Shown here in pieces: positions 1-57,511 of a DNA stretch of 57,511 nucleotides. A model generated the notes under the pieces. It saw only the letters and a program-made list of their open reading frames with translations. It ran no database searches and was not told the DNA's origin. This stretch comes from Clostridia bacterium (lineage in GTDB: Bacteria; Bacillota; Clostridia; Oscillospirales; CAG-272), in the NCBI GenBank assembly GCA_017461765.1, contig JAFTXO010000043.1:1-57511 (forward strand). Direction: 5' to 3'. The stretch's first letter is position 1. The number at the start of each line of letters is the position of its first letter. The position numbers and the translations under genes are program-made.

Positions 1-141
1 ATCACAACGGACATCCTCAATATTGTCGGAAACCTTTCAAACATCGAAAGCTACCGTCAGCCACAGGATTGTACCACCATTCCACAACACAGACCACGAA
101 AGGAGCGTAAGAAAGATCGTGAGTGGGAACACACATTATAA
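1..141 (+). CDS. 3' end of a probable mobilization protein (partial)
   Basis: An open frame enters from the left window edge and stops with TAA at 139-141, leaving 46 residues. The tail is very basic, with an RPRKERKK stretch near the end, as is common at the C-termini of relaxases and other conjugation proteins. The next two genes are a small ICE-type protein and a large serine recombinase, so this is probably the last part of a relaxase or mobilization protein of an integrative element. No catalytic motif is inside the window, so the family assignment is inference from tail composition and context. It could be another element-borne protein. Confidence 0.4.
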   Translation: MTTDILNIVGNLSNIESYRQPQDCTTIPQHRPRKERKKDREWEHTL

Positions 142-272
142 CCTTTATAAAAATATTCATTATATCATTTAGGAGGTACTTTTATAGTTGATAATTAGAA
201 TCATATGCTCATTGAAAATTGAATATTTTGCCAACGCAAAGTCAAAAATTATAGGACAGGAGGGTGAGTTAT

Positions 273-515
273 ATGCTAAAGATTGTTCACGATGATGAGA
301 AATATGTTGAGATATGGCTCACCAACGCTGAATCTCAGGACACAGTCCTACGCGAAGGATTGAAGCCTTTGTTTAAGGAATATAAGCAAAAGAAATATCG
401 CGTAGTGATTTTTAGTTCGGGAAAGGGAGATTTGCTGACACTTACCAAGGATCTGCTAAAGCATACCTTGGAGGTGAACGCAAGAAAGGAAGTAGAAGCG
501 GAAAAATGCCGCTAA
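273..515 (+). CDS. small conserved mobile-element protein, function unknown
   Basis: 80-residue protein starting at the ATG at 273, chosen because GGACAGGAGGG at 254-264 lies about 8 bases upstream. An in-frame GTG at 264 would leave no spacing. It begins with a beta-strand-like segment (KIVHDDEKYVEIWLT) and ends with a charged helix. Short proteins of this look, with a VVIFSSGKGDLL-type core, recur beside relaxase and recombinase genes of Clostridia integrative elements; I know no function. It is followed directly by a strong terminator. It lies between the mobilization-protein tail and the recombinase, on the same strand. Confidence 0.65.
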   Translation: MLKIVHDDEKYVEIWLTNAESQDTVLREGLKPLFKEYKQKKYRVVIFSSGKGDLLTLTKDLLKHTLEVNARKEVEAEKCR

Positions 516-522
516 TGATAAT

Positions 523-555
523 ATCGCCTCGGGGGAAACCTCGGGGCGATTTTTC
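523..555 (+). terminator. rho-independent terminator after the small element protein
   Basis: Twelve-pair GC-rich stem, 523-534 with 539-550 (two G:U pairs), GAAA loop, followed by TTTT. It ends the transcript of the small protein at 273 before the recombinase promoter. Confidence 0.85.
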
Positions 556-595
556 GACAGATTATGTTAATTTTTTATGTTTTAAGAAAAACTTA

Positions 596-624
596 TTGAC
601 ATACGAAAGGATATGTGATACAAT
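596..624 (+). promoter_or_regulatory. SigA-type promoter of the serine recombinase
   Basis: TTGACA at 596-601, 17-base spacer, TACAAT at 619-624 with an upstream TG. This is a near-consensus housekeeping promoter, 29 bases or more upstream of the recombinase start. Confidence 0.8.
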
Positions 625-659
625 GTTGTTAGTAAATAACGAGAAAGGAGAATTTGATA

Positions 660-2873
660 TTGATACCAAAATATAAGATTGCAGCCTACACTCGTATCTC
701 CGTTGATACAGAGCTTGACAAGGACAATACGAGTATTGAGAACCAAAAGGCAATCATTGATGATTATTGTAGGCTTCATTTTCCGACAAGTACGGTAGAT
801 TACTATGAGGATCGAGATCATTCGGGCTATACCTTTGAACAGCGTCCCGATTATTGGTTACGCCTTCGCCCCAAGCTGTTAAGGGGAGAATACGATATAC
901 TTATCGTTAAGGACTTGAGCCGTTTTTCAAGAAGAACGGGAAAAGGTCTTGCAGAGTTTGAGGATCTTTCCGAACACGATATTCGCATCATTGCCATCGG
1001 TGACGGAGTTGACTACTACCAAGACCACACGGACGATTGGATGAAGATCAAGCTATACTTCTTCGTCAATGAAATGCCCGTTACCGATGCAAGCCGTAAA
1101 GTATCTGACGTTATCGCAAGCAGACAGGCAAAGGGCGAATGGATATGCTCCGTGCCGTATGGATACGTTATCACCAACTCAAAGAAAATGACCTTCGAGG
1201 TGGATGAAGCGGCGGCAGAGGTAGTAAGAACGATATTCAAGCTCTATATTGACGGATACGGATATAAAAGAATTGCAAACCATCTGACCGACCAAAGCAT
1301 TCCCACACCGAGAATGAGGGAAAAAGCTCGCAAAGAAGCGGCGGGAGATGAATACAAAGGCAAGGTCAGAGAGCAATGGAGTATAGTCACCGTGTCCGAA
1401 ATTCTCTGCAACGATTTTTATATCGGCACGTTACGAGAGAGAAAGTTCCGCAGAAAGAAGATCAACGGAGCTGACGTAGCTCTTGACGAGAGCGAGCATA
1501 TCGTATTTGAAAATCATCACGAGCCGATTGTGGATTACAGAGTATTTGCGACCGCACGGGAAATGCTCAAACAACGCTCCACGAACCACTACCGAGGTGT
1601 TAAAAAATACGATAATACCTACTCGGGCTTTATGTTCTGCGGTGATTGCGGAAGTCCGATGTTTGCTATGAGCCGTAAAGACCTTGCAGAAGCATACACT
1701 TGTGGAACGTATCACGTAAGAGGACTTGCAGGATGTACCTCGCATCACGTGAGAGCCGACTTCCTTGATAAAATGCTAAAGCAATATGTCAAGAGAGTAC
1801 GGGATAACTCGGCGGCTATGCTTCGTATCCTTGAAGAAATGCTCAGCCACGAACAGCGAGCAACCGATAGCGGTATGCTTGCAGCCGATGAATTAAGGGC
1901 GCAGATCGAAGCGGAACGAGAAGAATTAAAATTACTCGCCCGTCAAAAAATTCGTGATATGGCAAGGCACAAGGATAACGCGCAGGTGATGGAAGAAACC
2001 TACGATGCTCTGATTGAAGAAGCCAACAACCGCATCGAAGGCTTGACCAATCAGCTTGCCTTGGTAGCCGATACCACCAATACGATTGTAAAGGTCAACC
2101 GTGTAGCACGGTCGGTTATCGAGATATTTGACGATATCATCGAAAAAGATAAACTTGATAAGCACACGCTACACCTCATCATTGATCGAATTATCATATA
2201 CGAGGATAACATCGAAATCAAGCTTCAAGCAGATGTTGACGAGCTTTTACGCACGGGAACGATTGAGCATATGAAGCACAACGAAGAAAGCGAAGTACCC
2301 GTAAATTTTAATCCAGACACGGAAAATATCGAAATATCCACCGAGAATTATTCAATGGTGGTAGCCCAACGCGCAAGAAATCAGCGCGATAAGGTTTTTC
2401 GTGTCAATGTTATCAGTGACGGCGATCCGCTTGAGATATATACTGACAGAGACGGTGAGGTCATTTTCAAAAAATATTCGCCGATCGGTGAGCTTGCCAC
2501 ATTTGCTTCTCAATATGTGGAAACGCTCAACAAGACGTGTCAGATGTCTGTTATAGTTTCGGACAGAGATAATATTATTGCTTGTGCAGGTGTTTCAAAG
2601 AAGGAGTTTCTTGACAAAAAGCTATCCGAGGATTTCGAGGGTATCATAGATACGCGTACCTTATATACTCACAAGGTGGGATCGCAAGGTGTGAATGCCG
2701 TTGACGGAACATCTCACATAATAAAGTATGCCATGCCCATTATAACGGATGGGGATATTATCGGATGTATCGCTTCTCTTTCCTTAATCGACGATGCTCA
2801 GACGGAAAACATGACAGAGGCTAAGCTTATTCAAACCGCCGCTTCCTTTCTTGGACGTCAGTTTGAAGGTTAA
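660..2873 (+). CDS. large serine recombinase with in-frame SpoVT C-terminal segment
   Basis: Site-specific integrase/excisionase of the TndX/TnpX type. Counting from the first possible TTG (654): resolvase domain 7-155 with catalytic Ser16 in the YTRIS motif and DLSRFSR at 88-93; recombinase domain to about 300; zinc ribbon Cys329, Cys332, Cys350, Cys361; coiled coil about 390-470; then the usual IYEDNIEIKL-like end near 525. The TTG at 660 is preferred because AAAGGAG at 644-650 is 9 bases upstream. There is no ATG start, so translation may be weak despite a strong promoter. From residue 588 to 739 the protein instead matches SpoVT: the second half of the AbrB hairpin (GDPLEIYTDRDGEVIF), KKYSPIGEL, then a GAF-like domain ending FLGRQFE. 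Total length ~737, against roughly 530-560 for this recombinase type. Either a fusion protein or, more likely, read-through across the attachment junction into the host spoVT gene. Confidence 0.9.
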   Translation: MIPKYKIAAYTRISVDTELDKDNTSIENQKAIIDDYCRLHFPTSTVDYYEDRDHSGYTFEQRPDYWLRLRPKLLRGEYDILIVKDLSRFSRRTGKGLAEFEDLSEHDIRIIAIGDGVDYYQDHTDDWMKIKLYFFVNEMPVTDASRKVSDVIASRQAKGEWICSVPYGYVITNSKKMTFEVDEAAAEVVRTIFKLYIDGYGYKRIANHLTDQSIPTPRMREKARKEAAGDEYKGKVREQWSIVTVSEILCNDFYIGTLRERKFRRKKINGADVALDESEHIVFENHHEPIVDYRVFATAREMLKQRSTNHYRGVKKYDNTYSGFMFCGDCGSPMFAMSRKDLAEAYTCGTYHVRGLAGCTSHHVRADFLDKMLKQYVKRVRDNSAAMLRILEEMLSHEQRATDSGMLAADELRAQIEAEREELKLLARQKIRDMARHKDNAQVMEETYDALIEEANNRIEGLTNQLALVADTTNTIVKVNRVARSVIEIFDDIIEKDKLDKHTLHLIIDRIIIYEDNIEIKLQADVDELLRTGTIEHMKHNEESEVPVNFNPDTENIEISTENYSMVVAQRARNQRDKVFRVNVISDGDPLEIYTDRDGEVIFKKYSPIGELATFASQYVETLNKTCQMSVIVSDRDNIIACAGVSKKEFLDKKLSEDFEGIIDTRTLYTHKVGSQGVNAVDGTSHIIKYAMPIITDGDIIGCIASLSLIDDAQTENMTEAKLIQTAASFLGRQFEG
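2415..2873 (+). other. spoVT: 3' portion of spoVT joined to recombinase; candidate attR junction near 2415-2430
   Basis: The 153 codons here encode SpoVT from about its residue 30 to its end: the GDPLEIYTDRDGEV strand of the AbrB-like hairpin, KKYSPIGELATFASQY, and the GAF-like sensor with SDRD, a KKEFLDKKLSE helix, the ITDGDIIG strand and the final FLGRQFE helix. The first ~30 residues of SpoVT (start codon and first half of the DNA-binding hairpin) are absent and replaced by recombinase sequence. SpoVT is the forespore regulator of late sporulation genes in Bacillus. Large serine recombinases often integrate inside conserved genes, so the simplest reading is that the element's right attachment junction lies around the GGCGATCC at 2421. 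The 5' part of spoVT would then lie at the left end of the element, outside the window. Confidence 0.6.
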
Positions 2874-2961
2874 GGGGATGTTGCAATAAGAGCAGACCAA
2901 AAACAGACACATCCCTGACGAAAAAGCTAAATAAAAGCATATTTTTAGCAAAAATAAGGTC

Positions 2962-2998
2962 GAGATGCTGCGATTTTTCGCAGCATCTCCTCTTTTTT
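2962..2998 (+). terminator. rho-independent terminator after recombinase/spoVT
   Basis: Perfect 12-bp stem 2962-2973 with 2978-2989, TTTT loop, followed by CTCTTTTTTAT. It lies 89 bases after the stop codon. Confidence 0.9.
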
Positions 2999-2999
2999 A

Positions 3000-3134
3000 T
3001 GTCTGTTTTTTAGGCGCGACCTCGCACTCTACCGTACAAAGTATGCCACGAGAACCCCAAGCCTCGTTCCTCGGCTTGAGGACCCCTACCGACGTGTACC
3101 AGTTCACACCTTCTGCACTCATTTCACTATCCCC
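3000..3134. other. structured intergenic region, possible ncRNA, unassigned
   Basis: About 130 bases without a credible reading frame and noticeably more GC-rich than neighbouring spacers. Local pairings are visible: CAAGCC with GGCTTG around the sequence at 3059-3080, and GTACA near 3034 with TGTAC near 3096. Bracketed by terminators on both sides. It does not match the conserved cores of RNase P, tmRNA or SRP RNA that I can recall. Strand and function are unknown. Confidence 0.3.
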
Positions 3135-3135
3135 A

Positions 3136-3166
3136 AAAAGGGGCTGTCGCATAATGCAACAGCCCC
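3136..3166 (-). terminator. terminator after the CwlC-like amidase
   Basis: Stem built on GGGGCTGT and ACAGCCCC with an inner GCA/TGC pairing. On the minus strand it is followed by TTTTT. It lies 18 bases past the amidase stop. A weaker T-rich tail on the other side could make it bidirectional. Confidence 0.75.
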
Positions 3167-3183
3167 TTGATTTTTATTTTGTT

Positions 3184-3750
3184 TTATGATAAACTAAAAT
3201 AATCAAGCATACCGTTATATATTCCCTGCGCGAAAAGCGACGGATTGTTAGCCATAAGATTTGCATCGTAAGGATTTGAAATAAATCCGAGCTCGACCAA
3301 AACAGCAGGCATTTGCGTCTTTCTTAATACATAAAGTCCGGGGCGCACCTTTACCCCCCTGTTTTGAAGTCCGGTTGCCTCATTCAAGCCCCTTAGTATA
3401 TCCTCGCCAAGCTCTGAGGCTATCGAGGGTTGGGAATAAACCAATGCCTCGCTTCCGCTTACTGACGAATTAAGAGATGCGTTTGCGTGTATGCTTATAA
3501 AATAATCAGCTCCCCAAGAGTTTGCATCGTTTACTCTTGCTTGAAGGCTTCCCGCATTTGATGTTCCGAGCTGAGTTTCGGGTGTCGGACGTGACAGTCT
3601 TACCTCGAAATTACCGTTACTTCTTAAAAGCGTCGCAAGGCTTTGACCTACCTTGTAGGTTATATCCTGCTCGGTATATCCGCTTCCTTCTGCGCCTGTA
3701 TTTGGACTTCTTGGATTATGCCCTTGATCTATATAGACTTTTATTGCCAT
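3184..3750 (-). CDS. N-acetylmuramoyl-L-alanine amidase, leaderless CwlC-like
   Basis: Zinc amidase of the Amidase_3 family that cuts the bond between MurNAc and L-Ala in peptidoglycan. 188 residues, just the catalytic domain: zinc ligands His11 (DQGH), Glu27 and His88 (SIHAN), catalytic Glu153 (LVELGFISN). There is no signal peptide and no SPOR or SH3 domain. Bacillus CwlC also lacks a signal peptide and acts in mother-cell lysis; phage endolysins are the other leaderless type, but no phage genes are nearby. The start is supported by a GGGGGAG ribosome site. The upstream sequence fits a SigK promoter, which together with the neighbouring spoVT segment favours the sporulation role. Divergent from the TtcA-like gene. 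Confidence 0.88.
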   Translation of the reverse strand: MAIKVYIDQGHNPRSPNTGAEGSGYTEQDITYKVGQSLATLLRSNGNFEVRLSRPTPETQLGTSNAGSLQARVNDANSWGADYFISIHANASLNSSVSGSEALVYSQPSIASELGEDILRGLNEATGLQNRGVKVRPGLYVLRKTQMPAVLVELGFISNPYDANLMANNPSLFAQGIYNGMLDYFSLS

Positions 3751-3778
3751 ATGCTCCCCCTATAAAGCGTTTTCAATA

Positions 3779-3805
3779 TATTTTATGCTACTTTTTTCAC
3801 GAGGT
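3779..3805 (-). promoter_or_regulatory. candidate SigK-type promoter of the amidase
   Basis: On the minus strand AC (3804-3805), a 16-base spacer, then CATAAAATA (3779-3787), which fits the SigK pattern AC-N16/17-CATAnnnTA. The -10 ends 28 bases upstream of the ATG, leaving room for the ribosome site. In this AT-rich spacer a chance match is possible. Confidence 0.4.
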
Positions 3806-3809
3806 TACA

Positions 3810-4580
3810 ATGAAAGATTTCAAAAATATTCAACATATTCTCAGCCACACAAGAAAGGCTGTTGAGGAATACAACATGATAAGCGATGGCGATCGAATTG
3901 CTGTCGGCATATCGGGCGGAAAGGATTCGCTTTCTCTTCTATGTGCGCTATCTACCATGAGAAGATTTTTAAAGCAAAAATTCTCCCTTGTTGCAATAAC
4001 GATCGATATGGGCTTTGAGGGTGCTGACTTTTCCGATATTGCGCGTTTTTGCGAGGATTTGGACATTGAATATCACGTCATACCCACTCAGATTTACCAA
4101 ATAATTTTCAACGTGAGAAAAGAGAAAAATCCTTGCTCCCTGTGCGCGAGAATGCGCAGAGGTGCGCTTCATGATGCAGCGAAGGAATTTGGTTGCAATA
4201 AAATCGCTTTGGGACATCATTTTGACGATATCGTTGAGACGTTCATGCTCAATCTTTTCTTTGAGGGACGCGTCGGCTGCTTCAGTCCCGTTACATATCT
4301 TTCGAGAAAGGATCTTACGCTTATAAGACCTCTTATCTATGCAAGAGAAAAAGAGATCGTTTATTTTTCCTCAAAGGAAGCTTTGCCTATATATAAAAGC
4401 CCGTGTCCTGCTGACGGTCACACGGAGAGAGCGAAAATGAAGGAATTTTTAAAGCCGTTTGATATGGAGCATCCCGGTCTTTATCACAGAATACTCGGAG
4501 CTATACAGCGTGCAGAGGTAGATGGCTTTCACGAAGACAGAATAGATAACGACGAGAAGAAAAAAAGAAAAAATTTATAA
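3810..4580 (+). CDS. TtcA-like tRNA 2-thiolation PP-loop ATPase
   Basis: Member of the TtcA/TtuA group that adenylates and thiolates tRNA bases using a bound Fe-S cluster. 256 residues from the ATG at 3810, chosen over longer in-frame extensions because GAGG at 3801-3804 is correctly spaced and homology begins there. PP-loop SGGKDS at 35-40; CSLC at 109-112 supplies two cluster cysteines; a further Cys occurs in SPCPADG near residue 200; GHHFDDIVET follows the CxxC region as in TtcA. A lysine-rich tail ends the protein. Substrate position (C32 or another base) cannot be told. Single gene with its own terminator. Confidence 0.85.
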   Translation: MKDFKNIQHILSHTRKAVEEYNMISDGDRIAVGISGGKDSLSLLCALSTMRRFLKQKFSLVAITIDMGFEGADFSDIARFCEDLDIEYHVIPTQIYQIIFNVRKEKNPCSLCARMRRGALHDAAKEFGCNKIALGHHFDDIVETFMLNLFFEGRVGCFSPVTYLSRKDLTLIRPLIYAREKEIVYFSSKEALPIYKSPCPADGHTERAKMKEFLKPFDMEHPGLYHRILGAIQRAEVDGFHEDRIDNDEKKKRKNL

Positions 4581-4584
4581 CAGA

Positions 4585-4625
4585 AAACTCTGTTGCGCTC
4601 TCGCAACAGAGTTTTTGTTTTATTT
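4585..4625 (+). terminator. rho-independent terminator after ttcA-like gene
   Basis: 13-bp stem 4585-4597 with 4602-4614, CTCT loop, then a T-rich run (TTTTTGTTTTATTTTTTT). The opposite strand also has a short T run, so it probably serves the convergent potCD end too. Confidence 0.9.
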
Positions 4626-4637
4626 TTTTATAAGAAC

Positions 4638-6923
4638 TTAATCCTTTTTGGATTTTGAGCGCTTTATAGCTATTGTGACAGTATCGGAAAGGCTATCTGC
4701 TGACGAGTCAGATGATGATTTTTTTGTACCGACGGTGGGGGATTGCTCCCAATATAGCTTTCTGCGATGCCTTTTTCTTACCGTGATAAATACTATATAA
4801 CCGATTATTGCGGCTGCTATTATCGCGCTTATTACATATATCGTACCGTTGAACGACGAGGACTCGACCTTCAATGCCTCCCAGTTAGAGTTCAGGGTTG
4901 AAAGATTTTGGCTTGAAAGATTTCTGTAAGCGTACTTATCGAAAAGCTCATTTATATTGCTCATCGGCTCGTATATTATCTCCTCGTCTCCGTCAAGAGT
5001 TGCAAGATAATCAGGATTTGTATATACCAATCTGTTAGGTGATGCGTAGTAGATATATTCCGCATTTGCGATAGCGGGTGCGCCGTATTTTTCATCTACC
5101 GAGAGCATAAAATCAATATACGCTATAGCATGTGTCTTTTGCTCTTCAGAAACATCCACGGGAATACACATAGCATCAGCAAAGACGTTTGTTACGGTTT
5201 CGCCGTTTTCATCGGTAGGATAATAGAAATCAAGATTTATTCCTCTTTGCTCCGCCTGATAGATCATCGAAAGCGCATCCCCCACATAATAAGGAGCGAT
5301 CCATGCTTCTCCCGATTCCATCTTGTTGAAGACCTCATCCATTACATAGCTTTGGACTATTGGCTTTTGCTTTATAAGCTCGTTAAGGCACGCCTGCCAC
5401 TGCTCTGCAGTCGGATCGTTTACATTGACACCGAGCTTATACATTGCAGTTCCGAATGCATCTCTTGCATTATTAAACTGAAGTATCTTACCGCTGTATT
5501 TTTCATTCCAAAGAAGATCCCAGCCGCCGATATCCTCCTCGGATACGTGATCGGCGTTATACACAATACCTATAACTCCGTAGGTATACATTACAGAATA
5601 TACATCGTCTCCGTTATCGTAAAACGGCTTTTGGAATATTTCAGCCTCCTCCTTCGTAAGAGTTTTACCCTCACTCGGAGCTCTTAAGAGATAATCGTAA
5701 TTTTTTATTACGTTAGTTATCTCTTCTCGGGATGCTATCGGCTGAATAAGCTCCTCTTTTATAAGTCGCTCTATCATATAATCGGACGGAATTATAACAT
5801 CGTAACCGCCTGCGCCTGCTTTCAGCTTGGCGTATAGGTCTTCGTTGCTTGCGTAGGTCGTATAATTTACCTTGACCTTTACTTTTCTTCCGTATTGCTC
5901 TGATAGATATTCAGAATAATATTTTTCAAATTCCTTATTCGTATCTACCGATGCGACTCCGTCCTCGTCTTCGCTTCCGTCAGAAATATATTCGCCCCAG
6001 TTATATACGTTTACCGTTACAACCTCTGCAAATGATGTTCCTATAAAAAGTCCGAGCGTTATTGCCGCTATAACAGAAAATGTGGATACAAGGACTATTT
6101 TTCTTCTCTTCTTCTGTTTAAGAGTAAGCGTCTTTTTTTCCTTGTCTCCCGAAATATTTGAAAGGATAAGAAGAACAAGGATAGCAACAAATATCAATGT
6201 TGAAAGTGCGTACATATCGGGTGTTACGCGCTTTTTGGTCATTGAGTAAATTCTTATAGGCAATGTTTCGAAGCCGCTGCCGACGGTGAAATAGCTTATA
6301 ACAAAATCGTCAAGCGAAAGAGTAAAAGCCATTATAAAGCCGGAAATTATACCCGGCAATATTTGAGGAAGCTCGACCTTTAAAAAGGATTGTACGGGTG
6401 TACAGCCGAGGTCAAGTGCCGCTTCGGGAAGATGCTTGTCCATTTGCTTGAATTTCGGCATTACGGAAAGAATAACGTACGGAAGATTGAATGTTACGTG
6501 TGCTATCAAAACCGTACCGAAGCCAAGCACTGTCTTTGAGTTTACAAGCCCGCCGACAAAAACGAACAGGAGCATCATTGAAATACCTGTAACGATCTCG
6601 GGGTTCATCATAGGAACATTTGTTACCGAGGTTATACCGTTTTTCAGGTGCTTATTTTTAATTTTATTTATGCCGTATGCCGCAAGAGTACCTATAACGG
6701 TAGCTATAGCTGCGGAAAGGACGGCAAGAATAAGGGTATTCTTTAGTGCCTCCAAGGTTGCGGCATCGCTGAACAGCTCTTTGTACCATCTTAACGAGAA
6801 GCCATCAAATCTGCCCGTACTGCTCGATGAGTTAAACGAGAAAAGTATAAGAACGGCAATAGGCATATAAAGAAATATAAATACGAGAACCGTATAGATA
6901 TTTCCCGCTGTTTTTCTTTTCAT
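4638..6923 (-). CDS. PotC-PotD fusion: spermidine/putrescine permease plus binding protein
   Basis: 761 residues. Residues 1-265 are a MetI-type permease of the PotC kind: first membrane helix at 8-28, several more helices, and the EAALDLGC EAA loop that contacts PotA. A basic linker and a membrane anchor at about 280-303 follow. Residues 310-710 are a PotD-like periplasmic-type binding domain (VNVYNWGEYI start, YDVIIPSDYMIERL, AWIAPYYVGDAL). A C-terminal membrane helix (722-742) and a Ser-rich basic tail end the protein. The binding domain is therefore tethered at both ends. PotC-PotD fusions are known in Bacillota. It is last in potA-potB-potCD and overlaps potB by 4 bases (ATGA). Confidence 0.93.
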   Translation of the reverse strand: MKRKTAGNIYTVLVFIFLYMPIAVLILFSFNSSSSTGRFDGFSLRWYKELFSDAATLEALKNTLILAVLSAAIATVIGTLAAYGINKIKNKHLKNGITSVTNVPMMNPEIVTGISMMLLFVFVGGLVNSKTVLGFGTVLIAHVTFNLPYVILSVMPKFKQMDKHLPEAALDLGCTPVQSFLKVELPQILPGIISGFIMAFTLSLDDFVISYFTVGSGFETLPIRIYSMTKKRVTPDMYALSTLIFVAILVLLILSNISGDKEKKTLTLKQKKRRKIVLVSTFSVIAAITLGLFIGTSFAEVVTVNVYNWGEYISDGSEDEDGVASVDTNKEFEKYYSEYLSEQYGRKVKVKVNYTTYASNEDLYAKLKAGAGGYDVIIPSDYMIERLIKEELIQPIASREEITNVIKNYDYLLRAPSEGKTLTKEEAEIFQKPFYDNGDDVYSVMYTYGVIGIVYNADHVSEEDIGGWDLLWNEKYSGKILQFNNARDAFGTAMYKLGVNVNDPTAEQWQACLNELIKQKPIVQSYVMDEVFNKMESGEAWIAPYYVGDALSMIYQAEQRGINLDFYYPTDENGETVTNVFADAMCIPVDVSEEQKTHAIAYIDFMLSVDEKYGAPAIANAEYIYYASPNRLVYTNPDYLATLDGDEEIIYEPMSNINELFDKYAYRNLSSQNLSTLNSNWEALKVESSSFNGTIYVISAIIAAAIIGYIVFITVRKRHRRKLYWEQSPTVGTKKSSSDSSADSLSDTVTIAIKRSKSKKD

Positions 6924-7750
6924 ATAATTACACCTCCGTCATCATCGGCGTACTTATTCATTATCGTCATACTGATGATAATAAGGATCATAAGTATAAA
7001 CGACATTGCCGCACCGAGGTTATAGTTATATGCGGTCTGGAACTGACGCTCTATCGTATCACCGATAAGATCAAAGTTTCCGCCACCAAGCTTTTGTGAA
7101 ATATAGAAGGTACTGATAGAAGGCACGAACACCATCGTTATTCCCGATATTATGCCCGGAATACTAAGTGGAAATACTACCTTCGTAATGACCTGAAAAT
7201 GATTACATCCGAGGTCCGATGCCGCTTCCAAAAGTCTTGTATCTATCTTGGAAAGGACTGAGTGTATCGGAAGTATCATATACGGTAAAAAATTATATAC
7301 CATACCGAGAATTACCGCGCCCTCGGTATTTATCATATGTATCGGTCCAAGACCGATAAAGCCGAGGACCGTATTTATAATTCCCGAATCCTCCAAAAGA
7401 GCCATCCACGAATATGTTCTTATAAGGAAATTCATCCACATAGGAAGCATAACGAGCATTATAAGTATTTTTTGCGTTTTAGGCGATGCCTTGGTTATAA
7501 AATAAGCAATAGGATATGCTATTACCAAGCATATTATTGTTGCCAAAAAGGCAAAGCAGACAGAGCGCAAAAATATCTCAAGATAACTCGGTTGCGAAAG
7601 ATTTGCTATGTTTTCGAATGTGAATTTTCCTTCGGAATCGGTAAAGGCGTAATAAATAACAAAGATAAGCGGCGCGATAATAAAAAGTACCGACCAAACG
7701 ATATGAGGAGCAGCCGCCGCCCTTTGAAGCAAGGACTTTTTGTTGTTCAT
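6920..7750 (-). CDS. potB: spermidine/putrescine ABC permease PotB
   Basis: 276-residue inner-membrane subunit with about six helices and the [11 protein letters not shown] loop for ATPase contact. It pairs with the PotC part of the downstream fusion. Overlaps potA by 4 bases upstream and potCD by 4 bases downstream, so the three genes are translationally coupled. The polyamine specificity is inferred from the PotA/B/C/D family resemblance of the whole set. Confidence 0.92.
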
Positions 7751-8877
7751 TCTCTTTCCTCTTCCTCCTCGGTTATGTCAGAAAGATGCTCGAGCTCGTC
7801 ACTGAATGACGAATAATCACCGAACATATCCGAAAATTCGGATTTCTTCATAATATGTATAGCATCCGGCTCGATATAAAGACCTATTTTTTGAGACGGT
7901 GCTACATAATCTGTTGACTGTATCATCCATTTAAAGTTATTGATGGTTACGATTATCTCGTAATGAACGCCTTTAAATGTAACGGAATCCACTATTCCGC
8001 AAAGCATTCCCTTTTCGGGCTCGACTACGTCAACGTCCTCAGGACGTATAACTGCGTCGATAGCTTCGTTTTTAGCAAATCCCTTATCAAGACATTTGAA
8101 TTCCTGTCCTGAAAATTTAACTCTATAATCGTCAAGCATAACACCGTCAATTATATTACTCTCTCCTATAAAGTCCGCAACGAAAGCGTTTTGAGGCTCG
8201 TTATAGATATCTGTGGGAGAGCCTATTTGTTGGATCTTTCCGTTTGCCATAACGACAACGGTATCCGACATACTAAGTGCCTCCTCCTGATCGTGAGTAA
8301 CGTATATGAAGGTTATGCCTGTTCGTCTTTGAATATTTTTAAGCTCGTTCTGCATATCCTTACGGAGCTTAAGATCAAGCGCTCCCAAGGGCTCGTCAAG
8401 AAGCAAAACTCTCGGTTTATTTATAAGGGCTCTTGCGATAGCAACTCTTTGCTGCTGACCGCCTGACAAAAGATTGACGTCTCTTTTCTCAAAGCCTCTT
8501 AAGTTTACCATCGCGAGCATTTCCTCTACTCGCTCATAAATTTCTTCTTCTGATACTTTGTTCAATCGAAGAGCAAAAGCTATGTTCTCGTAGACATTAA
8601 GGTGCGGAAACAACGCGTATTTTTGAAACACTGTGTTTACGGAACGCTTATATGGCGGCACATCATTTATCTTAACTCCGTCAAACATGACATCGCCATT
8701 GTCAGGAGTAACAAATCCTGCGATTATACGCAGGGTAGTTGTCTTTCCGCAACCGGAAGGACCGAGCAATGTAATAAATTCCTTTTCATAAACATCAAGA
8801 TCAATGTTGTCGAGAATAATCTCTCCGTCAAAGGACTTTGCTACGCTTTTAAGCTCAATGATCTTTTTTTCGTTCAT
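7747..8877 (-). CDS. potA: polyamine ABC transporter ATPase PotA
   Basis: 376 residues. Walker [11 protein letters not shown] near 39-48, signature [15 protein letters not shown], Walker [13 protein letters not shown], then a C-terminal TOBE domain ([20 protein letters not shown]) typical of PotA. It energises uptake through PotB and the PotC part of the fusion. A short acidic tail overlaps the potB start. First gene of the operon, with a clear SigA promoter 78 bases upstream. Confidence 0.95.
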
Positions 8878-8954
8878 TTCTATCCCCGTTCTTTCGTAGA
8901 TTGACTTACCCGTCGAAAATCTTCTTTTCTCGGCGAAAAACGTAAATCAATAGA

Positions 8955-8983
8955 ATTATAACAGATAGGGGGGCTTTCTGCAA
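8955..8983 (-). promoter_or_regulatory. SigA-type promoter of potABCD operon
   Basis: Minus strand TTGCAG (8978-8983), 17-base spacer, TATAAT (8955-8960). It leaves a ~70-base leader before potA, with GGGGAT as ribosome site. The rest of the spacer 8984-9051 is AT-rich with nothing evident. Confidence 0.75.
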
Positions 8984-9051
8984 TAGTTTTATTAAAAAAG
9001 TTAAAAATTTTATAAAAGTTTATATGATTTTTATTATATTTTTGTGAAATT

Positions 9052-9651
9052 TTATGAAAAGCAAAGCTCTATAAGCAAAAAGACCGAAATAAATAAAAAT
9101 GATATATTTGAATTAAAGATCAGCTGCAAATACACTGCACAAAGCCACATTATGAAAACAAAGAAAAATGACACTCTTTTGCAGAGTTTTTCGGCTTTTG
9201 CTTCTTCAAAAATGCTTTTAAAGATACATTTCAGTATTCCTCCGCCGTCGAGTGTGGACACCGGATACAAATTCATTAAAGCCAAGGAAAAATTACAAAG
9301 GACAAAAAATGATGCGCTTTCGCTATCTTTTACAGGTAATGCAATAAAAAGAAGTGCAGATACGAGATTAAATATTATTCCGCCTGCGCATACCAGCAGC
9401 TCTTTTTTATACGATATCATTGAGCAGTCGTAATGCAGGCAAAGCTTAAAGCCGCCAATGCTCATTCTTCTCACTCTCGCACCTGTAAGCTTCACGAAAA
9501 ACAGATGTCCTGCCTCGTGTATAAGATAGCAAAGTATCAGTATCACAGGATGCGGAGATGAGGATATACTCATCATTGTAACAAAAACGGCTAAAAAGCC
9601 TACCGCCTCACCGAGCTTCACTTTCGCTCTCCGTTTCGATTGGGTTATCAA
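9052..9651 (-). CDS. M50 site-2-type intramembrane metalloprotease
   Basis: 199-residue polytopic membrane protein. The zinc site is HEAGH at 45-49, and the third ligand Asp135 lies in NLYPVSTLDGG, the usual second motif of SpoIVFB/S2P proteases. About five to six hydrophobic segments. The preceding gene encodes a one-pass membrane protein and overlaps by 44 bases, unusual in length. A GTG at about 9621 is an alternative start that would shorten the overlap. SpoIVFB (pro-SigK processing) is the best known relative of this size, but the substrate cannot be assigned. No promoter of its own is evident. Confidence 0.8.
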   Translation of the reverse strand: MITQSKRRAKVKLGEAVGFLAVFVTMMSISSSPHPVILILCYLIHEAGHLFFVKLTGARVRRMSIGGFKLCLHYDCSMISYKKELLVCAGGIIFNLVSALLFIALPVKDSESASFFVLCNFSLALMNLYPVSTLDGGGILKCIFKSIFEEAKAEKLCKRVSFFFVFIMWLCAVYLQLIFNSNISFLFISVFLLIELCFS

Positions 9652-9865
9652 GACCTATTATTTCATCAAGCTTTCCTGCAAAAACAGCCTCTGCTCTTTC
9701 TTGTGATGCTTCCTTTTCTTCCATTTTTGAAAACATTATTTCAAAAAGCGGGAATGCCAGTGTAAAAGAAAAAATACATACAGACAAAAAAAGTGCAAAA
9801 ACGATGCTTAATGGCGCTTTTACTTTATCCTTGCTATCATCTGTCCTTTTTATCTCGAAATTCAC
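9608..9865 (-). CDS. small single-pass membrane protein upstream of M50 protease
   Basis: 85 residues: charged cytoplasmic N-terminus, one membrane helix at about 19-46, then an acidic, Glu-rich tail on the outside. The GTG start at 9865 is supported by AGGAGG 6 bases upstream. I do not recognise a family. Its position and overlap with the M50 protease gene recall the SpoIVFA-SpoIVFB arrangement, in which the small partner anchors or inhibits the protease, but there is no evident sequence similarity to SpoIVFA. Confidence 0.65.
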   Translation of the reverse strand: MNFEIKRTDDSKDKVKAPLSIVFALFLSVCIFSFTLAFPLFEIMFSKMEEKEASQERAEAVFAGKLDEIIGLDNPIETESESEAR

Positions 9866-9920
9866 AAAATTCCTCCTTGCAAATAAAATACGGTTACTTT
9901 GTTATGTCGGTATATTTATA

Positions 9921-9949
9921 TTGATTTTCAGAAAATTCTATGATAAAAT
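9921..9949 (+). promoter_or_regulatory. SigA-type promoter of rarA
   Basis: TTGATT (9921-9926), 17-base spacer, TAAAAT (9944-9949) with TG two bases upstream; the rarA ATG is at 9981. Confidence 0.65.
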
Positions 9950-9980
9950 ATCCTTGAAGATTTTGAAAAAGAGGTTTAAA

Positions 9981-11213
9981 ATGAACAATCAACCTATTGC
10001 AGATAAATTAAGGCCTGTATCCTTTGACGAGATTGCCGGTCAGGAGCATCTTGTTTCGGAGCGAGGTGTCATTCGCAGGATGGTGAGCTCGGGAAAAATA
10101 TCGAATATGATATTTTTTGGTCCTCCCGGCACGGGAAAAACAACGGTTGCCAACATAATCGCAAGAAATTCCGATATGCAATTATACCGTCTTAACGCAA
10201 CTACGGCTTCTCTTTCCGATGTAAAAGAGGTAATTGCGCAATCCTCGTCTGTTTTTTCATCAAACGGTACTTTGCTTTATCTTGATGAAATTCAATATTT
10301 CAATAAAAAGCAACAGCAATCATTACTTGAATATATAGAGGACGGACGCGTTACGCTTATTGCTTCAACCACGGAAAATCCGTACTTTTATATTTACGAT
10401 GCTCTGCTGTCAAGATGCTCTCTTTTTGAGTTCAAGCCTGTTACGGCAAAAAGCATCGTGCCTGTTTTGGAGCGCGCGATCGACAGTCTTAATAAAGAAA
10501 ACAAGCTTGAGAAAGCTGCCGACGGTGATGCTCTTGAGTTCTTGGCATCATGCGCAGGCGGTGATGTAAGACACGCGCTTACTCTTCTTGAATCTTCGTA
10601 TTACGCATCCGAGAACCAAATAACGCTCGAAAACGCAAAGGAATTTATTCCGTCGGTATCGGCAGGCGCTTTTGACCGAGATTCGGATGTTCACTATAAT
10701 CTGCTCTCTGCGCTTCAAAAATCGATTAGGGGATCCGATCCTGATGCGGCGGTGTTTTATCTTGCAAAGCTTTTAGAGGGCGGAGATATAATTTCTGCTT
10801 GCAGAAGGCTTCAGGTCATAGCATCCGAGGATATTGGTCTTGCTTATCCTCAGGCGGCGCAAATAACTTATGCTTTATGCTGCAGTGCCAAGGAGCTTGG
10901 CTTGCCGGAAGCAAGAATTCCGCTTGCAAGCTGTGCTATAATGCTTGCTACCGCTCCGAAGTCAAACAAAGCGTATGCGGCTATAAACAAAGCTATTGAT
11001 GACATTCACACGGGTAAGGGGACTACTGTTCCTTCTCATTTACAAGCTCCTCTTTTCAAGGGGTATAAATATCCTCACGATTATCCGAACGATTACGTGA
11101 AGCAACAATATTTGCCCGATGATATAAAAAACACCGTATATTACGAATACGGTGACAACAAGACCGAGCAGGCGGCAAAGGCTTATTGGGATAAGATAAA
11201 AAACTCAAAATAG
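9981..11213 (+). CDS. rarA: replication-associated recombination protein RarA (MgsA)
   Basis: AAA+ ATPase related to clamp loaders that acts at stalled replication forks. 410 residues from the ATG at 9981, chosen because GAGG at 9971-9974 is well spaced and homology (ADKLRPVSFDEIAGQEHL) starts there. Walker A GPPGTGKTT, Walker B LLYLDEIQYF, sensor-1 ASTTENPYF, then the lid and the C-terminal tetramerisation region ending in the YKYPHDYP segment common to RarA. Stands alone, divergent from the M50 pair and closed by a terminator. Confidence 0.93.
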   Translation: MNNQPIADKLRPVSFDEIAGQEHLVSERGVIRRMVSSGKISNMIFFGPPGTGKTTVANIIARNSDMQLYRLNATTASLSDVKEVIAQSSSVFSSNGTLLYLDEIQYFNKKQQQSLLEYIEDGRVTLIASTTENPYFYIYDALLSRCSLFEFKPVTAKSIVPVLERAIDSLNKENKLEKAADGDALEFLASCAGGDVRHALTLLESSYYASENQITLENAKEFIPSVSAGAFDRDSDVHYNLLSALQKSIRGSDPDAAVFYLAKLLEGGDIISACRRLQVIASEDIGLAYPQAAQITYALCCSAKELGLPEARIPLASCAIMLATAPKSNKAYAAINKAIDDIHTGKGTTVPSHLQAPLFKGYKYPHDYPNDYVKQQYLPDDIKNTVYYEYGDNKTEQAAKAYWDKIKNSK

Positions 11214-11235
11214 CTTACCCTGTGTTTAAAAATAG

Positions 11236-11275
11236 AAAGAGACTGTCAAATTTACGACAGTCTCTTTTTGCTTTT
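11236..11275 (+). terminator. terminator between rarA and metH
   Basis: 12-bp stem 11236-11247 with 11256-11267, followed by a T run. It is likely bidirectional, since metH ends at 11285 on the other strand. Confidence 0.85.
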
Positions 11276-11284
11276 TAAAGCATC

Positions 11285-13639
11285 TTAATTTTTATAATAT
11301 TCCTTGACAAAGCGAACAGTATCCATAGCGTCCTTGGCGTACTTGTCAGCATTTATCATTTTTGCGTATTCGGGAGTAAGAACCGCACCGCCTACGACTA
11401 TCTTTATGCTATCGTCGTACGATTTCAAAAGCTTTATCGTATTCTCCATTGAGGGGATGGTAGTTGTCATAAGAGCGGAAAGTCCGACTACCTTTATATT
11501 CTTTTTCTTTACGCATTCAAGCACGGTTTCAGGAGGTACATCTTTGCCAAGATCGGTGACCCTGTATCCGTAATTCTGCAATATCACCTTTACGATATTC
11601 TTGCCGATATCATGAACGTCTCCCTTTACGGTTGCCATTATGATGTCGCCCTTATTTGATTCGGAAACAGATATTTTTTCCTTTACAACATCGAATGCTA
11701 CGTTTGCCGTTTCAGCGCTCATAAGGAGCTGTGGCAAAAAGGATATTCCCTTTTCGTAATTATCGCCAACCTTATCGAGTGCGGGAATTATATAATTATT
11801 TACGATTTCGAGGGGAGGAGTGTCTGTTATCAGCGATTTTGTAATTTCCGAGGCTTCTTTTTTGAGTCCCTTCAATATTGCTTTTTCAAGGCTCATTTCT
11901 TCCTTTTGCTGTACAGCTGAAACCTCAGTAGCTTGCTGAGACGCAAAGGCTATGTATTCCTCGCACACCTCATCAATACCTACAAGTGCATTATAAGCAC
12001 GGTACGCTTTTATCATTTCCTCGGAATACGGGTTCATTATAACGGCATCAAGTCCGTTTTGAAGCGCCAAGGTGAAGAATGTAGAGTTTATATAATCTCT
12101 CTTTGGAAGCCCGAAGGATACGTTTGATATTCCTAGTGAGACCTTTACTCCAAGACCTCTCTTTATAAGCTCTATTGCTTTGAGCGTTATGCTCGGCGCA
12201 TTTTTGTCGGAGCTTACGGTAAGGCAAAGAGGATCGACGATTATATCCTTTCTATCTATCCCCTCTTTTTCGGCTCTTTCCACTATCTTTTTGGCTATTT
12301 CATATCTGCCCTCGGAGGTTTCGGGAATTCCGTTCTCGTCAAGCGTCAAGGCAATAAGAGCGCCACCGTATTTTTTTACAAGCGGGAAAATGCACGTCAT
12401 GCTTTCCTCTTTGCCGTTTACGGAATTTACAAGCGGCTTACCGTTATATACGCGCATCGCTCTTTCAAGAGCTACTGTATTTGAGGTATCTATCTGTAAT
12501 GGTAAGGATGTTACTGACTGTATTTCCTTTATTGCTCTTTCAAGAAATTCTGCCTCGTCGATCTCAGGAAGTCCGACATTGACATCAAGCATATCAGCCT
12601 TTTTCTCTTCCTGACCTATAGCCTCGGAGATTAAATAATCCATATTATTTTCACGAAGTGCCGCCTTTAATTTTGGCTTTCCTGTAGGATTTATTCTCTC
12701 TCCTATCAAAACGGCTTTTTTGTCGAAAACGCAGCATTTTGAATATGAGGAAACGGCGGTTATGGATTTTTTAACTATTTTCTTCGGCTTCTTATCTTTA
12801 AGTGCCGAAACAACCTTAGATATATGCTCCGGCGTAGTACCGCAACAGCCGCCAAGCACTCTTGCTCCCATTTCTGCAATTTCGAGCATACTTGCAAGAA
12901 ATTTATCGGGAGTTGAGTCAAAAAACGTTTCTCCGTCCTTTATAACAGGCATACCTGCATTGGGATTTACGATGACGGGAAGCGATGAAAACGAAACTAT
13001 TTCGGGTATGAATTTTTTGAGCTTATCAGCTCCAAGCGAGCAATTTACGCCAAGGGCGCAAACTCCCAAGCCTTCAAGCATAGCAACCATTGATTTAACA
13101 TCACAGCCCGTCATGGTCTTACCGTTTTCATCAAGAACGAATGTAGTGAAGATCGGAAGATCGGAATTTTCCTTTGCTGCGATAACTGCTGCTTTAAGCT
13201 CGTAAGGATCGTTCATCGTTTCTATTATTATAAGATCTGCTCCAGCCTTTGTTCCCGCTTTTATCGGCACTGAAAATGCCTTTATGGCGTTTTCAAAATC
13301 AAGATCTCCAAGAGGCTTTAGAAGCTTACCTGTTGGGCCTATATCAAGAGCCACATACTGTTCAGGGGCATAAACGGCTTTTTTGGCATTTTCTACTGCC
13401 TTCGCAACAAGCTCCTCGGTATTATCCGTCTTTAACGGATTTGCACCGAAGGTGTTGGTCGTAACGACATTTGCTCCCGCTTCAAAGTATGTTTTGTGTA
13501 TTTGGGTTATCGTATCGGGATGAGTTATATTCCAGCTTTCAGGCAAAGTACCCGGGAGCAAGCCTTTTTGCTGTAAAAGCGTACCCATAGCTCCGTCAAA
13601 GAACAAAAAATCGTTCTCAAGCTTTTTTAGTATATCCAT
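11285..13639 (-). CDS. metH: cobalamin-dependent methionine synthase MetH, short form without activation domain
   Basis: Methyl transfer from 5-methyl-THF via cobalamin to homocysteine. 784 residues. Domain order: homocysteine/zinc domain 1-290 (FFDGAMGT start; zinc Cys in GVNCSLGA and GGCCG), pterin-binding domain ~315-560 (GERINPTG, LQIDTS), cobalamin cap ~585-670, and B12-binding Rossmann domain ~675-784 with DVHDIGKNIV, whose His is the lower cobalt ligand. The SAM-dependent reactivation domain of E. coli MetH (about 1,220 residues) is missing. It is supplied by the preceding gene, which overlaps by 23 bases. Operon metF-reactivation protein-metH. Confidence 0.95.
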   Translation of the reverse strand: MDILKKLENDFLFFDGAMGTLLQQKGLLPGTLPESWNITHPDTITQIHKTYFEAGANVVTTNTFGANPLKTDNTEELVAKAVENAKKAVYAPEQYVALDIGPTGKLLKPLGDLDFENAIKAFSVPIKAGTKAGADLIIIETMNDPYELKAAVIAAKENSDLPIFTTFVLDENGKTMTGCDVKSMVAMLEGLGVCALGVNCSLGADKLKKFIPEIVSFSSLPVIVNPNAGMPVIKDGETFFDSTPDKFLASMLEIAEMGARVLGGCCGTTPEHISKVVSALKDKKPKKIVKKSITAVSSYSKCCVFDKKAVLIGERINPTGKPKLKAALRENNMDYLISEAIGQEEKKADMLDVNVGLPEIDEAEFLERAIKEIQSVTSLPLQIDTSNTVALERAMRVYNGKPLVNSVNGKEESMTCIFPLVKKYGGALIALTLDENGIPETSEGRYEIAKKIVERAEKEGIDRKDIIVDPLCLTVSSDKNAPSITLKAIELIKRGLGVKVSLGISNVSFGLPKRDYINSTFFTLALQNGLDAVIMNPYSEEMIKAYRAYNALVGIDEVCEEYIAFASQQATEVSAVQQKEEMSLEKAILKGLKKEASEITKSLITDTPPLEIVNNYIIPALDKVGDNYEKGISFLPQLLMSAETANVAFDVVKEKISVSESNKGDIIMATVKGDVHDIGKNIVKVILQNYGYRVTDLGKDVPPETVLECVKKKNIKVVGLSALMTTTIPSMENTIKLLKSYDDSIKIVVGGAVLTPEYAKMINADKYAKDAMDTVRFVKEYYKN

Positions 13640-14237
13640 GTCTTCTCGTTACTCCTATAATTGCGCTCACAGATTTTGTCGGCACCATCAGATAAGAATC
13701 GGTAAGAGTTACGCCTATTCGTCTTGCGGTGTCAAGATTTTCAATAATATCCTTTTGATAGGATATACTCAAATCTCCGTAGCCCGGAGAAAAACGTGCT
13801 TTTGATTTCATTTTTCCTGTCAAAAATTCATTTATATAATCACAAAAGCTTTCTATAAGAAATAGAGCCACGGTATCACATATGAGAGCCTTTGTTTGCA
13901 ATACTTTTGAATATTTTTCTATTATTCGGTCTATTTCAACTCCCAAGGTTGCAACAAAAACGAATGCCTCATTACAGCCTGTGAGATTTACTCGCAAATT
14001 ACAGCTTTGCAATTTCATATAGCCGAAATCTATTTCATTTTTTTCCTTATCTACCGTTATCTTATTTGATCGGTAAACGGCACGAAGGTTTGCGTTGTCA
14101 TATACGATGTTGATACATTCCGTTATCAAATGCTGCATCGACTCATCGGGCTTCGATATCTTCAGCCTGCGAAGCAATGCATTGGTATTTATTTTCATAT
14201 CATGAGCATTTGCATGTATCATGTAGAGTTCGTTCAT
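13617..14237 (-). CDS. stand-alone methionine synthase reactivation (activation-domain) protein
   Basis: 206 residues resembling the C-terminal AdoMet-binding activation domain of MetH: ARFSPGYGDLS (the RxxPGY element), IGVTLTDSYLMVPTKSVSAIIG near the end. In full-length MetH this domain methylates inactive cob(II)alamin using SAM. Here it is a separate protein encoded directly before a MetH lacking it. It overlaps metF by 4 bases (ATGA) and metH by 23 bases. Split arrangements are known in several Bacillota. Confidence 0.9.
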   Translation of the reverse strand: MNELYMIHANAHDMKINTNALLRRLKISKPDESMQHLITECINIVYDNANLRAVYRSNKITVDKEKNEIDFGYMKLQSCNLRVNLTGCNEAFVFVATLGVEIDRIIEKYSKVLQTKALICDTVALFLIESFCDYINEFLTGKMKSKARFSPGYGDLSISYQKDIIENLDTARRIGVTLTDSYLMVPTKSVSAIIGVTRRHGYTKKA

Positions 14238-15097
14238 TTAATTATCTCCGAGATATTTTGCTGGATCTTTCTTGCTACGTTTTCTTTATTCATAGAGTAT
14301 ACGTGAACTGCATTTATTCCGTTTGCGAAAAGATCTATTATTTGATCAGTTGCGTATGCTATTCCCGCTTGACACATAGCATCGGGATTTGATGCGTATC
14401 TGTCTACTATCGCCTTGAAGCGCTGGGGTAAATATGTGCCTGATAGAGTGCAGATACGCTTTATCTGGTTTGCGTTGGTGACGGGCATTATTCCTGCTAT
14501 GATCGGAACTGTAATTCCCGCTTCTCTTATTTTGTACATATAATTATAAAGTATGTTATTATCGAAGAACATTTGTGTTGTGAGGAAGCAACAGCCTGCA
14601 TCGACCTTAAGCTTAAGATTTTTTATATCCTCGGCTTGCGATGAGGATTCGGGATGTCCCTCGGGATAGCACGCACCGCCTATACAAAAATCGCCAAAGG
14701 CTTTTATATCGTAAACCAGCTCGTTTGCGTGCTTATAATCAAATTTTATCTTGTTTCTGTTTTCGTCAGTTATATCGCCTCTTAGCGCCAAAATATTTTC
14801 TATTCCTGCATTTTTAAGAGCTTCAAGTCTATTATGAATATCATCTTTTGTGGAATTTACGCAAGTAAGGTGTGCTATCGGCGTAACGCCCATATTCTTT
14901 ATATTTTGCGCTACAGAAACGGTAAATTCACTCGTTCCTCCACTTGCGCCGTAAGTAACGCTCATAAATGAAGGATTTAGCTGTGCTATATCCTCAGTTG
15001 CTTTTTTTACGCTATCAAAGGCGGCATCCGTCTTTGGTGGGAACACCTCAAATGAAAGCGCGGGCTTATCCGAATTTATTATATCTATTATTTTCAT
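14234..15097 (-). CDS. metF: 5,10-methylenetetrahydrofolate reductase MetF
   Basis: 287-residue TIM-barrel flavoprotein that makes 5-methyl-THF, the methyl donor of the MetH encoded downstream. LSFEVFPPKTD at the N-terminus, the MSVTYGASGG strand, LALRGD and the QMFFD segment are characteristic. RBS GGGAGGAAG precedes the ATG. First gene of the operon with a good SigA promoter. No riboswitch-like leader (SAM or B12) is visible in the short 5' region. Confidence 0.95.
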   Translation of the reverse strand: MKIIDIINSDKPALSFEVFPPKTDAAFDSVKKATEDIAQLNPSFMSVTYGASGGTSEFTVSVAQNIKNMGVTPIAHLTCVNSTKDDIHNRLEALKNAGIENILALRGDITDENRNKIKFDYKHANELVYDIKAFGDFCIGGACYPEGHPESSSQAEDIKNLKLKVDAGCCFLTTQMFFDNNILYNYMYKIREAGITVPIIAGIMPVTNANQIKRICTLSGTYLPQRFKAIVDRYASNPDAMCQAGIAYATDQIIDLFANGINAVHVYSMNKENVARKIQQNISEIIK

Positions 15098-15129
15098 ACT
15101 CTTCCTCCCAAAAATTAAATACAGATATT

Positions 15130-15158
15130 ATTTTAGCACAGCCTTTGAATTTTTTCAA
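15130..15158 (-). promoter_or_regulatory. SigA-type promoter of metF operon
   Basis: Minus strand TTGAAA (15153-15158), 17-base spacer, TAAAAT (15130-15135), 33 bases before the metF start. The leader is too short for a known methionine-type riboswitch. Confidence 0.75.
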
Positions 15159-15171
15159 CAAAATGAAATAA

Positions 15172-15203
15172 AAAAACACGGAATTTTCCGTGTTTTTTTT
15201 ATT
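15172..15203 (-). terminator. terminator downstream of the orphan 3' fragment
   Basis: Stem AAACACGG/CCGTGTTT around 15174-15197 with a long T run on both sides (TTTTTTTT on the plus strand, TTTTTTT on the minus). It follows the stop at 15211 on the minus strand. Confidence 0.75.
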
Positions 15204-15210
15204 GATTGTT

Positions 15211-15336
15211 TTACTCCTCGTCAGATACGGCAGGAGCTACCGTTACGGGAACAGCTACGATCTCATCGAGCTTTGACTTGTAAGCTTTGTTTTCCTCATT
15301 ATTGATACTTTCATCTTCTTTAAGTGTTATTGTCAA
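15211..15336 (-). pseudogene. orphan C-terminal coding fragment, unidentified
   Basis: An open frame of 41 codons ends in TAA at 15211 and is followed by a terminator, like a real gene end. Its tail (KSKLDEIVAVPVTVAPAV and an acidic SDEE end) has normal host codon use. There is no ATG in frame; only a TTG at 15336 without a ribosome site, and that TTG lies in TTGACA, which could instead be a promoter element. Probably the remnant of a deleted gene. I do not recognise the family. Confidence 0.4.
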
Positions 15337-15383
15337 GAAATTTTTAAAAATTTATAAAATTCAACGAGAATTCAGGATTACTT

Positions 15384-17003
15384 TTAATCAAGTACTTTGA
15401 ATATTTCTTTATACAGTTGATCGAAAAACTCGTTGGTTTTGGGGTAGGATCTGAAGGTTATATCCATTTTTGCGACACGCTCGATAAGAGCAAGGGCCTC
15501 TTTTTTGCCGATCTTACTTTCTACTAATTTCAAAAGTCGGATATCCTCGATCGCATTTTTAAAGACCTTCAATCTGAACGAAGGAATTACGCCGTTTTTA
15601 TACGGATAAACGCAGAATGCATCTCCCGAAGGGAATGCCTTTCCCGCATCTGTTACTTCGTAAGGGTTTATTTTTGCTTTTGAAAACTGAGTGTTATAGA
15701 AATTATAGCCCCAATGCAAAAATCCGACGATGTCGTGCTTATACATCTGCACGCCTATTATTCTATTTCTGTGTGAGGGCATCGAGAAAAATCTGTTTGC
15801 AACATCTACCGTTTCCGCACAGCAATAATAGCACCAAAGATCAGAGACTTTATTTTTGAGAAAAGGCTCTATATGATCTGTTGCGACGACGGGTGTTTTG
15901 ACCATCTTCTGCTCGTAAAATTCATAGTTGGAAAGAGCGTCTATCTGCTTACATCCCTCAATTAATGGCTTTAAAATTGCAGATGCTTTTTTATAGCTTT
16001 CGAGATGCTCCTGCGAAGGCTCATCCGACACATGAAAAAAGAGCCGTTCCTTTTTTATTTCGTTCTGCTCGAAGGCTTTTATTATCTCAGGAATGAGCGC
16101 TTGCAAAAACAATACATACTCACTTGATGTGGCATCAGTTTCCCAACCGAATATTTTTTTATATTCGCCGTCCGATGCTGCCATTACTTTGGGAGCAAAT
16201 TTTGCGCCCCACTGAGTAAACATATGATTTATCTCATAGTATTCAACTCCGCATCTTTTACATATTTCTATAAATTTATTGAGCTTTGAAAATTCAAAGG
16301 TATATTTTTCGTTTTCGTATGTGATATCAACGAGCTGAGTGGTAGTACGCTCTCCACCGACGACTGTATCGAGCGGCGGAGTCAAAATCGGGGTTAAAAT
16401 CATATTTACGCCGTGGGAAGTGGCTGTTTTTATATATTTTTCAATAAGCTCCCAATGCTCCTTTGAAAAGGCATCGACCTTATGAAAATCAGCAATACAG
16501 TCACAGTAAAACCATTCTGTCAGTATAAGCTCCTGCTTTGGCAAAACATAACTATGTACTGTAAGATCAAATTTCAGCTCGCGTATTTTTTTGCCGTTAT
16601 CATAAATTAAAACGGAAATCGGATACTCCCCCGCCTCAAAGTCGTTTGGAATATCTATTGAAACGAAAAGCGTTTGCCATTTTTTATCGGCTGTTATTTT
16701 CTTTTCTTCAAGCGGAAATATTGGATCTCCGAACATACCCGCCTTTTGGCGAAGATAATTATCTCCACAACCGCCGTAGGATGGCATTTCGCTCGGCACG
16801 TAGCCGATAATTCCAACATTTAAGTGTTCACCGAACGCAGACTCTATCTCAAAGGTATATTCCTTTTTTTCGCCGCGAAATGCGATCTGAAAGCAAAACT
16901 CCTGACCTTTAAGCGTATCTGCCTTATCAAGCGCCTTGCCGTATATTTTATTTTCAAATATGTTAGCGAGTGACGATAATTTTCTTACTTCTAAAGCTCT
17001 CAT
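15384..17003 (-). CDS. DUF4091 / GH123-like glycoside hydrolase-type protein
   Basis: 539 residues: N-terminal beta-sandwich region (1-155), a TIM-barrel-like region (~160-450) and a C-terminal DUF4091 segment with the FKNAIEDIRLL helix. The DEP in FHVSDEPSQ at about 333 matches the Asp-Glu pair of GH123 N-acetyl-beta-galactosaminidases. No signal peptide is seen, so the enzyme would be intracellular. The actual sugar substrate is unknown. RBS AAAGAGG before the ATG at 17003. Single gene with its own promoter. Confidence 0.75.
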   Translation of the reverse strand: MRALEVRKLSSLANIFENKIYGKALDKADTLKGQEFCFQIAFRGEKKEYTFEIESAFGEHLNVGIIGYVPSEMPSYGGCGDNYLRQKAGMFGDPIFPLEEKKITADKKWQTLFVSIDIPNDFEAGEYPISVLIYDNGKKIRELKFDLTVHSYVLPKQELILTEWFYCDCIADFHKVDAFSKEHWELIEKYIKTATSHGVNMILTPILTPPLDTVVGGERTTTQLVDITYENEKYTFEFSKLNKFIEICKRCGVEYYEINHMFTQWGAKFAPKVMAASDGEYKKIFGWETDATSSEYVLFLQALIPEIIKAFEQNEIKKERLFFHVSDEPSQEHLESYKKASAILKPLIEGCKQIDALSNYEFYEQKMVKTPVVATDHIEPFLKNKVSDLWCYYCCAETVDVANRFFSMPSHRNRIIGVQMYKHDIVGFLHWGYNFYNTQFSKAKINPYEVTDAGKAFPSGDAFCVYPYKNGVIPSFRLKVFKNAIEDIRLLKLVESKIGKKEALALIERVAKMDITFRSYPKTNEFFDQLYKEIFKVLD

Positions 17004-17037
17004 ATGTACCTCTTTGAAATTGCATCTTTATATGGTT

Positions 17038-17066
17038 ATTTTATCATATTGATTGCTATAATACAA
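17038..17066 (-). promoter_or_regulatory. SigA-type promoter of the DUF4091 gene
   Basis: Minus strand TTGTAT (17061-17066), 17-base spacer, TAAAAT (17038-17043) preceded by TGA. It overlaps the end of the terminator stem of the upstream kinase gene. Confidence 0.65.
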
Positions 17067-17095
17067 GAAAAAGCACACAAAATGTGTGCTTTTTC
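17067..17095 (-). terminator. terminator of the suf-adhE-kinase operon
   Basis: 13-bp stem 17067-17079 with 17083-17095, directly after the kinase stop at 17097, ending in TTTTTC on the minus strand. Confidence 0.85.
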
Positions 17096-17096
17096 T

Positions 17097-17843
17097 TTAT
17101 TCAAATTCAACTACGTCGATCCATTTATGCAAAAGCTCTGCTTCCTTGGGTATATTTTTTACAGATTGCGATGCCGCAACTATAGGAAGCCATTTTTGCA
17201 CGTATGCTCTTGTTGTACCCGATTTTTCACAGAACAGATTGAGATATTTTTCAGCGAGCGCTTCCTTTCCGTCAAGGCAGAAAAGGAGATACGTTCTTGC
17301 CACGTCGGCAGAAGCATTACCCTGTGTCGCGTGAGCCCAGTCTATAACGTATGCTTCTCCGCTCTCGGTGATAACGATATTTGAGGGGTTGAAATCTCCG
17401 TGGCAGATCTTTTCATGCTTGGGCATCGAGGTAAGACGAACATGAAGATCGTATTTTACCGTGTCGCTGAGCGATGATATTGATATCTTAGCGCGCATTT
17501 TATCTCTAAGCTTTTTAAGTCCCGGAGCTCTTTTTTCGTGAATGGACATCTGAAGCTTGAGGAACATGTCAAGATATTCGTCTTCCTTTTCAGGATATCT
17601 TTCCATAAGGACGTCAAGAGTTTCTCCTACTATATATTCGTATATTATAGTCATTTTTCCCTCTTTTGTCGTTACATCAAGCATTTTCGGAACTTTGATA
17701 CCTGTTTCCTCTATTAACGCGTGTGTAAGGGCTTGTGAAAGGACATCGACCTTGGAATCTTCGTCGTATATCTTTACCGTTTGATTTCCTTCGCGGTATA
17801 TCGTTTTTGCTTTTCTCGTTGCGATTATATTTTCAAGCTTCAT
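17097..17843 (-). CDS. aminoglycoside phosphotransferase/choline-kinase-fold kinase
   Basis: 248 residues of the APH superfamily. N-lobe with KTIYREGNQTVKIY; catalytic loop HGDFNPSNIVI (His-Gly-Asp and the Asn that holds Mg), then VIDWAHA as the DFG-equivalent Asp. It lies 11 bases after adhE and shares its transcript. The family covers antibiotic, choline, thiamine, fructosamine and methylthioribose kinases; nothing here decides the substrate. Its place after adhE gives no obvious clue and it should not be read as a resistance gene. Confidence 0.8.
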   Translation of the reverse strand: MKLENIIATRKAKTIYREGNQTVKIYDEDSKVDVLSQALTHALIEETGIKVPKMLDVTTKEGKMTIIYEYIVGETLDVLMERYPEKEDEYLDMFLKLQMSIHEKRAPGLKKLRDKMRAKISISSLSDTVKYDLHVRLTSMPKHEKICHGDFNPSNIVITESGEAYVIDWAHATQGNASADVARTYLLFCLDGKEALAEKYLNLFCEKSGTTRAYVQKWLPIVAASQSVKNIPKEAELLHKWIDVVEFE

Positions 17844-17854
17844 AATGTTCCTCC

Positions 17855-20467
17855 TTATACTTTTTTATGCGTTCCGTAATATGCATTAAGATACATTTGC
17901 TTTATTTCGCTCATAAGCGGATATCTCGGATTTGCGCCCGTGCATTGGTCATCAAAGGCTTGCTCTACCATCTCGTCAAGACGACTTAAGAATTCCTCCT
18001 CGCCAACGCCGTATTCCATTATTGATTTTTTAATTCCTACTCTTTCCTTAAGCTCATCGATATGGGCAATAAGGGTTTCAAGCTTATCCTCGTCGGTTTT
18101 GCCCTTGAGTCCGAGATAATCGGCAACCTCTGCATATCGAGCAAGGGTATGGGGATGATCGTATTGCGAGAATGTTCCCATCTTCGTAGGCGCTTCCTCT
18201 GCATTAAATCTTATTACTTCATCTATCATAAGAGCATTTGCAACTCCGTGAGGCAAGTGATAGAACGAGCCGAGCTTATGTGCCATTGAGTGACATACGC
18301 CGAGGAATGCGTTTGCAAATGCCATACCTGCCATAGTTGCGGCGTTTGCCATCTTTTCGCGCGCTTCTATGTCATTTTGACCGTTATCGTATGCTCTTGG
18401 GAGATATTCAAAGATCATTTTGAGCGAACGCAACGCAATACCGTCCGTGTAATCGGTAGCCATTATCGATGCATACGCTTCGAGCGCGTGTGTTACAGCG
18501 TCAATTCCCGATGCGGCAGTAAGTCCTTTCGGTGCGCTCATATGAAAATCTGTATCTACTATCGCCATATTAGGGAGGAGCTCATAGTCTGCCAATGGAT
18601 ATTTAACTCCGCTCTTTTCATCGGTGATAACGGCAAACGGCGTTACCTCGCTTCCCGTACCTGCTGAGGTAGGAATAGCGACAAAATATGCTTTCTCGCC
18701 CATTTTGGGGAATGCGTAAATTCTTTTACGGATATCCATAAAGCGCATTGCCATATCCATAAAATCTGCCTCGGAATGCTCATAAAGTACCCACATTATT
18801 TTAGCTGCGTCCATGGCGCTACCGCCGCCGAGTGCGATTATTACATCGGGGGAGAAGGAGATCATCTGCTTAGCGCCTTCCTTTGCACACGCAAGTGTAG
18901 GATCGGGCTCTACGTCGTGGAAGGTTGCGTACTGGATACCAATTTCATTAAGCTTATCGGTTATAGGCTTTATATATCCGTTTTCAAAAAGGAATTTGTC
19001 AGTAACTATGAAGGCTTTTTTCTTATTCATAACGGTTTTCAGCTCGTCAAGTGCAACTGAAAGACAGCCTTTTTTGATATATACCTTTTCGGGTACTCTG
19101 AACCAAAGCATATTTTCCCTCCTTATTGCAAGTGTTTTTATATTAAGAAGATGCTTCACTCCTACGTTTTCGGAGATAGAGTTTCCTCCCCATGAGCCAC
19201 AGCCGAGTGTGAGTGACGGGGGAAGGCGGAAGTTATAAACATCTCCTACTCCGCCGTGTGAGGAGGGTGTATTTACAAGGATACGGCACGTTTTAAGAGT
19301 GAATTTAACCTTATCTATCTTCTCTTTTTCCGTATATTCATTAAGATATACAGACGAGGTATGGCCAAGACCGCCGTCCTCTATAAGATGATACGCCTTA
19401 TCGAGCGCGTCATCAAAGCTTTTTGCCTTATACATTGCAAGAACGGGAGAAAGCTTTTCGTGTGCAAATTCCTCGCTCAGATCGACCTTATGGACCTCAC
19501 CTATGAGTATTTTTGTTTTAGGATCAACATCGACACCGGAAAGCTTTGCTATCGTATATGCGCTTTGACCTACTATTTTAGCGTTAAGAGCACCGTTTAT
19601 GATGATCGTTTTTCTTACCTTTTCCGTTTCCTCGGAATTAAGGAAATAACAGCCTCTTCTTTTGAATTCGTCCTTAACCTTTTTATATACTCCGTCGAGC
19701 ACGATAACCGACTGCTCTGATGCGCAGATCATACCGTTATCAAAGGTTTTTGAATGGATTATAGAGTTTACCGCAAGCAATATATCGGCACTGTCGTCGA
19801 TTATCGCAGGTGTATTTCCTGCTCCTACGCCAAGGGCAGGCTTTCCGCTTGAGTATGCGGCTTTCACCATTCCGGGTCCGCCTGTTGCCAAAATTATATC
19901 CGCGGTGCTCATTAAAAAGTTCGTGAGCTCAAGGTTGGGCACGTCTATCCAAGCGATTATATCCTCAGGTGCGCCTGCGGCAACTGCCGCTTCAAGAACT
20001 GTTTTTGCGGCTGAAATCGTACTGTTTTTAGCTCTTGGATGCGGGCTTATTATAATTCCGTTTCTTGTTTTAAGCGCAAGAAGCGTTTTGAATATTGCCG
20101 TAGATGTGGGGTTTGTAGTGGGGATTACAGCAGCTATTACGCCTATCGGAGATGCTATTTTTTGATATCCACCCGCTACATCCTCCTCAATAACTCCGCA
20201 AGTTTTTTCGTCTCTGTACTTATTATATACGAACTCGGAGGCGAGGTGGTTTTTTATAACCTTATCCTCGACAACACCCATTCCTGTTTCAGAAACTGCG
20301 AGCTTGGCAAGGGTTATTCTTTCCTTATTTGCCGCAATTGCCGCCGCTGTAAATATTTTATCGACCTGCTCTTGCGTATATGTCGCAAATTTCTCCTGCG
20401 CCGCTCTTACTCTTTTAAATGCCTTCTCAAGAGTCTGTATATCTTCGATCTTCTGATATTCTTTCAT
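17855..20467 (-). CDS. adhE: bifunctional acetaldehyde/alcohol dehydrogenase AdhE
   Basis: 870 residues, the usual AdhE length. Residues 1-440 are the CoA-acylating aldehyde dehydrogenase, catalytic Cys248 in FDNGMICASEQ. Residues ~455-870 are the iron-type alcohol dehydrogenase: GGGSAMDAAK nucleotide site, GTGSEVTPFAVITD, and the metal-site histidines in CHSMAHKLGSFYHLPHG. It turns acetyl-CoA to ethanol with two NADH, forming spirosome filaments in relatives. The ATG follows GGAGATTTTT. It begins 18 bases after the SufB/D gene, so it probably shares the suf promoter, tying ethanol production to Fe-S assembly genes. Confidence 0.97.
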   Translation of the reverse strand: MKEYQKIEDIQTLEKAFKRVRAAQEKFATYTQEQVDKIFTAAAIAANKERITLAKLAVSETGMGVVEDKVIKNHLASEFVYNKYRDEKTCGVIEEDVAGGYQKIASPIGVIAAVIPTTNPTSTAIFKTLLALKTRNGIIISPHPRAKNSTISAAKTVLEAAVAAGAPEDIIAWIDVPNLELTNFLMSTADIILATGGPGMVKAAYSSGKPALGVGAGNTPAIIDDSADILLAVNSIIHSKTFDNGMICASEQSVIVLDGVYKKVKDEFKRRGCYFLNSEETEKVRKTIIINGALNAKIVGQSAYTIAKLSGVDVDPKTKILIGEVHKVDLSEEFAHEKLSPVLAMYKAKSFDDALDKAYHLIEDGGLGHTSSVYLNEYTEKEKIDKVKFTLKTCRILVNTPSSHGGVGDVYNFRLPPSLTLGCGSWGGNSISENVGVKHLLNIKTLAIRRENMLWFRVPEKVYIKKGCLSVALDELKTVMNKKKAFIVTDKFLFENGYIKPITDKLNEIGIQYATFHDVEPDPTLACAKEGAKQMISFSPDVIIALGGGSAMDAAKIMWVLYEHSEADFMDMAMRFMDIRKRIYAFPKMGEKAYFVAIPTSAGTGSEVTPFAVITDEKSGVKYPLADYELLPNMAIVDTDFHMSAPKGLTAASGIDAVTHALEAYASIMATDYTDGIALRSLKMIFEYLPRAYDNGQNDIEAREKMANAATMAGMAFANAFLGVCHSMAHKLGSFYHLPHGVANALMIDEVIRFNAEEAPTKMGTFSQYDHPHTLARYAEVADYLGLKGKTDEDKLETLIAHIDELKERVGIKKSIMEYGVGEEEFLSRLDEMVEQAFDDQCTGANPRYPLMSEIKQMYLNAYYGTHKKV

Positions 20468-20485
20468 AAAAATCTCCTATGGGAA

Positions 20486-21403
20486 TTATTTAATGAAACC
20501 GCTTACTATTTGCTCTTCCGCTTCCTTTTCCGTAAGCCCGAGGGTCATCAGCTTTATAAGCTGCTCGCCTGCGATCTTTCCTATTGCCGCCTCATGAATA
20601 AGGCTTGCATCTATACTGTTTGCGGTGATCTCGGGAATAGCGCTTACCGTTGCCTCGTCCATTATGATAGCGTCACACTCGGTGTGTCCTGAGCATTTAT
20701 TGTTACCGTTTATATTTGATTTAAAAACTTGATGAGATCTATCCTTGGCAACTGAACGGGAAATTACGTTTGCGCCCGAATTTTCTCCGTTTAAATCAAC
20801 TGTAAATTCGGTATTTGCAAACTGCTTGCCGTGTGTCATTATTTTTTCGCGGACTACTATTTTGGCATCATTGCCGAGCTTTGCTGTCGTCACTCTGTTT
20901 GTTGAGTCAATGCCCTTTATTTGAGTAGTTTCCATTTCCATATATCCGCCGTCGTCGATTTCAACAACTGTAGTAGGATTCATTACCTTTTCACCGTTTC
21001 CGTCACCGTCGCCGTAATGCTTTTCAACATATTTTACCTTTGCGTTCTTGCCTATATGGAATGAATGGATACCGTCGTGCTGAGATTTTTGATCTCCGCA
21101 GTTATGGATACCGCATCCCGCTATTATAACGACATCTGAATTTTCACCGATATAAAAATCGTTGTAAACGACCTCTTGTATCCCTGTTTCACTTATTATT
21201 ACGGGAATGTGAACGCTTTCATTTACAGTATTCGGCTTTATTATTATATCTATTCCGCTTTTATCGGTCTTCGTTACAATATCGATATTTTTTGTTGTAT
21301 TACGCGAGTCAAGCATACCGTTTGCTCTTATATTATACGCCCCCTCCGGAGTCGAGTGAAGATCAGCTATCTGCATAAGTAAATTCTTTTTTATAATATC
21401 CAT
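20486..21403 (-). CDS. SufB/SufD-family Fe-S scaffold subunit
   Basis: 305 residues from the ATG at 21403 (MDIIKK), preferred because GTGAGGTG sits just upstream; an in-frame GTG at 21415 overlaps the sufC stop. Right-handed beta-helix SufBD fold (HDGIHSFHIGKNAKV, HTECDAIIMDEATVSAIPEI). Conserved Cys in CSGHTEC and the EAAIGKIAGEQL helix near the C-terminus match the SufBD core. Much shorter than E. coli SufB or SufD (about 420-495), and there is only one such gene, so it probably forms a homodimer with two SufC. This is the minimal SUF layout known from anaerobes. Overlaps sufC by the TGA/GTG region. Confidence 0.88.
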   Translation of the reverse strand: MDIIKKNLLMQIADLHSTPEGAYNIRANGMLDSRNTTKNIDIVTKTDKSGIDIIIKPNTVNESVHIPVIISETGIQEVVYNDFYIGENSDVVIIAGCGIHNCGDQKSQHDGIHSFHIGKNAKVKYVEKHYGDGDGNGEKVMNPTTVVEIDDGGYMEMETTQIKGIDSTNRVTTAKLGNDAKIVVREKIMTHGKQFANTEFTVDLNGENSGANVISRSVAKDRSHQVFKSNINGNNKCSGHTECDAIIMDEATVSAIPEITANSIDASLIHEAAIGKIAGEQLIKLMTLGLTEKEAEEQIVSGFIK

Positions 21404-21411
21404 ATCGCACC

Positions 21412-22140
21412 TCACTGATTATCCGTAAGAACCTTACAGGGCGCTATATTTCTGCCCAGAAGCTCAGGTAATATTTCTGATTTCTTTCCGTACTGCTTTA
21501 TTTGTCCGTTTGCTACGACAACGACCTTATCGGCAATATCAAGTATTCTCTCTTGATGAGAGATGATTATTATCGAGCCGTTTGTCTTTTTATACATCTT
21601 TTGAAACACCTGTATCAAATTGTTGAAGCTCCAAAGGTCGATGCCTGCCTCAGGCTCGTCAAAAACAGAAAGCTTAGTTTCTCTTGCCATTATCATAGCG
21701 ATCTCTATTCTCTTAAGCTCGCCGCCTGAGAGAGATGCGTTTACCTCTCTGTCTATATAATCGCGCGCGCAAAGTCCTACCTCTGAAAGATAGGTACAAG
21801 CGTCGGATACATTTATTTTTTTGCCTGCCGCAAGTGTGATAAGATCCTTTACTGTAAGACCTTTAAATCTTACTGGTTGTTGAAATGCAAAGCTTATTCC
21901 GAGCTTTGCTCTTTCGGTTATGGACATATCTGTTATATCCTCGCCATCAAAATATATTTTTCCAGACGTAGGCGTATAAATTCCGGCTATTATCTTTGCA
22001 AGCGTAGACTTTCCGCCGCCGTTCGGTCCTGTTATAGCGACAAATCTATCATCTATTTCAAGTGATACGTCTTTAAGGATCTCTTTTTTCGTAGAGTCTT
22101 CGGTTTCTACTTCAAAAGAAACATTTTCAAGTTTAAGCAT
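21412..22140 (-). CDS. sufC: Fe-S cluster assembly ATPase SufC
   Basis: 242-residue ABC-type ATPase. Walker A GPNGGGKST at 38-46, signature SLSGGELKRIEIAMI, Walker B LSVFDEPEAGID, and IIISHQERIL for the switch His. The GGELKR signature and EAGID D-loop are typical of SufC rather than of transporters, and no membrane subunit is nearby. RBS AAAGGAGG. Promoter-proximal gene of sufC-sufBD-adhE-kinase. No sufS, sufU or sufE gene is in the window. Confidence 0.93.
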   Translation of the reverse strand: MLKLENVSFEVETEDSTKKEILKDVSLEIDDRFVAITGPNGGGKSTLAKIIAGIYTPTSGKIYFDGEDITDMSITERAKLGISFAFQQPVRFKGLTVKDLITLAAGKKINVSDACTYLSEVGLCARDYIDREVNASLSGGELKRIEIAMIMARETKLSVFDEPEAGIDLWSFNNLIQVFQKMYKKTNGSIIIISHQERILDIADKVVVVANGQIKQYGKKSEILPELLGRNIAPCKVLTDNQ

Positions 22141-22204
22141 AAATCCTCCTTTGTGCTTACACGCGTATGCACGATATATTTAACTTAATAATATTATTCT
22201 TATT

Positions 22205-22233
22205 ATTGTATCATACTTTTTTATATATGTGAA
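22205..22233 (-). promoter_or_regulatory. SigA-type promoter of sufC operon
   Basis: Minus strand TTCACA (22228-22233), 17-base spacer, TACAAT (22205-22210) with TATGA before it. Leader of about 60 bases. No obvious IscR-type operator was recognised. Confidence 0.65.
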
Positions 22234-22285
22234 GACATTTTTCGATTTTTCTTATTATTTTGTAGGTATAGCTCTTTTTATATAA

Positions 22286-22314
22286 AGAAAAAATCCGCTG
22301 ATAGCTCAGCGGAT
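22286..22314 (-). terminator. terminator of rplU-prp-rpmA
   Basis: 9-bp stem 22293-22301 with 22306-22314 followed on the minus strand by TTTTTTC; it lies just after the rpmA stop at 22326. Confidence 0.85.
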
Positions 22315-22325
22315 ATTTTCACAAA

Positions 22326-22604
22326 TTATTTCGCATAAACGCTTACACGCTTTTTATCCTTGGAGATGTGCTCAAATTTTACAACGCCATCAGCCAAAGC
22401 GAAGAGTGTATCGTCAGATCCGATACCTACGTTTGTACCGGGATGAATTTTTGTTCCTCTTTGTCTAACAATGATATTGCCGGCAATTACAGCAGAACCG
22501 TCTGCTTTCTTTACGCCAAGACGTTTGGATTCACTGTCACGACCGTTCTTTGTAGAACCAACACCTTTTTTGTGTGCGAAGAACTGTAAACTAAGTCTCA
22601 ACAT
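22326..22604 (-). CDS. rpmA: 50S ribosomal protein L27
   Basis: 92 residues. It carries the Bacillota-type N-terminal extension [10 protein letters not shown], which is removed by Prp after FF so that the mature protein starts AHKKGVGST and can reach the peptidyl-transferase centre. [15 protein letters not shown] and [14 protein letters not shown] are the L27 signatures. The prp gene lies directly upstream, in the usual rplU-prp-rpmA order. RBS GGAGG. Confidence 0.98.
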
Positions 22605-22634
22605 TTTATGTTCCTCCGTTAATCTATTTTACGT

Positions 22635-23003
22635 TTATTTATTGCCATCGTATTTCTTTTCTACAATTTCCACATCAAGATAATCGTAGTACTCCTCGAC
22701 AAGGTCGTTGAGCTGATAAAAATACGCCATGATAAGTCCGGATATTGCATATCTTTTCTTTTCATCATTCTCGTACTCGGGCAATGCGCTACGAGATGTT
22801 ACTCGAATATTCGTGGTTTCTTCGTCAATTTGATAATCCACATCAGCGGAATAAGCGACCTCGATCGCATTTATGATAAGCATCGTCATTGAAGAAAGCG
22901 CTGAGCAAACAATATCCTGTCCCTCCTCAGCAAATCCTGCGTGACCCTGCTCTTCAAATCCCCAGTATGAATCACCCGATTTGAAAAATACGACTTTTGT
23001 CAT
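22635..23003 (-). CDS. prp: ribosomal-processing cysteine protease Prp
   Basis: 122 residues. Catalytic His21 and Cys33 in [18 protein letters not shown], the defining motif. It cleaves the N-terminal extension of L27 encoded next. It starts 14 bases after rplU with no strong ribosome site, so it may rely on coupling to rplU translation. Confidence 0.95.
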
Positions 23004-23017
23004 GATTTTTTACCGAA

Positions 23018-23329
23018 TTAGCCTTCGATTTTTTCGATTTGGATCTTTGTATAAGGCTGTCTGTGACCGATTTTCTTTTTCTCGTTCTTTTTAGCCTTAT
23101 ATTTCATAACGTAAATTTTCTTTGCTTTGCCGTTACGAACAACTTTAGCTGTTACGGAAGCACCGGAAACATAAGGAGCGCCTGCTACGAAGCCGTTTTC
23201 GTTTGAAATTGCAAGAACATTCTCAAACTTAACTTCTTCTCCCTCGGCTACACCAAGCTTTTCAACGAAGATAATGTCGCCTTCGTTTACTTTGTACTGC
23301 TTTCCGCCTGTTACGATTATTGCAAACAC
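23018..23329 (-). CDS. rplU: 50S ribosomal protein L21
   Basis: 103 residues from a GTG at 23329 ([14 protein letters not shown]). It is preferred over longer in-frame starts, because L21 always begins here and GTGAGGTGC lies 7-8 bases upstream. The [14 protein letters not shown] end is characteristic. The longer frame upstream is the untranslated L21 leader. Confidence 0.97.
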
Positions 23330-23405
23330 GAAAAGCACCTCACTTTCAACTAATCTCGCTAAGCCGGGTAAGCTTTCGCTGTTTTCGACCTCGGCATTAT
23401 GCGGC
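23330..23405 (-). promoter_or_regulatory. probable L21 leader RNA (rplU autoregulatory leader)
   Basis: The ~75-base untranslated leader between promoter and rplU contains purine-rich conserved-looking blocks (AGCGAGATTAGTTGAAAG, then GTGAGGTGC at the ribosome site), in the position of the L21 leader motif known upstream of rplU in Bacillota. I judged this by position and by recall of the motif; a covariance search was not possible. Confidence 0.5.
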
Positions 23406-23411
23406 ACAATG

Positions 23412-23440
23412 ATTTTATCACAAAGGATGTGCGTTGTCAA
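23412..23440 (-). promoter_or_regulatory. SigA-type promoter of rplU-prp-rpmA
   Basis: Minus strand TTGACA (23435-23440), 17-base spacer, TAAAAT (23412-23417) with TG before it: one of the best promoters in the window. Confidence 0.85.
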
Positions 23441-23551
23441 TATGTTTTGGGATAAAATTTAAAAATATTTTTTAGTAATATTATAAAGAATAAACTCGCT
23501 TTTTGAATATTTATTGTTTTACAGTGAAGGATTGAAGCTTGAGGTAGTAAA

Positions 23552-23573
23552 AACGAGGCTCGAAAGCCTCGTT
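23552..23573 (-). terminator. terminator after the lacZ-linked membrane protein
   Basis: 9-bp stem AACGAGGCT/AGCCTCGTT with a four-base loop, directly after the stop at 23577. T-rich on the plus-strand side, fewer Ts on the minus strand (GTTTTTACT). Confidence 0.75.
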
Positions 23574-23576
23574 TTT

Positions 23577-26953
<3,377 letters not shown>

Positions 26954-26966
26954 TTATGGAGCATTT

Positions 26967-27686
26967 ATGAAAAAAACTGTTTTTATTACAGGCGGCAGCC
27001 GTGGGATCGGCGCTCAGACCGTTAAAAAATTTCTTGAAAACGGATACTGTGTCGCTTATACATTTCTTAACACAAAAAAGGAGCTTTTGCCGTTTTTAAC
27101 GGACGAAAACGTTCTTGCTATAAAAGCGGATATCAAAAGCTCAAGTGATATAAAAAACGCTATTGATCAAGCTATTTTACACTTTGGTTCTGTTGATGTT
27201 CTTATAAACAATGCGGGAATAAGCGAATTTTCGCTTTTCACGGACATAAGTGATACAATGTGGGAAAACATGATAAATACCAATCTTTCAAGCGCATTTT
27301 ATGCCTCAAGAGCTGTTTTGCCTCATATGATAAACAAAAAAAGCGGAGTAATTCTGAATGTCGCCTCCATGTGGGGGGAGGTCGGTGCTTCCTGCGAGGT
27401 ACACTACTCCGTTTCTAAGGCAGGGCTTATCGGTCTTACAAAGGCTCTTGCTAAGGAAGTCGGTCTTTCGGGAATACGCGTAAACTGCGTTTCTCCAGGA
27501 CTTATAGAAACGGACATGACATCTCATCTTTCAAACGAGGACAAGCAATCACTTATCGATGAAACTCCTCTTAACAGGATAGGCAAGCCTGAGGATATTG
27601 CCGATGCTCTTTTTTACTTAGCTTCTGATGACGCAAGCTTTATAACGGGTCAGGTTCTTTCGGTAAACGGTGGATTTATAATTTAA
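26967..27686 (+). CDS. short-chain dehydrogenase/reductase, FabG-like
   Basis: 239 residues, classical SDR. Nucleotide site TGGSRGIG at 8-15, NNAG at 80-83, catalytic Ser133, Tyr146, Lys150 (YSVSK), and the C-terminal GQVLSVNGGFII. These features are shared with 3-oxoacyl-ACP reductase FabG. As it stands alone away from fatty-acid genes, a dedicated FabG role is not certain; another carbonyl reductase is possible. Closed by its own terminator. Confidence 0.85.
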   Translation: MKKTVFITGGSRGIGAQTVKKFLENGYCVAYTFLNTKKELLPFLTDENVLAIKADIKSSSDIKNAIDQAILHFGSVDVLINNAGISEFSLFTDISDTMWENMINTNLSSAFYASRAVLPHMINKKSGVILNVASMWGEVGASCEVHYSVSKAGLIGLTKALAKEVGLSGIRVNCVSPGLIETDMTSHLSNEDKQSLIDETPLNRIGKPEDIADALFYLASDDASFITGQVLSVNGGFII

Positions 27687-27710
27687 ACCTCTCTTTGAGA
27701 GGTTTTTCTC
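27685..27710 (+). terminator. terminator of the SDR gene
   Basis: 9-bp stem AAACCTCTC/GAGAGGTTT with a TTT loop, then TTCTC; it begins at the stop codon. Confidence 0.8.
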
Positions 27711-27763
27711 ATCTTCTAAACTGACGGTTGAATTTCAGATGATTTTTTAAAACTATCTCGTTA

Positions 27764-27792
27764 TTGAAAAATCGAAATTTATGTTGTATCAT
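27764..27792 (+). promoter_or_regulatory. SigA-type promoter of the XRE regulator
   Basis: TTGAAA (27764-27769), 17-base spacer, TATCAT (27787-27792). Confidence 0.65.
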
Positions 27793-27832
27793 AAATATGG
27801 GCCCAAAAATACACATTAAAAGGAGAAAGATT

Positions 27833-28366
27833 ATGGCTTTCGATATTACAAAGGTTGGCAATCAAATTGCAGAATTAAGAAAAGATAAAGGTTTAACACA
27901 AGCGGAGCTTGCAAACAGGCTCAATATTTCGTATCAAGCGGTTTCAAAATGGGAACGCGGCGAAAGTGCGCCCGATATTTCCATTTTGACCGATCTTGCC
28001 TCCATTTTGGAAACAACGACCGATAACATTTTAAGCGGAGATCTGAAACTCGTTTCTTACAAAAGAAAGCTTACTGTAAAGGATGCGAGCGAGGCACTTA
28101 AGTGCTTTAACAAAATAGGCACACTTCTTGGCAAGGATAACGCGTTTTATATTGGCGCTATTGAGGGAATAAATTCAAAAATGAATATTGATTTCGAGGA
28201 TTATTTTCACGACAGCTACAAATACGAGGCTCTGCTTGCGGAAGCGATCATTCAATGCATCCGTTGCGGTGCTTATGTGGATATGTCCGATGTTAAACGA
28301 GAATTCAAGGGCGAGCGTTGGATTGAAATAATCTCAAAATTCGCTAAAGAATTCGGTATTTCATAA
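27833..28366 (+). CDS. XRE-family HTH transcriptional regulator
   Basis: 177 residues from the ATG at 27833 (AAGGAGA 5-6 bases upstream). The helix-turn-helix spans about 8-65 (LTQAELANRLNISYQAVSKWERGES). A ~105-residue C-terminal part with mixed helix and an IQCIRCGAY segment has no family I recognise. The target is unknown; the neighbouring SDR and lacZ have separate promoters, so no regulatory partner can be named. Confidence 0.85.
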   Translation: MAFDITKVGNQIAELRKDKGLTQAELANRLNISYQAVSKWERGESAPDISILTDLASILETTTDNILSGDLKLVSYKRKLTVKDASEALKCFNKIGTLLGKDNAFYIGAIEGINSKMNIDFEDYFHDSYKYEALLAEAIIQCIRCGAYVDMSDVKREFKGERWIEIISKFAKEFGIS

Positions 28367-28370
28367 CTAA

Positions 28371-28402
28371 AAAAGCTACGGGGATCCGTAGCTTTTATTT
28401 TT
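28371..28402 (+). terminator. terminator of the XRE regulator
   Basis: 10-bp stem AAAGCTACGG/CCGTAGCTTT with a GGAT loop, then TATTTTTG. Confidence 0.85.
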
Positions 28403-28446
28403 GTTGAACAATTTTTGGGGCTTTTCATTTTTGCGGGAATATTTAT

Positions 28447-28791
28447 TTATAATTTTTTAAAGTAGTGGAACTTTTCTTCAGTATGAGAGAGTCTTCCAAG
28501 ATCACCGATTCGGGATTTTTTATATAAAGATCTTGAGACCTTGAACTCGCGTTTTTCGCTGTCGCTTATTTTAAAGGATATGTATTTTTCTCCGTTTTCT
28601 TCTCTTTTCTCTGCAATCTCGGCTCTTATGACAGTCTTATGCGGCTTATATTCTGATATATCCTGCTGAACGCTTTTGGAATATGTAACAAGAGCATTTT
28701 TTATAAGCAAAACAAGAAAAATGCCTACTATGGCAATCGGTGTAATAAAAAATAATTTTCTTACTATGTCCATTACGATGTCGTAAACCAT
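28447..28791 (-). CDS. DUF2500-like membrane protein
   Basis: 114 residues: one membrane helix at about 13-34, then a beta-rich domain (HKTVIRAEIAEKRE, KYISFKISDSEKREFKVSRSLYKK, GDLGRLSH) matching the DUF2500/YhhM pattern. Function unknown. A second protein of the same type lies at 33065-33406 on the other side of the PTS operon. Own SigA promoter. Confidence 0.7.
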   Translation of the reverse strand: MVYDIVMDIVRKLFFITPIAIVGIFLVLLIKNALVTYSKSVQQDISEYKPHKTVIRAEIAEKREENGEKYISFKISDSEKREFKVSRSLYKKSRIGDLGRLSHTEEKFHYFKKL

Positions 28792-28810
28792 ACTTTCACC
28801 TCTTTATATA

Positions 28811-28839
28811 ATGATATCACAAAGCGGTTTCTTTGTCAA
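28811..28839 (-). promoter_or_regulatory. SigA-type promoter of DUF2500-like gene 1
   Basis: Minus strand TTGACA (28834-28839), 17-base spacer, TATCAT (28811-28816). Confidence 0.8.
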
Positions 28840-28855
28840 CTTTTTAAAAAGGCGA

Positions 28856-28884
28856 AAGAACACGGCTCTGTTCGCCGTGTTCTT
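28856..28884 (-). terminator. hairpin terminator after ptsI
   Basis: 11-bp stem AAGAACACGGC/GCCGTGTTCTT with a 7-base loop, 13 bases past the ptsI stop. The T run is weak (TTTC). Confidence 0.7.
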
Positions 28885-28896
28885 AAATGCCATGCC

Positions 28897-30543
28897 TTAG
28901 TTTGATTTGTTCGAATTAAGATCTATATTTCTTATAGTATCTCTTAATTTCAAGATATATGACGGTGATACCGAAAGCTCATCGATACCCATTTTCAAAA
29001 ACTCTTCGGTCAGAGTCGTATCAGCCGCAAGCTCTCCGCAGATACCGATCCATTTTCCGTATTTATGAGCGCTTTCGGCAGAATATCTTATAAGTCTGAA
29101 AATTGCCTCGTTATGAATATCACAAAACGGCGCTAATTTGGGATTTTGTCTGTCACAAGCCAAGGTATACTGAGTAAGATCGTTCGTTCCCACGCTGAAA
29201 AAGTCGACTAACGGAGCAAGCTTATCGCTTATTATTGCAGATGCAGGTGTTTCTATCATTATTCCGATCTCTATTTTATGGGAATATTTTATATTTAATT
29301 TTTTTAAATCTTTTTTGACCTCGTCGCAGATGCTTAAAACGGTTTTAAGCTCATTTTCACTCGTTATCATAGGGAACATAATGCCGAGATTTCCGTAAAC
29401 TGAAGCTCGATAAAGTGCTCTTAGCTGTGTTTTGAATATATCTGGATTTGAAAGACATATTCTTATCGCTCTTAAGCCTAAGGCGGGATTTTCTTCCTTA
29501 TCCATATTAAAATAATCTATTTGCTTATCCGCGCCTATATCGAGCGTTCTTATTATTACCTTTTTAGCTCCCATGCTTTCGAGAACCTTTTTATACGCAT
29601 AAAACTGTTCATCCTCTGTTGGAAAGCGATCCTTTTCGAGATACAAAAATTCGCTTCTGAAAAGTCCTATTCCGCCCGCATCGTTTAAAAGCACTGCGCC
29701 TATATTATCAACGCTTCCTATATTTGCAAAAACATTGATCCTTTTTCCGTCGAGCGTTATATTTTCCTTGCCCTTCAGCTTTTGCAAAAGCTCCTTTTTT
29801 TCTATATCACGTTTTTGCTTTAGCTCATACTCTTCAATTGTTTTTTTATCGGGATTTATTATTATATCTCCGTTATAGCCGTCGATTATCAAAAGATCCG
29901 CATCCTTTACCGTTTCAAGAAATCCCTCTCCCACGTTCACAACGGCGGGTATATTCATATTTCTTGCCAAGATCGCGGTGTGAGAATTTCCCGTTCCTTG
30001 CTCGGTTACAAAGGCTATTACTTGATCCTTATTGAGCGATACGGTTTCACTTGGTGCTAAATCGTCTGCGCAGATTATTATCTTTTCATTAAAATCAATC
30101 TTTTTATCGTTTTTATTTACAAGACACGCAATTATTCTGTTTGATATATCCTTGACATCGGTAGCTCTTGCCTGCATATAGCTATCGTCCATCAAGGAAA
30201 ACATTTCGGCAAAGTTTTCGCCCGTTACGGCTACTGCATATTCGGCGTTTACGAGCTGAGTTTTTATTATATTCAAGATAGATTCGTTATAATCCTCGTC
30301 CTCTACCATCATCATATGGATCTCGAATATCTGTGCGTTTGCCTCTCCTATTTCATGAAGCGCCTTTTCGTATATACTGTTAAGCTGTGATATTGCCTGC
30401 TTTTTTGCATTTTCAAGACGCTTAATTTCGCTCTCGGCGCTCGTTATCCTGCGTCTGCAAACCTTTTTTCCGTTTCTTTTGAAAACGCTTGCCTTTCCTA
30501 TAGCGTAAGCCCCGTAAACTCCGTTGCCCTTAAATCTTAACAT
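28897..30543 (-). CDS. ptsI: PTS enzyme I (PEP-protein phosphotransferase)
   Basis: 548 residues from the ATG at 30543 (MLRFKGNGVYGAYAIGKA); an in-frame GTG at 30558 would add five residues. It takes phosphate from PEP onto His188 (EQGTGNSHTAIL) and passes it to HPr. PEP-binding barrel residues are seen in GLFRSEFLYLEKDRFP and SVGTNDLTQY, and IGICGELA near the end. Its start abuts the ptsH stop. Third gene of the PTS operon. Confidence 0.96.
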   Translation of the reverse strand: MLRFKGNGVYGAYAIGKASVFKRNGKKVCRRRITSAESEIKRLENAKKQAISQLNSIYEKALHEIGEANAQIFEIHMMMVEDEDYNESILNIIKTQLVNAEYAVAVTGENFAEMFSLMDDSYMQARATDVKDISNRIIACLVNKNDKKIDFNEKIIICADDLAPSETVSLNKDQVIAFVTEQGTGNSHTAILARNMNIPAVVNVGEGFLETVKDADLLIIDGYNGDIIINPDKKTIEEYELKQKRDIEKKELLQKLKGKENITLDGKRINVFANIGSVDNIGAVLLNDAGGIGLFRSEFLYLEKDRFPTEDEQFYAYKKVLESMGAKKVIIRTLDIGADKQIDYFNMDKEENPALGLRAIRICLSNPDIFKTQLRALYRASVYGNLGIMFPMITSENELKTVLSICDEVKKDLKKLNIKYSHKIEIGIMIETPASAIISDKLAPLVDFFSVGTNDLTQYTLACDRQNPKLAPFCDIHNEAIFRLIRYSAESAHKYGKWIGICGELAADTTLTEEFLKMGIDELSVSPSYILKLRDTIRNIDLNSNKSN

Positions 30544-30544
30544 A

Positions 30545-30802
30545 TCAGAAGCTCTCACTCAAAAATTCCTTTAATTCTTTTTCCGCTTTTTCTTCGTCCG
30601 GACCGTTTACCGTGATCTTTACCGTATCGTTACATTTTACGCAAAGTCCCATTATTGCTATAAGCTTTGTTGCATTTGCGCTTTTTTCGCCTTTTTTTAT
30701 TATTATCTCGCTCTCGTATTCCTTGGCTTTTTTGACCAGGAGTCCAGCCGGACGCGCGTGTATTCCAAGCTCATCCTTTATTGTATACTCAAATTCCCTC
30801 AT
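30545..30802 (-). CDS. ptsH: HPr phosphocarrier protein with Lys at the Ser46 position
   Basis: 85 residues. His15 in GIHARPA accepts phosphate from enzyme I and hands it to EIIA. Alignment by eye to Bacillus HPr puts Lys46 (ANATKLIAIMG) where the HprK target Ser46 normally lies, so the regulatory phosphorylation linked to CcpA is not possible at that site. The protein otherwise has the normal length. It sits 7 bases after the EIICBA gene, suggesting it is the general HPr for this permease and enzyme I. Confidence 0.93.
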   Translation of the reverse strand: MREFEYTIKDELGIHARPAGLLVKKAKEYESEIIIKKGEKSANATKLIAIMGLCVKCNDTVKITVNGPDEEKAEKELKEFLSESF

Positions 30803-30809
30803 ATTTTTC

Positions 30810-33011
<2,202 letters not shown>

Positions 33012-33027
33012 TTATTGCTTATTTAAT

Positions 33028-33063
33028 GTAAAAAAATACGCCCGAAAAATTTTCGAGCGTATT
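33028..33063 (-). terminator. terminator of DUF2500-like gene 2
   Basis: 10-bp stem 33035-33044 with 33054-33063 (one G:U) followed by TTTTTTTA on the minus strand. Confidence 0.8.
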
Positions 33064-33064
33064 T

Positions 33065-33406
33065 TTATTTATTGAAGCTGACAAGCTCAGTTCCTTTATA
33101 AAGAATTGTTACTCTGTCATCTAAATTTATTTTTTTATATATTGATTTTGAGGCTTTAAGTTCAACTATTTCATCTTCAATAGTCTTAAATGCTATATAA
33201 TATTCATAATAATACGAGCCTAAAATACCGTTTGGCAATTCAACTCTTTCTTTACGCTTATCTACAACTGTAGCTCTTTGCTGACAAGCCCTTGAATTGG
33301 AACGAAATATAAATGAAATAATCCTTACAATTATTATAACACCAAATACGGCAATCATAAAAGAGGATATTATCAGAAGTATTATAAGAAATACGCCCAT
33401 ATTCAT
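33065..33406 (-). CDS. DUF2500-like membrane protein, second copy
   Basis: 113 residues from the ATG at 33406 (MNMGVF), with GGGTGA upstream; an in-frame TTG at 33418 is less likely. Long membrane helix ~8-35, then a beta domain (RATVVDKRKERVELP, YYEYYIAFKTIEDEIVELKAS, LDDRVTILYKG) like the protein at 28447-28791. Function unknown. Own strong promoter and terminator. Confidence 0.7.
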   Translation of the reverse strand: MNMGVFLIILLIISSFMIAVFGVIIIVRIISFIFRSNSRACQQRATVVDKRKERVELPNGILGSYYYEYYIAFKTIEDEIVELKASKSIYKKINLDDRVTILYKGTELVSFNK

Positions 33407-33441
33407 AAAATCACCCAATTATAATATAATTTTCTAACGTT

Positions 33442-33470
33442 ATTATATCATTTTTATTTATGCTTGTCAA
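33442..33470 (-). promoter_or_regulatory. SigA-type promoter of DUF2500-like gene 2
   Basis: Minus strand TTGACA (33465-33470), 17-base spacer, TATAAT (33442-33447): full consensus in both boxes. Confidence 0.85.
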
Positions 33471-33498
33471 TTTAATGTAATTTTTTATTTTGCAAACA

Positions 33499-33529
33499 AA
33501 AATCACCCAAGAAAATCTTAGGTGATTTT
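33499..33529 (-). terminator. terminator of mrp-hydCBA operon
   Basis: Stem AAAATCACC(C/T)AAG with CTTAGGTGATTTT, directly after the hydA stop at 33536, with TTTTTG on the minus side. Confidence 0.8.
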
Positions 33530-33535
33530 GCGTTA

Positions 33536-35278
33536 TTATTTAAGTCCGCGTTTTACGTAGCTTGTATGAAGGATCTCGTGAGCCTTATGGCTTCCGGGCT
33601 TTTCAAAGAATTCGTCATAAAGCTTCTTAACTGCAGAGTTCTCGTGTGATTTTCTTACATCGAGATTCTTATCTGCTGTGTAAAGAACCTTTGCACGAAG
33701 CTCTCTCAAGTTTACGTTATTTCTTACAACTGCGGGTTGTGTAGGTTGTCCACCGCCGTTTACGCAACCGCCGGGACAAGCCATGATTTCGATAAAGTCA
33801 ACCTTTGTTGTGCCTGCTTTAACTTCGTTAAGAAGTCTCTTAGCGTTTGCCGTTCCGCTTGCAACTGCAACTCTGATTTCTTTTCCGCCGAGCTTGTAAA
33901 CTGCCTTCTTAACGCCTTGGATACCACGAACGTCTTCAAATTCAAGCTTTTCAAGCTTCTTGCCTTCGATAACTTCAGCAGCTGTACGAAGTGCAGCCTC
34001 CATAACGCCGCCTGTAGCGCCGAAGATAGCGCCGGCGCCTGAACCGATGCTGAACGGATCGTCGAATTTTGCATCGGGCAATGCTCTGAAGCTGATGCCT
34101 GCTTGCTTAATCATTCTTGCAAGCTCTCTCGTTGTGATAGCAACGTCAACATCGCATACGCCTGCTGCATTCTGATGATCTCTTGTTACTTCGAATTTTT
34201 TTGCTGTACAAGGAATAGCAGATACAAATACGATATCCTTAGGATCAAGACCAACCTTTTGTGCGTAGTATGTCTTATACATAGCTCCGAACATTTGTTG
34301 AGGAGATTTACAGCTTGAGAGGTTATCTGTGAATTCAGGGAAATAGTGCTCACAGTATTTAACCCATCCGGGTGAGCAGGATGTGATAAGAGGAAGATTC
34401 TTGCCCTCTTTCATTCTTTCAAGGAATTCTGTTGCCTCTTCCATGATAGTAAGGTCAGCTGTGAGGTTCATATCATATACACCGTCAAAGCCGAGCGCCT
34501 TCATCGCGGCAACCATCTTGCCTTCTACATCAGTGCCGGGCTCGTAATCAAAGCATTCGCCAATAGTAGCTCTTACAGAGGGAGCTGCACAGATAGCAAC
34601 GTGCTTTGTAGGATCTGCGATAGCTGCAAGAACCTTTGCAGTATCGTCCTTTTCATAAAGAGCGCCAACAGGACAAGCAACAATACATTGTCCGCAACCG
34701 ATACAGGATGTCTGATCGAGTGTCTTTTCAAATGCAGATGCGATGTGTGTATCAAAGCCACGGTCGTTAGCACCGATAACTCCGATACCCTGCATATTCT
34801 TACAAGCAGCTACGCAACGGCGGCAAAGAATACATTTTTCGTTATCACGAACGATGTAAGGTGTTGAATCGTCAATTGCATATGCGTTATTGTTTCCTTG
34901 GAAATGATCCTCGTCAACTCCGTACTCGTTACAAAGCTTTTGAAGCTCGCAGCTTGTGGAACGGATACAAGTAAGACATTTCTTTTTATGAGCGGAAACA
35001 ACGAGCTCGAGGTTTGTTTTTCTTGTTTTTCTGATTTTAGGAGTATTTGTGTATACCTCCATACCTTCGTTTACGGGATATACGCAAGCTGCGGCAAGTC
35101 CGCGTGCGCCTTTTACTTCAACGAGGCAGAGACGGCAAGCGCCGATCTCGTTTATATCTTTGAGATAACAAAGTGTGGGAATATCTACGCCGGCATATCT
35201 TGCAGCTTCAAGAACTGTTGAATTAGCAGGAACAGCATATTCTCTATCATTAATTTTTATATTTACCATGTTTTCCAT
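33536..35278 (-). CDS. hydA: [FeFe] hydrogenase catalytic subunit HydA (NADH-linked, trimeric type)
   Basis: 580 residues from the ATG at 35278 (MENMVNIK) with AAAGGAGC upstream. N-terminal [2Fe-2S] domain (Cys37, 48, 51, 65), HxxxCxxC-type cluster around Cys101-Cys116, two [4Fe-4S] sites (149-159 and 192-202), then the H-cluster domain with TSCSPGW (299-305), PCTAKKFE (356-363) and MACPGGCVNGG. The second Cys of the usual TSCCP motif is Ser302 here. Together with HydB and HydC it should reversibly couple H2 to NADH and probably ferredoxin. No maturase genes (hydE, F, G) are in the window. Confidence 0.95.
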   Translation of the reverse strand: MENMVNIKINDREYAVPANSTVLEAARYAGVDIPTLCYLKDINEIGACRLCLVEVKGARGLAAACVYPVNEGMEVYTNTPKIRKTRKTNLELVVSAHKKKCLTCIRSTSCELQKLCNEYGVDEDHFQGNNNAYAIDDSTPYIVRDNEKCILCRRCVAACKNMQGIGVIGANDRGFDTHIASAFEKTLDQTSCIGCGQCIVACPVGALYEKDDTAKVLAAIADPTKHVAICAAPSVRATIGECFDYEPGTDVEGKMVAAMKALGFDGVYDMNLTADLTIMEEATEFLERMKEGKNLPLITSCSPGWVKYCEHYFPEFTDNLSSCKSPQQMFGAMYKTYYAQKVGLDPKDIVFVSAIPCTAKKFEVTRDHQNAAGVCDVDVAITTRELARMIKQAGISFRALPDAKFDDPFSIGSGAGAIFGATGGVMEAALRTAAEVIEGKKLEKLEFEDVRGIQGVKKAVYKLGGKEIRVAVASGTANAKRLLNEVKAGTTKVDFIEIMACPGGCVNGGGQPTQPAVVRNNVNLRELRAKVLYTADKNLDVRKSHENSAVKKLYDEFFEKPGSHKAHEILHTSYVKRGLK

Positions 35279-35294
35279 ATGAAGCTCCTTTCGA

Positions 35295-37202
35295 TTAACC
35301 TTTATAAATTGCCTGGAATTTCTTACAGCTGGGGAGACAAGCACCGCATTTTACGCACTTAGTTGAGTCGATCTGCATTGATGCAAGCTTATGTCCTTCT
35401 GCAACGTAGTCTGTTCTGCTGATTGCGTCAGCGGGACACTGTTTTGCGCACAAGCCACAGCCCATACATTTATCAAGGTCTATCTTATATGTAAAGAGCT
35501 TCTTACATACGCCCGCAGGACACTTCTTGTCTACGATATGAGCTATATACTCATCACGGAAGTTAGCAAGCGTTGAAAGAACGGGGTTGGGAGCTGTCTG
35601 TCCAAGACCGCAAAGTGATGCGCTCTTGATGTAATTAGCAAGCTCTTCGAGCTTATCAAGGTCTTCCATTTCGCCGTTACCCTCTGTGATCTTGTTAAGG
35701 ATCTCAAGAAGTCTTACTGTACCGATACGGCAGGGTGCGCATTTACCGCAGGATTCATCAACGGTAAATTCAAGGAAGAATTTAGCAAGGTCAACCATAC
35801 ATGTATCTTCATCCATTACGATAAGTCCGCCTGAGCCCATCATTGAGCCTTGAGCAATAAGGTTATCGTAGTCGATCTCAACATCGTATTTGGAAGCAGG
35901 GATGCATCCGCCTGAAGGTCCACCTGTCTGAGCAGCCTTGAATTTCTTTCCGTTAGGAATACCGCCACCGATCTCTTCTACTACTTCACGGAGTGTTGTA
36001 CCCATAGGAATTTCAACAAGTCCTGTATTTGTGATCTTTCCGCCGAGAGCAAATACCTTTGTTCCCTTGGATCTTTCAGTACCCATAGAACTGAACCAGG
36101 AAGCACCCTTCAAGATGATTTGAGGAATGTTTGCGTATGTTTCAACATTATTGATGATAGTGGGCTTGCCCCAAAGTCCCTTAACTGCAGGGAACGGAGG
36201 ACGGGGACGGGGTTCTCCACGGTTACCCTCGATAGATGTGAGAAGCGCTGTTTCCTCTCCGCATACGAATGCACCCGCGCCAAGACGGATCTGCATATCA
36301 AATTCGAAGTCTGTGCCCAAAATGTTCTTTCCAAGAAGTCCTTCTCTTCTTGCATCGTCAATAGCGTTTTGAAGTCTGTTTACTGCGATAGGATATTCAG
36401 CACGAACATATACGTAACCTTCGTTAGCACCGATAGCATAGCCTGCGATTGCCATAGCCTCGATAAGAGCGTGAGGGTCACCTTCAAGTATGGAACGGTC
36501 CATAAATGCTCCGGGGTCGCCCTCGTCACCGTTACATACAACGTATTTCTGTCCCTTAGGCTGAGCTGCTGCAAACTGCCACTTTCTACCCGTTGGGAAT
36601 CCACCGCCTCCACGACCGCGAATACCTGAATCAAGGATCTCCTTGATTACATCTTCAGGAGTCATTTCTGTAACGACCTTAGCAAGTGCCAAGTAACCGT
36701 TTGTTCCTATGTATTCATTAATGCAATGAGGATCGATAACACCGCAGTTACGGAGTGCTACACGCTTTTGCTTTTTGTAGAATGTTGTTTCGTTAAGAGA
36801 AAGGATCTGATCACCCTTAACTGTTTCGGAGTAAAGATATTTCTTAACGGGATTACCGTTTACGAGATGCTCGTTTACGATCTCGTCAACGCTATCAAGT
36901 GTTATTCTTGAATAGAAGGTTCCTTCGGGATATACGATAACGATCGGACCCAAAGCGCACAAGCCAAAGCATCCTGTAAGTACAACCTGTACCTTTTCTT
37001 CAATGCCTGCAGCCTTGATTGCGGCTTCCATTTTTTCTTTGATCTGAACGCTCTTTGAGGAAGTACAGCCTGTACCGCCGCAAATAAGAACGTGCTTTTC
37101 TATTTTACCGTCGGAAACTTTTTCCGCACCGTGTTGACGGAACGCGATCTTGCCTGCGTAAGCGTCTCTGATTTTAATAAGATCTGCTATATTGTTAATC
37201 AT
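35295..37202 (-). CDS. hydB: HydB, NuoF-like flavin/NADH subunit of the hydrogenase
   Basis: 635 residues. N-terminal thioredoxin-like [2Fe-2S] domain (~30-120; CGGTGCTSSKS), NuoF core with the FMN/NADH region (GRGGGGFPTGRKW, VCNGDEGDPGAFMDR), SLBB region, [4Fe-4S] motif ESCGKCAPCRIG, and a C-terminal 2x[4Fe-4S] ferredoxin domain (CMGCGLCAKQCP, CVKCGACLPSC). This is the architecture of HydB in electron-bifurcating hydrogenases. It lies 19 bases after hydC and 16 before hydA. Confidence 0.95.
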   Translation of the reverse strand: MINNIADLIKIRDAYAGKIAFRQHGAEKVSDGKIEKHVLICGGTGCTSSKSVQIKEKMEAAIKAAGIEEKVQVVLTGCFGLCALGPIVIVYPEGTFYSRITLDSVDEIVNEHLVNGNPVKKYLYSETVKGDQILSLNETTFYKKQKRVALRNCGVIDPHCINEYIGTNGYLALAKVVTEMTPEDVIKEILDSGIRGRGGGGFPTGRKWQFAAAQPKGQKYVVCNGDEGDPGAFMDRSILEGDPHALIEAMAIAGYAIGANEGYVYVRAEYPIAVNRLQNAIDDARREGLLGKNILGTDFEFDMQIRLGAGAFVCGEETALLTSIEGNRGEPRPRPPFPAVKGLWGKPTIINNVETYANIPQIILKGASWFSSMGTERSKGTKVFALGGKITNTGLVEIPMGTTLREVVEEIGGGIPNGKKFKAAQTGGPSGGCIPASKYDVEIDYDNLIAQGSMMGSGGLIVMDEDTCMVDLAKFFLEFTVDESCGKCAPCRIGTVRLLEILNKITEGNGEMEDLDKLEELANYIKSASLCGLGQTAPNPVLSTLANFRDEYIAHIVDKKCPAGVCKKLFTYKIDLDKCMGCGLCAKQCPADAISRTDYVAEGHKLASMQIDSTKCVKCGACLPSCKKFQAIYKG

Positions 37203-37221
37203 TTCGTTATTCCGCCTTTCA

Positions 37222-37716
37222 TTAGTTATATTTTGCGATAATGCCTGCGATCATATCAGGTGTGAGTCTTCCGTAAACCTCTTCGTTTACAGTAAGAACG
37301 GGAGCAAGTCCGCACGCACCGATGCAACGTGTAGCATCAAGGCTGAATTTTCTGTCAGCTGTGATTTCGCCGTTCTTTATGCCGAGAACGGATTCAAGCT
37401 TGTCCATAAGAAGACCTGCGCCTTTTACGTAGCAAGCAGTACCAAGACATACGCTTACAGCGTGATTGCCCTTGGGATTAAGAATGAACTGTGAGTAGAA
37501 GGATGCTACTCCGTAAACCTCTGAAAGAGGAATGTCCATGGCGAGCGCAATATGCTGTTGCACTTCAATAGGAAGGTATCCGTAGATGCCTTGCGCTTTT
37601 TGAAGAATAGCCATGAGTGCGCCTTTTTGATCCTTGTGTTCCGCAATGACCTTGTCAAGTGCAATTTCTTGCTCTTTTGTGCCATTGAAGGAAACGGTTG
37701 TCATTTTTTTCTTCAT
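37222..37716 (-). CDS. hydC: HydC, NuoE-like [2Fe-2S] subunit
   Basis: 164 residues, thioredoxin-fold [2Fe-2S] protein of the NuoE family: helical start, VYGVASFYSQF, then cluster cysteines in VCLGTACYVKG and CIGACGLAPV. First of the three hydrogenase subunits, 31 bases after mrp without a convincing promoter between, so probably in one transcript with it. Confidence 0.95.
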   Translation of the reverse strand: MKKKMTTVSFNGTKEQEIALDKVIAEHKDQKGALMAILQKAQGIYGYLPIEVQQHIALAMDIPLSEVYGVASFYSQFILNPKGNHAVSVCLGTACYVKGAGLLMDKLESVLGIKNGEITADRKFSLDATRCIGACGLAPVLTVNEEVYGRLTPDMIAGIIAKYN

Positions 37717-37747
37717 AAAAAATCTCCCTTTATAATATTATTTTTTA

Positions 37748-38587
37748 TCATTCGTTGATTGGAAATCTTTTCTCGATAGCGGCTATCGCATTATCAAGAT
37801 AATCGTTTTCCAAAAGCTCTATAATGCCTTTATCGCATAGCGCCGCAAGCTTTGCATCGATCGGCAGTTTACCGAGCACTTCATAATTATATTTCGTTGC
37901 GACCTCACTTATCTTTCCTTCTCCGAAAATGTGCATTTCCTTTCCGCAGTCGGGGCAGATAACATAGCTCATATTCTGAACTATTCCTATTACGGGAACA
38001 TTCATCATCTGTGCCATCTTAGCCGCTTTCTCCACGATCATGGATACAAGATCCTGAGGGGTGGTTACTATAATTATTCCGTCTATGGGAAGCGATTGGA
38101 ATACTGTAAGCGGAACGTCTCCTGTTCCCGGAGGCATATCTACAAACATATAATCTACCTCGTCCCACACAACATCGGTCCAAAATTGTTTTACCGTTCC
38201 TGCTATAACAGGTCCGCGCCATACGACAGGTCTGGTTTCGTCTTCAAGAAGAAGATTTACAGACATTACATCTATTCCCGTTTTTGTGGTTACAGGCAAA
38301 AGATACTGTCCGTTTGAAAGCGCACGGTCTTTTAATCCAAAAGCTCTCGGTATAGACGGTCCTGTAATATCAGCATCCAAAATGGAAGTTTTATAGCCTT
38401 TTCTTTGCATAAGCACGGAAAGCATTGAGGTTACTATAGATTTTCCCACTCCGCCCTTGCCACTTACAACACCGATAACTCTTTTTACGGAGCTTAATTC
38501 ATTGAGCTGTTCCTTTGGTATAGCGTTTTCTCTTGACGAGCAATTTGCGCTACACGAGGAACAATCATGTGTGCATTCTTTTGACAT
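37748..38587 (-). CDS. Mrp/ApbC/NBP35-type Fe-S carrier ATPase
   Basis: 279 residues. Cys-rich N-terminus with Cys5, Cys9, Cys12 and Cys16, deviant Walker A GKGGVGKS near 44-51, GPSIPRAFG, VDMPPGTGD, and the CPDC pair that holds a bridging [4Fe-4S] cluster between two subunits. Members transfer Fe-S clusters to target proteins. Its position as first gene before hydCBA suggests service to the cluster-rich hydrogenase, an inference from context. Confidence 0.9.
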   Translation of the reverse strand: MSKECTHDCSSCSANCSSRENAIPKEQLNELSSVKRVIGVVSGKGGVGKSIVTSMLSVLMQRKGYKTSILDADITGPSIPRAFGLKDRALSNGQYLLPVTTKTGIDVMSVNLLLEDETRPVVWRGPVIAGTVKQFWTDVVWDEVDYMFVDMPPGTGDVPLTVFQSLPIDGIIIVTTPQDLVSMIVEKAAKMAQMMNVPVIGIVQNMSYVICPDCGKEMHIFGEGKISEVATKYNYEVLGKLPIDAKLAALCDKGIIELLENDYLDNAIAAIEKRFPINE

Positions 38588-38628
38588 TTATATTTCTTCC
38601 TTTTTATAATAGTTAGTTAACCTTTAAT

Positions 38629-38657
38629 ATTGTACTACAATATTTGTTTTTTTTCAA
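38629..38657 (-). promoter_or_regulatory. SigA-type promoter of mrp-hydCBA
   Basis: Minus strand TTGAAA (38652-38657), 17-base spacer, TACAAT (38629-38634). No clear Rex-type operator was recognised nearby. Confidence 0.7.
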
Positions 38658-38686
38658 GGGTTTTTTGATATTTGTTAAAAAATTCG

Positions 38687-40357
38687 TTAAAATATATTAT
38701 TTTCTTTCAAATATTTTATTTGGTATTGCGATGTTACAGGGTTTTTGTTTTCATAATCAACGTAAACGAAAATTTTCTCTGTTTTCAAAAATGTTGCGGC
38801 TCTCTTTACGCATTGCTTGCGCTTAGTCGACTCATTTTTCTCAAGAGCATTCAAAGCTTTTTTTATTTCCGAGCTGCGATGCTTAAGAAAGTCCGGAAGC
38901 ATACCCATTCTGTTGCTTGACAGGCGGTCAAGTGCCATATTATCGCGTAGAAGATCGGCATTTATAAAATCAAGCTCAGAGAAATATTCATACATTAAAA
39001 GGGTAAAAGCGTCAAGAGTGTTGTTTTTTTCTTTGTTTTTTAGAAATTCAGCGAACCCTGTGTACGTTTTAAATGGATTTTCGGAGCTTTTCGCTATATA
39101 TTCGGCTGTTCTTACAAATCTGCCCGAATTATACATTTTATCAAACACGTCCTCGACCGAATGCATCAGCTTAAGATCGTCATTCGTGAGGTGGGGTGTC
39201 GATAAAACCTCATATGGAGGGGTTTTTGAATATTCGCAAGGATATCTGTCTTCATCCTCTCTCATATCTGCTCCGTGAAGCAATTTTAAAAATCCGAACT
39301 GAAGCATATGAGGCTTAAGCGACAGAGCCATATTAAAGCTGTTTTGAAAGCTTTTAAGATCTTCAAACGGAAGTCCCGCTATAAGATCTATATGAACATG
39401 GATATTTCCTATGGCTATAAGCTTTTTTATGTTTTCTGTCAGCTTTGGAATATCGGTCCTTCGATTTATATATTCCAAGGTCTTTTCATTGAAGGATTGA
39501 AGTCCTATCTCGATTTGTATTGCGCCAAGGGGTGCTTTTGAAAGAAGCTCGACTGTTTCGTCATCTATGATCTCTCCCTCTATTTCGAAGTGAAAGCAGA
39601 CACTCCCCGGGATATTTTCGCCGTAATTATCAATTATAAAGCTAAAGATATTCTTCGCTCTTTTTCGATCGGCGTTGAATGTTCTGTCGATAAATTTTAC
39701 GGTTTTAGTTCCGCTATTTGCGAGAAGAAGTATATTTTTCTTTGCTTCTTCAAGATCGAAAAAGCGAACGCCGCCGCATCTTCCCGACAGGCAAAATGCA
39801 CATCTGTAAGGACAGCCTCTGCTCGTTTCGATATATGATATTCTTCCTTCAAGATTTTTAAAATAATCGTCGCTATACGGACAAGGGGGATCATTTTTTG
39901 AAATGTATGGCGGCTTTTCAATTATTTTGTTTTCTTCTCGGTAACAAAGTCCCTCTATTTTTGACAGCAATTCTCCGTCGCAAAGCTTTGCAATCGGCTC
40001 TTCTCCTTCTCCGCTTATAATAAAGTCGATTGAAGGATTATTTTCAAGGATCTCCTTTGCATTATAGCTGACCTCCGGTCCGCCGAAAAGTATTTTTACA
40101 TTCGGATATTTTTCTTTTATCCTTTCGGATATTGAAAGAAGCTCGGTTATGTTCCAGATATATGCGGAAAAGCCGATCATATCGGCTTGTTTTGAGATAA
40201 TATTTTCAATTACCGTTTCCTGCTTTTCATTTATCGTGCTTTCGTACACCTCGCAAACAGAATCGCGAGAATATTTTTCTATTCCTGCTTTGAGATACCA
40301 TGGAGCTAAGGACGAGTTAATATATTTTGTATTAAGCGCGCATATCAGCACCTTCAT
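38687..40357 (-). CDS. B12-binding-domain radical SAM protein with DUF4080-like C-terminus
   Basis: 556 residues from the ATG at 40357 (MKVLICALNTKY), GAGGTGATG upstream. N-terminal cobalamin-binding-like domain to ~140 (ILFGGPEVSYNA), radical SAM barrel with ETSRGCPYRCAFCLSG (CxxxCxxC), IEIGLQSFNEKTLEYINR and DLIAGLPFE, and a C-terminal ~190 residues of the DUF4080 kind. The lower-ligand His motif of true B12 domains is not evident. Substrate unknown. Single gene. Confidence 0.88.
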   Translation of the reverse strand: MKVLICALNTKYINSSLAPWYLKAGIEKYSRDSVCEVYESTINEKQETVIENIISKQADMIGFSAYIWNITELLSISERIKEKYPNVKILFGGPEVSYNAKEILENNPSIDFIISGEGEEPIAKLCDGELLSKIEGLCYREENKIIEKPPYISKNDPPCPYSDDYFKNLEGRISYIETSRGCPYRCAFCLSGRCGGVRFFDLEEAKKNILLLANSGTKTVKFIDRTFNADRKRAKNIFSFIIDNYGENIPGSVCFHFEIEGEIIDDETVELLSKAPLGAIQIEIGLQSFNEKTLEYINRRTDIPKLTENIKKLIAIGNIHVHIDLIAGLPFEDLKSFQNSFNMALSLKPHMLQFGFLKLLHGADMREDEDRYPCEYSKTPPYEVLSTPHLTNDDLKLMHSVEDVFDKMYNSGRFVRTAEYIAKSSENPFKTYTGFAEFLKNKEKNNTLDAFTLLMYEYFSELDFINADLLRDNMALDRLSSNRMGMLPDFLKHRSSEIKKALNALEKNESTKRKQCVKRAATFLKTEKIFVYVDYENKNPVTSQYQIKYLKENNIF

Positions 40358-40374
40358 ATCATCACCTCGTATAT

Positions 40375-40403
40375 ATTTTATCAAAATCGCTTTGCGTTTT
40401 CAA
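40375..40403 (-). promoter_or_regulatory. SigA-type promoter of the radical SAM gene
   Basis: Minus strand TTGAAA (40398-40403), 17-base spacer, TAAAAT (40375-40380) with TGA before it. Confidence 0.75.
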
Positions 40404-40479
40404 TACAGAAGCTGACGATGACTATACGAGGATAAAAGTGCTTTGCCATTTATTATATAATAAAATTCGACAATATCCC

Positions 40480-40508
40480 TTGACAAACAAGGTACTTAGT
40501 GTTACAAT
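40480..40508 (+). promoter_or_regulatory. SigA-type promoter of the exopolysaccharide operon
   Basis: TTGACA (40480-40485), 17-base spacer, TACAAT (40503-40508), 34 bases before the CpsB-like start. Confidence 0.8.
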
Positions 40509-40541
40509 ATTATATATTATTATGTTTTTGGAGATACGCTG

Positions 40542-41288
40542 ATGGTCGGTTTTTTGGATTTGCACTCTCATATGCTTCCCTCTGTCGATGACGGAGCGAA
40601 GGATATCGAGGAAATGAAAAAAATGATGGAATTGGCGTACAACGACGGCATACGTGCTATATGCTTCACTCCGCATTTCAAATTATATGAATTTGAAGAT
40701 GAGGAGCAAATTGAAAGATATAATGCTCATATAAACCGTATTTTTAATGATGCTTGCAATTATGCGAGCGCTGAATATGAGGATATGAGCCTTTTTCTTG
40801 GAAGCGAGATCATGTGTCACAGTGATGTTGCTGAATCGATTTCCGAAAATTTTTGTAAAAATATCGCCAATACTTCTTACGTGCTTATTGAATTTCACTT
40901 TAAGGCTTCGTTCTACGATATAAAAAATACGGTCACAAAGCTGTCAAGAAAGGGATTTATTCCGATAATCGCACACGCCGAGAGGTATTCGGAGCTTGTA
41001 AAAAAGCCTGCACGGGTTACCGAGCTTAAGGAGCTTGGCGCTCTTATCCAGATAAATGCGCGTTCTGTGACAAACATCAGGTTCGGAAGGGTTGCGCGTT
41101 TTATTAAAAAGGTATTCAAAAAAATGCTGGTCGATATTATTGCAACGGACGCTCACGATTCATCTCACCGCACGCCGATTCTTTCCGAGGCTTTTGAAAA
41201 GATCTCGGCCAAATACGGCGAAGGATACGCAAAAAAGCTTTTTGTCGAAAATCCAAACTCGATATTAAATAAATGTTCTAAGGAGTAA
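40542..41288 (+). CDS. CpsB/YwqE-type tyrosine-protein phosphatase (PHP family)
   Basis: 248 residues of the polymerase-and-histidinol-phosphatase fold. Metal ligands in DLHSHMLPSVDDG (6-18), FTPHF, LGSEIMCH, IAHAERY and ATDAHDS. In capsule clusters this Mn-dependent phosphatase dephosphorylates the BY-kinase, here encoded two genes on. It is first in cpsB-wzz-BY-kinase-polymerase, 3 bases before wzz. Confidence 0.92.
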   Translation: MVGFLDLHSHMLPSVDDGAKDIEEMKKMMELAYNDGIRAICFTPHFKLYEFEDEEQIERYNAHINRIFNDACNYASAEYEDMSLFLGSEIMCHSDVAESISENFCKNIANTSYVLIEFHFKASFYDIKNTVTKLSRKGFIPIIAHAERYSELVKKPARVTELKELGALIQINARSVTNIRFGRVARFIKKVFKKMLVDIIATDAHDSSHRTPILSEAFEKISAKYGEGYAKKLFVENPNSILNKCSKE

Positions 41289-41291
41289 AAA

Positions 41292-42080
41292 ATGAATTCT
41301 AACGAAAACGTAAAAGACGAAACCGAAATTGATATACGAGACGTCGGCAATTTCTTGTTAGGAAAGATATGGATTATAGCTCTTGCAACCGTTTGCTTGG
41401 CGCTTTTTGCTTTTCTTTTCACAAGCTTATTTGTCACGCCCACATATTCATCCACGAGTAAAGTGATTGTTGCTGGAAATAGTATTCAAACATCAGCAAC
41501 TGGTCAGTTTCAATCTGGTGAAGCTATTGTTAAAGAAACTGAAGAAATCGTAAAAACTGTTAAATTTTGCACTGAGGTTGCAGACATCCTCAATGACCCA
41601 GCTTCATCTCCTTTAGTTCCAGGCACAGACAAAACATTCAAAGAATATTATGGAATTGAAATAACACATCAAGAAATATACAATTCTGTTTCCATCGATG
41701 TAAAAGACGGTTCTATAATAGCAAGTTTTACGGTTATAACCGATGATCCAAAAATTTCCGCAGTTATTGCCAATACTATTTCTTCTCATTATGTTTATTT
41801 CTTAGAAAATTTAAAATTTGAAGATAAAAATTACGGCTACGTTTCTCCGCTTACCTTTGCTCCCAAAATTATCGAATACGCAAGTGTAAGCTCATCACCG
41901 ACAAGCTCAAACATGATAAGAAATACTCTTATCGCTGCAGCTATAGGTCTTGTTCTCTCCTGTGCGGTTCTTATAGTAATATTTATTTTTGACGACAAGA
42001 TCAAGACTCCTGACGATATTCAAAACCGTCTTAAGCTCAACGTTCTCGGTGTCATTCCGGAAATTGAAAGCGATCTTTAA
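41292..42080 (+). CDS. Wzz/CpsC-type chain-length determinant, BY-kinase activator
   Basis: 262 residues. Cytoplasmic N-terminus, membrane helix ~27-50, ~150-residue extracytoplasmic domain, second helix ~215-237, and a short C-terminal cytoplasmic tail (KIKTPDDIQNRLKLNVLG) that activates the partner kinase. RBS AAGGAG. The middle of the gene (about 41456-41830, the outer domain) has different codon use and higher A+T, with GGT, ACT and TCT forms, compared with both ends, as if replaced by recombination. The stop overlaps a possible BY-kinase start (TAATG). Confidence 0.9.
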   Translation: MNSNENVKDETEIDIRDVGNFLLGKIWIIALATVCLALFAFLFTSLFVTPTYSSTSKVIVAGNSIQTSATGQFQSGEAIVKETEEIVKTVKFCTEVADILNDPASSPLVPGTDKTFKEYYGIEITHQEIYNSVSIDVKDGSIIASFTVITDDPKISAVIANTISSHYVYFLENLKFEDKNYGYVSPLTFAPKIIEYASVSSSPTSSNMIRNTLIAAAIGLVLSCAVLIVIFIFDDKIKTPDDIQNRLKLNVLGVIPEIESDL

Positions 42081-42094
42081 TGGAGGATACCGAA

Positions 42095-42865
42095 ATGAAA
42101 AACATTACACTTAAAGAACTTGGCAAGTTTTCCTTTTCCATTAAGGAAGCCTTTAAAACACTTCGTACAAATCTTCTTTTCTCGGGCAGTGATATAAAAA
42201 CTGTTCTTATCACAAGCTGTGTTAAAAACGAAGGTAAAAGTACTGTTTCGCTTGAGCTTGCAAAAGCGCTCTCGCTTTCCGAAAAAAAGGTTCTTTTGAT
42301 CGATGCTGACCTTAGAAAATCAGTTCTTGTATCAAAATACGCAAGCGATGCTAAAAATATTGTCGGTCTTTCCGAATTTCTTTCTTCTCAGGCATCTTTG
42401 GAGGATGTACTCTATTCTACTCAGTATAACAGCTTCGATGTAATATTTGCCGGTGCTGTTCCTCCTAATCCCGTTGAGCTTCTCGGCTCAAGCAAATTCC
42501 AGGATCTTCTCGCTCAAGCAAAGGAAGAATACGATTACGTTATAATAGACGCTGCTCCCTTGGGTGCGGTTATTGATGCCTCCGTTATTTCAGCATTTTG
42601 CGACGGTTCTATTCTCGTAATCTGCGCAAACGAGATCGGTTATCGCTTTGCCAACGAGGTTAAGGGTCAGCTTGAAAAGAGCGGATGCAAGGTTCTTGGC
42701 GCTATCCTTAACAAGGTTTCCAACAAGCCCTCTTCTTATTACAACAGATACTATAAGAAGTACTACGGTAAATATTCTAAGGGTAAATACGGCAGATACG
42801 GCTATAATAACTATGGTTACGGTTACGGTTACGGCGAAGAAAAAGAAAAGAAATCTAAAAAATAA
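42095..42865 (+). CDS. CpsD-type tyrosine autokinase (BY-kinase)
   Basis: 256 residues from the ATG at 42095, 8 bases after GGAGG; the ATG at 42080 (MEDTEM) is an alternative. Walker A KNEGKSTVS, Walker A' LLIDADLRK, Walker B YVIIDAAP. The C-terminal ~40 residues hold a very dense tyrosine cluster (over 15 Tyr from YYNRYYKKYYGKYS onward), the autophosphorylation region. Its state controls polymer export with the Wzz-like protein and is reversed by the CpsB-like phosphatase. Confidence 0.94.
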   Translation: MKNITLKELGKFSFSIKEAFKTLRTNLLFSGSDIKTVLITSCVKNEGKSTVSLELAKALSLSEKKVLLIDADLRKSVLVSKYASDAKNIVGLSEFLSSQASLEDVLYSTQYNSFDVIFAGAVPPNPVELLGSSKFQDLLAQAKEEYDYVIIDAAPLGAVIDASVISAFCDGSILVICANEIGYRFANEVKGQLEKSGCKVLGAILNKVSNKPSSYYNRYYKKYYGKYSKGKYGRYGYNNYGYGYGYGEEKEKKSKK

Positions 42866-42872
42866 TAATCTT

Positions 42873-42902
42873 AAAACCCTGTGCAAAACACAGGGTTTTA
42901 AA
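42873..42902 (+). terminator. hairpin between BY-kinase and polymerase genes
   Basis: 11-bp stem 42873-42883 with 42889-42899, CAAAA loop. Only four Ts, all within the stem end, so it may reduce rather than stop transcription into the next gene. Confidence 0.6.
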
Positions 42903-42916
42903 ATAGCGAGGACTTT

Positions 42917-44299
42917 ATGGATCTTGTTAAAATAAAAAATCGCCTTTCTCTGTTTATCGACAGTCTTTATTTTCCCCTCTTTATTGCTGCTCTTACGCTT
43001 ATCGGAAATCTTCTTTCCTGTGAGGTTGCGGCAATCTCTGTAAGCCTTGTTTTTGTTTTTATAGGGCTTTGTATTTGCGAGGATATGAAATTTATACTGT
43101 CGCCAATTCTGTTTATAAACTTTACAATATCCTCAAAGAGCTTAAATAACGGACTTTTTCAAAAAACAGGCTTCATCATATGGACGATAGTTATGGTACT
43201 CATGCTCATCGGCTTTTTGATATTTCATTTTTTAAAATACAAAAAATCGTTCCGTCCTGCTTTAAAAAGCAAATTCTTTACGGGATATATGGTGCTTTTT
43301 TCTGTATATCTTTTAAACGGACTTTTTAATTCACCGTATAAAAATATAGGTGCGTTTCTTTTTGTTGCACTGATGATAGTTATGTTCTCTTTTCCGCTAT
43401 TTATTTTCGGTGCGGGAATAAAGCCGAGCAAGGAGCTTAAGGATCATTTTCTTATTATCATATTTTTAACGTCTGTTATAGTTATGATAGAGCTTTTCGC
43501 TCTTATACTGTTCGGTGATGTTATAAATGACGGCTCGCTCATAAAGGAGCATATCGTTTTAGGCTGGTCGACATGGAATGGCATCGGTGCTATTCTTGCC
43601 GTATGCTTGCCTGTTCATTTTTATCTTGCCATAACGAAAAAGCACGGATATATCTTCTTTATAACGGCTATTATATCATATCTTGCGATAGCGCTTACGC
43701 TTTCCCGCGCATCGTTACTCGTAGCAACGCTTCTTGCGGCTATTTGTGTGATCATTGGCTGTATCAAGGGCGAAAACGTTAAGATGTTCAGGATTGCCAC
43801 TCTTATTGCAGCTCTATTGGCGCTTATCGGATTTATCGTTTTTTGGAGCAAAATATCAACGGTATTTACTGATTATCTTGAAAGAGGCTTTAGTGATAAC
43901 GGTCGTTTTGGGCTATATAAGGACGGTATGAAATCGTTTTTTGCTCATCCGATATTCGGTGCAGGCTTTGCAAATGTATACTCTATCGGTCCTGTAACAC
44001 CTGAATTTTTTGCGATATCCACACCTATAATGTGTCACAACACTATAATTCAAATTTTGGCTTCTTGCGGCGTTATCGGTCTTTGTGGATATTTATTTCA
44101 CAGGTATCAGACCTTGAAATTTTTATACGAGCAAAGAAAATCTCTTTTTTCGGTGTTTTCGGCTCTTTGTGTATCAGCATTGCTTTTTACAAGCTTGCTT
44201 GACGTTCATTTCTTTATCACCTATCATATTTTATATTATGCCACTATTCTCTGTGTTGCGGAAAAATGTGCGTTTTCCGATGCTAACCTATTCGGGTGA
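42917..44299 (+). CDS. O-antigen polymerase/ligase-family membrane protein
   Basis: 460 residues with about 11-12 membrane helices and a large outer loop (~310-375) containing GRFGLYKDGMKSFFAHPIFGAGFANV, the typical Wzy_C/WaaL region (R..L...G...F..P..G.G). It polymerises repeat units or ligates finished polymer. No glycosyltransferases or flippase lie in this cluster, so the pathway is only partly encoded here. GAGG precedes the ATG. Confidence 0.85.
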   Translation: MDLVKIKNRLSLFIDSLYFPLFIAALTLIGNLLSCEVAAISVSLVFVFIGLCICEDMKFILSPILFINFTISSKSLNNGLFQKTGFIIWTIVMVLMLIGFLIFHFLKYKKSFRPALKSKFFTGYMVLFSVYLLNGLFNSPYKNIGAFLFVALMIVMFSFPLFIFGAGIKPSKELKDHFLIIIFLTSVIVMIELFALILFGDVINDGSLIKEHIVLGWSTWNGIGAILAVCLPVHFYLAITKKHGYIFFITAIISYLAIALTLSRASLLVATLLAAICVIIGCIKGENVKMFRIATLIAALLALIGFIVFWSKISTVFTDYLERGFSDNGRFGLYKDGMKSFFAHPIFGAGFANVYSIGPVTPEFFAISTPIMCHNTIIQILASCGVIGLCGYLFHRYQTLKFLYEQRKSLFSVFSALCVSALLFTSLLDVHFFITYHILYYATILCVAEKCAFSDANLFG

Positions 44300-44317
44300 T
44301 GTTTTTTAAGCAAAGAA

Positions 44318-44349
44318 AAAAAGAGTGTTGTTTAAGCAACACTCTTTTT
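44318..44349 (+). terminator. bidirectional terminator, polymerase gene / lipoprotein gene
   Basis: 13-bp stem 44318-44330 with 44337-44349 and a TTTAAG loop. It ends the polymerase gene and, on the other strand, the lipoprotein gene stopping at 44353. Confidence 0.85.
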
Positions 44350-44352
44350 GGT

Positions 44353-46398
44353 TTAATGGTTTACGGTCATTGTTTTCGTAACTGTAAATGTTCCGCCTGT
44401 ACAAACAAGATTTTTAGGTGTTCCGCCAACATACGAGCCAACAGAAATGCTTGATGTGCCGCTTGTGATATCAGACGAAATCACGAGAACGGAAAGCTTT
44501 TTAGCATAGCTCTTCGGGATCTTCAAAACGGTTGTTCCCATTCCCGAAACATTAAGCTCTATATATCCGCCGAACACATACCCAGCACAATCGGTAACAG
44601 ATGCCGCAAGCATAGGCATTTGCGTTGATGTAGGTGCTTTGGGATTATTGGTTGTGGATATGCAAACTATCTTACCGCCGTTTACAGTAAACGTGCCTGT
44701 TTCTCCTATATCTACCTTTTCAAAGAGATAGAGCTCGCCGCCGTTTACGGTAACTGCTGCTGAATCAATACTGTCGGAAACAGTAACTATTGAAAGTGAA
44801 CCGCTATTTACTGTTACCGTGGGAGCTTTAAGTCCCTTATTTGCATCTATGATATGCAAGGATGTATTACCCGAAACTGTAATAGATGTATCGGCTTGAA
44901 TTGCATCCTCATATGTTGCAAGATTTACTGTTCCTGCGCTGATCACAACTGTATTTGCCTTCAAAGCGTCCTCACAAGCGTCAACCGCAACGGTTCCGTT
45001 CTTTATAACGATCGAATTCGATGCTTCGATTCCCTTGTTGCTACCGTCTATTGAGAATATTATCTTTCCTGTGAAGAGTGATGTATCTACCTTTACATAC
45101 TGCTTGCTATCAAGTATATAAGAGCCTGTTTTATCCTCTTTAAAGGAAGCGTTTGTTTTAAGGTATACTGTACCCGTTGTATCGATTACGACATCGGTTG
45201 CCGCGATGCAATCCTTTTTATAATCGTACATATCGGTCGTTGAATATGCTTCCTCATCGGAAACAATTACCTCGACCTTAAGGTTTGCAGTGCCCGATAC
45301 TGTAACCGTGCTATCGCATTTAATTCCGCGCTTTATACTTTGAATAACGACTATTGCGGCTACATCGGAGGATGTTACTGTTATATTACCCGTAACGTCC
45401 ATACCGTTGGTCTTTGAAGATATATTAGCTCCGCAGGATGCAAGCTGAACATCACCGTTTACGTTGATACCGTCGCCGTCGGAATTGATAATAAGCTTAC
45501 CTCCATTTACAGCGAGGTTTCCTATTGTATTTTTTTCGGGATCTACGGCTGTTGCAGCCTCGTAATCTCCAACCTTCAAGCCTGATTTTTTAGCGTTTAT
45601 ATTGAATTCTCCGCTATTTATGGTCAAGCCCTCTTCGCCGTATATACCGTGATATTCGGCATTGATATTGAAGATACCGCCGTTTATGGTCATTGATTTT
45701 GTGTTTGTAATACCGCTCTTGAAGTTGCCGTTTACATTAAGTGTTCCCTTACCGTTTATCGTAAGAGTTCCTGTTTTTACGTATATTGCGCCCTTTTGAG
45801 CGTTGGTTTTGGTATCATTGATCGTATTTACGCTTCCGTCGGGAAGTACTATCGTAAGATTACAGCCCTCTGAATAGATCGGGGGGGTAGATACGGGATC
45901 TGTTGATGATGTAATTGACACGTTATCAAGTATCAAAACCACCTCTGCTAAGGGAGTGGTCTTTTTGATATCGACTACGATCTGTCCCTTAGAGGTCGTT
46001 CCGCTTATCTTATAAACGCCGGCAGTTTCAATAGTTATTTCACCAGCACCTGTTATATCAAGCGCTGTTGCCTGATATGTTTTTTCTGTTCCGTTATTTT
46101 TAAATGAGTCTATCTGTGTAAAAACAGAAGTATTTATCGTTTGAGCTATCGATATATCGTAATCGATACGTTCGACCTCGACCTTTGGCTTATCGGTCTC
46201 ACCCGTTGATGTAGATGTATCATCATTGGTGCTTGTTTGATCTTCTGTTGATGTTTGTTCATCTGTTGTGGTTTGGTCACCTACGGTCGTCGTCTCATCG
46301 ATTGACGATGTTTCTGTTTGCGGCGTTTCATCCTTAGTACACGATGCAAACGCAAGCAACATAACAAACGCAAGTAACATTATAATGATTTTTTTCAT
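44353..46398 (-). CDS. secreted lipoprotein with Cthe_2159-type beta-helix carbohydrate-binding domain
   Basis: 681 residues. Lipoprotein signal with lipobox LAFASC (Cys20), a Ser/Thr/Asp/Glu-rich linker (~22-72), then a long repetitive beta-helix of short strands with recurrent V(N/S)GG and NSG turns (TINSGEFNINAKKSGLKVGD, TVNSGSLSIVTVSDSI). This matches the Cthe_2159/DUF carbohydrate-binding family, whose founder binds polysaccharide and calcium. Expected on the outer face of the membrane. The tail (VLVISSDITSGTSSISVGSY) looks like a final beta domain. Probably own transcript. Confidence 0.8.
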   Translation of the reverse strand: MKKIIIMLLAFVMLLAFASCTKDETPQTETSSIDETTTVGDQTTTDEQTSTEDQTSTNDDTSTSTGETDKPKVEVERIDYDISIAQTINTSVFTQIDSFKNNGTEKTYQATALDITGAGEITIETAGVYKISGTTSKGQIVVDIKKTTPLAEVVLILDNVSITSSTDPVSTPPIYSEGCNLTIVLPDGSVNTINDTKTNAQKGAIYVKTGTLTINGKGTLNVNGNFKSGITNTKSMTINGGIFNINAEYHGIYGEEGLTINSGEFNINAKKSGLKVGDYEAATAVDPEKNTIGNLAVNGGKLIINSDGDGINVNGDVQLASCGANISSKTNGMDVTGNITVTSSDVAAIVVIQSIKRGIKCDSTVTVSGTANLKVEVIVSDEEAYSTTDMYDYKKDCIAATDVVIDTTGTVYLKTNASFKEDKTGSYILDSKQYVKVDTSLFTGKIIFSIDGSNKGIEASNSIVIKNGTVAVDACEDALKANTVVISAGTVNLATYEDAIQADTSITVSGNTSLHIIDANKGLKAPTVTVNSGSLSIVTVSDSIDSAAVTVNGGELYLFEKVDIGETGTFTVNGGKIVCISTTNNPKAPTSTQMPMLAASVTDCAGYVFGGYIELNVSGMGTTVLKIPKSYAKKLSVLVISSDITSGTSSISVGSYVGGTPKNLVCTGGTFTVTKTMTVNH

Positions 46399-46442
46399 AT
46401 TTAATTACCTCCGTAATTTTTCAAATGATCTTACATACATCT

Positions 46443-46471
46443 ATTTTATCACATATTTTTATATTAGTCAA
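46443..46471 (-). promoter_or_regulatory. SigA-type promoter of the beta-helix lipoprotein
   Basis: Minus strand TTGACT (46466-46471), 17-base spacer, TAAAAT (46443-46448) preceded by TGA. Confidence 0.75.
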
Positions 46472-46600
46472 TATTTTTATTTTTTGTTATTTTTTATTAT
46501 AGTTTTTGTGCATTTTATATATTCGTATATAAATTTTTAAAGCCATGTCGTTTTGTTTTTTCTTTTTTTGAGATTTTTTTAAATTTTTTTACAAAAAATA

Positions 46601-46629
46601 TATACAATTTAATTTTTTTATGATAAAAT
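46601..46629 (+). promoter_or_regulatory. probable extended -10 promoter of purC
   Basis: TGATAAAAT at 46621-46629 with a weak TATACA at 46601-46606 and a 17-base spacer. The upstream 46490-46600 is a very A+T-rich tract that could act as an UP element. No purine riboswitch fold was recognised in the 38-base leader. Confidence 0.5.
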
Positions 46630-46667
46630 AATTGTGTCATTTTTTTAGATGAAAAAGGAGTTCTATC

Positions 46668-47366
46668 ATGAAAAAGATTTACGAAGGAAAAACAAAAAAC
46701 GTTTATAGCCTTGATAACGGAAACGTATTGTTGAAGTTTAAGGACGATTGTACAGGTAAGGACGGAGTTTTTGATCCGGGCGAAAACTCGGTTGGCTTGA
46801 CCATCGAAGGTATTGGCAAAGCAAATCTTCAAACATCTGTTTACTATTTTGAGCTTTGCAAAAAGGCAGGCATAAAGACTCACTATGTTTCTGCTGACGT
46901 CGATAATGCTACTATGGAAGTTCTCCCTGCAACTTGCTTCGGTAAAGATCTTGGCGGTAACGGACTTGAAGTTATTTGCCGTTTGGTTGCTACAGGCAGC
47001 TTTATTCGCAGATACGGCGAATACATAAAAGACGGTACTCCTCTTGAGGGCGGATACGTTGAATGTACATTCAAAAACGACGCTAAGGGAGATCCACTTG
47101 TAACAGGTGAGGGTCTTGTTGCTCTTAAGGTTATGACACCTGAAATGTTCGAAAGTCTCAAGGAGCAGACACTCAAGATCACAAAGATCGTTGCTGACGA
47201 CCTTAAGACTATCGGTCTTGATCTTTGGGATATCAAGTTTGAATTCGGCTATAATAACGGTGAGGTTATACTCATTGACGAGATTGCTTCCGGAAATATG
47301 CGTGTTTACAAGGACGGAGCTATCGTTGATCCCGTTGAGCTTACAAAGCTTATCCTTAACAGATAA
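46668..47366 (+). CDS. purC: SAICAR synthase PurC
   Basis: 232 residues. It ligates aspartate to CAIR in purine synthesis. [11 protein letters not shown] at the start, [22 protein letters not shown] and [13 protein letters not shown]. The last motif differs from the SPDTCR form of Bacillus and belongs to a shorter variant, so activity should be normal but the subgroup is divergent. Strong AAGGAG ribosome site. Stands alone, away from other pur genes. Confidence 0.88.
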
Positions 47367-47373
47367 TAAATTT

Positions 47374-47400
47374 ACAGGCGAGAGACCTCTCGCCTGTTTT
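47374..47400 (+). terminator. terminator of purC
   Basis: 10-bp stem ACAGGCGAGA/TCTCGCCTGT, GACC loop, then TTTTAT. Confidence 0.9.
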
Positions 47401-47435
47401 ATATAATGTACAAAAGAATTTGCGGTACAATTAGA

Positions 47436-47472
47436 AAAGGCGGCGCAATCCAAAATCGATTACGCCGCTTTA
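47436..47472 (-). terminator. terminator of the YwaF-like gene
   Basis: Stem GCGGCGTAATC/GATTGCGCCGC (one G:U) with a TTTT tail on the minus strand, 22 bases after the stop. Confidence 0.75.
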
Positions 47473-47493
47473 ATTCCTTTATGAGTTAGATTT

Positions 47494-48303
47494 TTATGCT
47501 TTTAATTTTGATCTTGCTTCAAATATTTTTTTGGCAAGAAGTGATGATATCGTAAGCACGATAAACGAAACTATTGAAAAGCCGAGAACATATGTCATCA
47601 AGAATACTATATACGGTGCGTTTTCAGATATCGTGCTTAAAAGCGGAAGCTCGCAGCCGTGGGTTTTGGAGATATAGAACATATTAAACGTTTCTCCGTT
47701 TCCGAATGCTTCAAAAAGAACATTGCCCACAGTAGCCATAGTTATTGTTACCGCAAAAACTGTCATGGCTTTAAAGATAGTGAAATTTGAGATTTCAAGA
47801 CGCTTACTTGAATACATAAGAACTCCTATTACGACCATTGCGCCGTGATGCACCATAGTTTGAATGTTTATTCCTATCGTATCTACAAATACCGTGCTTG
47901 GGAAAAGCATTACCGCAATGCCTGCAAAGAGCGAGAATGTTGCAAGGTACGAATATAGATACTGACGCACCTTTTCGTTTCTTATAACGGCTGCTAAAAG
48001 CATTATATACATAGGTGTTGAACAAAACTGGAACGGGAACGCGTACCATTGATAATCCCATATATCTGTTGTGTATGTATAAGAAAAATTGAATTGCTTA
48101 TATATTTCCAAGGCTATCATTACCAAGCCGGTTATAAAAACTATACGGTCTGTTCTCTTCGCGGTGAGCTTGGAGCTGAGCAAGCAAACTGTCACACAAA
48201 GAGCAACGACTATAACAAGCCACATTATATGAAACCAGCTGTACATGGTAGGCTCGGTCATTTCGGCGTCCAATACCTTGAGTATCTTTTCAAAGAAATT
48301 CAT
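47494..48303 (-). CDS. YwaF/TMEM164-like integral membrane protein
   Basis: 269 residues with about seven membrane helices. The family's conserved points are visible: an early helix with WFHIMW, PFQFCSTPMY, and a later MVHHGAMV His pair. Bacterial members (TIGR02206, YwaF) have no established role; the eukaryotic homologue TMEM164 acts in acyl transfer to lipids, which is only a hint. Own promoter and terminator. Confidence 0.8.
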   Translation of the reverse strand: MNFFEKILKVLDAEMTEPTMYSWFHIMWLVIVVALCVTVCLLSSKLTAKRTDRIVFITGLVMIALEIYKQFNFSYTYTTDIWDYQWYAFPFQFCSTPMYIMLLAAVIRNEKVRQYLYSYLATFSLFAGIAVMLFPSTVFVDTIGINIQTMVHHGAMVVIGVLMYSSKRLEISNFTIFKAMTVFAVTITMATVGNVLFEAFGNGETFNMFYISKTHGCELPLLSTISENAPYIVFLMTYVLGFSIVSFIVLTISSLLAKKIFEARSKLKA

Positions 48304-48335
48304 AAATGCACCTACTTTTTATTTTTATAGAATAA

Positions 48336-48364
48336 ATTTTAACATTATATAAAGAAAATATCAA
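48336..48364 (-). promoter_or_regulatory. SigA-type promoter of the YwaF-like gene
   Basis: Minus strand TTGATA (48359-48364), 17-base spacer, TAAAAT (48336-48341). Confidence 0.65.
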
Positions 48365-48412
48365 CATTTTGTTAATATAATTAAAAAAATATTTACAAAT
48401 TTACTATCAAAA

Positions 48413-48439
48413 AACGAAAGAGCTTCTCGCTCTTTCGTT
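48413..48439 (-). terminator. terminator of the ABC exporter operon
   Basis: 11-bp stem AACGAAAGAGC/GCTCTTTCGTT, with TTTTTTG on the minus strand. Confidence 0.85.
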
Positions 48440-48491
48440 CTTTTATTCAACTGCTTTAGTGCAACAGCCTCTTCTTTTATTCAACCGCTTT
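48440..48491. repeat. short direct duplication at the 3' end of the permease gene
   Basis: TTCTTTTATTCAACTGCTTT (48439-48458) and TTCTTTTATTCAACCGCTTT (48472-48491) differ by one base; the second copy is the gene's own stop region (Val-Glu-stop). The first copy, in the untranslated end, repeats the same codons, so the tail was duplicated. Confidence 0.7.
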
Positions 48492-50918
48492 TAAGGATTC
48501 CGCCATATGGATCTTTGCTATATGACGTCTCATGAAAATATTAACGATACCTGCAAAGAACACCGTACATACAACGCTCAGAAGATAGCTGAGCGGTGTT
48601 ATTTGAAGATTAAATGCAAACGTATCGATAACAACAAAGCTCATTACCGTTCTGTGAAAAAGCCAGCCCAGCGGAAGTCCTATCAGGCTTGCTATCACTG
48701 AAAGGATTATATTTTCTCTCAAAACATAGCTATTCGTTTCCTTTGGATAGAAGCCGAGCACCTCAACGGTTGCTATCTCTCTGCTCCGCTCCGCAAGATT
48801 TATATTCGTGAGATTATAGATAACTATAAAAGCAAGCGCTCCCGAAAATACGACAACGAGCCATATAATATAATCAAGGCACGAGAGCGCGCTGTTTACG
48901 TTATCTCTTATCATATCAAGCTGTTGAACGCTCGTTATGGTTGAAATATCCGTAAGGGATCTTGATACCGACTCAATATCCGCAGAAGCTTTTATGAATA
49001 ATGTATCAGCGCTCCAGCTACCCAAAAGCTCGTTATAGGTTTCATCGGATATCATAACATAGTTATATATATAGTTATCGAATATTCCGCCGATCTTTAC
49101 ATTATAGGTCTTCATATCAGATGTACGTATTTCGATAGTATCACCGACAGAAACATTCATTTCGTCGGCTATTTTATTGTTTATCAGTGCGTCTCCCTTT
49201 TGCGGAAGCGATACTTTATCGTCGTTATTATGAAAATCCCAGAACTCCGTTATTTTTTCGTTATCTGAAAAGCTTACGAGATTTACCGAGCTCATATTCT
49301 TTTCTCCAAGGATATCGACACGGTCGTTTCTTGCGGAAATATACGAGGATATTCCGTTTATATTTTTTATCTTTTCTGTAAGCTCATTATCTTCCTCTCC
49401 CTCAAACGAGACCTCGATATTGTATTTCTGTACATTGCCGTATTGGAGCGAGCCGATACCCACCATAGAATCACGTATGCCGAAGGCTGTAACGACAAGA
49501 GCCGCACAGCAGCTTATACCGACTATCATCATGACAAGTCTGCGTTTATATCTGAACATATTACGAAGCGTTATCTTTTGAAGAAAATTAAAGCGCTTCC
49601 AAAGAGGTGATATTCTCTCAAGCAATATTCTCTTTCCGGTTTTGGCAGAGCGTGGGCGTATAAGGTTTGCAGGAACGTCTGAGAGCTCTTTTTTGCAGGA
49701 TATATATGTACTTCCAAGAATTCCTATAAGAGCCACAACAAGCGTTATTATGGCAAGTGACGGGCTAAAGAAATAAAGAAGCTCCGTAAAGCCGTAAAGT
49801 ACTTCGTATGCAAACCAGAATATCTTAGGCAAAATCCATTTACAAAGGAAAAATCCTACTGCCCAACCGATTATCGTTGCGCTTCCTGCATACAAAAGAT
49901 ATTTCGCCATTATTTTTGAATTACTAAAGCCTATCGCCTTTAAAACACCTATTTGTGTGCGCTCCTCGTCCACCATACGAGTCATGGTGGTTATGCAGAC
50001 GAGTATTGCTATAAGTATAAAGAACACGGGAAAAATATTTGCAACTCCGCTTATTATTGCGGTATCGTTTTCAAAGCTTACATAGCCTGCATTCTCGGAT
50101 CTTGTAAGAACATACACGCTCGGCTGAGAGATCCCCGAAAGCTGAGGAGATATCGAAATTGACGAAAGTATTGCTTCATATCTTTTGTTTGCAAGTCTTG
50201 TTGCAAGCAATGTAACATCAGACTTATGATCCTCGATATTTTTTTCATACTCATCGGTATATATTTCGGCTGTAGCGTTTAAGGTCACGCTTACTTCCGT
50301 ATAAAACTCCGAGGCAAAATTTTCGCTTGGTATGTATATGAAAAAGCTTATCGCGCCGTTTCCTATATTAGTTGTTCCGCGGTCAATACCGAGATACAGG
50401 GGTGAGTCAACAAGACCCACTATCGTATATTCTTTATTTTTGATGATTGAGGATGCGGCATCCGTATTTGTTTCGGATATGGTTATCTTTTTTCCGATAT
50501 CGTTCTTATCAAATCTTTCGGCATCGGCAAGACATTCGTTATCGGCAATTGGAATTCTTCCCTCAACAAAGGATGGAAGATTAATTCTTTCAGGCATAGC
50601 GAAAACCTTTATTGCTTGTTCTCTGTTATCAAAGGTCGCCAATAAATCGGCAGTGACCGTTCCCTCCGCGTCCTCAACACCCGAAAGAGCTTTAAATTCA
50701 GACACGTCCTCGGGTGAAAAGCCCATTGTTGAGTAAATGCGGTAATCATAAAAATTATACTCGCGAAGATAGTTATCGCACGTATTGATCATAGAATCGG
50801 TAGTTATTTTCAATCCTGCGAAAAAGCCTACGCTGAGTGCGACGATCAAAAGTATCGCCATATAGCGTCCCAAAAATGCGCGTATCGAGCGCTGTGTCAT
50901 TTTAAATACAGATCTCAT
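48477..50918 (-). CDS. FtsX/MacB-type ABC transporter permease
   Basis: 813 residues. N-terminal helix ~17-37, large outer domain to ~285, three helices ~295-410, a second single helix ~455-477, another outer domain (~480-690) and a final helix set ~695-800: two FtsX units in tandem, as in large lipid or peptide exporters. VDEERTQIGVLKAIGFS and SREIATVEVLGFYPKE are the coupling motifs facing the ATPase. Its ATG is 4 bases after the ATPase stop. Substrate unknown; no two-component bacitracin-type regulators adjoin. Confidence 0.9.
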   Translation of the reverse strand: MRSVFKMTQRSIRAFLGRYMAILLIVALSVGFFAGLKITTDSMINTCDNYLREYNFYDYRIYSTMGFSPEDVSEFKALSGVEDAEGTVTADLLATFDNREQAIKVFAMPERINLPSFVEGRIPIADNECLADAERFDKNDIGKKITISETNTDAASSIIKNKEYTIVGLVDSPLYLGIDRGTTNIGNGAISFFIYIPSENFASEFYTEVSVTLNATAEIYTDEYEKNIEDHKSDVTLLATRLANKRYEAILSSISISPQLSGISQPSVYVLTRSENAGYVSFENDTAIISGVANIFPVFFILIAILVCITTMTRMVDEERTQIGVLKAIGFSNSKIMAKYLLYAGSATIIGWAVGFFLCKWILPKIFWFAYEVLYGFTELLYFFSPSLAIITLVVALIGILGSTYISCKKELSDVPANLIRPRSAKTGKRILLERISPLWKRFNFLQKITLRNMFRYKRRLVMMIVGISCCAALVVTAFGIRDSMVGIGSLQYGNVQKYNIEVSFEGEEDNELTEKIKNINGISSYISARNDRVDILGEKNMSSVNLVSFSDNEKITEFWDFHNNDDKVSLPQKGDALINNKIADEMNVSVGDTIEIRTSDMKTYNVKIGGIFDNYIYNYVMISDETYNELLGSWSADTLFIKASADIESVSRSLTDISTITSVQQLDMIRDNVNSALSCLDYIIWLVVVFSGALAFIVIYNLTNINLAERSREIATVEVLGFYPKETNSYVLRENIILSVIASLIGLPLGWLFHRTVMSFVVIDTFAFNLQITPLSYLLSVVCTVFFAGIVNIFMRRHIAKIHMAESLKAVE

Positions 50919-50921
50919 AGA

Positions 50922-51629
50922 TCACCACTCTATATCCTCTATAGGAATTATATTTTCATTCAGTTCATTCGAAATTATCTTACCGCTTTTTATTCTTATT
51001 ATTCTTTCAGCCATAGGTGCTATTGCTTGATTGTGAGTAATTATTATAACTGTCATTTTTCTTTCGCGGCTCAGATCGTAAAGAAGCTTCAATACTGCCT
51101 TACCCGTGATATAATCAAGAGCTCCCGTGGGCTCATCGCACAAAAGCAACCGAGGATTTTTGGCAAGCGCACGCGCTATTGCCACGCGTTGCTGCTCTCC
51201 GCCTGAGAGCTGAGCGGGAAAATTATTTTTTCTCTCGCTTAGTCCAACCATAGAAAGAGCGTCCTGAGCCGATATCGGATCGTTACAGAGCTGCGCCGCG
51301 ATCTCAACATTTTCAAGTGCGGTGAGATTGGGAATAAGATTATAGAATTGAAATACGAAGCCGACATCGTGACGGCGATATTCAATAAGCTCTTTTTTAT
51401 TAAGCTTCGAGATATCTTTTCCGTCAAATTCGATTTTGCCTGCAGTTACGGTATCCATTCCACCAAGCATATTAAGAAGCGTCGTTTTTCCTGCTCCTGA
51501 TTCTCCGAGCAAAATGCAAAACTCACCTTTATTTATTTCAAAATTTATTTTATCAAGCGCATTGAAGCTTGACTCCTCTGTGCCGTAGGTCTTTACTACA
51601 TCTTCAAATTTTATATAAGACTGCTCCAT
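50922..51629 (-). CDS. ABC transporter ATPase, LolD/MacB type
   Basis: 235 residues. Walker [15 protein letters not shown], signature [16 protein letters not shown], Walker [13 protein letters not shown], switch [10 protein letters not shown]. The MacB/LolD/FtsE subfamily is indicated by [15 protein letters not shown] and [20 protein letters not shown]. Works with the FtsX-type permease that follows in the same transcript. No strong promoter could be chosen in the AT-rich region upstream. Confidence 0.93.
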
Positions 51630-51791
51630 TTTTTCTCCAAATGCATTTTTTATTTTATTTTATCACATTTGACTTATGAAATTGTAGATAATTTGTTAAA
51701 TTATTAAACAAGTCATCCATTTCCTTCTAACTTTTGAATATTTTGTACATAAAAATGATATTTTTCATGATTTTATTATACAATTTCAATA

Positions 51792-52078
51792 AAGAGCGCT
51801 TACTTGCTGAGCATAACATTACGCAAAGTATGTCCCGAAAGGGAAGCTTATGGATAACGGCATAATGGAAAACTTCTTCGGCAGACTTAAGGTCGAGATG
51901 TATTATGGCGAAAAATTTGAATGCCCTCGGGGATTCATTGAAAAGTTGAAGAATACACAGATTACTACAACAATGAAAGAATTTCAATGAATTTAAAAGG
52001 AATGAGCCCAGTTCAATACCGAGCTCATTCGCAAACAATTTAATATTTAATTTTTGTCTAAACTTTTGGGTTCACTTC
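51792..52078 (+). mobile_element. IS3-family (IS150-like) transposase remnant with right end
   Basis: Plus-strand frames encode the C-terminal catalytic part of an IS3 OrfB: NITQSMSRKGSLMDNGIMEN, FFGRLKVEMYYG, then after a frameshift near 51950 YTDYYNNERISMNLKGMSPV and QYRAHS. The sequence TGTCTAAACTTTTGGGTTCA (52053-52072) resembles the IS3/IS150 right inverted repeat. The first DDE residues and the whole left part are missing, so it is dead. It sits between the ABC exporter and the HAD gene. The preceding 51640-51790 is AT-rich with nothing evident. Confidence 0.85.
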
Positions 52079-52095
52079 ATTAGCAATAGCTTTTG

Positions 52096-52860
52096 TTAAT
52101 ACACAAGAGGTTTTATAATCACCGGAAAATCTTCATAGTTATCGATCGTGAGATAATTAAAATCTGAATTATATATCGACTCGTCATTACCGCCATAGCC
52201 GTAATCATCACCTATATACACGACGCTTTCGTGATTTATGCCGTTTTCCTTACAATAAAGCTCCAAGGCGTAATATTTATTATAGGGCTTCGGTGACATA
52301 TCAAACGAGGACGAACCGCCGACGAAAACATTATAATCCGAAAATGCCTCCAATACCTCATTATAGATAAGTCTTCTCTTTTTTCTGTCGGGATCAAATG
52401 CAAGCTTATCCTCCTGTATTGCCTTTGTTCCGAGTATCGGAAATGTAATACAGCCCGAGGAATGATATTCGACGTTTTCGCCTCTGTATTCGCTAAAGTT
52501 GTATTTTTCTCTAAAATATGTTACCTTGCTTTCGATCTCTTCTTTGTTCGTTTCAAAAATCTCATCACGCAAAATATCGATATCCTTTTTATCCTTATTG
52601 TACACAGCGTACTGCAAGCCGTAGTTGCCGATAATATCGATAGGATATGCTTCCATCTGATTAAAAATTCTTCTTGCCTGACCTGCTCCCACCATTAAAA
52701 GCTTATATCTTTTTGAAAGTGCATCGAGCGCTCGCTTATGCTCCGCATCAAGAGGCTGTTTATGTTGAGTTAGCGTGCCGTCAAGATCCATAGCTATAAG
52801 CTTTATCTTACTTTTATCGATCTTCTTTTTTTCTCCGCCAAGAGTTTTTATTTCAATCAT
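52096..52860 (-). CDS. HAD-superfamily phosphatase, phosphomannomutase-like (HAD-IIB)
   Basis: 254 residues. Motif I DLDGT (nucleophile Asp25, acid Asp27), motif II VGAGQAR, Lys in the GGSSSFDMSPKPYNKYYAL cap-end region, motif IV GDDYGYGGND. The MSPKPYNK stretch recalls the phosphomannomutase branch of HAD-IIB. It overlaps the upstream glycerol-1-phosphate dehydrogenase-like gene by 8 bases, so its substrate may be related (a polyol or sugar phosphate), an inference from pairing only. Confidence 0.85.
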   Translation of the reverse strand: MIEIKTLGGEKKKIDKSKIKLIAMDLDGTLTQHKQPLDAEHKRALDALSKRYKLLMVGAGQARRIFNQMEAYPIDIIGNYGLQYAVYNKDKKDIDILRDEIFETNKEEIESKVTYFREKYNFSEYRGENVEYHSSGCITFPILGTKAIQEDKLAFDPDRKKRRLIYNEVLEAFSDYNVFVGGSSSFDMSPKPYNKYYALELYCKENGINHESVVYIGDDYGYGGNDESIYNSDFNYLTIDNYEDFPVIIKPLVY

Positions 52861-54112
52861 TTTCTTCGCCTCCGAAAAGATCGTAATTAAGCCAAAGTAC
52901 AGTATAACGATCCTTTAAGTCCTTTGCGTAAAGCACTGCGTTTTTGATTTTTTCCTTGCCGTACATTTGATAAAATTCCGTCATATCAAGCTCCACAAGC
53001 GAAAGAAGCTCTTTTATTTTTTCCGAGGTTGGCATTTCCGACAATATAGCTTTTATTTCTTTTTCCTTATTTTTATATACAGAAATGCGATCCTTCTGAT
53101 AGTTGCCTACCTTTTTCTGAAGTGCGATACAGCCGTTTGCAACAGTGCTGTATATTTTCTTTATCTTTTCCTCGTGATCTTCCCTATACTGCGCCTCGGG
53201 AAACGGTCTTTTAATGAGCTTTTCCCGTATTTCGGCTGTTATAACGGTTGAATATGCTACATCTATTCCGTGTACAAAATAGGGCTCTGAGTTTATTATT
53301 CCAATTATCTCAAAGAAGTGCGAAAGATGATGCTCGCTTCCCGATGCGGGACGAGAGGTAGTGGCAAAGCTCATCATTATACCGACCGCCATAAGCGCCT
53401 GGGTAAGAGCTTTTATGCTTTCTTCGTCTCTGGCGAGGAGTCCGTTTGCGGTGTCGATAGTCTTTTTTATCATATCATATGTAGTATCATATATATACTG
53501 ACAAAAATATTCGCCGTTTATCAAGCACGATATTTTCCAATCGTTAAGGGCGGAAAATTTGCCTATTATATCTCCGTAGCCCGCTTTTATCATTTCAAGA
53601 GGCGCGTTTTTCAAAACTGCGGTATCGGCAACGATCGCTTTTGGCAAGCCTGCGGGAACGGTTTCCTTCATGCCGTTTAATATCATAGCTGCTCCGCTCG
53701 ATGCGTATCCGTCCATTGACGGTGCTGTTGCAACGACCATATAAGGAAGCTTGGCAAAATGAGCTACGTATTTACAAAGATCCTGTATAACGCCTGAGCC
53801 GATGCCTATTATAAGCTCTATGCCATCAAGCTTTTCCCTTACCCTCTTAATAGAATCTTCGTTCGGTATCAAAACTGTTTTTCCGCTGAAAATAACGCTT
53901 TTCAGGCTTTTATCAAAAAGAGCTTTTTCCGTTTCCTTTCCTGCCGCGAAATATGTATTTTCATCCGCAACTATAAGTATGTTATTAAAATCAGCGCAAA
54001 GCTCCTTTAAATGTGCAATTGCGCCATTTTCCACGTAAATATATTCTATATCACATTTATGCTCTTTTCCGCAAGAGCATTTTACTCCAAGCAAAATCGA
54101 ATTTATATCCAT
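52853..54112 (-). CDS. sn-glycerol-1-phosphate dehydrogenase-like protein (AraM/EgsA family)
   Basis: 419 residues from the ATG at 54112 (MDINSILL), TTGGAG 6 bases upstream; the TTG at 54124 lies in that ribosome site. Iron/zinc-type dehydrogenase fold: IGIGSGVIQDLCKYVA nucleotide region, ATAPSMDGYASSGAAMI, AGYGDIIGKFSALNDW, and metal-site residues in SGSEHHLSHFFE and FVHGIDVAYST. Bacterial AraM reduces DHAP to sn-glycerol-1-phosphate. It has a Cys-rich N-terminus (CSCGKEHKC) that resembles a small metal site. Forms an operon with the HAD phosphatase. Confidence 0.85.
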   Translation of the reverse strand: MDINSILLGVKCSCGKEHKCDIEYIYVENGAIAHLKELCADFNNILIVADENTYFAAGKETEKALFDKSLKSVIFSGKTVLIPNEDSIKRVREKLDGIELIIGIGSGVIQDLCKYVAHFAKLPYMVVATAPSMDGYASSGAAMILNGMKETVPAGLPKAIVADTAVLKNAPLEMIKAGYGDIIGKFSALNDWKISCLINGEYFCQYIYDTTYDMIKKTIDTANGLLARDEESIKALTQALMAVGIMMSFATTSRPASGSEHHLSHFFEIIGIINSEPYFVHGIDVAYSTVITAEIREKLIKRPFPEAQYREDHEEKIKKIYSTVANGCIALQKKVGNYQKDRISVYKNKEKEIKAILSEMPTSEKIKELLSLVELDMTEFYQMYGKEKIKNAVLYAKDLKDRYTVLWLNYDLFGGEEND

Positions 54113-54181
54113 TTTAAACTCCAATTAGATAATAATTTTCTCTATCTTCGCCGTATTAGGCTTTTATCAAGACTTTAATTG

Positions 54182-54210
54182 ATTATAACACAAAATCGTA
54201 ACTAAATCAA
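54182..54210 (-). promoter_or_regulatory. SigA-type promoter of araM-like/HAD operon
   Basis: Minus strand TTGATT (54205-54210), 17-base spacer, TATAAT (54182-54187); leader of about 65 bases. Confidence 0.75.
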
Positions 54211-54329
54211 TGAGGTACATAAATAATCTTACTAACTCAATTTGTGCAAAGGACAAAAACAGTTCGCCACAAAGATATACAATAGCGTATCAATAGTTGA
54301 GTTTTTATTTATTCTTTGCATCGTATTGT

Positions 54330-54462
54330 TATAATTAGAAACAGATTTTCTTAAAATTGCACTATGACGTGTGCTTGTCTTGATACAAGTCGAAACGGCT
54401 TTGCCAAAGTGACAAAACAACATTTTGATAAAGGAAAAGGCAGTCTGATACTGCCTTAATTT
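54330..54462 (+). ncRNA. possible small transcript with terminator, unassigned
   Basis: TATAAT at 54330-54335 (weak -35) and a hairpin AAGGCAGT/ACTGCCTT at 54437-54457 followed by AATTTTA bracket a stretch without a convincing reading frame. Inside are CTTGT-CTTGAT-ACAAG and GGC-TTT-GCC small stems. The hairpin also has TTTT on the minus strand, so it could instead end a minus-strand RNA starting near 54650. Strand and function open. Confidence 0.3.
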
Positions 54463-54494
54463 TATTAATTTAGATCTCTGTTAATTGTCTCCAT

Positions 54495-54650
54495 AAAATA
54501 AAAGTTAGTATTTCACACGAAACTATTTGGGAAGGCTCACTATGCGAGCTATTTTCGCCCGATCTTACGTGTGCATGCTCCCCTCAGTCTTGGTAAAAAT
54601 CCGAACCCAATTCGTGCAAGCACGAAGATGTTTCACCGTGAGGATGAGAA
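54495..54650. ncRNA. structured region next to tRNA-Arg, possible ncRNA
   Basis: More GC-rich and structured than the spacers around it. Stems visible: GCTC/GAGC at ~54535-54550, TCGTGC-AA-GCACGA at ~54612-54625, and CCTCA (~54583) with TGAGG (~54639) enclosing the latter. The plus strand runs directly into the strong stem at 54652-54685. 6S RNA was considered from size and location but no conserved core could be confirmed. The remaining bases 54211-54329 are AT-rich with nothing evident. Confidence 0.35.
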
Positions 54651-54651
54651 A

Positions 54652-54685
54652 AGCCACCTAAACCGAAAAATCGGTTTAGGTGGCT
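54652..54685 (-). terminator. 15-bp bidirectional terminator after tRNA-Arg
   Basis: Perfect 15-bp stem 54652-54666 with 54671-54685, AAAA loop, TTTT on both strands. It follows the tRNA CCA by two bases on the minus strand. Confidence 0.85.
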
Positions 54686-54687
54686 TT

Positions 54688-54762
54688 TGGCACCCGCAAC
54701 GGGAATCGAACCCATAACTAACCCTTAGGAGGGGTTTATTATATCCATTTAACTATGCAGGC
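54688..54762 (-). tRNA. tRNA-Arg (anticodon CCT)
   Basis: Cloverleaf folds by eye: acceptor GCCTGCA with TGCGGGT (some G:U), D arm GTTA/TAAT with GG in the loop, anticodon stem AACCC/GGGTT with loop CTCCTAA giving anticodon CCT, variable AGTT, T arm ATGGG-TTCGATT-CCCGT, discriminator G, and CCA encoded at 54688-54690. It reads AGG. Confidence 0.95.
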
Positions 54763-54771
54763 GGATATTAG

Positions 54772-54815
54772 CTCTTGAAAGCAAGTGCGACTTGCTTTCA
54801 AGAGTGTTTTATTTT
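54772..54815 (+). terminator. strong 15-bp hairpin between radC and tRNA-Arg
   Basis: Perfect 15-bp stem 54772-54786 with 54790-54804 and a GCG loop. T-rich only on the plus strand (TGTTTTATTTTAG), although the genes here are on the minus strand. It may end a plus-strand RNA, or act as a processing stem between radC and the tRNA. Confidence 0.65.
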
Positions 54816-54820
54816 AGTTT

Positions 54821-55561
54821 TTACATAAACTTGAAGTTTGTGTCTTCAAAAAATGTTTGTTGCCGTTCCTGAAGCTTTTGGCTTGAGTTTGTATTATATA
54901 TTATCGGCACATATTGGTTATTTGCTATGACAAAATGTTCAATTAAGCACACTTCCATTTGTCGAAGCATTTCCGTGAGCGAATTTGTGGTATCAATATC
55001 CTCAGATGAAGGCGTTGTCCTTCCGTTTGGATGATTATGTGCTATCGCTACCATTGATGCGTTATACCGTATTACCTCGTTCATTATAGCTCTTGTTGAT
55101 AGTTGCGCGGAATTTACGCTTCCCGTATGCACCTTCTTTACAGCAAGCTTTTCGTAACGGTTATTTAATAACATTACATAAACGACCTCTGTCGTTTCGC
55201 CTATAAAGATATCTCTGAAATATCTTCCGATCTTATCAGCTGTATCAAAGATTTCCAGATCCCTATGATCGTCAAGAACATATTTTTGAGCTAATTGCGG
55301 GATAAGCTTCAAAAGCGTAGCGGTATTCTCTTTTACACCATCTACTTTAATAAGCTCTTCAAAGCTTGCATCGAAAACTCCTGACAAGCTGCCGAATTTA
55401 TCAAGCAGTGCGTGTGCTATTTCATTTGTATCCTTTCTCGGAATAGAATAAAAAAGCAACAGCTCCAATATGTTATGCGTTTCAAAGCTATCAAGTCCTT
55501 CGGAAAGAAATCTGTTCTTTAATCTCTCTCTGTGTCCTTCGTGTAACAAAGCGTTTTTCAT
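54821..55561 (-). CDS. radC: RadC family JAMM-domain protein
   Basis: 246 residues. N-terminal helix-hairpin-helix region (~15-90; LLLFYSIPRKDTNEIAHALLDKF) and a C-terminal JAMM/MPN+ domain with the metal motif HNHPNGRTTPSSEDID, needed for zinc-peptidase-like folding. Despite its old name a DNA repair role is not established. It starts 2 bases after the glycosyltransferase stop and likely shares its transcript. Slightly longer C-terminus than usual (SSQKLQERQQTFFED). Confidence 0.93.
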   Translation of the reverse strand: MKNALLHEGHRERLKNRFLSEGLDSFETHNILELLLFYSIPRKDTNEIAHALLDKFGSLSGVFDASFEELIKVDGVKENTATLLKLIPQLAQKYVLDDHRDLEIFDTADKIGRYFRDIFIGETTEVVYVMLLNNRYEKLAVKKVHTGSVNSAQLSTRAIMNEVIRYNASMVAIAHNHPNGRTTPSSEDIDTTNSLTEMLRQMEVCLIEHFVIANNQYVPIIYNTNSSQKLQERQQTFFEDTNFKFM

Positions 55562-55563
55562 AA

Positions 55564-56508
55564 TTATTTTTTAACCACGTCTTCTTTATTTGTCTTTGCC
55601 ACTATATAGTGAGGTCTATGCTTGGTTTCCATATAGATTTTTGATATATACTGTCCTATTATTCCGATACAGAAAAATTGAAGTCCACCTATAAAGAGTA
55701 TTATACACACAAGTGATGGCCAGCCTGCAACTGAGTCACCGAAGGCGATTGTTTTAACGAATACGAAAATAAGCATAACAAATGCCAAAAATGTACACAA
55801 AAATCCAGAAATAGTCGCTATACGCAATGGGGCGTTTGAGAAGTTTGTAATTCCGTCCATTGAGTATTTGAAAAGTCCGAAAAAGTTCCATTTCGTCTTT
55901 CCCGCTACTCTTTCGACGTTTTTATATTCCATCCAATAAGTCTTGAAGCCTACCCAGCCGAAAATTCCCTTTGAGAAACGGTTGCTTTCGCACATATTCA
56001 CGATAGCTTCTACCATTTCACGCTTCATAAGACGGAAATCTCTCGCTCCGTCAACAACATCGGCATCTGAAACCTTATTCATTATTTTATAGAACATTTT
56101 AGCGAACAATGAGCGCAGCTTTGGCTCGCCCTTACGGCTAACACGTCTTGTTGCGACGCTATCGTATTCGCCTTTTTCGAGTATTTCCACCATTTCCGGA
56201 AGAAGTGCGGGTGGATCTTGCATATCCGCGTCCATAACCGCGGTATAATCGCCTGTTGCGTTACAAAATCCTGCATACATTGCGCTTTCTTTTCCGAAGT
56301 TTCGGGAGAAAGATATATATTTTACGCGCTCATCCTTGCTTGCGAATTCTATAAGCCTTTCAAGTGTCTTGTCCTTAGAGCCGTCATCGACAAAAAGCAT
56401 TTCGAATTCGTAATTACTCATTTCTTTTGTGACTCTGTCAAGCTCGGCATAAAAAAGCGGTAATGCTTCCTCTTCGTTATAGCACGGAACTATTATAGAA
56501 ATCTTCAT
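55564..56508 (-). CDS. GT2 polyprenyl-phosphate glycosyltransferase (GtrB/DPM1-like)
   Basis: 314 residues. GT-A domain with VDDGSKDKT at 40-48 and metal-binding DAD in MDADMQDPP at 93-100, amphipathic segment near 200, then two membrane helices (~230-255 and ~265-290). It moves a hexose onto undecaprenyl phosphate on the cytoplasmic face for later use outside, as in GtrB, ArnC or CsbB. The sugar is not predictable; no flippase or acceptor genes adjoin. Followed by radC. Confidence 0.9.
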   Translation of the reverse strand: MKISIIVPCYNEEEALPLFYAELDRVTKEMSNYEFEMLFVDDGSKDKTLERLIEFASKDERVKYISFSRNFGKESAMYAGFCNATGDYTAVMDADMQDPPALLPEMVEILEKGEYDSVATRRVSRKGEPKLRSLFAKMFYKIMNKVSDADVVDGARDFRLMKREMVEAIVNMCESNRFSKGIFGWVGFKTYWMEYKNVERVAGKTKWNFFGLFKYSMDGITNFSNAPLRIATISGFLCTFLAFVMLIFVFVKTIAFGDSVAGWPSLVCIILFIGGLQFFCIGIIGQYISKIYMETKHRPHYIVAKTNKEDVVKK

Positions 56509-56536
56509 ATATATGCTCCTTTTGATTGATACTTTA

Positions 56537-56565
56537 ATTTTACCACATAATTACAAGCTTGTCAA
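56537..56565 (-). promoter_or_regulatory. SigA-type promoter of the GT2-radC operon
   Basis: Minus strand TTGACA (56560-56565), 17-base spacer, TAAAAT (56537-56542); 28 bases to the ATG with GGAG ribosome site. Confidence 0.8.
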
Positions 56566-56609
56566 TAGTATAAAAATACTTCTTTCAAAATCGCATTTTT
56601 TATATATTT

Positions 56610-57511
56610 TTATGATTTTGCGTTGTCCTTTATGTTGGCGATCATGAGCTTCAATCTGTTTTCCTGATTTACATTCGTAGCGCTGGGGTCGTAGTCTATT
56701 GCTACTATGTTTGCTTCAGGATATTTTTCCTTTACTCTGCGGGACATTCCCTTTGCAACTATATGATTAGGCAAGCAACCAAAGGGCTGAGTGCAAACTA
56801 TATTTTCAGTTCCAGAGCTTGCAAGGCATCCCATTTCTGCGGTGATGAGCCAGCCCTCTCCCATCTTTACACCCTGATGGATGAGCTCGTCAGCTTCCTT
56901 ACGAAGCTCCTCAAAATCGTGCATTCCGCCAAAGCCGTACTTTTCTACCTTTTTAACGAGCTTTCTGTACATTCTTATAAGAATTTTATAAAGGAGAGCA
57001 CTTATTCGCGTCATCTTATTTTTAAAGCCGTAAAGCTTTCCGTCATTTACATTATTTATTACGCAGTAAAGAAGGTAATCCATAAGGCCGGGTACAACGG
57101 GCTCACAGCCCTCTTTAAGAAGGAATTTTTCAAGATTATTATTGGCAAGGGGCGAATATTTTACATATATCTCGCCTACTATGCCGACTCTCGGCTTATT
57201 TCTTTCTGTTCTTTGTATTTTTGAGAATGCTTCGAGTATATATTTATAATTCTTGCCTCTTTTGCCAAAACCGCCGTTTACTATTTTATCGGCAAGCATT
57301 TTCTGACAGTTATCAAGCACTCTATCGCTCTCGCCCTCATTTATCTCATACGGCTTACACTGATTATAGAGAGCCATCATAAGATCTCCGTAGAAAACGG
57401 CATTTAACATTCCAAAGATCATTGGAAGTGTAAATTTAAAGCCGTCACTTGATTCGGTATTCGAAAAATTGAAGGATATAACAGGAATTTGCGGATATTC
57501 CTTTTCAAATG
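56610..57511 (-). CDS. acyl-CoA dehydratase activase-related protein, C-terminal part (partial)
   Basis: The frame is open to the right window edge, so only the last 300 residues are seen; the ATG at 57422 is internal. Family features: AVFYGDLMMALYNQCKPYE, VGIVGEIYVKYSPLANNNLEKFL, GEGWLITAEM, CTQPFGCLPNHIVAKGM and IVAIDYDPSATNVNQENRLKLM. These mark the C-terminal region of the very long (~1,400-residue) BadF/HgdC-HgdB-like proteins annotated as 2-hydroxyacyl-CoA dehydratase activase-related. The Cys in TQPFGCLPNH is a likely Fe-S ligand. Function uncertain even for full-length members. Confidence 0.88.
   Translation of the reverse strand, partial: FEKEYPQIPVISFNFSNTESSDGFKFTLPMIFGMLNAVFYGDLMMALYNQCKPYEINEGESDRVLDNCQKMLADKIVNGGFGKRGKNYKYILEAFSKIQRTERNKPRVGIVGEIYVKYSPLANNNLEKFLLKEGCEPVVPGLMDYLLYCVINNVNDGKLYGFKNKMTRISALLYKILIRMYRKLVKKVEKYGFGGMHDFEELRKEADELIHQGVKMGEGWLITAEMGCLASSGTENIVCTQPFGCLPNHIVAKGMSRRVKEKYPEANIVAIDYDPSATNVNQENRLKLMIANIKDNAKS

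Follow-up and report, generated by a model that had tools for sequence, protein, structure and literature searches.

Large serine recombinases can move cargo islands into one conserved gene, as the CcrA, CcrB and CcrC enzymes of SCC elements do; the SCC sites at the 3' end of rlmH leave that gene whole. C-terminal regions and partner proteins govern the direction in which large serine recombinases act. We take YokA and YotN, which are combined in one chain in PDB 9dxd, to be the SPbeta integrase SprA and the recombination directionality factor (RDF) SprB. Fusion of an integrase with an RDF to control direction is the subject of PMC5737554, to judge from its available part. Sporulation genes with intervening elements, as listed in the accessible sections of PMC10747680, include sigK (skin), spsM (SPbeta), spoVFB (vfbin), gerE (gin) and yabG (yin). 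The archaeal SSV-type suicidal tyrosine integrases have an attachment site inside the integrase gene, which is altered by integration, and the available portion of PMC8371274 terms them exclusively archaeal. In mycobacteriophages with integration-dependent immunity, attP lies in a phage gene and the C-terminus of the encoded protein is swapped, the protein in question being a repressor that loses a degradation tag (accessible text of PMC9934374 and PMC4557955).

The elements described here, i.e., spoVT islands, share with skin-like elements a serine recombinase, a sporulation gene split at a short core and the rebuilding (here predicted) of that gene by excision, as these are set out in the same sections of PMC10747680, and they appear to resemble gin, which is not phage-like (PMC5595907, in the part available). 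They differ from skin-like elements in their forespore target, spoVT, in an attP inside the recombinase gene and a changed recombinase C-terminus, and in their apparent horizontal mobility and variable cargo. The attB also differs from that of SCC. Compared with the suicidal integrases, the spoVT-island enzyme is a serine rather than a tyrosine recombinase, is bacterial, and is not split into inactive parts but retains its catalytic parts and exchanges a short tail for a domain of the host. Where the mycobacteriophages alter a repressor, it is here the recombinase that gains a folded host domain, and where the YokA-YotN construct supplies an RDF as partner, the natural fusion carries the GAF domain of the target gene instead. 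Among the papers listed in literature searches, none described such an island family.

The window, i.e., the whole 57,511-nucleotide stretch analyzed, begins inside an element whose right-hand 2.4 kb occupies positions 1..2423 (+ strand), the switch to host DNA being placed by comparison of G000 with G012 and others. A single open frame (654-2873, +; 739 aa, TTG start) runs across this boundary. Its first part (654..2423, +) encodes a large serine recombinase with Resolvase, Recombinase, zinc-ribbon and coiled-coil regions and ends in the attP left arm, read as 'VNVISDG'. The remainder (2424..2873, +) is the 3' part of spoVT, codons 32-180 plus the stop, in frame with the recombinase and including the entire GAF domain by profile matches and model. 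Pfam matches to Resolvase (E 2.5e-13), Recombinase (E 5e-22) and Zn_ribbon_recom (E 2.8e-12) were all above cut-off, SpoVT_C was matched at residues 613-738 (E 5.6e-32), and NCBIfam spore_V_T aligned residues 583-738 with model positions 23-180, which confirmed the sequence-only reading that a recombinase reads in frame into SpoVT. The window recombinase also matched a PHROG integrase (E 5.9e-85) and, as the closest solved recombinase, SPbeta YokA (9dxh, E 2.8e-23). Its similarity to CcrB (NCBIfam, E 1.3e-35) fell below the NCBIfam cut-off (123/900 bits), as did the scores for CcrA (79/700) and CcrC (77/900). By its domains and att layout, the enzyme is a large serine recombinase, or integrase, and according to Pfam its catalytic parts all remain within one frame after integration. 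Structure prediction gave a recombinase with long helices at 398-436 and 441-495, a disordered linker (533-604) and a GAF domain (605-737, mostly pLDDT 84-91). Consensus scans placed a putative sigma-A type promoter for the recombinase at 596..624 (+; TTGACA-17-TACAAT, 11/12) and an intrinsic terminator-like site with a 12-pair stem 3' of spoVT (2962..2989, +).

At E <= 1e-8, the source genome contains only two TIGR02851 matches, the spoVT C-half on contig C37 (model 23-180) and an N-half at C5:83003-83101 (model 1-33). In the N-half, the SpoVT sequence is interrupted at the core seen in the window frame and gives way to non-SpoVT sequence; contig C5 ends 1.3 kb from SpoVT codons 1-31, which are followed by the other end of the element (left end, C5:83093-84449, outside the window). 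Thus, rather than a full spoVT with no 5' fragment, the genome holds the predicted 5' fragment joined to the other element end and, as far as this MAG goes (81% complete), no full copy elsewhere. A host N-acetylmuramoyl-L-alanine amidase gene (3184..3750, minus strand; Amidase_3 E 3.3e-43) is found beside spoVT in 10/10 intact same-genus loci compared, and a host PP-loop (ATP_bind_3) protein gene (3807..4577, +; Pfam) is likewise syntenic in relatives with intact spoVT orthologues. By synteny, the contigs with the C-half and the N-half are the native spoVT locus, and the proposal of an integrative element interrupting spoVT holds. When joined in silico, the flanks rebuild the split sporulation gene exactly and encode a complete 180-aa SpoVT scoring 299 bits, as compared with 279-326 for 27 intact homologues, in keeping with the earlier claim that excision would restore spoVT.

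Alignments of attR (n=80) and attL (n=33), together with element/host switch points read from G000/G012/L175 comparisons, located the att core GGCGATCCG at 2421..2429 (+), with an inferred crossover at the GA dinucleotide (2424-2425). Within attR, the attP-derived left arm GTGTCAATGTTATCAGTGAC (2401..2420, +) is the inverted-repeat partner of ACAACATTGACAC at the element left end. The attP arms GTGTCAATGTTATC and ACAACATTGACAC form an inverted repeat centred on GA, with a symmetry of 22/39 at this centre versus 7-13/39 at eight other shifts, and such arms flank both sides in most loci; attB is different from attP, and attL and attR are hybrids of the two. Position 3 of the attL core (counted from 1) varies like the hosts, whereas position 6 is element-like. 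On these alignments, attB is the conserved spoVT codons 31-33, GGCGAYCCG, split between GGC and GA, attR is inside the fused frame and attP lies within the 3' coding end of the recombinase gene. The sequence-only reading had put attB in spoVT near 2421 and attR within the frame, and both placements were borne out; relatives do not conserve the fusion without an attachment site but share the fusion plus a clear one. The peptides NVIS and TTLT beside the core were dropped as protein motifs; the best reading is that they reflect translation of the attP arms.

At attL, SpoVT codons 1-31 continue in frame into a short tail that the element encodes. Among 36 left ends, tail codons 44, 47, 48, 51 and 54 displayed a protein-coding pattern with third positions most variable; these ends had been pre-filtered for a TTGA-type arm, which leaves codons 44-54 untouched but makes the invariance of codons 38-39 partly a matter of construction. 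At locus L088, the recombinase frame passes straight into the tail, with 57 nt visible from the crossover; this sequence is one base off L088's own left end and may therefore represent a tandem copy and not a circle. No further recombinase-tail join was found in 125 genomes of the same genus. The conserved left-end tail is most likely the native C-terminus of the recombinase. The predicted native-tail helix was of low confidence (pLDDT about 30), and the predicted structure of the natural attP form was set aside as too uncertain to use. In the circle, the tail would form the recombinase's own C-terminus, as read from one natural contig and inferred for others. Integration would put the folded, flexibly linked SpoVT GAF domain in its place; upon excision, the tail would return and spoVT be remade. 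Given that integration replaces the tail with the larger part of SpoVT, the recombinase appears to change form at each jump. The founder could have acquired the in-frame GAF fusion by a one-in-three accident, because the reading frame is already set by the tail.

A recombinase-led search for the same join in other genomes, which the sequence-only reading had suggested, identified it with the frame kept in 74 of 80 named loci, hence not by chance; this set is carrier-biased and partly redundant, and prevalence was taken from SpoVT-based and class samples only, the class figure being a lower bound whose first look scored two candidates per genome. The fusion was present in 84 distinct loci. Within the genus of R. 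flavefaciens, 32 of the 102 SpoVT-positive genomes possessed only the C-half, seen joined to recombinase sequence in 30/32. In 9/18 genomes searched, including R. bicirculans 80/3, A. massiliensis AT3, and R. flavefaciens 007c and ATCC 19208, the N-half and C-half lay on either side of an element, on a single contig and strand.

In ungapped comparisons, the element arms of G000 and G012, two species, were identical (300 and 297 nt), whereas their host flanks were 61% (297 nt) and 70% (93 nt) identical; other attR pairs showed 88-97% identity on the element side versus 52-70% on the host side. Recombinase identity exceeded 90% in 53 pairs, with SpoVT-C below 75% in 30 of these. Such divergences show that insertions turn over quickly, and the island probably belongs to a family horizontally mobile among gut Clostridia as a cargo or defence island. 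Occupied and empty sites were found in one assembly, G170, which has an intact spoVT on its contig C9 and, at the ends of its contigs C5 and C6, 95 nt and 158 nt of the same gene (100% identical), whose junction with the element falls precisely at the core. This assembly may be a mixture of strains. Contigs ending exactly at the core (such as L136, L142, G218 and C45 of G152) were not counted as mixed occupancy, because assemblies also break at this point when an element is shared among several species.

Exceptions to this pattern were also observed. The join was out of frame in 4/26 non-edge split loci of one SpoVT-based sample, the attR arm was missing at L129 and L231, and 9/47 left ends were off the arm pattern. 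Recombinase homologues occurred at other sites in G151/L082 and G277/L128, and L118/G153 is an inverted insertion for which a GA crossover does not account. G120 was rejected as an island case and is a different rearrangement, its halves lying 240 kb apart on opposite strands with no recombinase recognized in 10 kb and 7 kb around the breaks.

The islands measure about 9-55 kb and vary in cargo. Two Pfam scans of 88 selected ORFs from 8 elements matched 39 and 54 families; no phage structural families were among the 25 most frequent listed per scan, nor any T4SS families among those listed, and there was one relaxase match. Just upstream of the window recombinase (273..515, +) lies a small conserved protein of about 80 aa with the motif FxSGxGDL and without a Pfam, NCBIfam or PHROG match. 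Of the 84 fused loci that are distinct, 61 have a homologue <=900 nt upstream; in at least 6 of the remaining 23, the sequence available on that side is shorter than 200 nt. This protein is a candidate RDF.

With spoIVA as the only sporulation marker gene examined, 123/145 relatives, including G000, and 117/120 genomes in the genus of R. flavefaciens were positive. The carriers lacking it were G196 and G236, i.e., two of the three negative genomes in that genus, and G058.

Taken together, the data are very probably explained by an island family with attB at spoVT codons 31-33 and attP inside the recombinase gene, which swaps the C-terminus of its own enzyme. Within this reading, the tail and GAF forms probably differ in activity or recombination direction, with the small upstream protein as the likely RDF, which is the least certain step, and spoVT function would return upon excision in some cells. 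What the swap achieves is less certain. With a substantial probability that falls short of even, the island is an ordinary parasite in a safe site, using spoVT as conserved DNA that is dispensable in growth, with an inconsequential C-terminal swap and spoVT off except after rare excision for transfer. Fast turnover, horizontal spread, defence-island type cargo and the vegetative-type promoter match are in keeping with this account, the GAF domain is just loosely tethered in the predicted structure, and the frame match could have come by chance in one founder. It is harder to square with a tail under protein-level selection, with spoIVA being kept in most carriers and with six left-end loci without a nearby recombinase, which have a second spoVT 5' half and a whole gene. 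The recombinase is, moreover, kept in 34/35 non-edge split loci of the SpoVT-based samples (4 out of frame; the exception is G120), a retention explicable without selection since quick turnover could suffice.

At somewhat lower odds stands a self-switching recombinase, in which the tail form born from the circle integrates and the GAF form born from the chromosome, restrained or redirected by its GAF domain, excises on a signal, making the island a reversible forespore switch of spoVT that reintegrates after germination. In this scheme, a SpoVT(1-31)-tail peptide, expressed by the spoVT promoter, may contribute.

That the island is instead a programmed element of the skin type, which a sporulation sigma factor would cause to excise and so rebuild spoVT as spores form, appears unlikely. 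Its target is a sporulation gene, most hosts keep spoIVA, and serine-recombinase elements split sigK, spsM, spoVFB, gerE and yabG, several of them excising in sporulation (available parts of PMC10747680 and PMC5595907). The cases for which these texts state a compartment (sigK, gerE) act, however, in the mother cell, a compartment that does not survive. In Bacillus, SpoVT is a forespore protein made under sigma-G (PMC5061766, in the part available), so that a simple copy of the mother-cell system fits poorly, and progeny would inherit an excision made in the forespore, barring reintegration of the island. The promoter match of the recombinase is also of the sigma-A type, in a scan confined to non-sporulation promoters.

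A fixed recombinase-SpoVT_C fusion, domesticated as a sensor-recombinase or regulator in an immobile element, is very improbable and was rejected: 84 distinct loci do carry the fusion, but identical element arms in diverged hosts that break exactly at the core, empty sites in relatives and within G170, and the attP arms that flank most loci on either side contradict it. Some contamination of the source genome is likely, as this MAG is fragmented and contains a second spoIVA, yet the chance that assembly or binning joined recombinase to spoVT is negligible and was dismissed, as the same junction recurs in unrelated assemblies, including long isolate contigs, and synteny places both contigs at one locus.

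New here are the attP, an inverted repeat within the recombinase's own gene, and the left end that encodes an in-phase tail. The islands represent a common family with the sporulation regulator spoVT as its usual home, and a bacterial serine-recombinase example in which attP lies inside the recombinase gene and the C-terminus is exchanged for a host sensor-type domain. Since C-terminal regions and partners set direction, these natural pairs of enzymes with two C-termini make direction control directly testable. They also make a specific attB/attP pair available for gut Clostridia and, in genome surveys, an apparent absence of spoVT may signify a split gene.

The sequence-only reading had proposed that a serine recombinase runs in frame into spoVT, and window positions 654-2873 indeed form a single frame of 739 codons, in which a large serine recombinase is followed by SpoVT from codon 32 with no intervening stop. 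A sigma-A type promoter match for the recombinase was present at 596-624, and a terminator-like site at 2962-2989 ends the unit. The genome (G000) is a 55-contig MAG, 81% complete, in which the window (contig C37) starts at a contig edge. A SpoVT family search of this entire 81% complete MAG yielded only two matches at E <= 1e-8, i.e., the C-half on C37 and, on contig C5, an N-half covering codons 1-33, and hence no whole spoVT. The N-half, which is the 5' part that the reading had expected beyond the island, lies 1.3 kb from the end of C5 and reads MKATGIVRRIDDLGRVVIPKEIRRTMRIREGDP, beyond which element sequence starts with a short tail. Next to this left end lie TnpV and the antitoxin-toxin pair Phd/YefM-ParE (L002:1733-2825), which possibly stabilise the island. 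Three intact relatives of the same genus (L193, L199, L200) have a heparinase-like gene upstream of a whole spoVT and, downstream of it, genes for an amidase, a PP-loop protein and a PotC/PotD-like product. In G000, the heparinase-like gene sits with the N-half at the end of C5, and the C-half, amidase, PP-loop and PotC/D genes stand at the start of C37; across 10 intact loci, the amidase adjoined spoVT in all and the heparinase-like gene was matched in three. Because the gene order matches both sides of an intact locus, the element occupies the native spoVT gene of G000, across an assembly gap. Joining both flanks rebuilt a SpoVT of 180 aa scoring 299 bits, within the range of 27 intact homologues (279-326 bits), as expected if excision would restore the gene. 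The PotC-like permease (spermidine/putrescine type) and PotD-like binding protein, both named by eye, share one 761-codon frame (4638-6923, minus strand), an arrangement that recurs in several relatives. The MAG also contains two spoIVA genes with differing scores (on C38 and C10), and some of its contigs are probably from another species.

Attachment sequences were gathered from 33 attL (N-half plus element left end), 80 attR (recombinase plus C-half) and 34 intact attB sites. All share the core GGCGAYCCG, which bears out the proposal of an attB within spoVT and an attR within the fused frame. Between G000 and G012, a relative carrying the same junction, the element arms were identical (300/300 and 297/297 nt), while the host flanks, compared ungapped, showed 61% (297 nt) and 70% (93 nt) identity. 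Core position 3 varied in attL much as it does in hosts, whereas position 6 was C in 31/33 attL versus 21/34 hosts. Because the switch between element and host falls between these two positions across the elements compared, the putative crossover is placed at the GA of the core. Between them, the two halves of attP make up an inverted repeat, GTGTCAATGTTATC ... ACAACATTGACAC; in the G000 element, 22/39 positions pair when centred on the GA, as against 7-13 at eight other shifts.

The recombinase frame ends in the left arm of attP (VNVIS), and the right arm starts the element-encoded tail after the N-half with the phase unchanged. Distinct left ends carried a TTGA-type arm in 38/47 cases, 36 of which were used for codon statistics. 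Tail codons 38-39 showed little or no variation at any position, in part because the filter selects for this. Codons 44, 47, 48, 51 and 54 keep F, A, M, I/L and R while their third positions vary most, a pattern of protein constraint extending past the attP arm. Counted from codon 31, the frame ended after 27-35 residues in 38/47 left ends and after 47 in the G000 element. On one natural contig (L088, genome G152), the recombinase frame enters such a tail directly, with one difference from the left end of the same element over the 57 nt that the contig covers beyond the crossover; apart from L088, no such joined form was found in 125 genomes of the genus. The in-phase tail and the L088 join place attP within the recombinase gene, so that integration trades the tail, most likely the native C-terminus, for the SpoVT GAF part. 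Against this reading, the in-frame fusion could have arisen in the founder by a one-in-three accident, given the frame that the tail already sets. In an AlphaFold2 model of the fusion (mean pLDDT 74, pTM 0.43), the recombinase has a long coiled coil and is followed by a linker predicted as disordered (533-604) and by a GAF domain that is well predicted (605-737). In 61/84 distinct fusions, a small protein carrying an SGxGDL motif is encoded no more than 900 nt upstream of the recombinase; it lacks matches in Pfam, NCBIfam and PHROGs and is a candidate directionality factor.

Among 145 relatives including G000, at least 136 had a SpoVT match; 13 among the matches listed began no earlier than model position 20, and eight of these lie in open frames of 720-808 codons. 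G012 and G058 carry the same junction, the former in a frame of 429 codons cut by the contig start and the latter at a contig edge; the G006 match is an intact spoVT cut by a contig edge, and that of G131 begins at the core. G120 was set aside as a different rearrangement. Its spoVT halves (L049 at 697996, L050 at 938272) lie 240 kb apart on opposite strands of a 1.5-Mb contig (C2); they break at the same core, but the flanking arms differ and no recombinase was recognised near the breaks, and the arrangement is probably a large inversion, one end of which falls in spoVT. In the genus of R. flavefaciens ATCC 19208 (120 genomes), 102 had a SpoVT match, i.e., 69 N-terminally complete (one cut at the other end), 32 with the C-half only and one with the N-half only. 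Among the 32, 22 adjoined a recombinase end in frames of 668-845 codons, four had an out-of-frame recombinase and six were at contig edges, four of these with recombinase residues ahead of the junction. A fusion-profile search of 391 genomes of the class, with two candidates scored per genome and counts thus lower bounds, matched at least 12 genomes, at least six with full-length fusions. A recombinase-led search gave 80 named loci, 74 with in-frame fusions; carriers include R. bicirculans 80/3, R. flavefaciens 007c and ATCC 19208, A. massiliensis AT3, Pseudoflavonifractor An85 and Ruminococcus sp. Marseille-P6503. Three of 20 viral-collection loci were fusions. Both halves bracketed an element on one contig and strand in 9/18 genomes examined, spanning 14.6 to 54.8 kb including about 0.55 kb of spoVT; the span was 8.6 kb in G065 and G232.

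Pairwise comparison of 78 fusions (3003 pairs) showed recombinase identity above 90% in 53 pairs, with the SpoVT part below 75% in 30 of these; for the window and L059 the values were 100% (rounded) and 59%. Fifteen pairs were reversed (SpoVT C-half above 90%, recombinase below 80%), reflecting different elements within near-identical host genes. In G170, a whole spoVT lies on C9, and the first 95 nt of C5 and the last 158 nt of C6, both 100% identical to the C9 copy, join the element exactly at the core. This assembly contains empty and occupied sites together, the strongest support seen for excision or fresh integration, though a strain mixture could produce the same pattern. When 88 ORFs selected from eight elements were scanned with Pfam and PADLOC, the defence-type cargo comprised type I and type III restriction-modification, GmrSD and an abortive-infection protein. 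The same ORFs included ABC transporters, cohesin/LRR surface proteins, two tyrosine integrases and a single relaxase, and the 25 most frequent families in each Pfam scan included none for phage structure.

Several loci run counter to this reading. Four split loci were out of frame, the attR arm was absent in L129 and L231, and the arm pattern was unmatched in 9/47 left ends, several of which still had a tail. Two recombinase homologues lie at other sites (L082 in G151, L128/L271 in G277); the C-termini of their frames are unrelated, and spoVT is intact in each of the two genomes. One element in spoVT is inverted (L118/L162, G153:C11), with the recombinase 3' end facing the reverse strand of the N-half, an orientation hard to square with a crossover at the GA. 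Separately, at L041 (G144:C15) and L043 (G083:C51), two N-halves lie 10-15 kb apart on one strand; these are apparent tandem arrays, in which the first element seems to bring along a spoVT 5' half of its own.

The recombinase was kept in 34/35 non-edge split loci of the relatives and genus samples (8 + 26), the exception being the different event in G120. Six loci (L056, L057, L186, L209, L210, L211) have an element left end, no recombinase recognised nearby and a second spoVT 5' half, which lies at the right end of the element (1-13 kb) and makes the downstream spoVT whole. The duplicated 5' halves align over 75-520 nt at 73-99% identity and take in upstream sequence in 5/6 loci, L186 having essentially the coding part only. 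Recombinase retention and these six whole genes suggest that hosts tolerate a split spoVT chiefly where it can be rebuilt, although quick turnover could also account for the retention. The sporulation gene spoIVA was found in 123/145 relatives, in 117/120 genomes of the genus and in most carriers, but was absent from G058, G196 and G236. None of the open-licence PMC papers listed by the literature searches dealt with elements inserted in spoVT; the closest ideas are those of sporulation gene-intervening elements (PMC10747680, PMC5595907), archaeal suicidal integrases (PMC8371274) and integration-dependent immunity (PMC9934374, PMC4557955). Because Bacillus SpoVT acts in the forespore, according to a passage in PMC5061766, excision there would, unlike that of skin, be passed to the spore; a reversible cycle or plain parasitism is a better match than a skin-like system.
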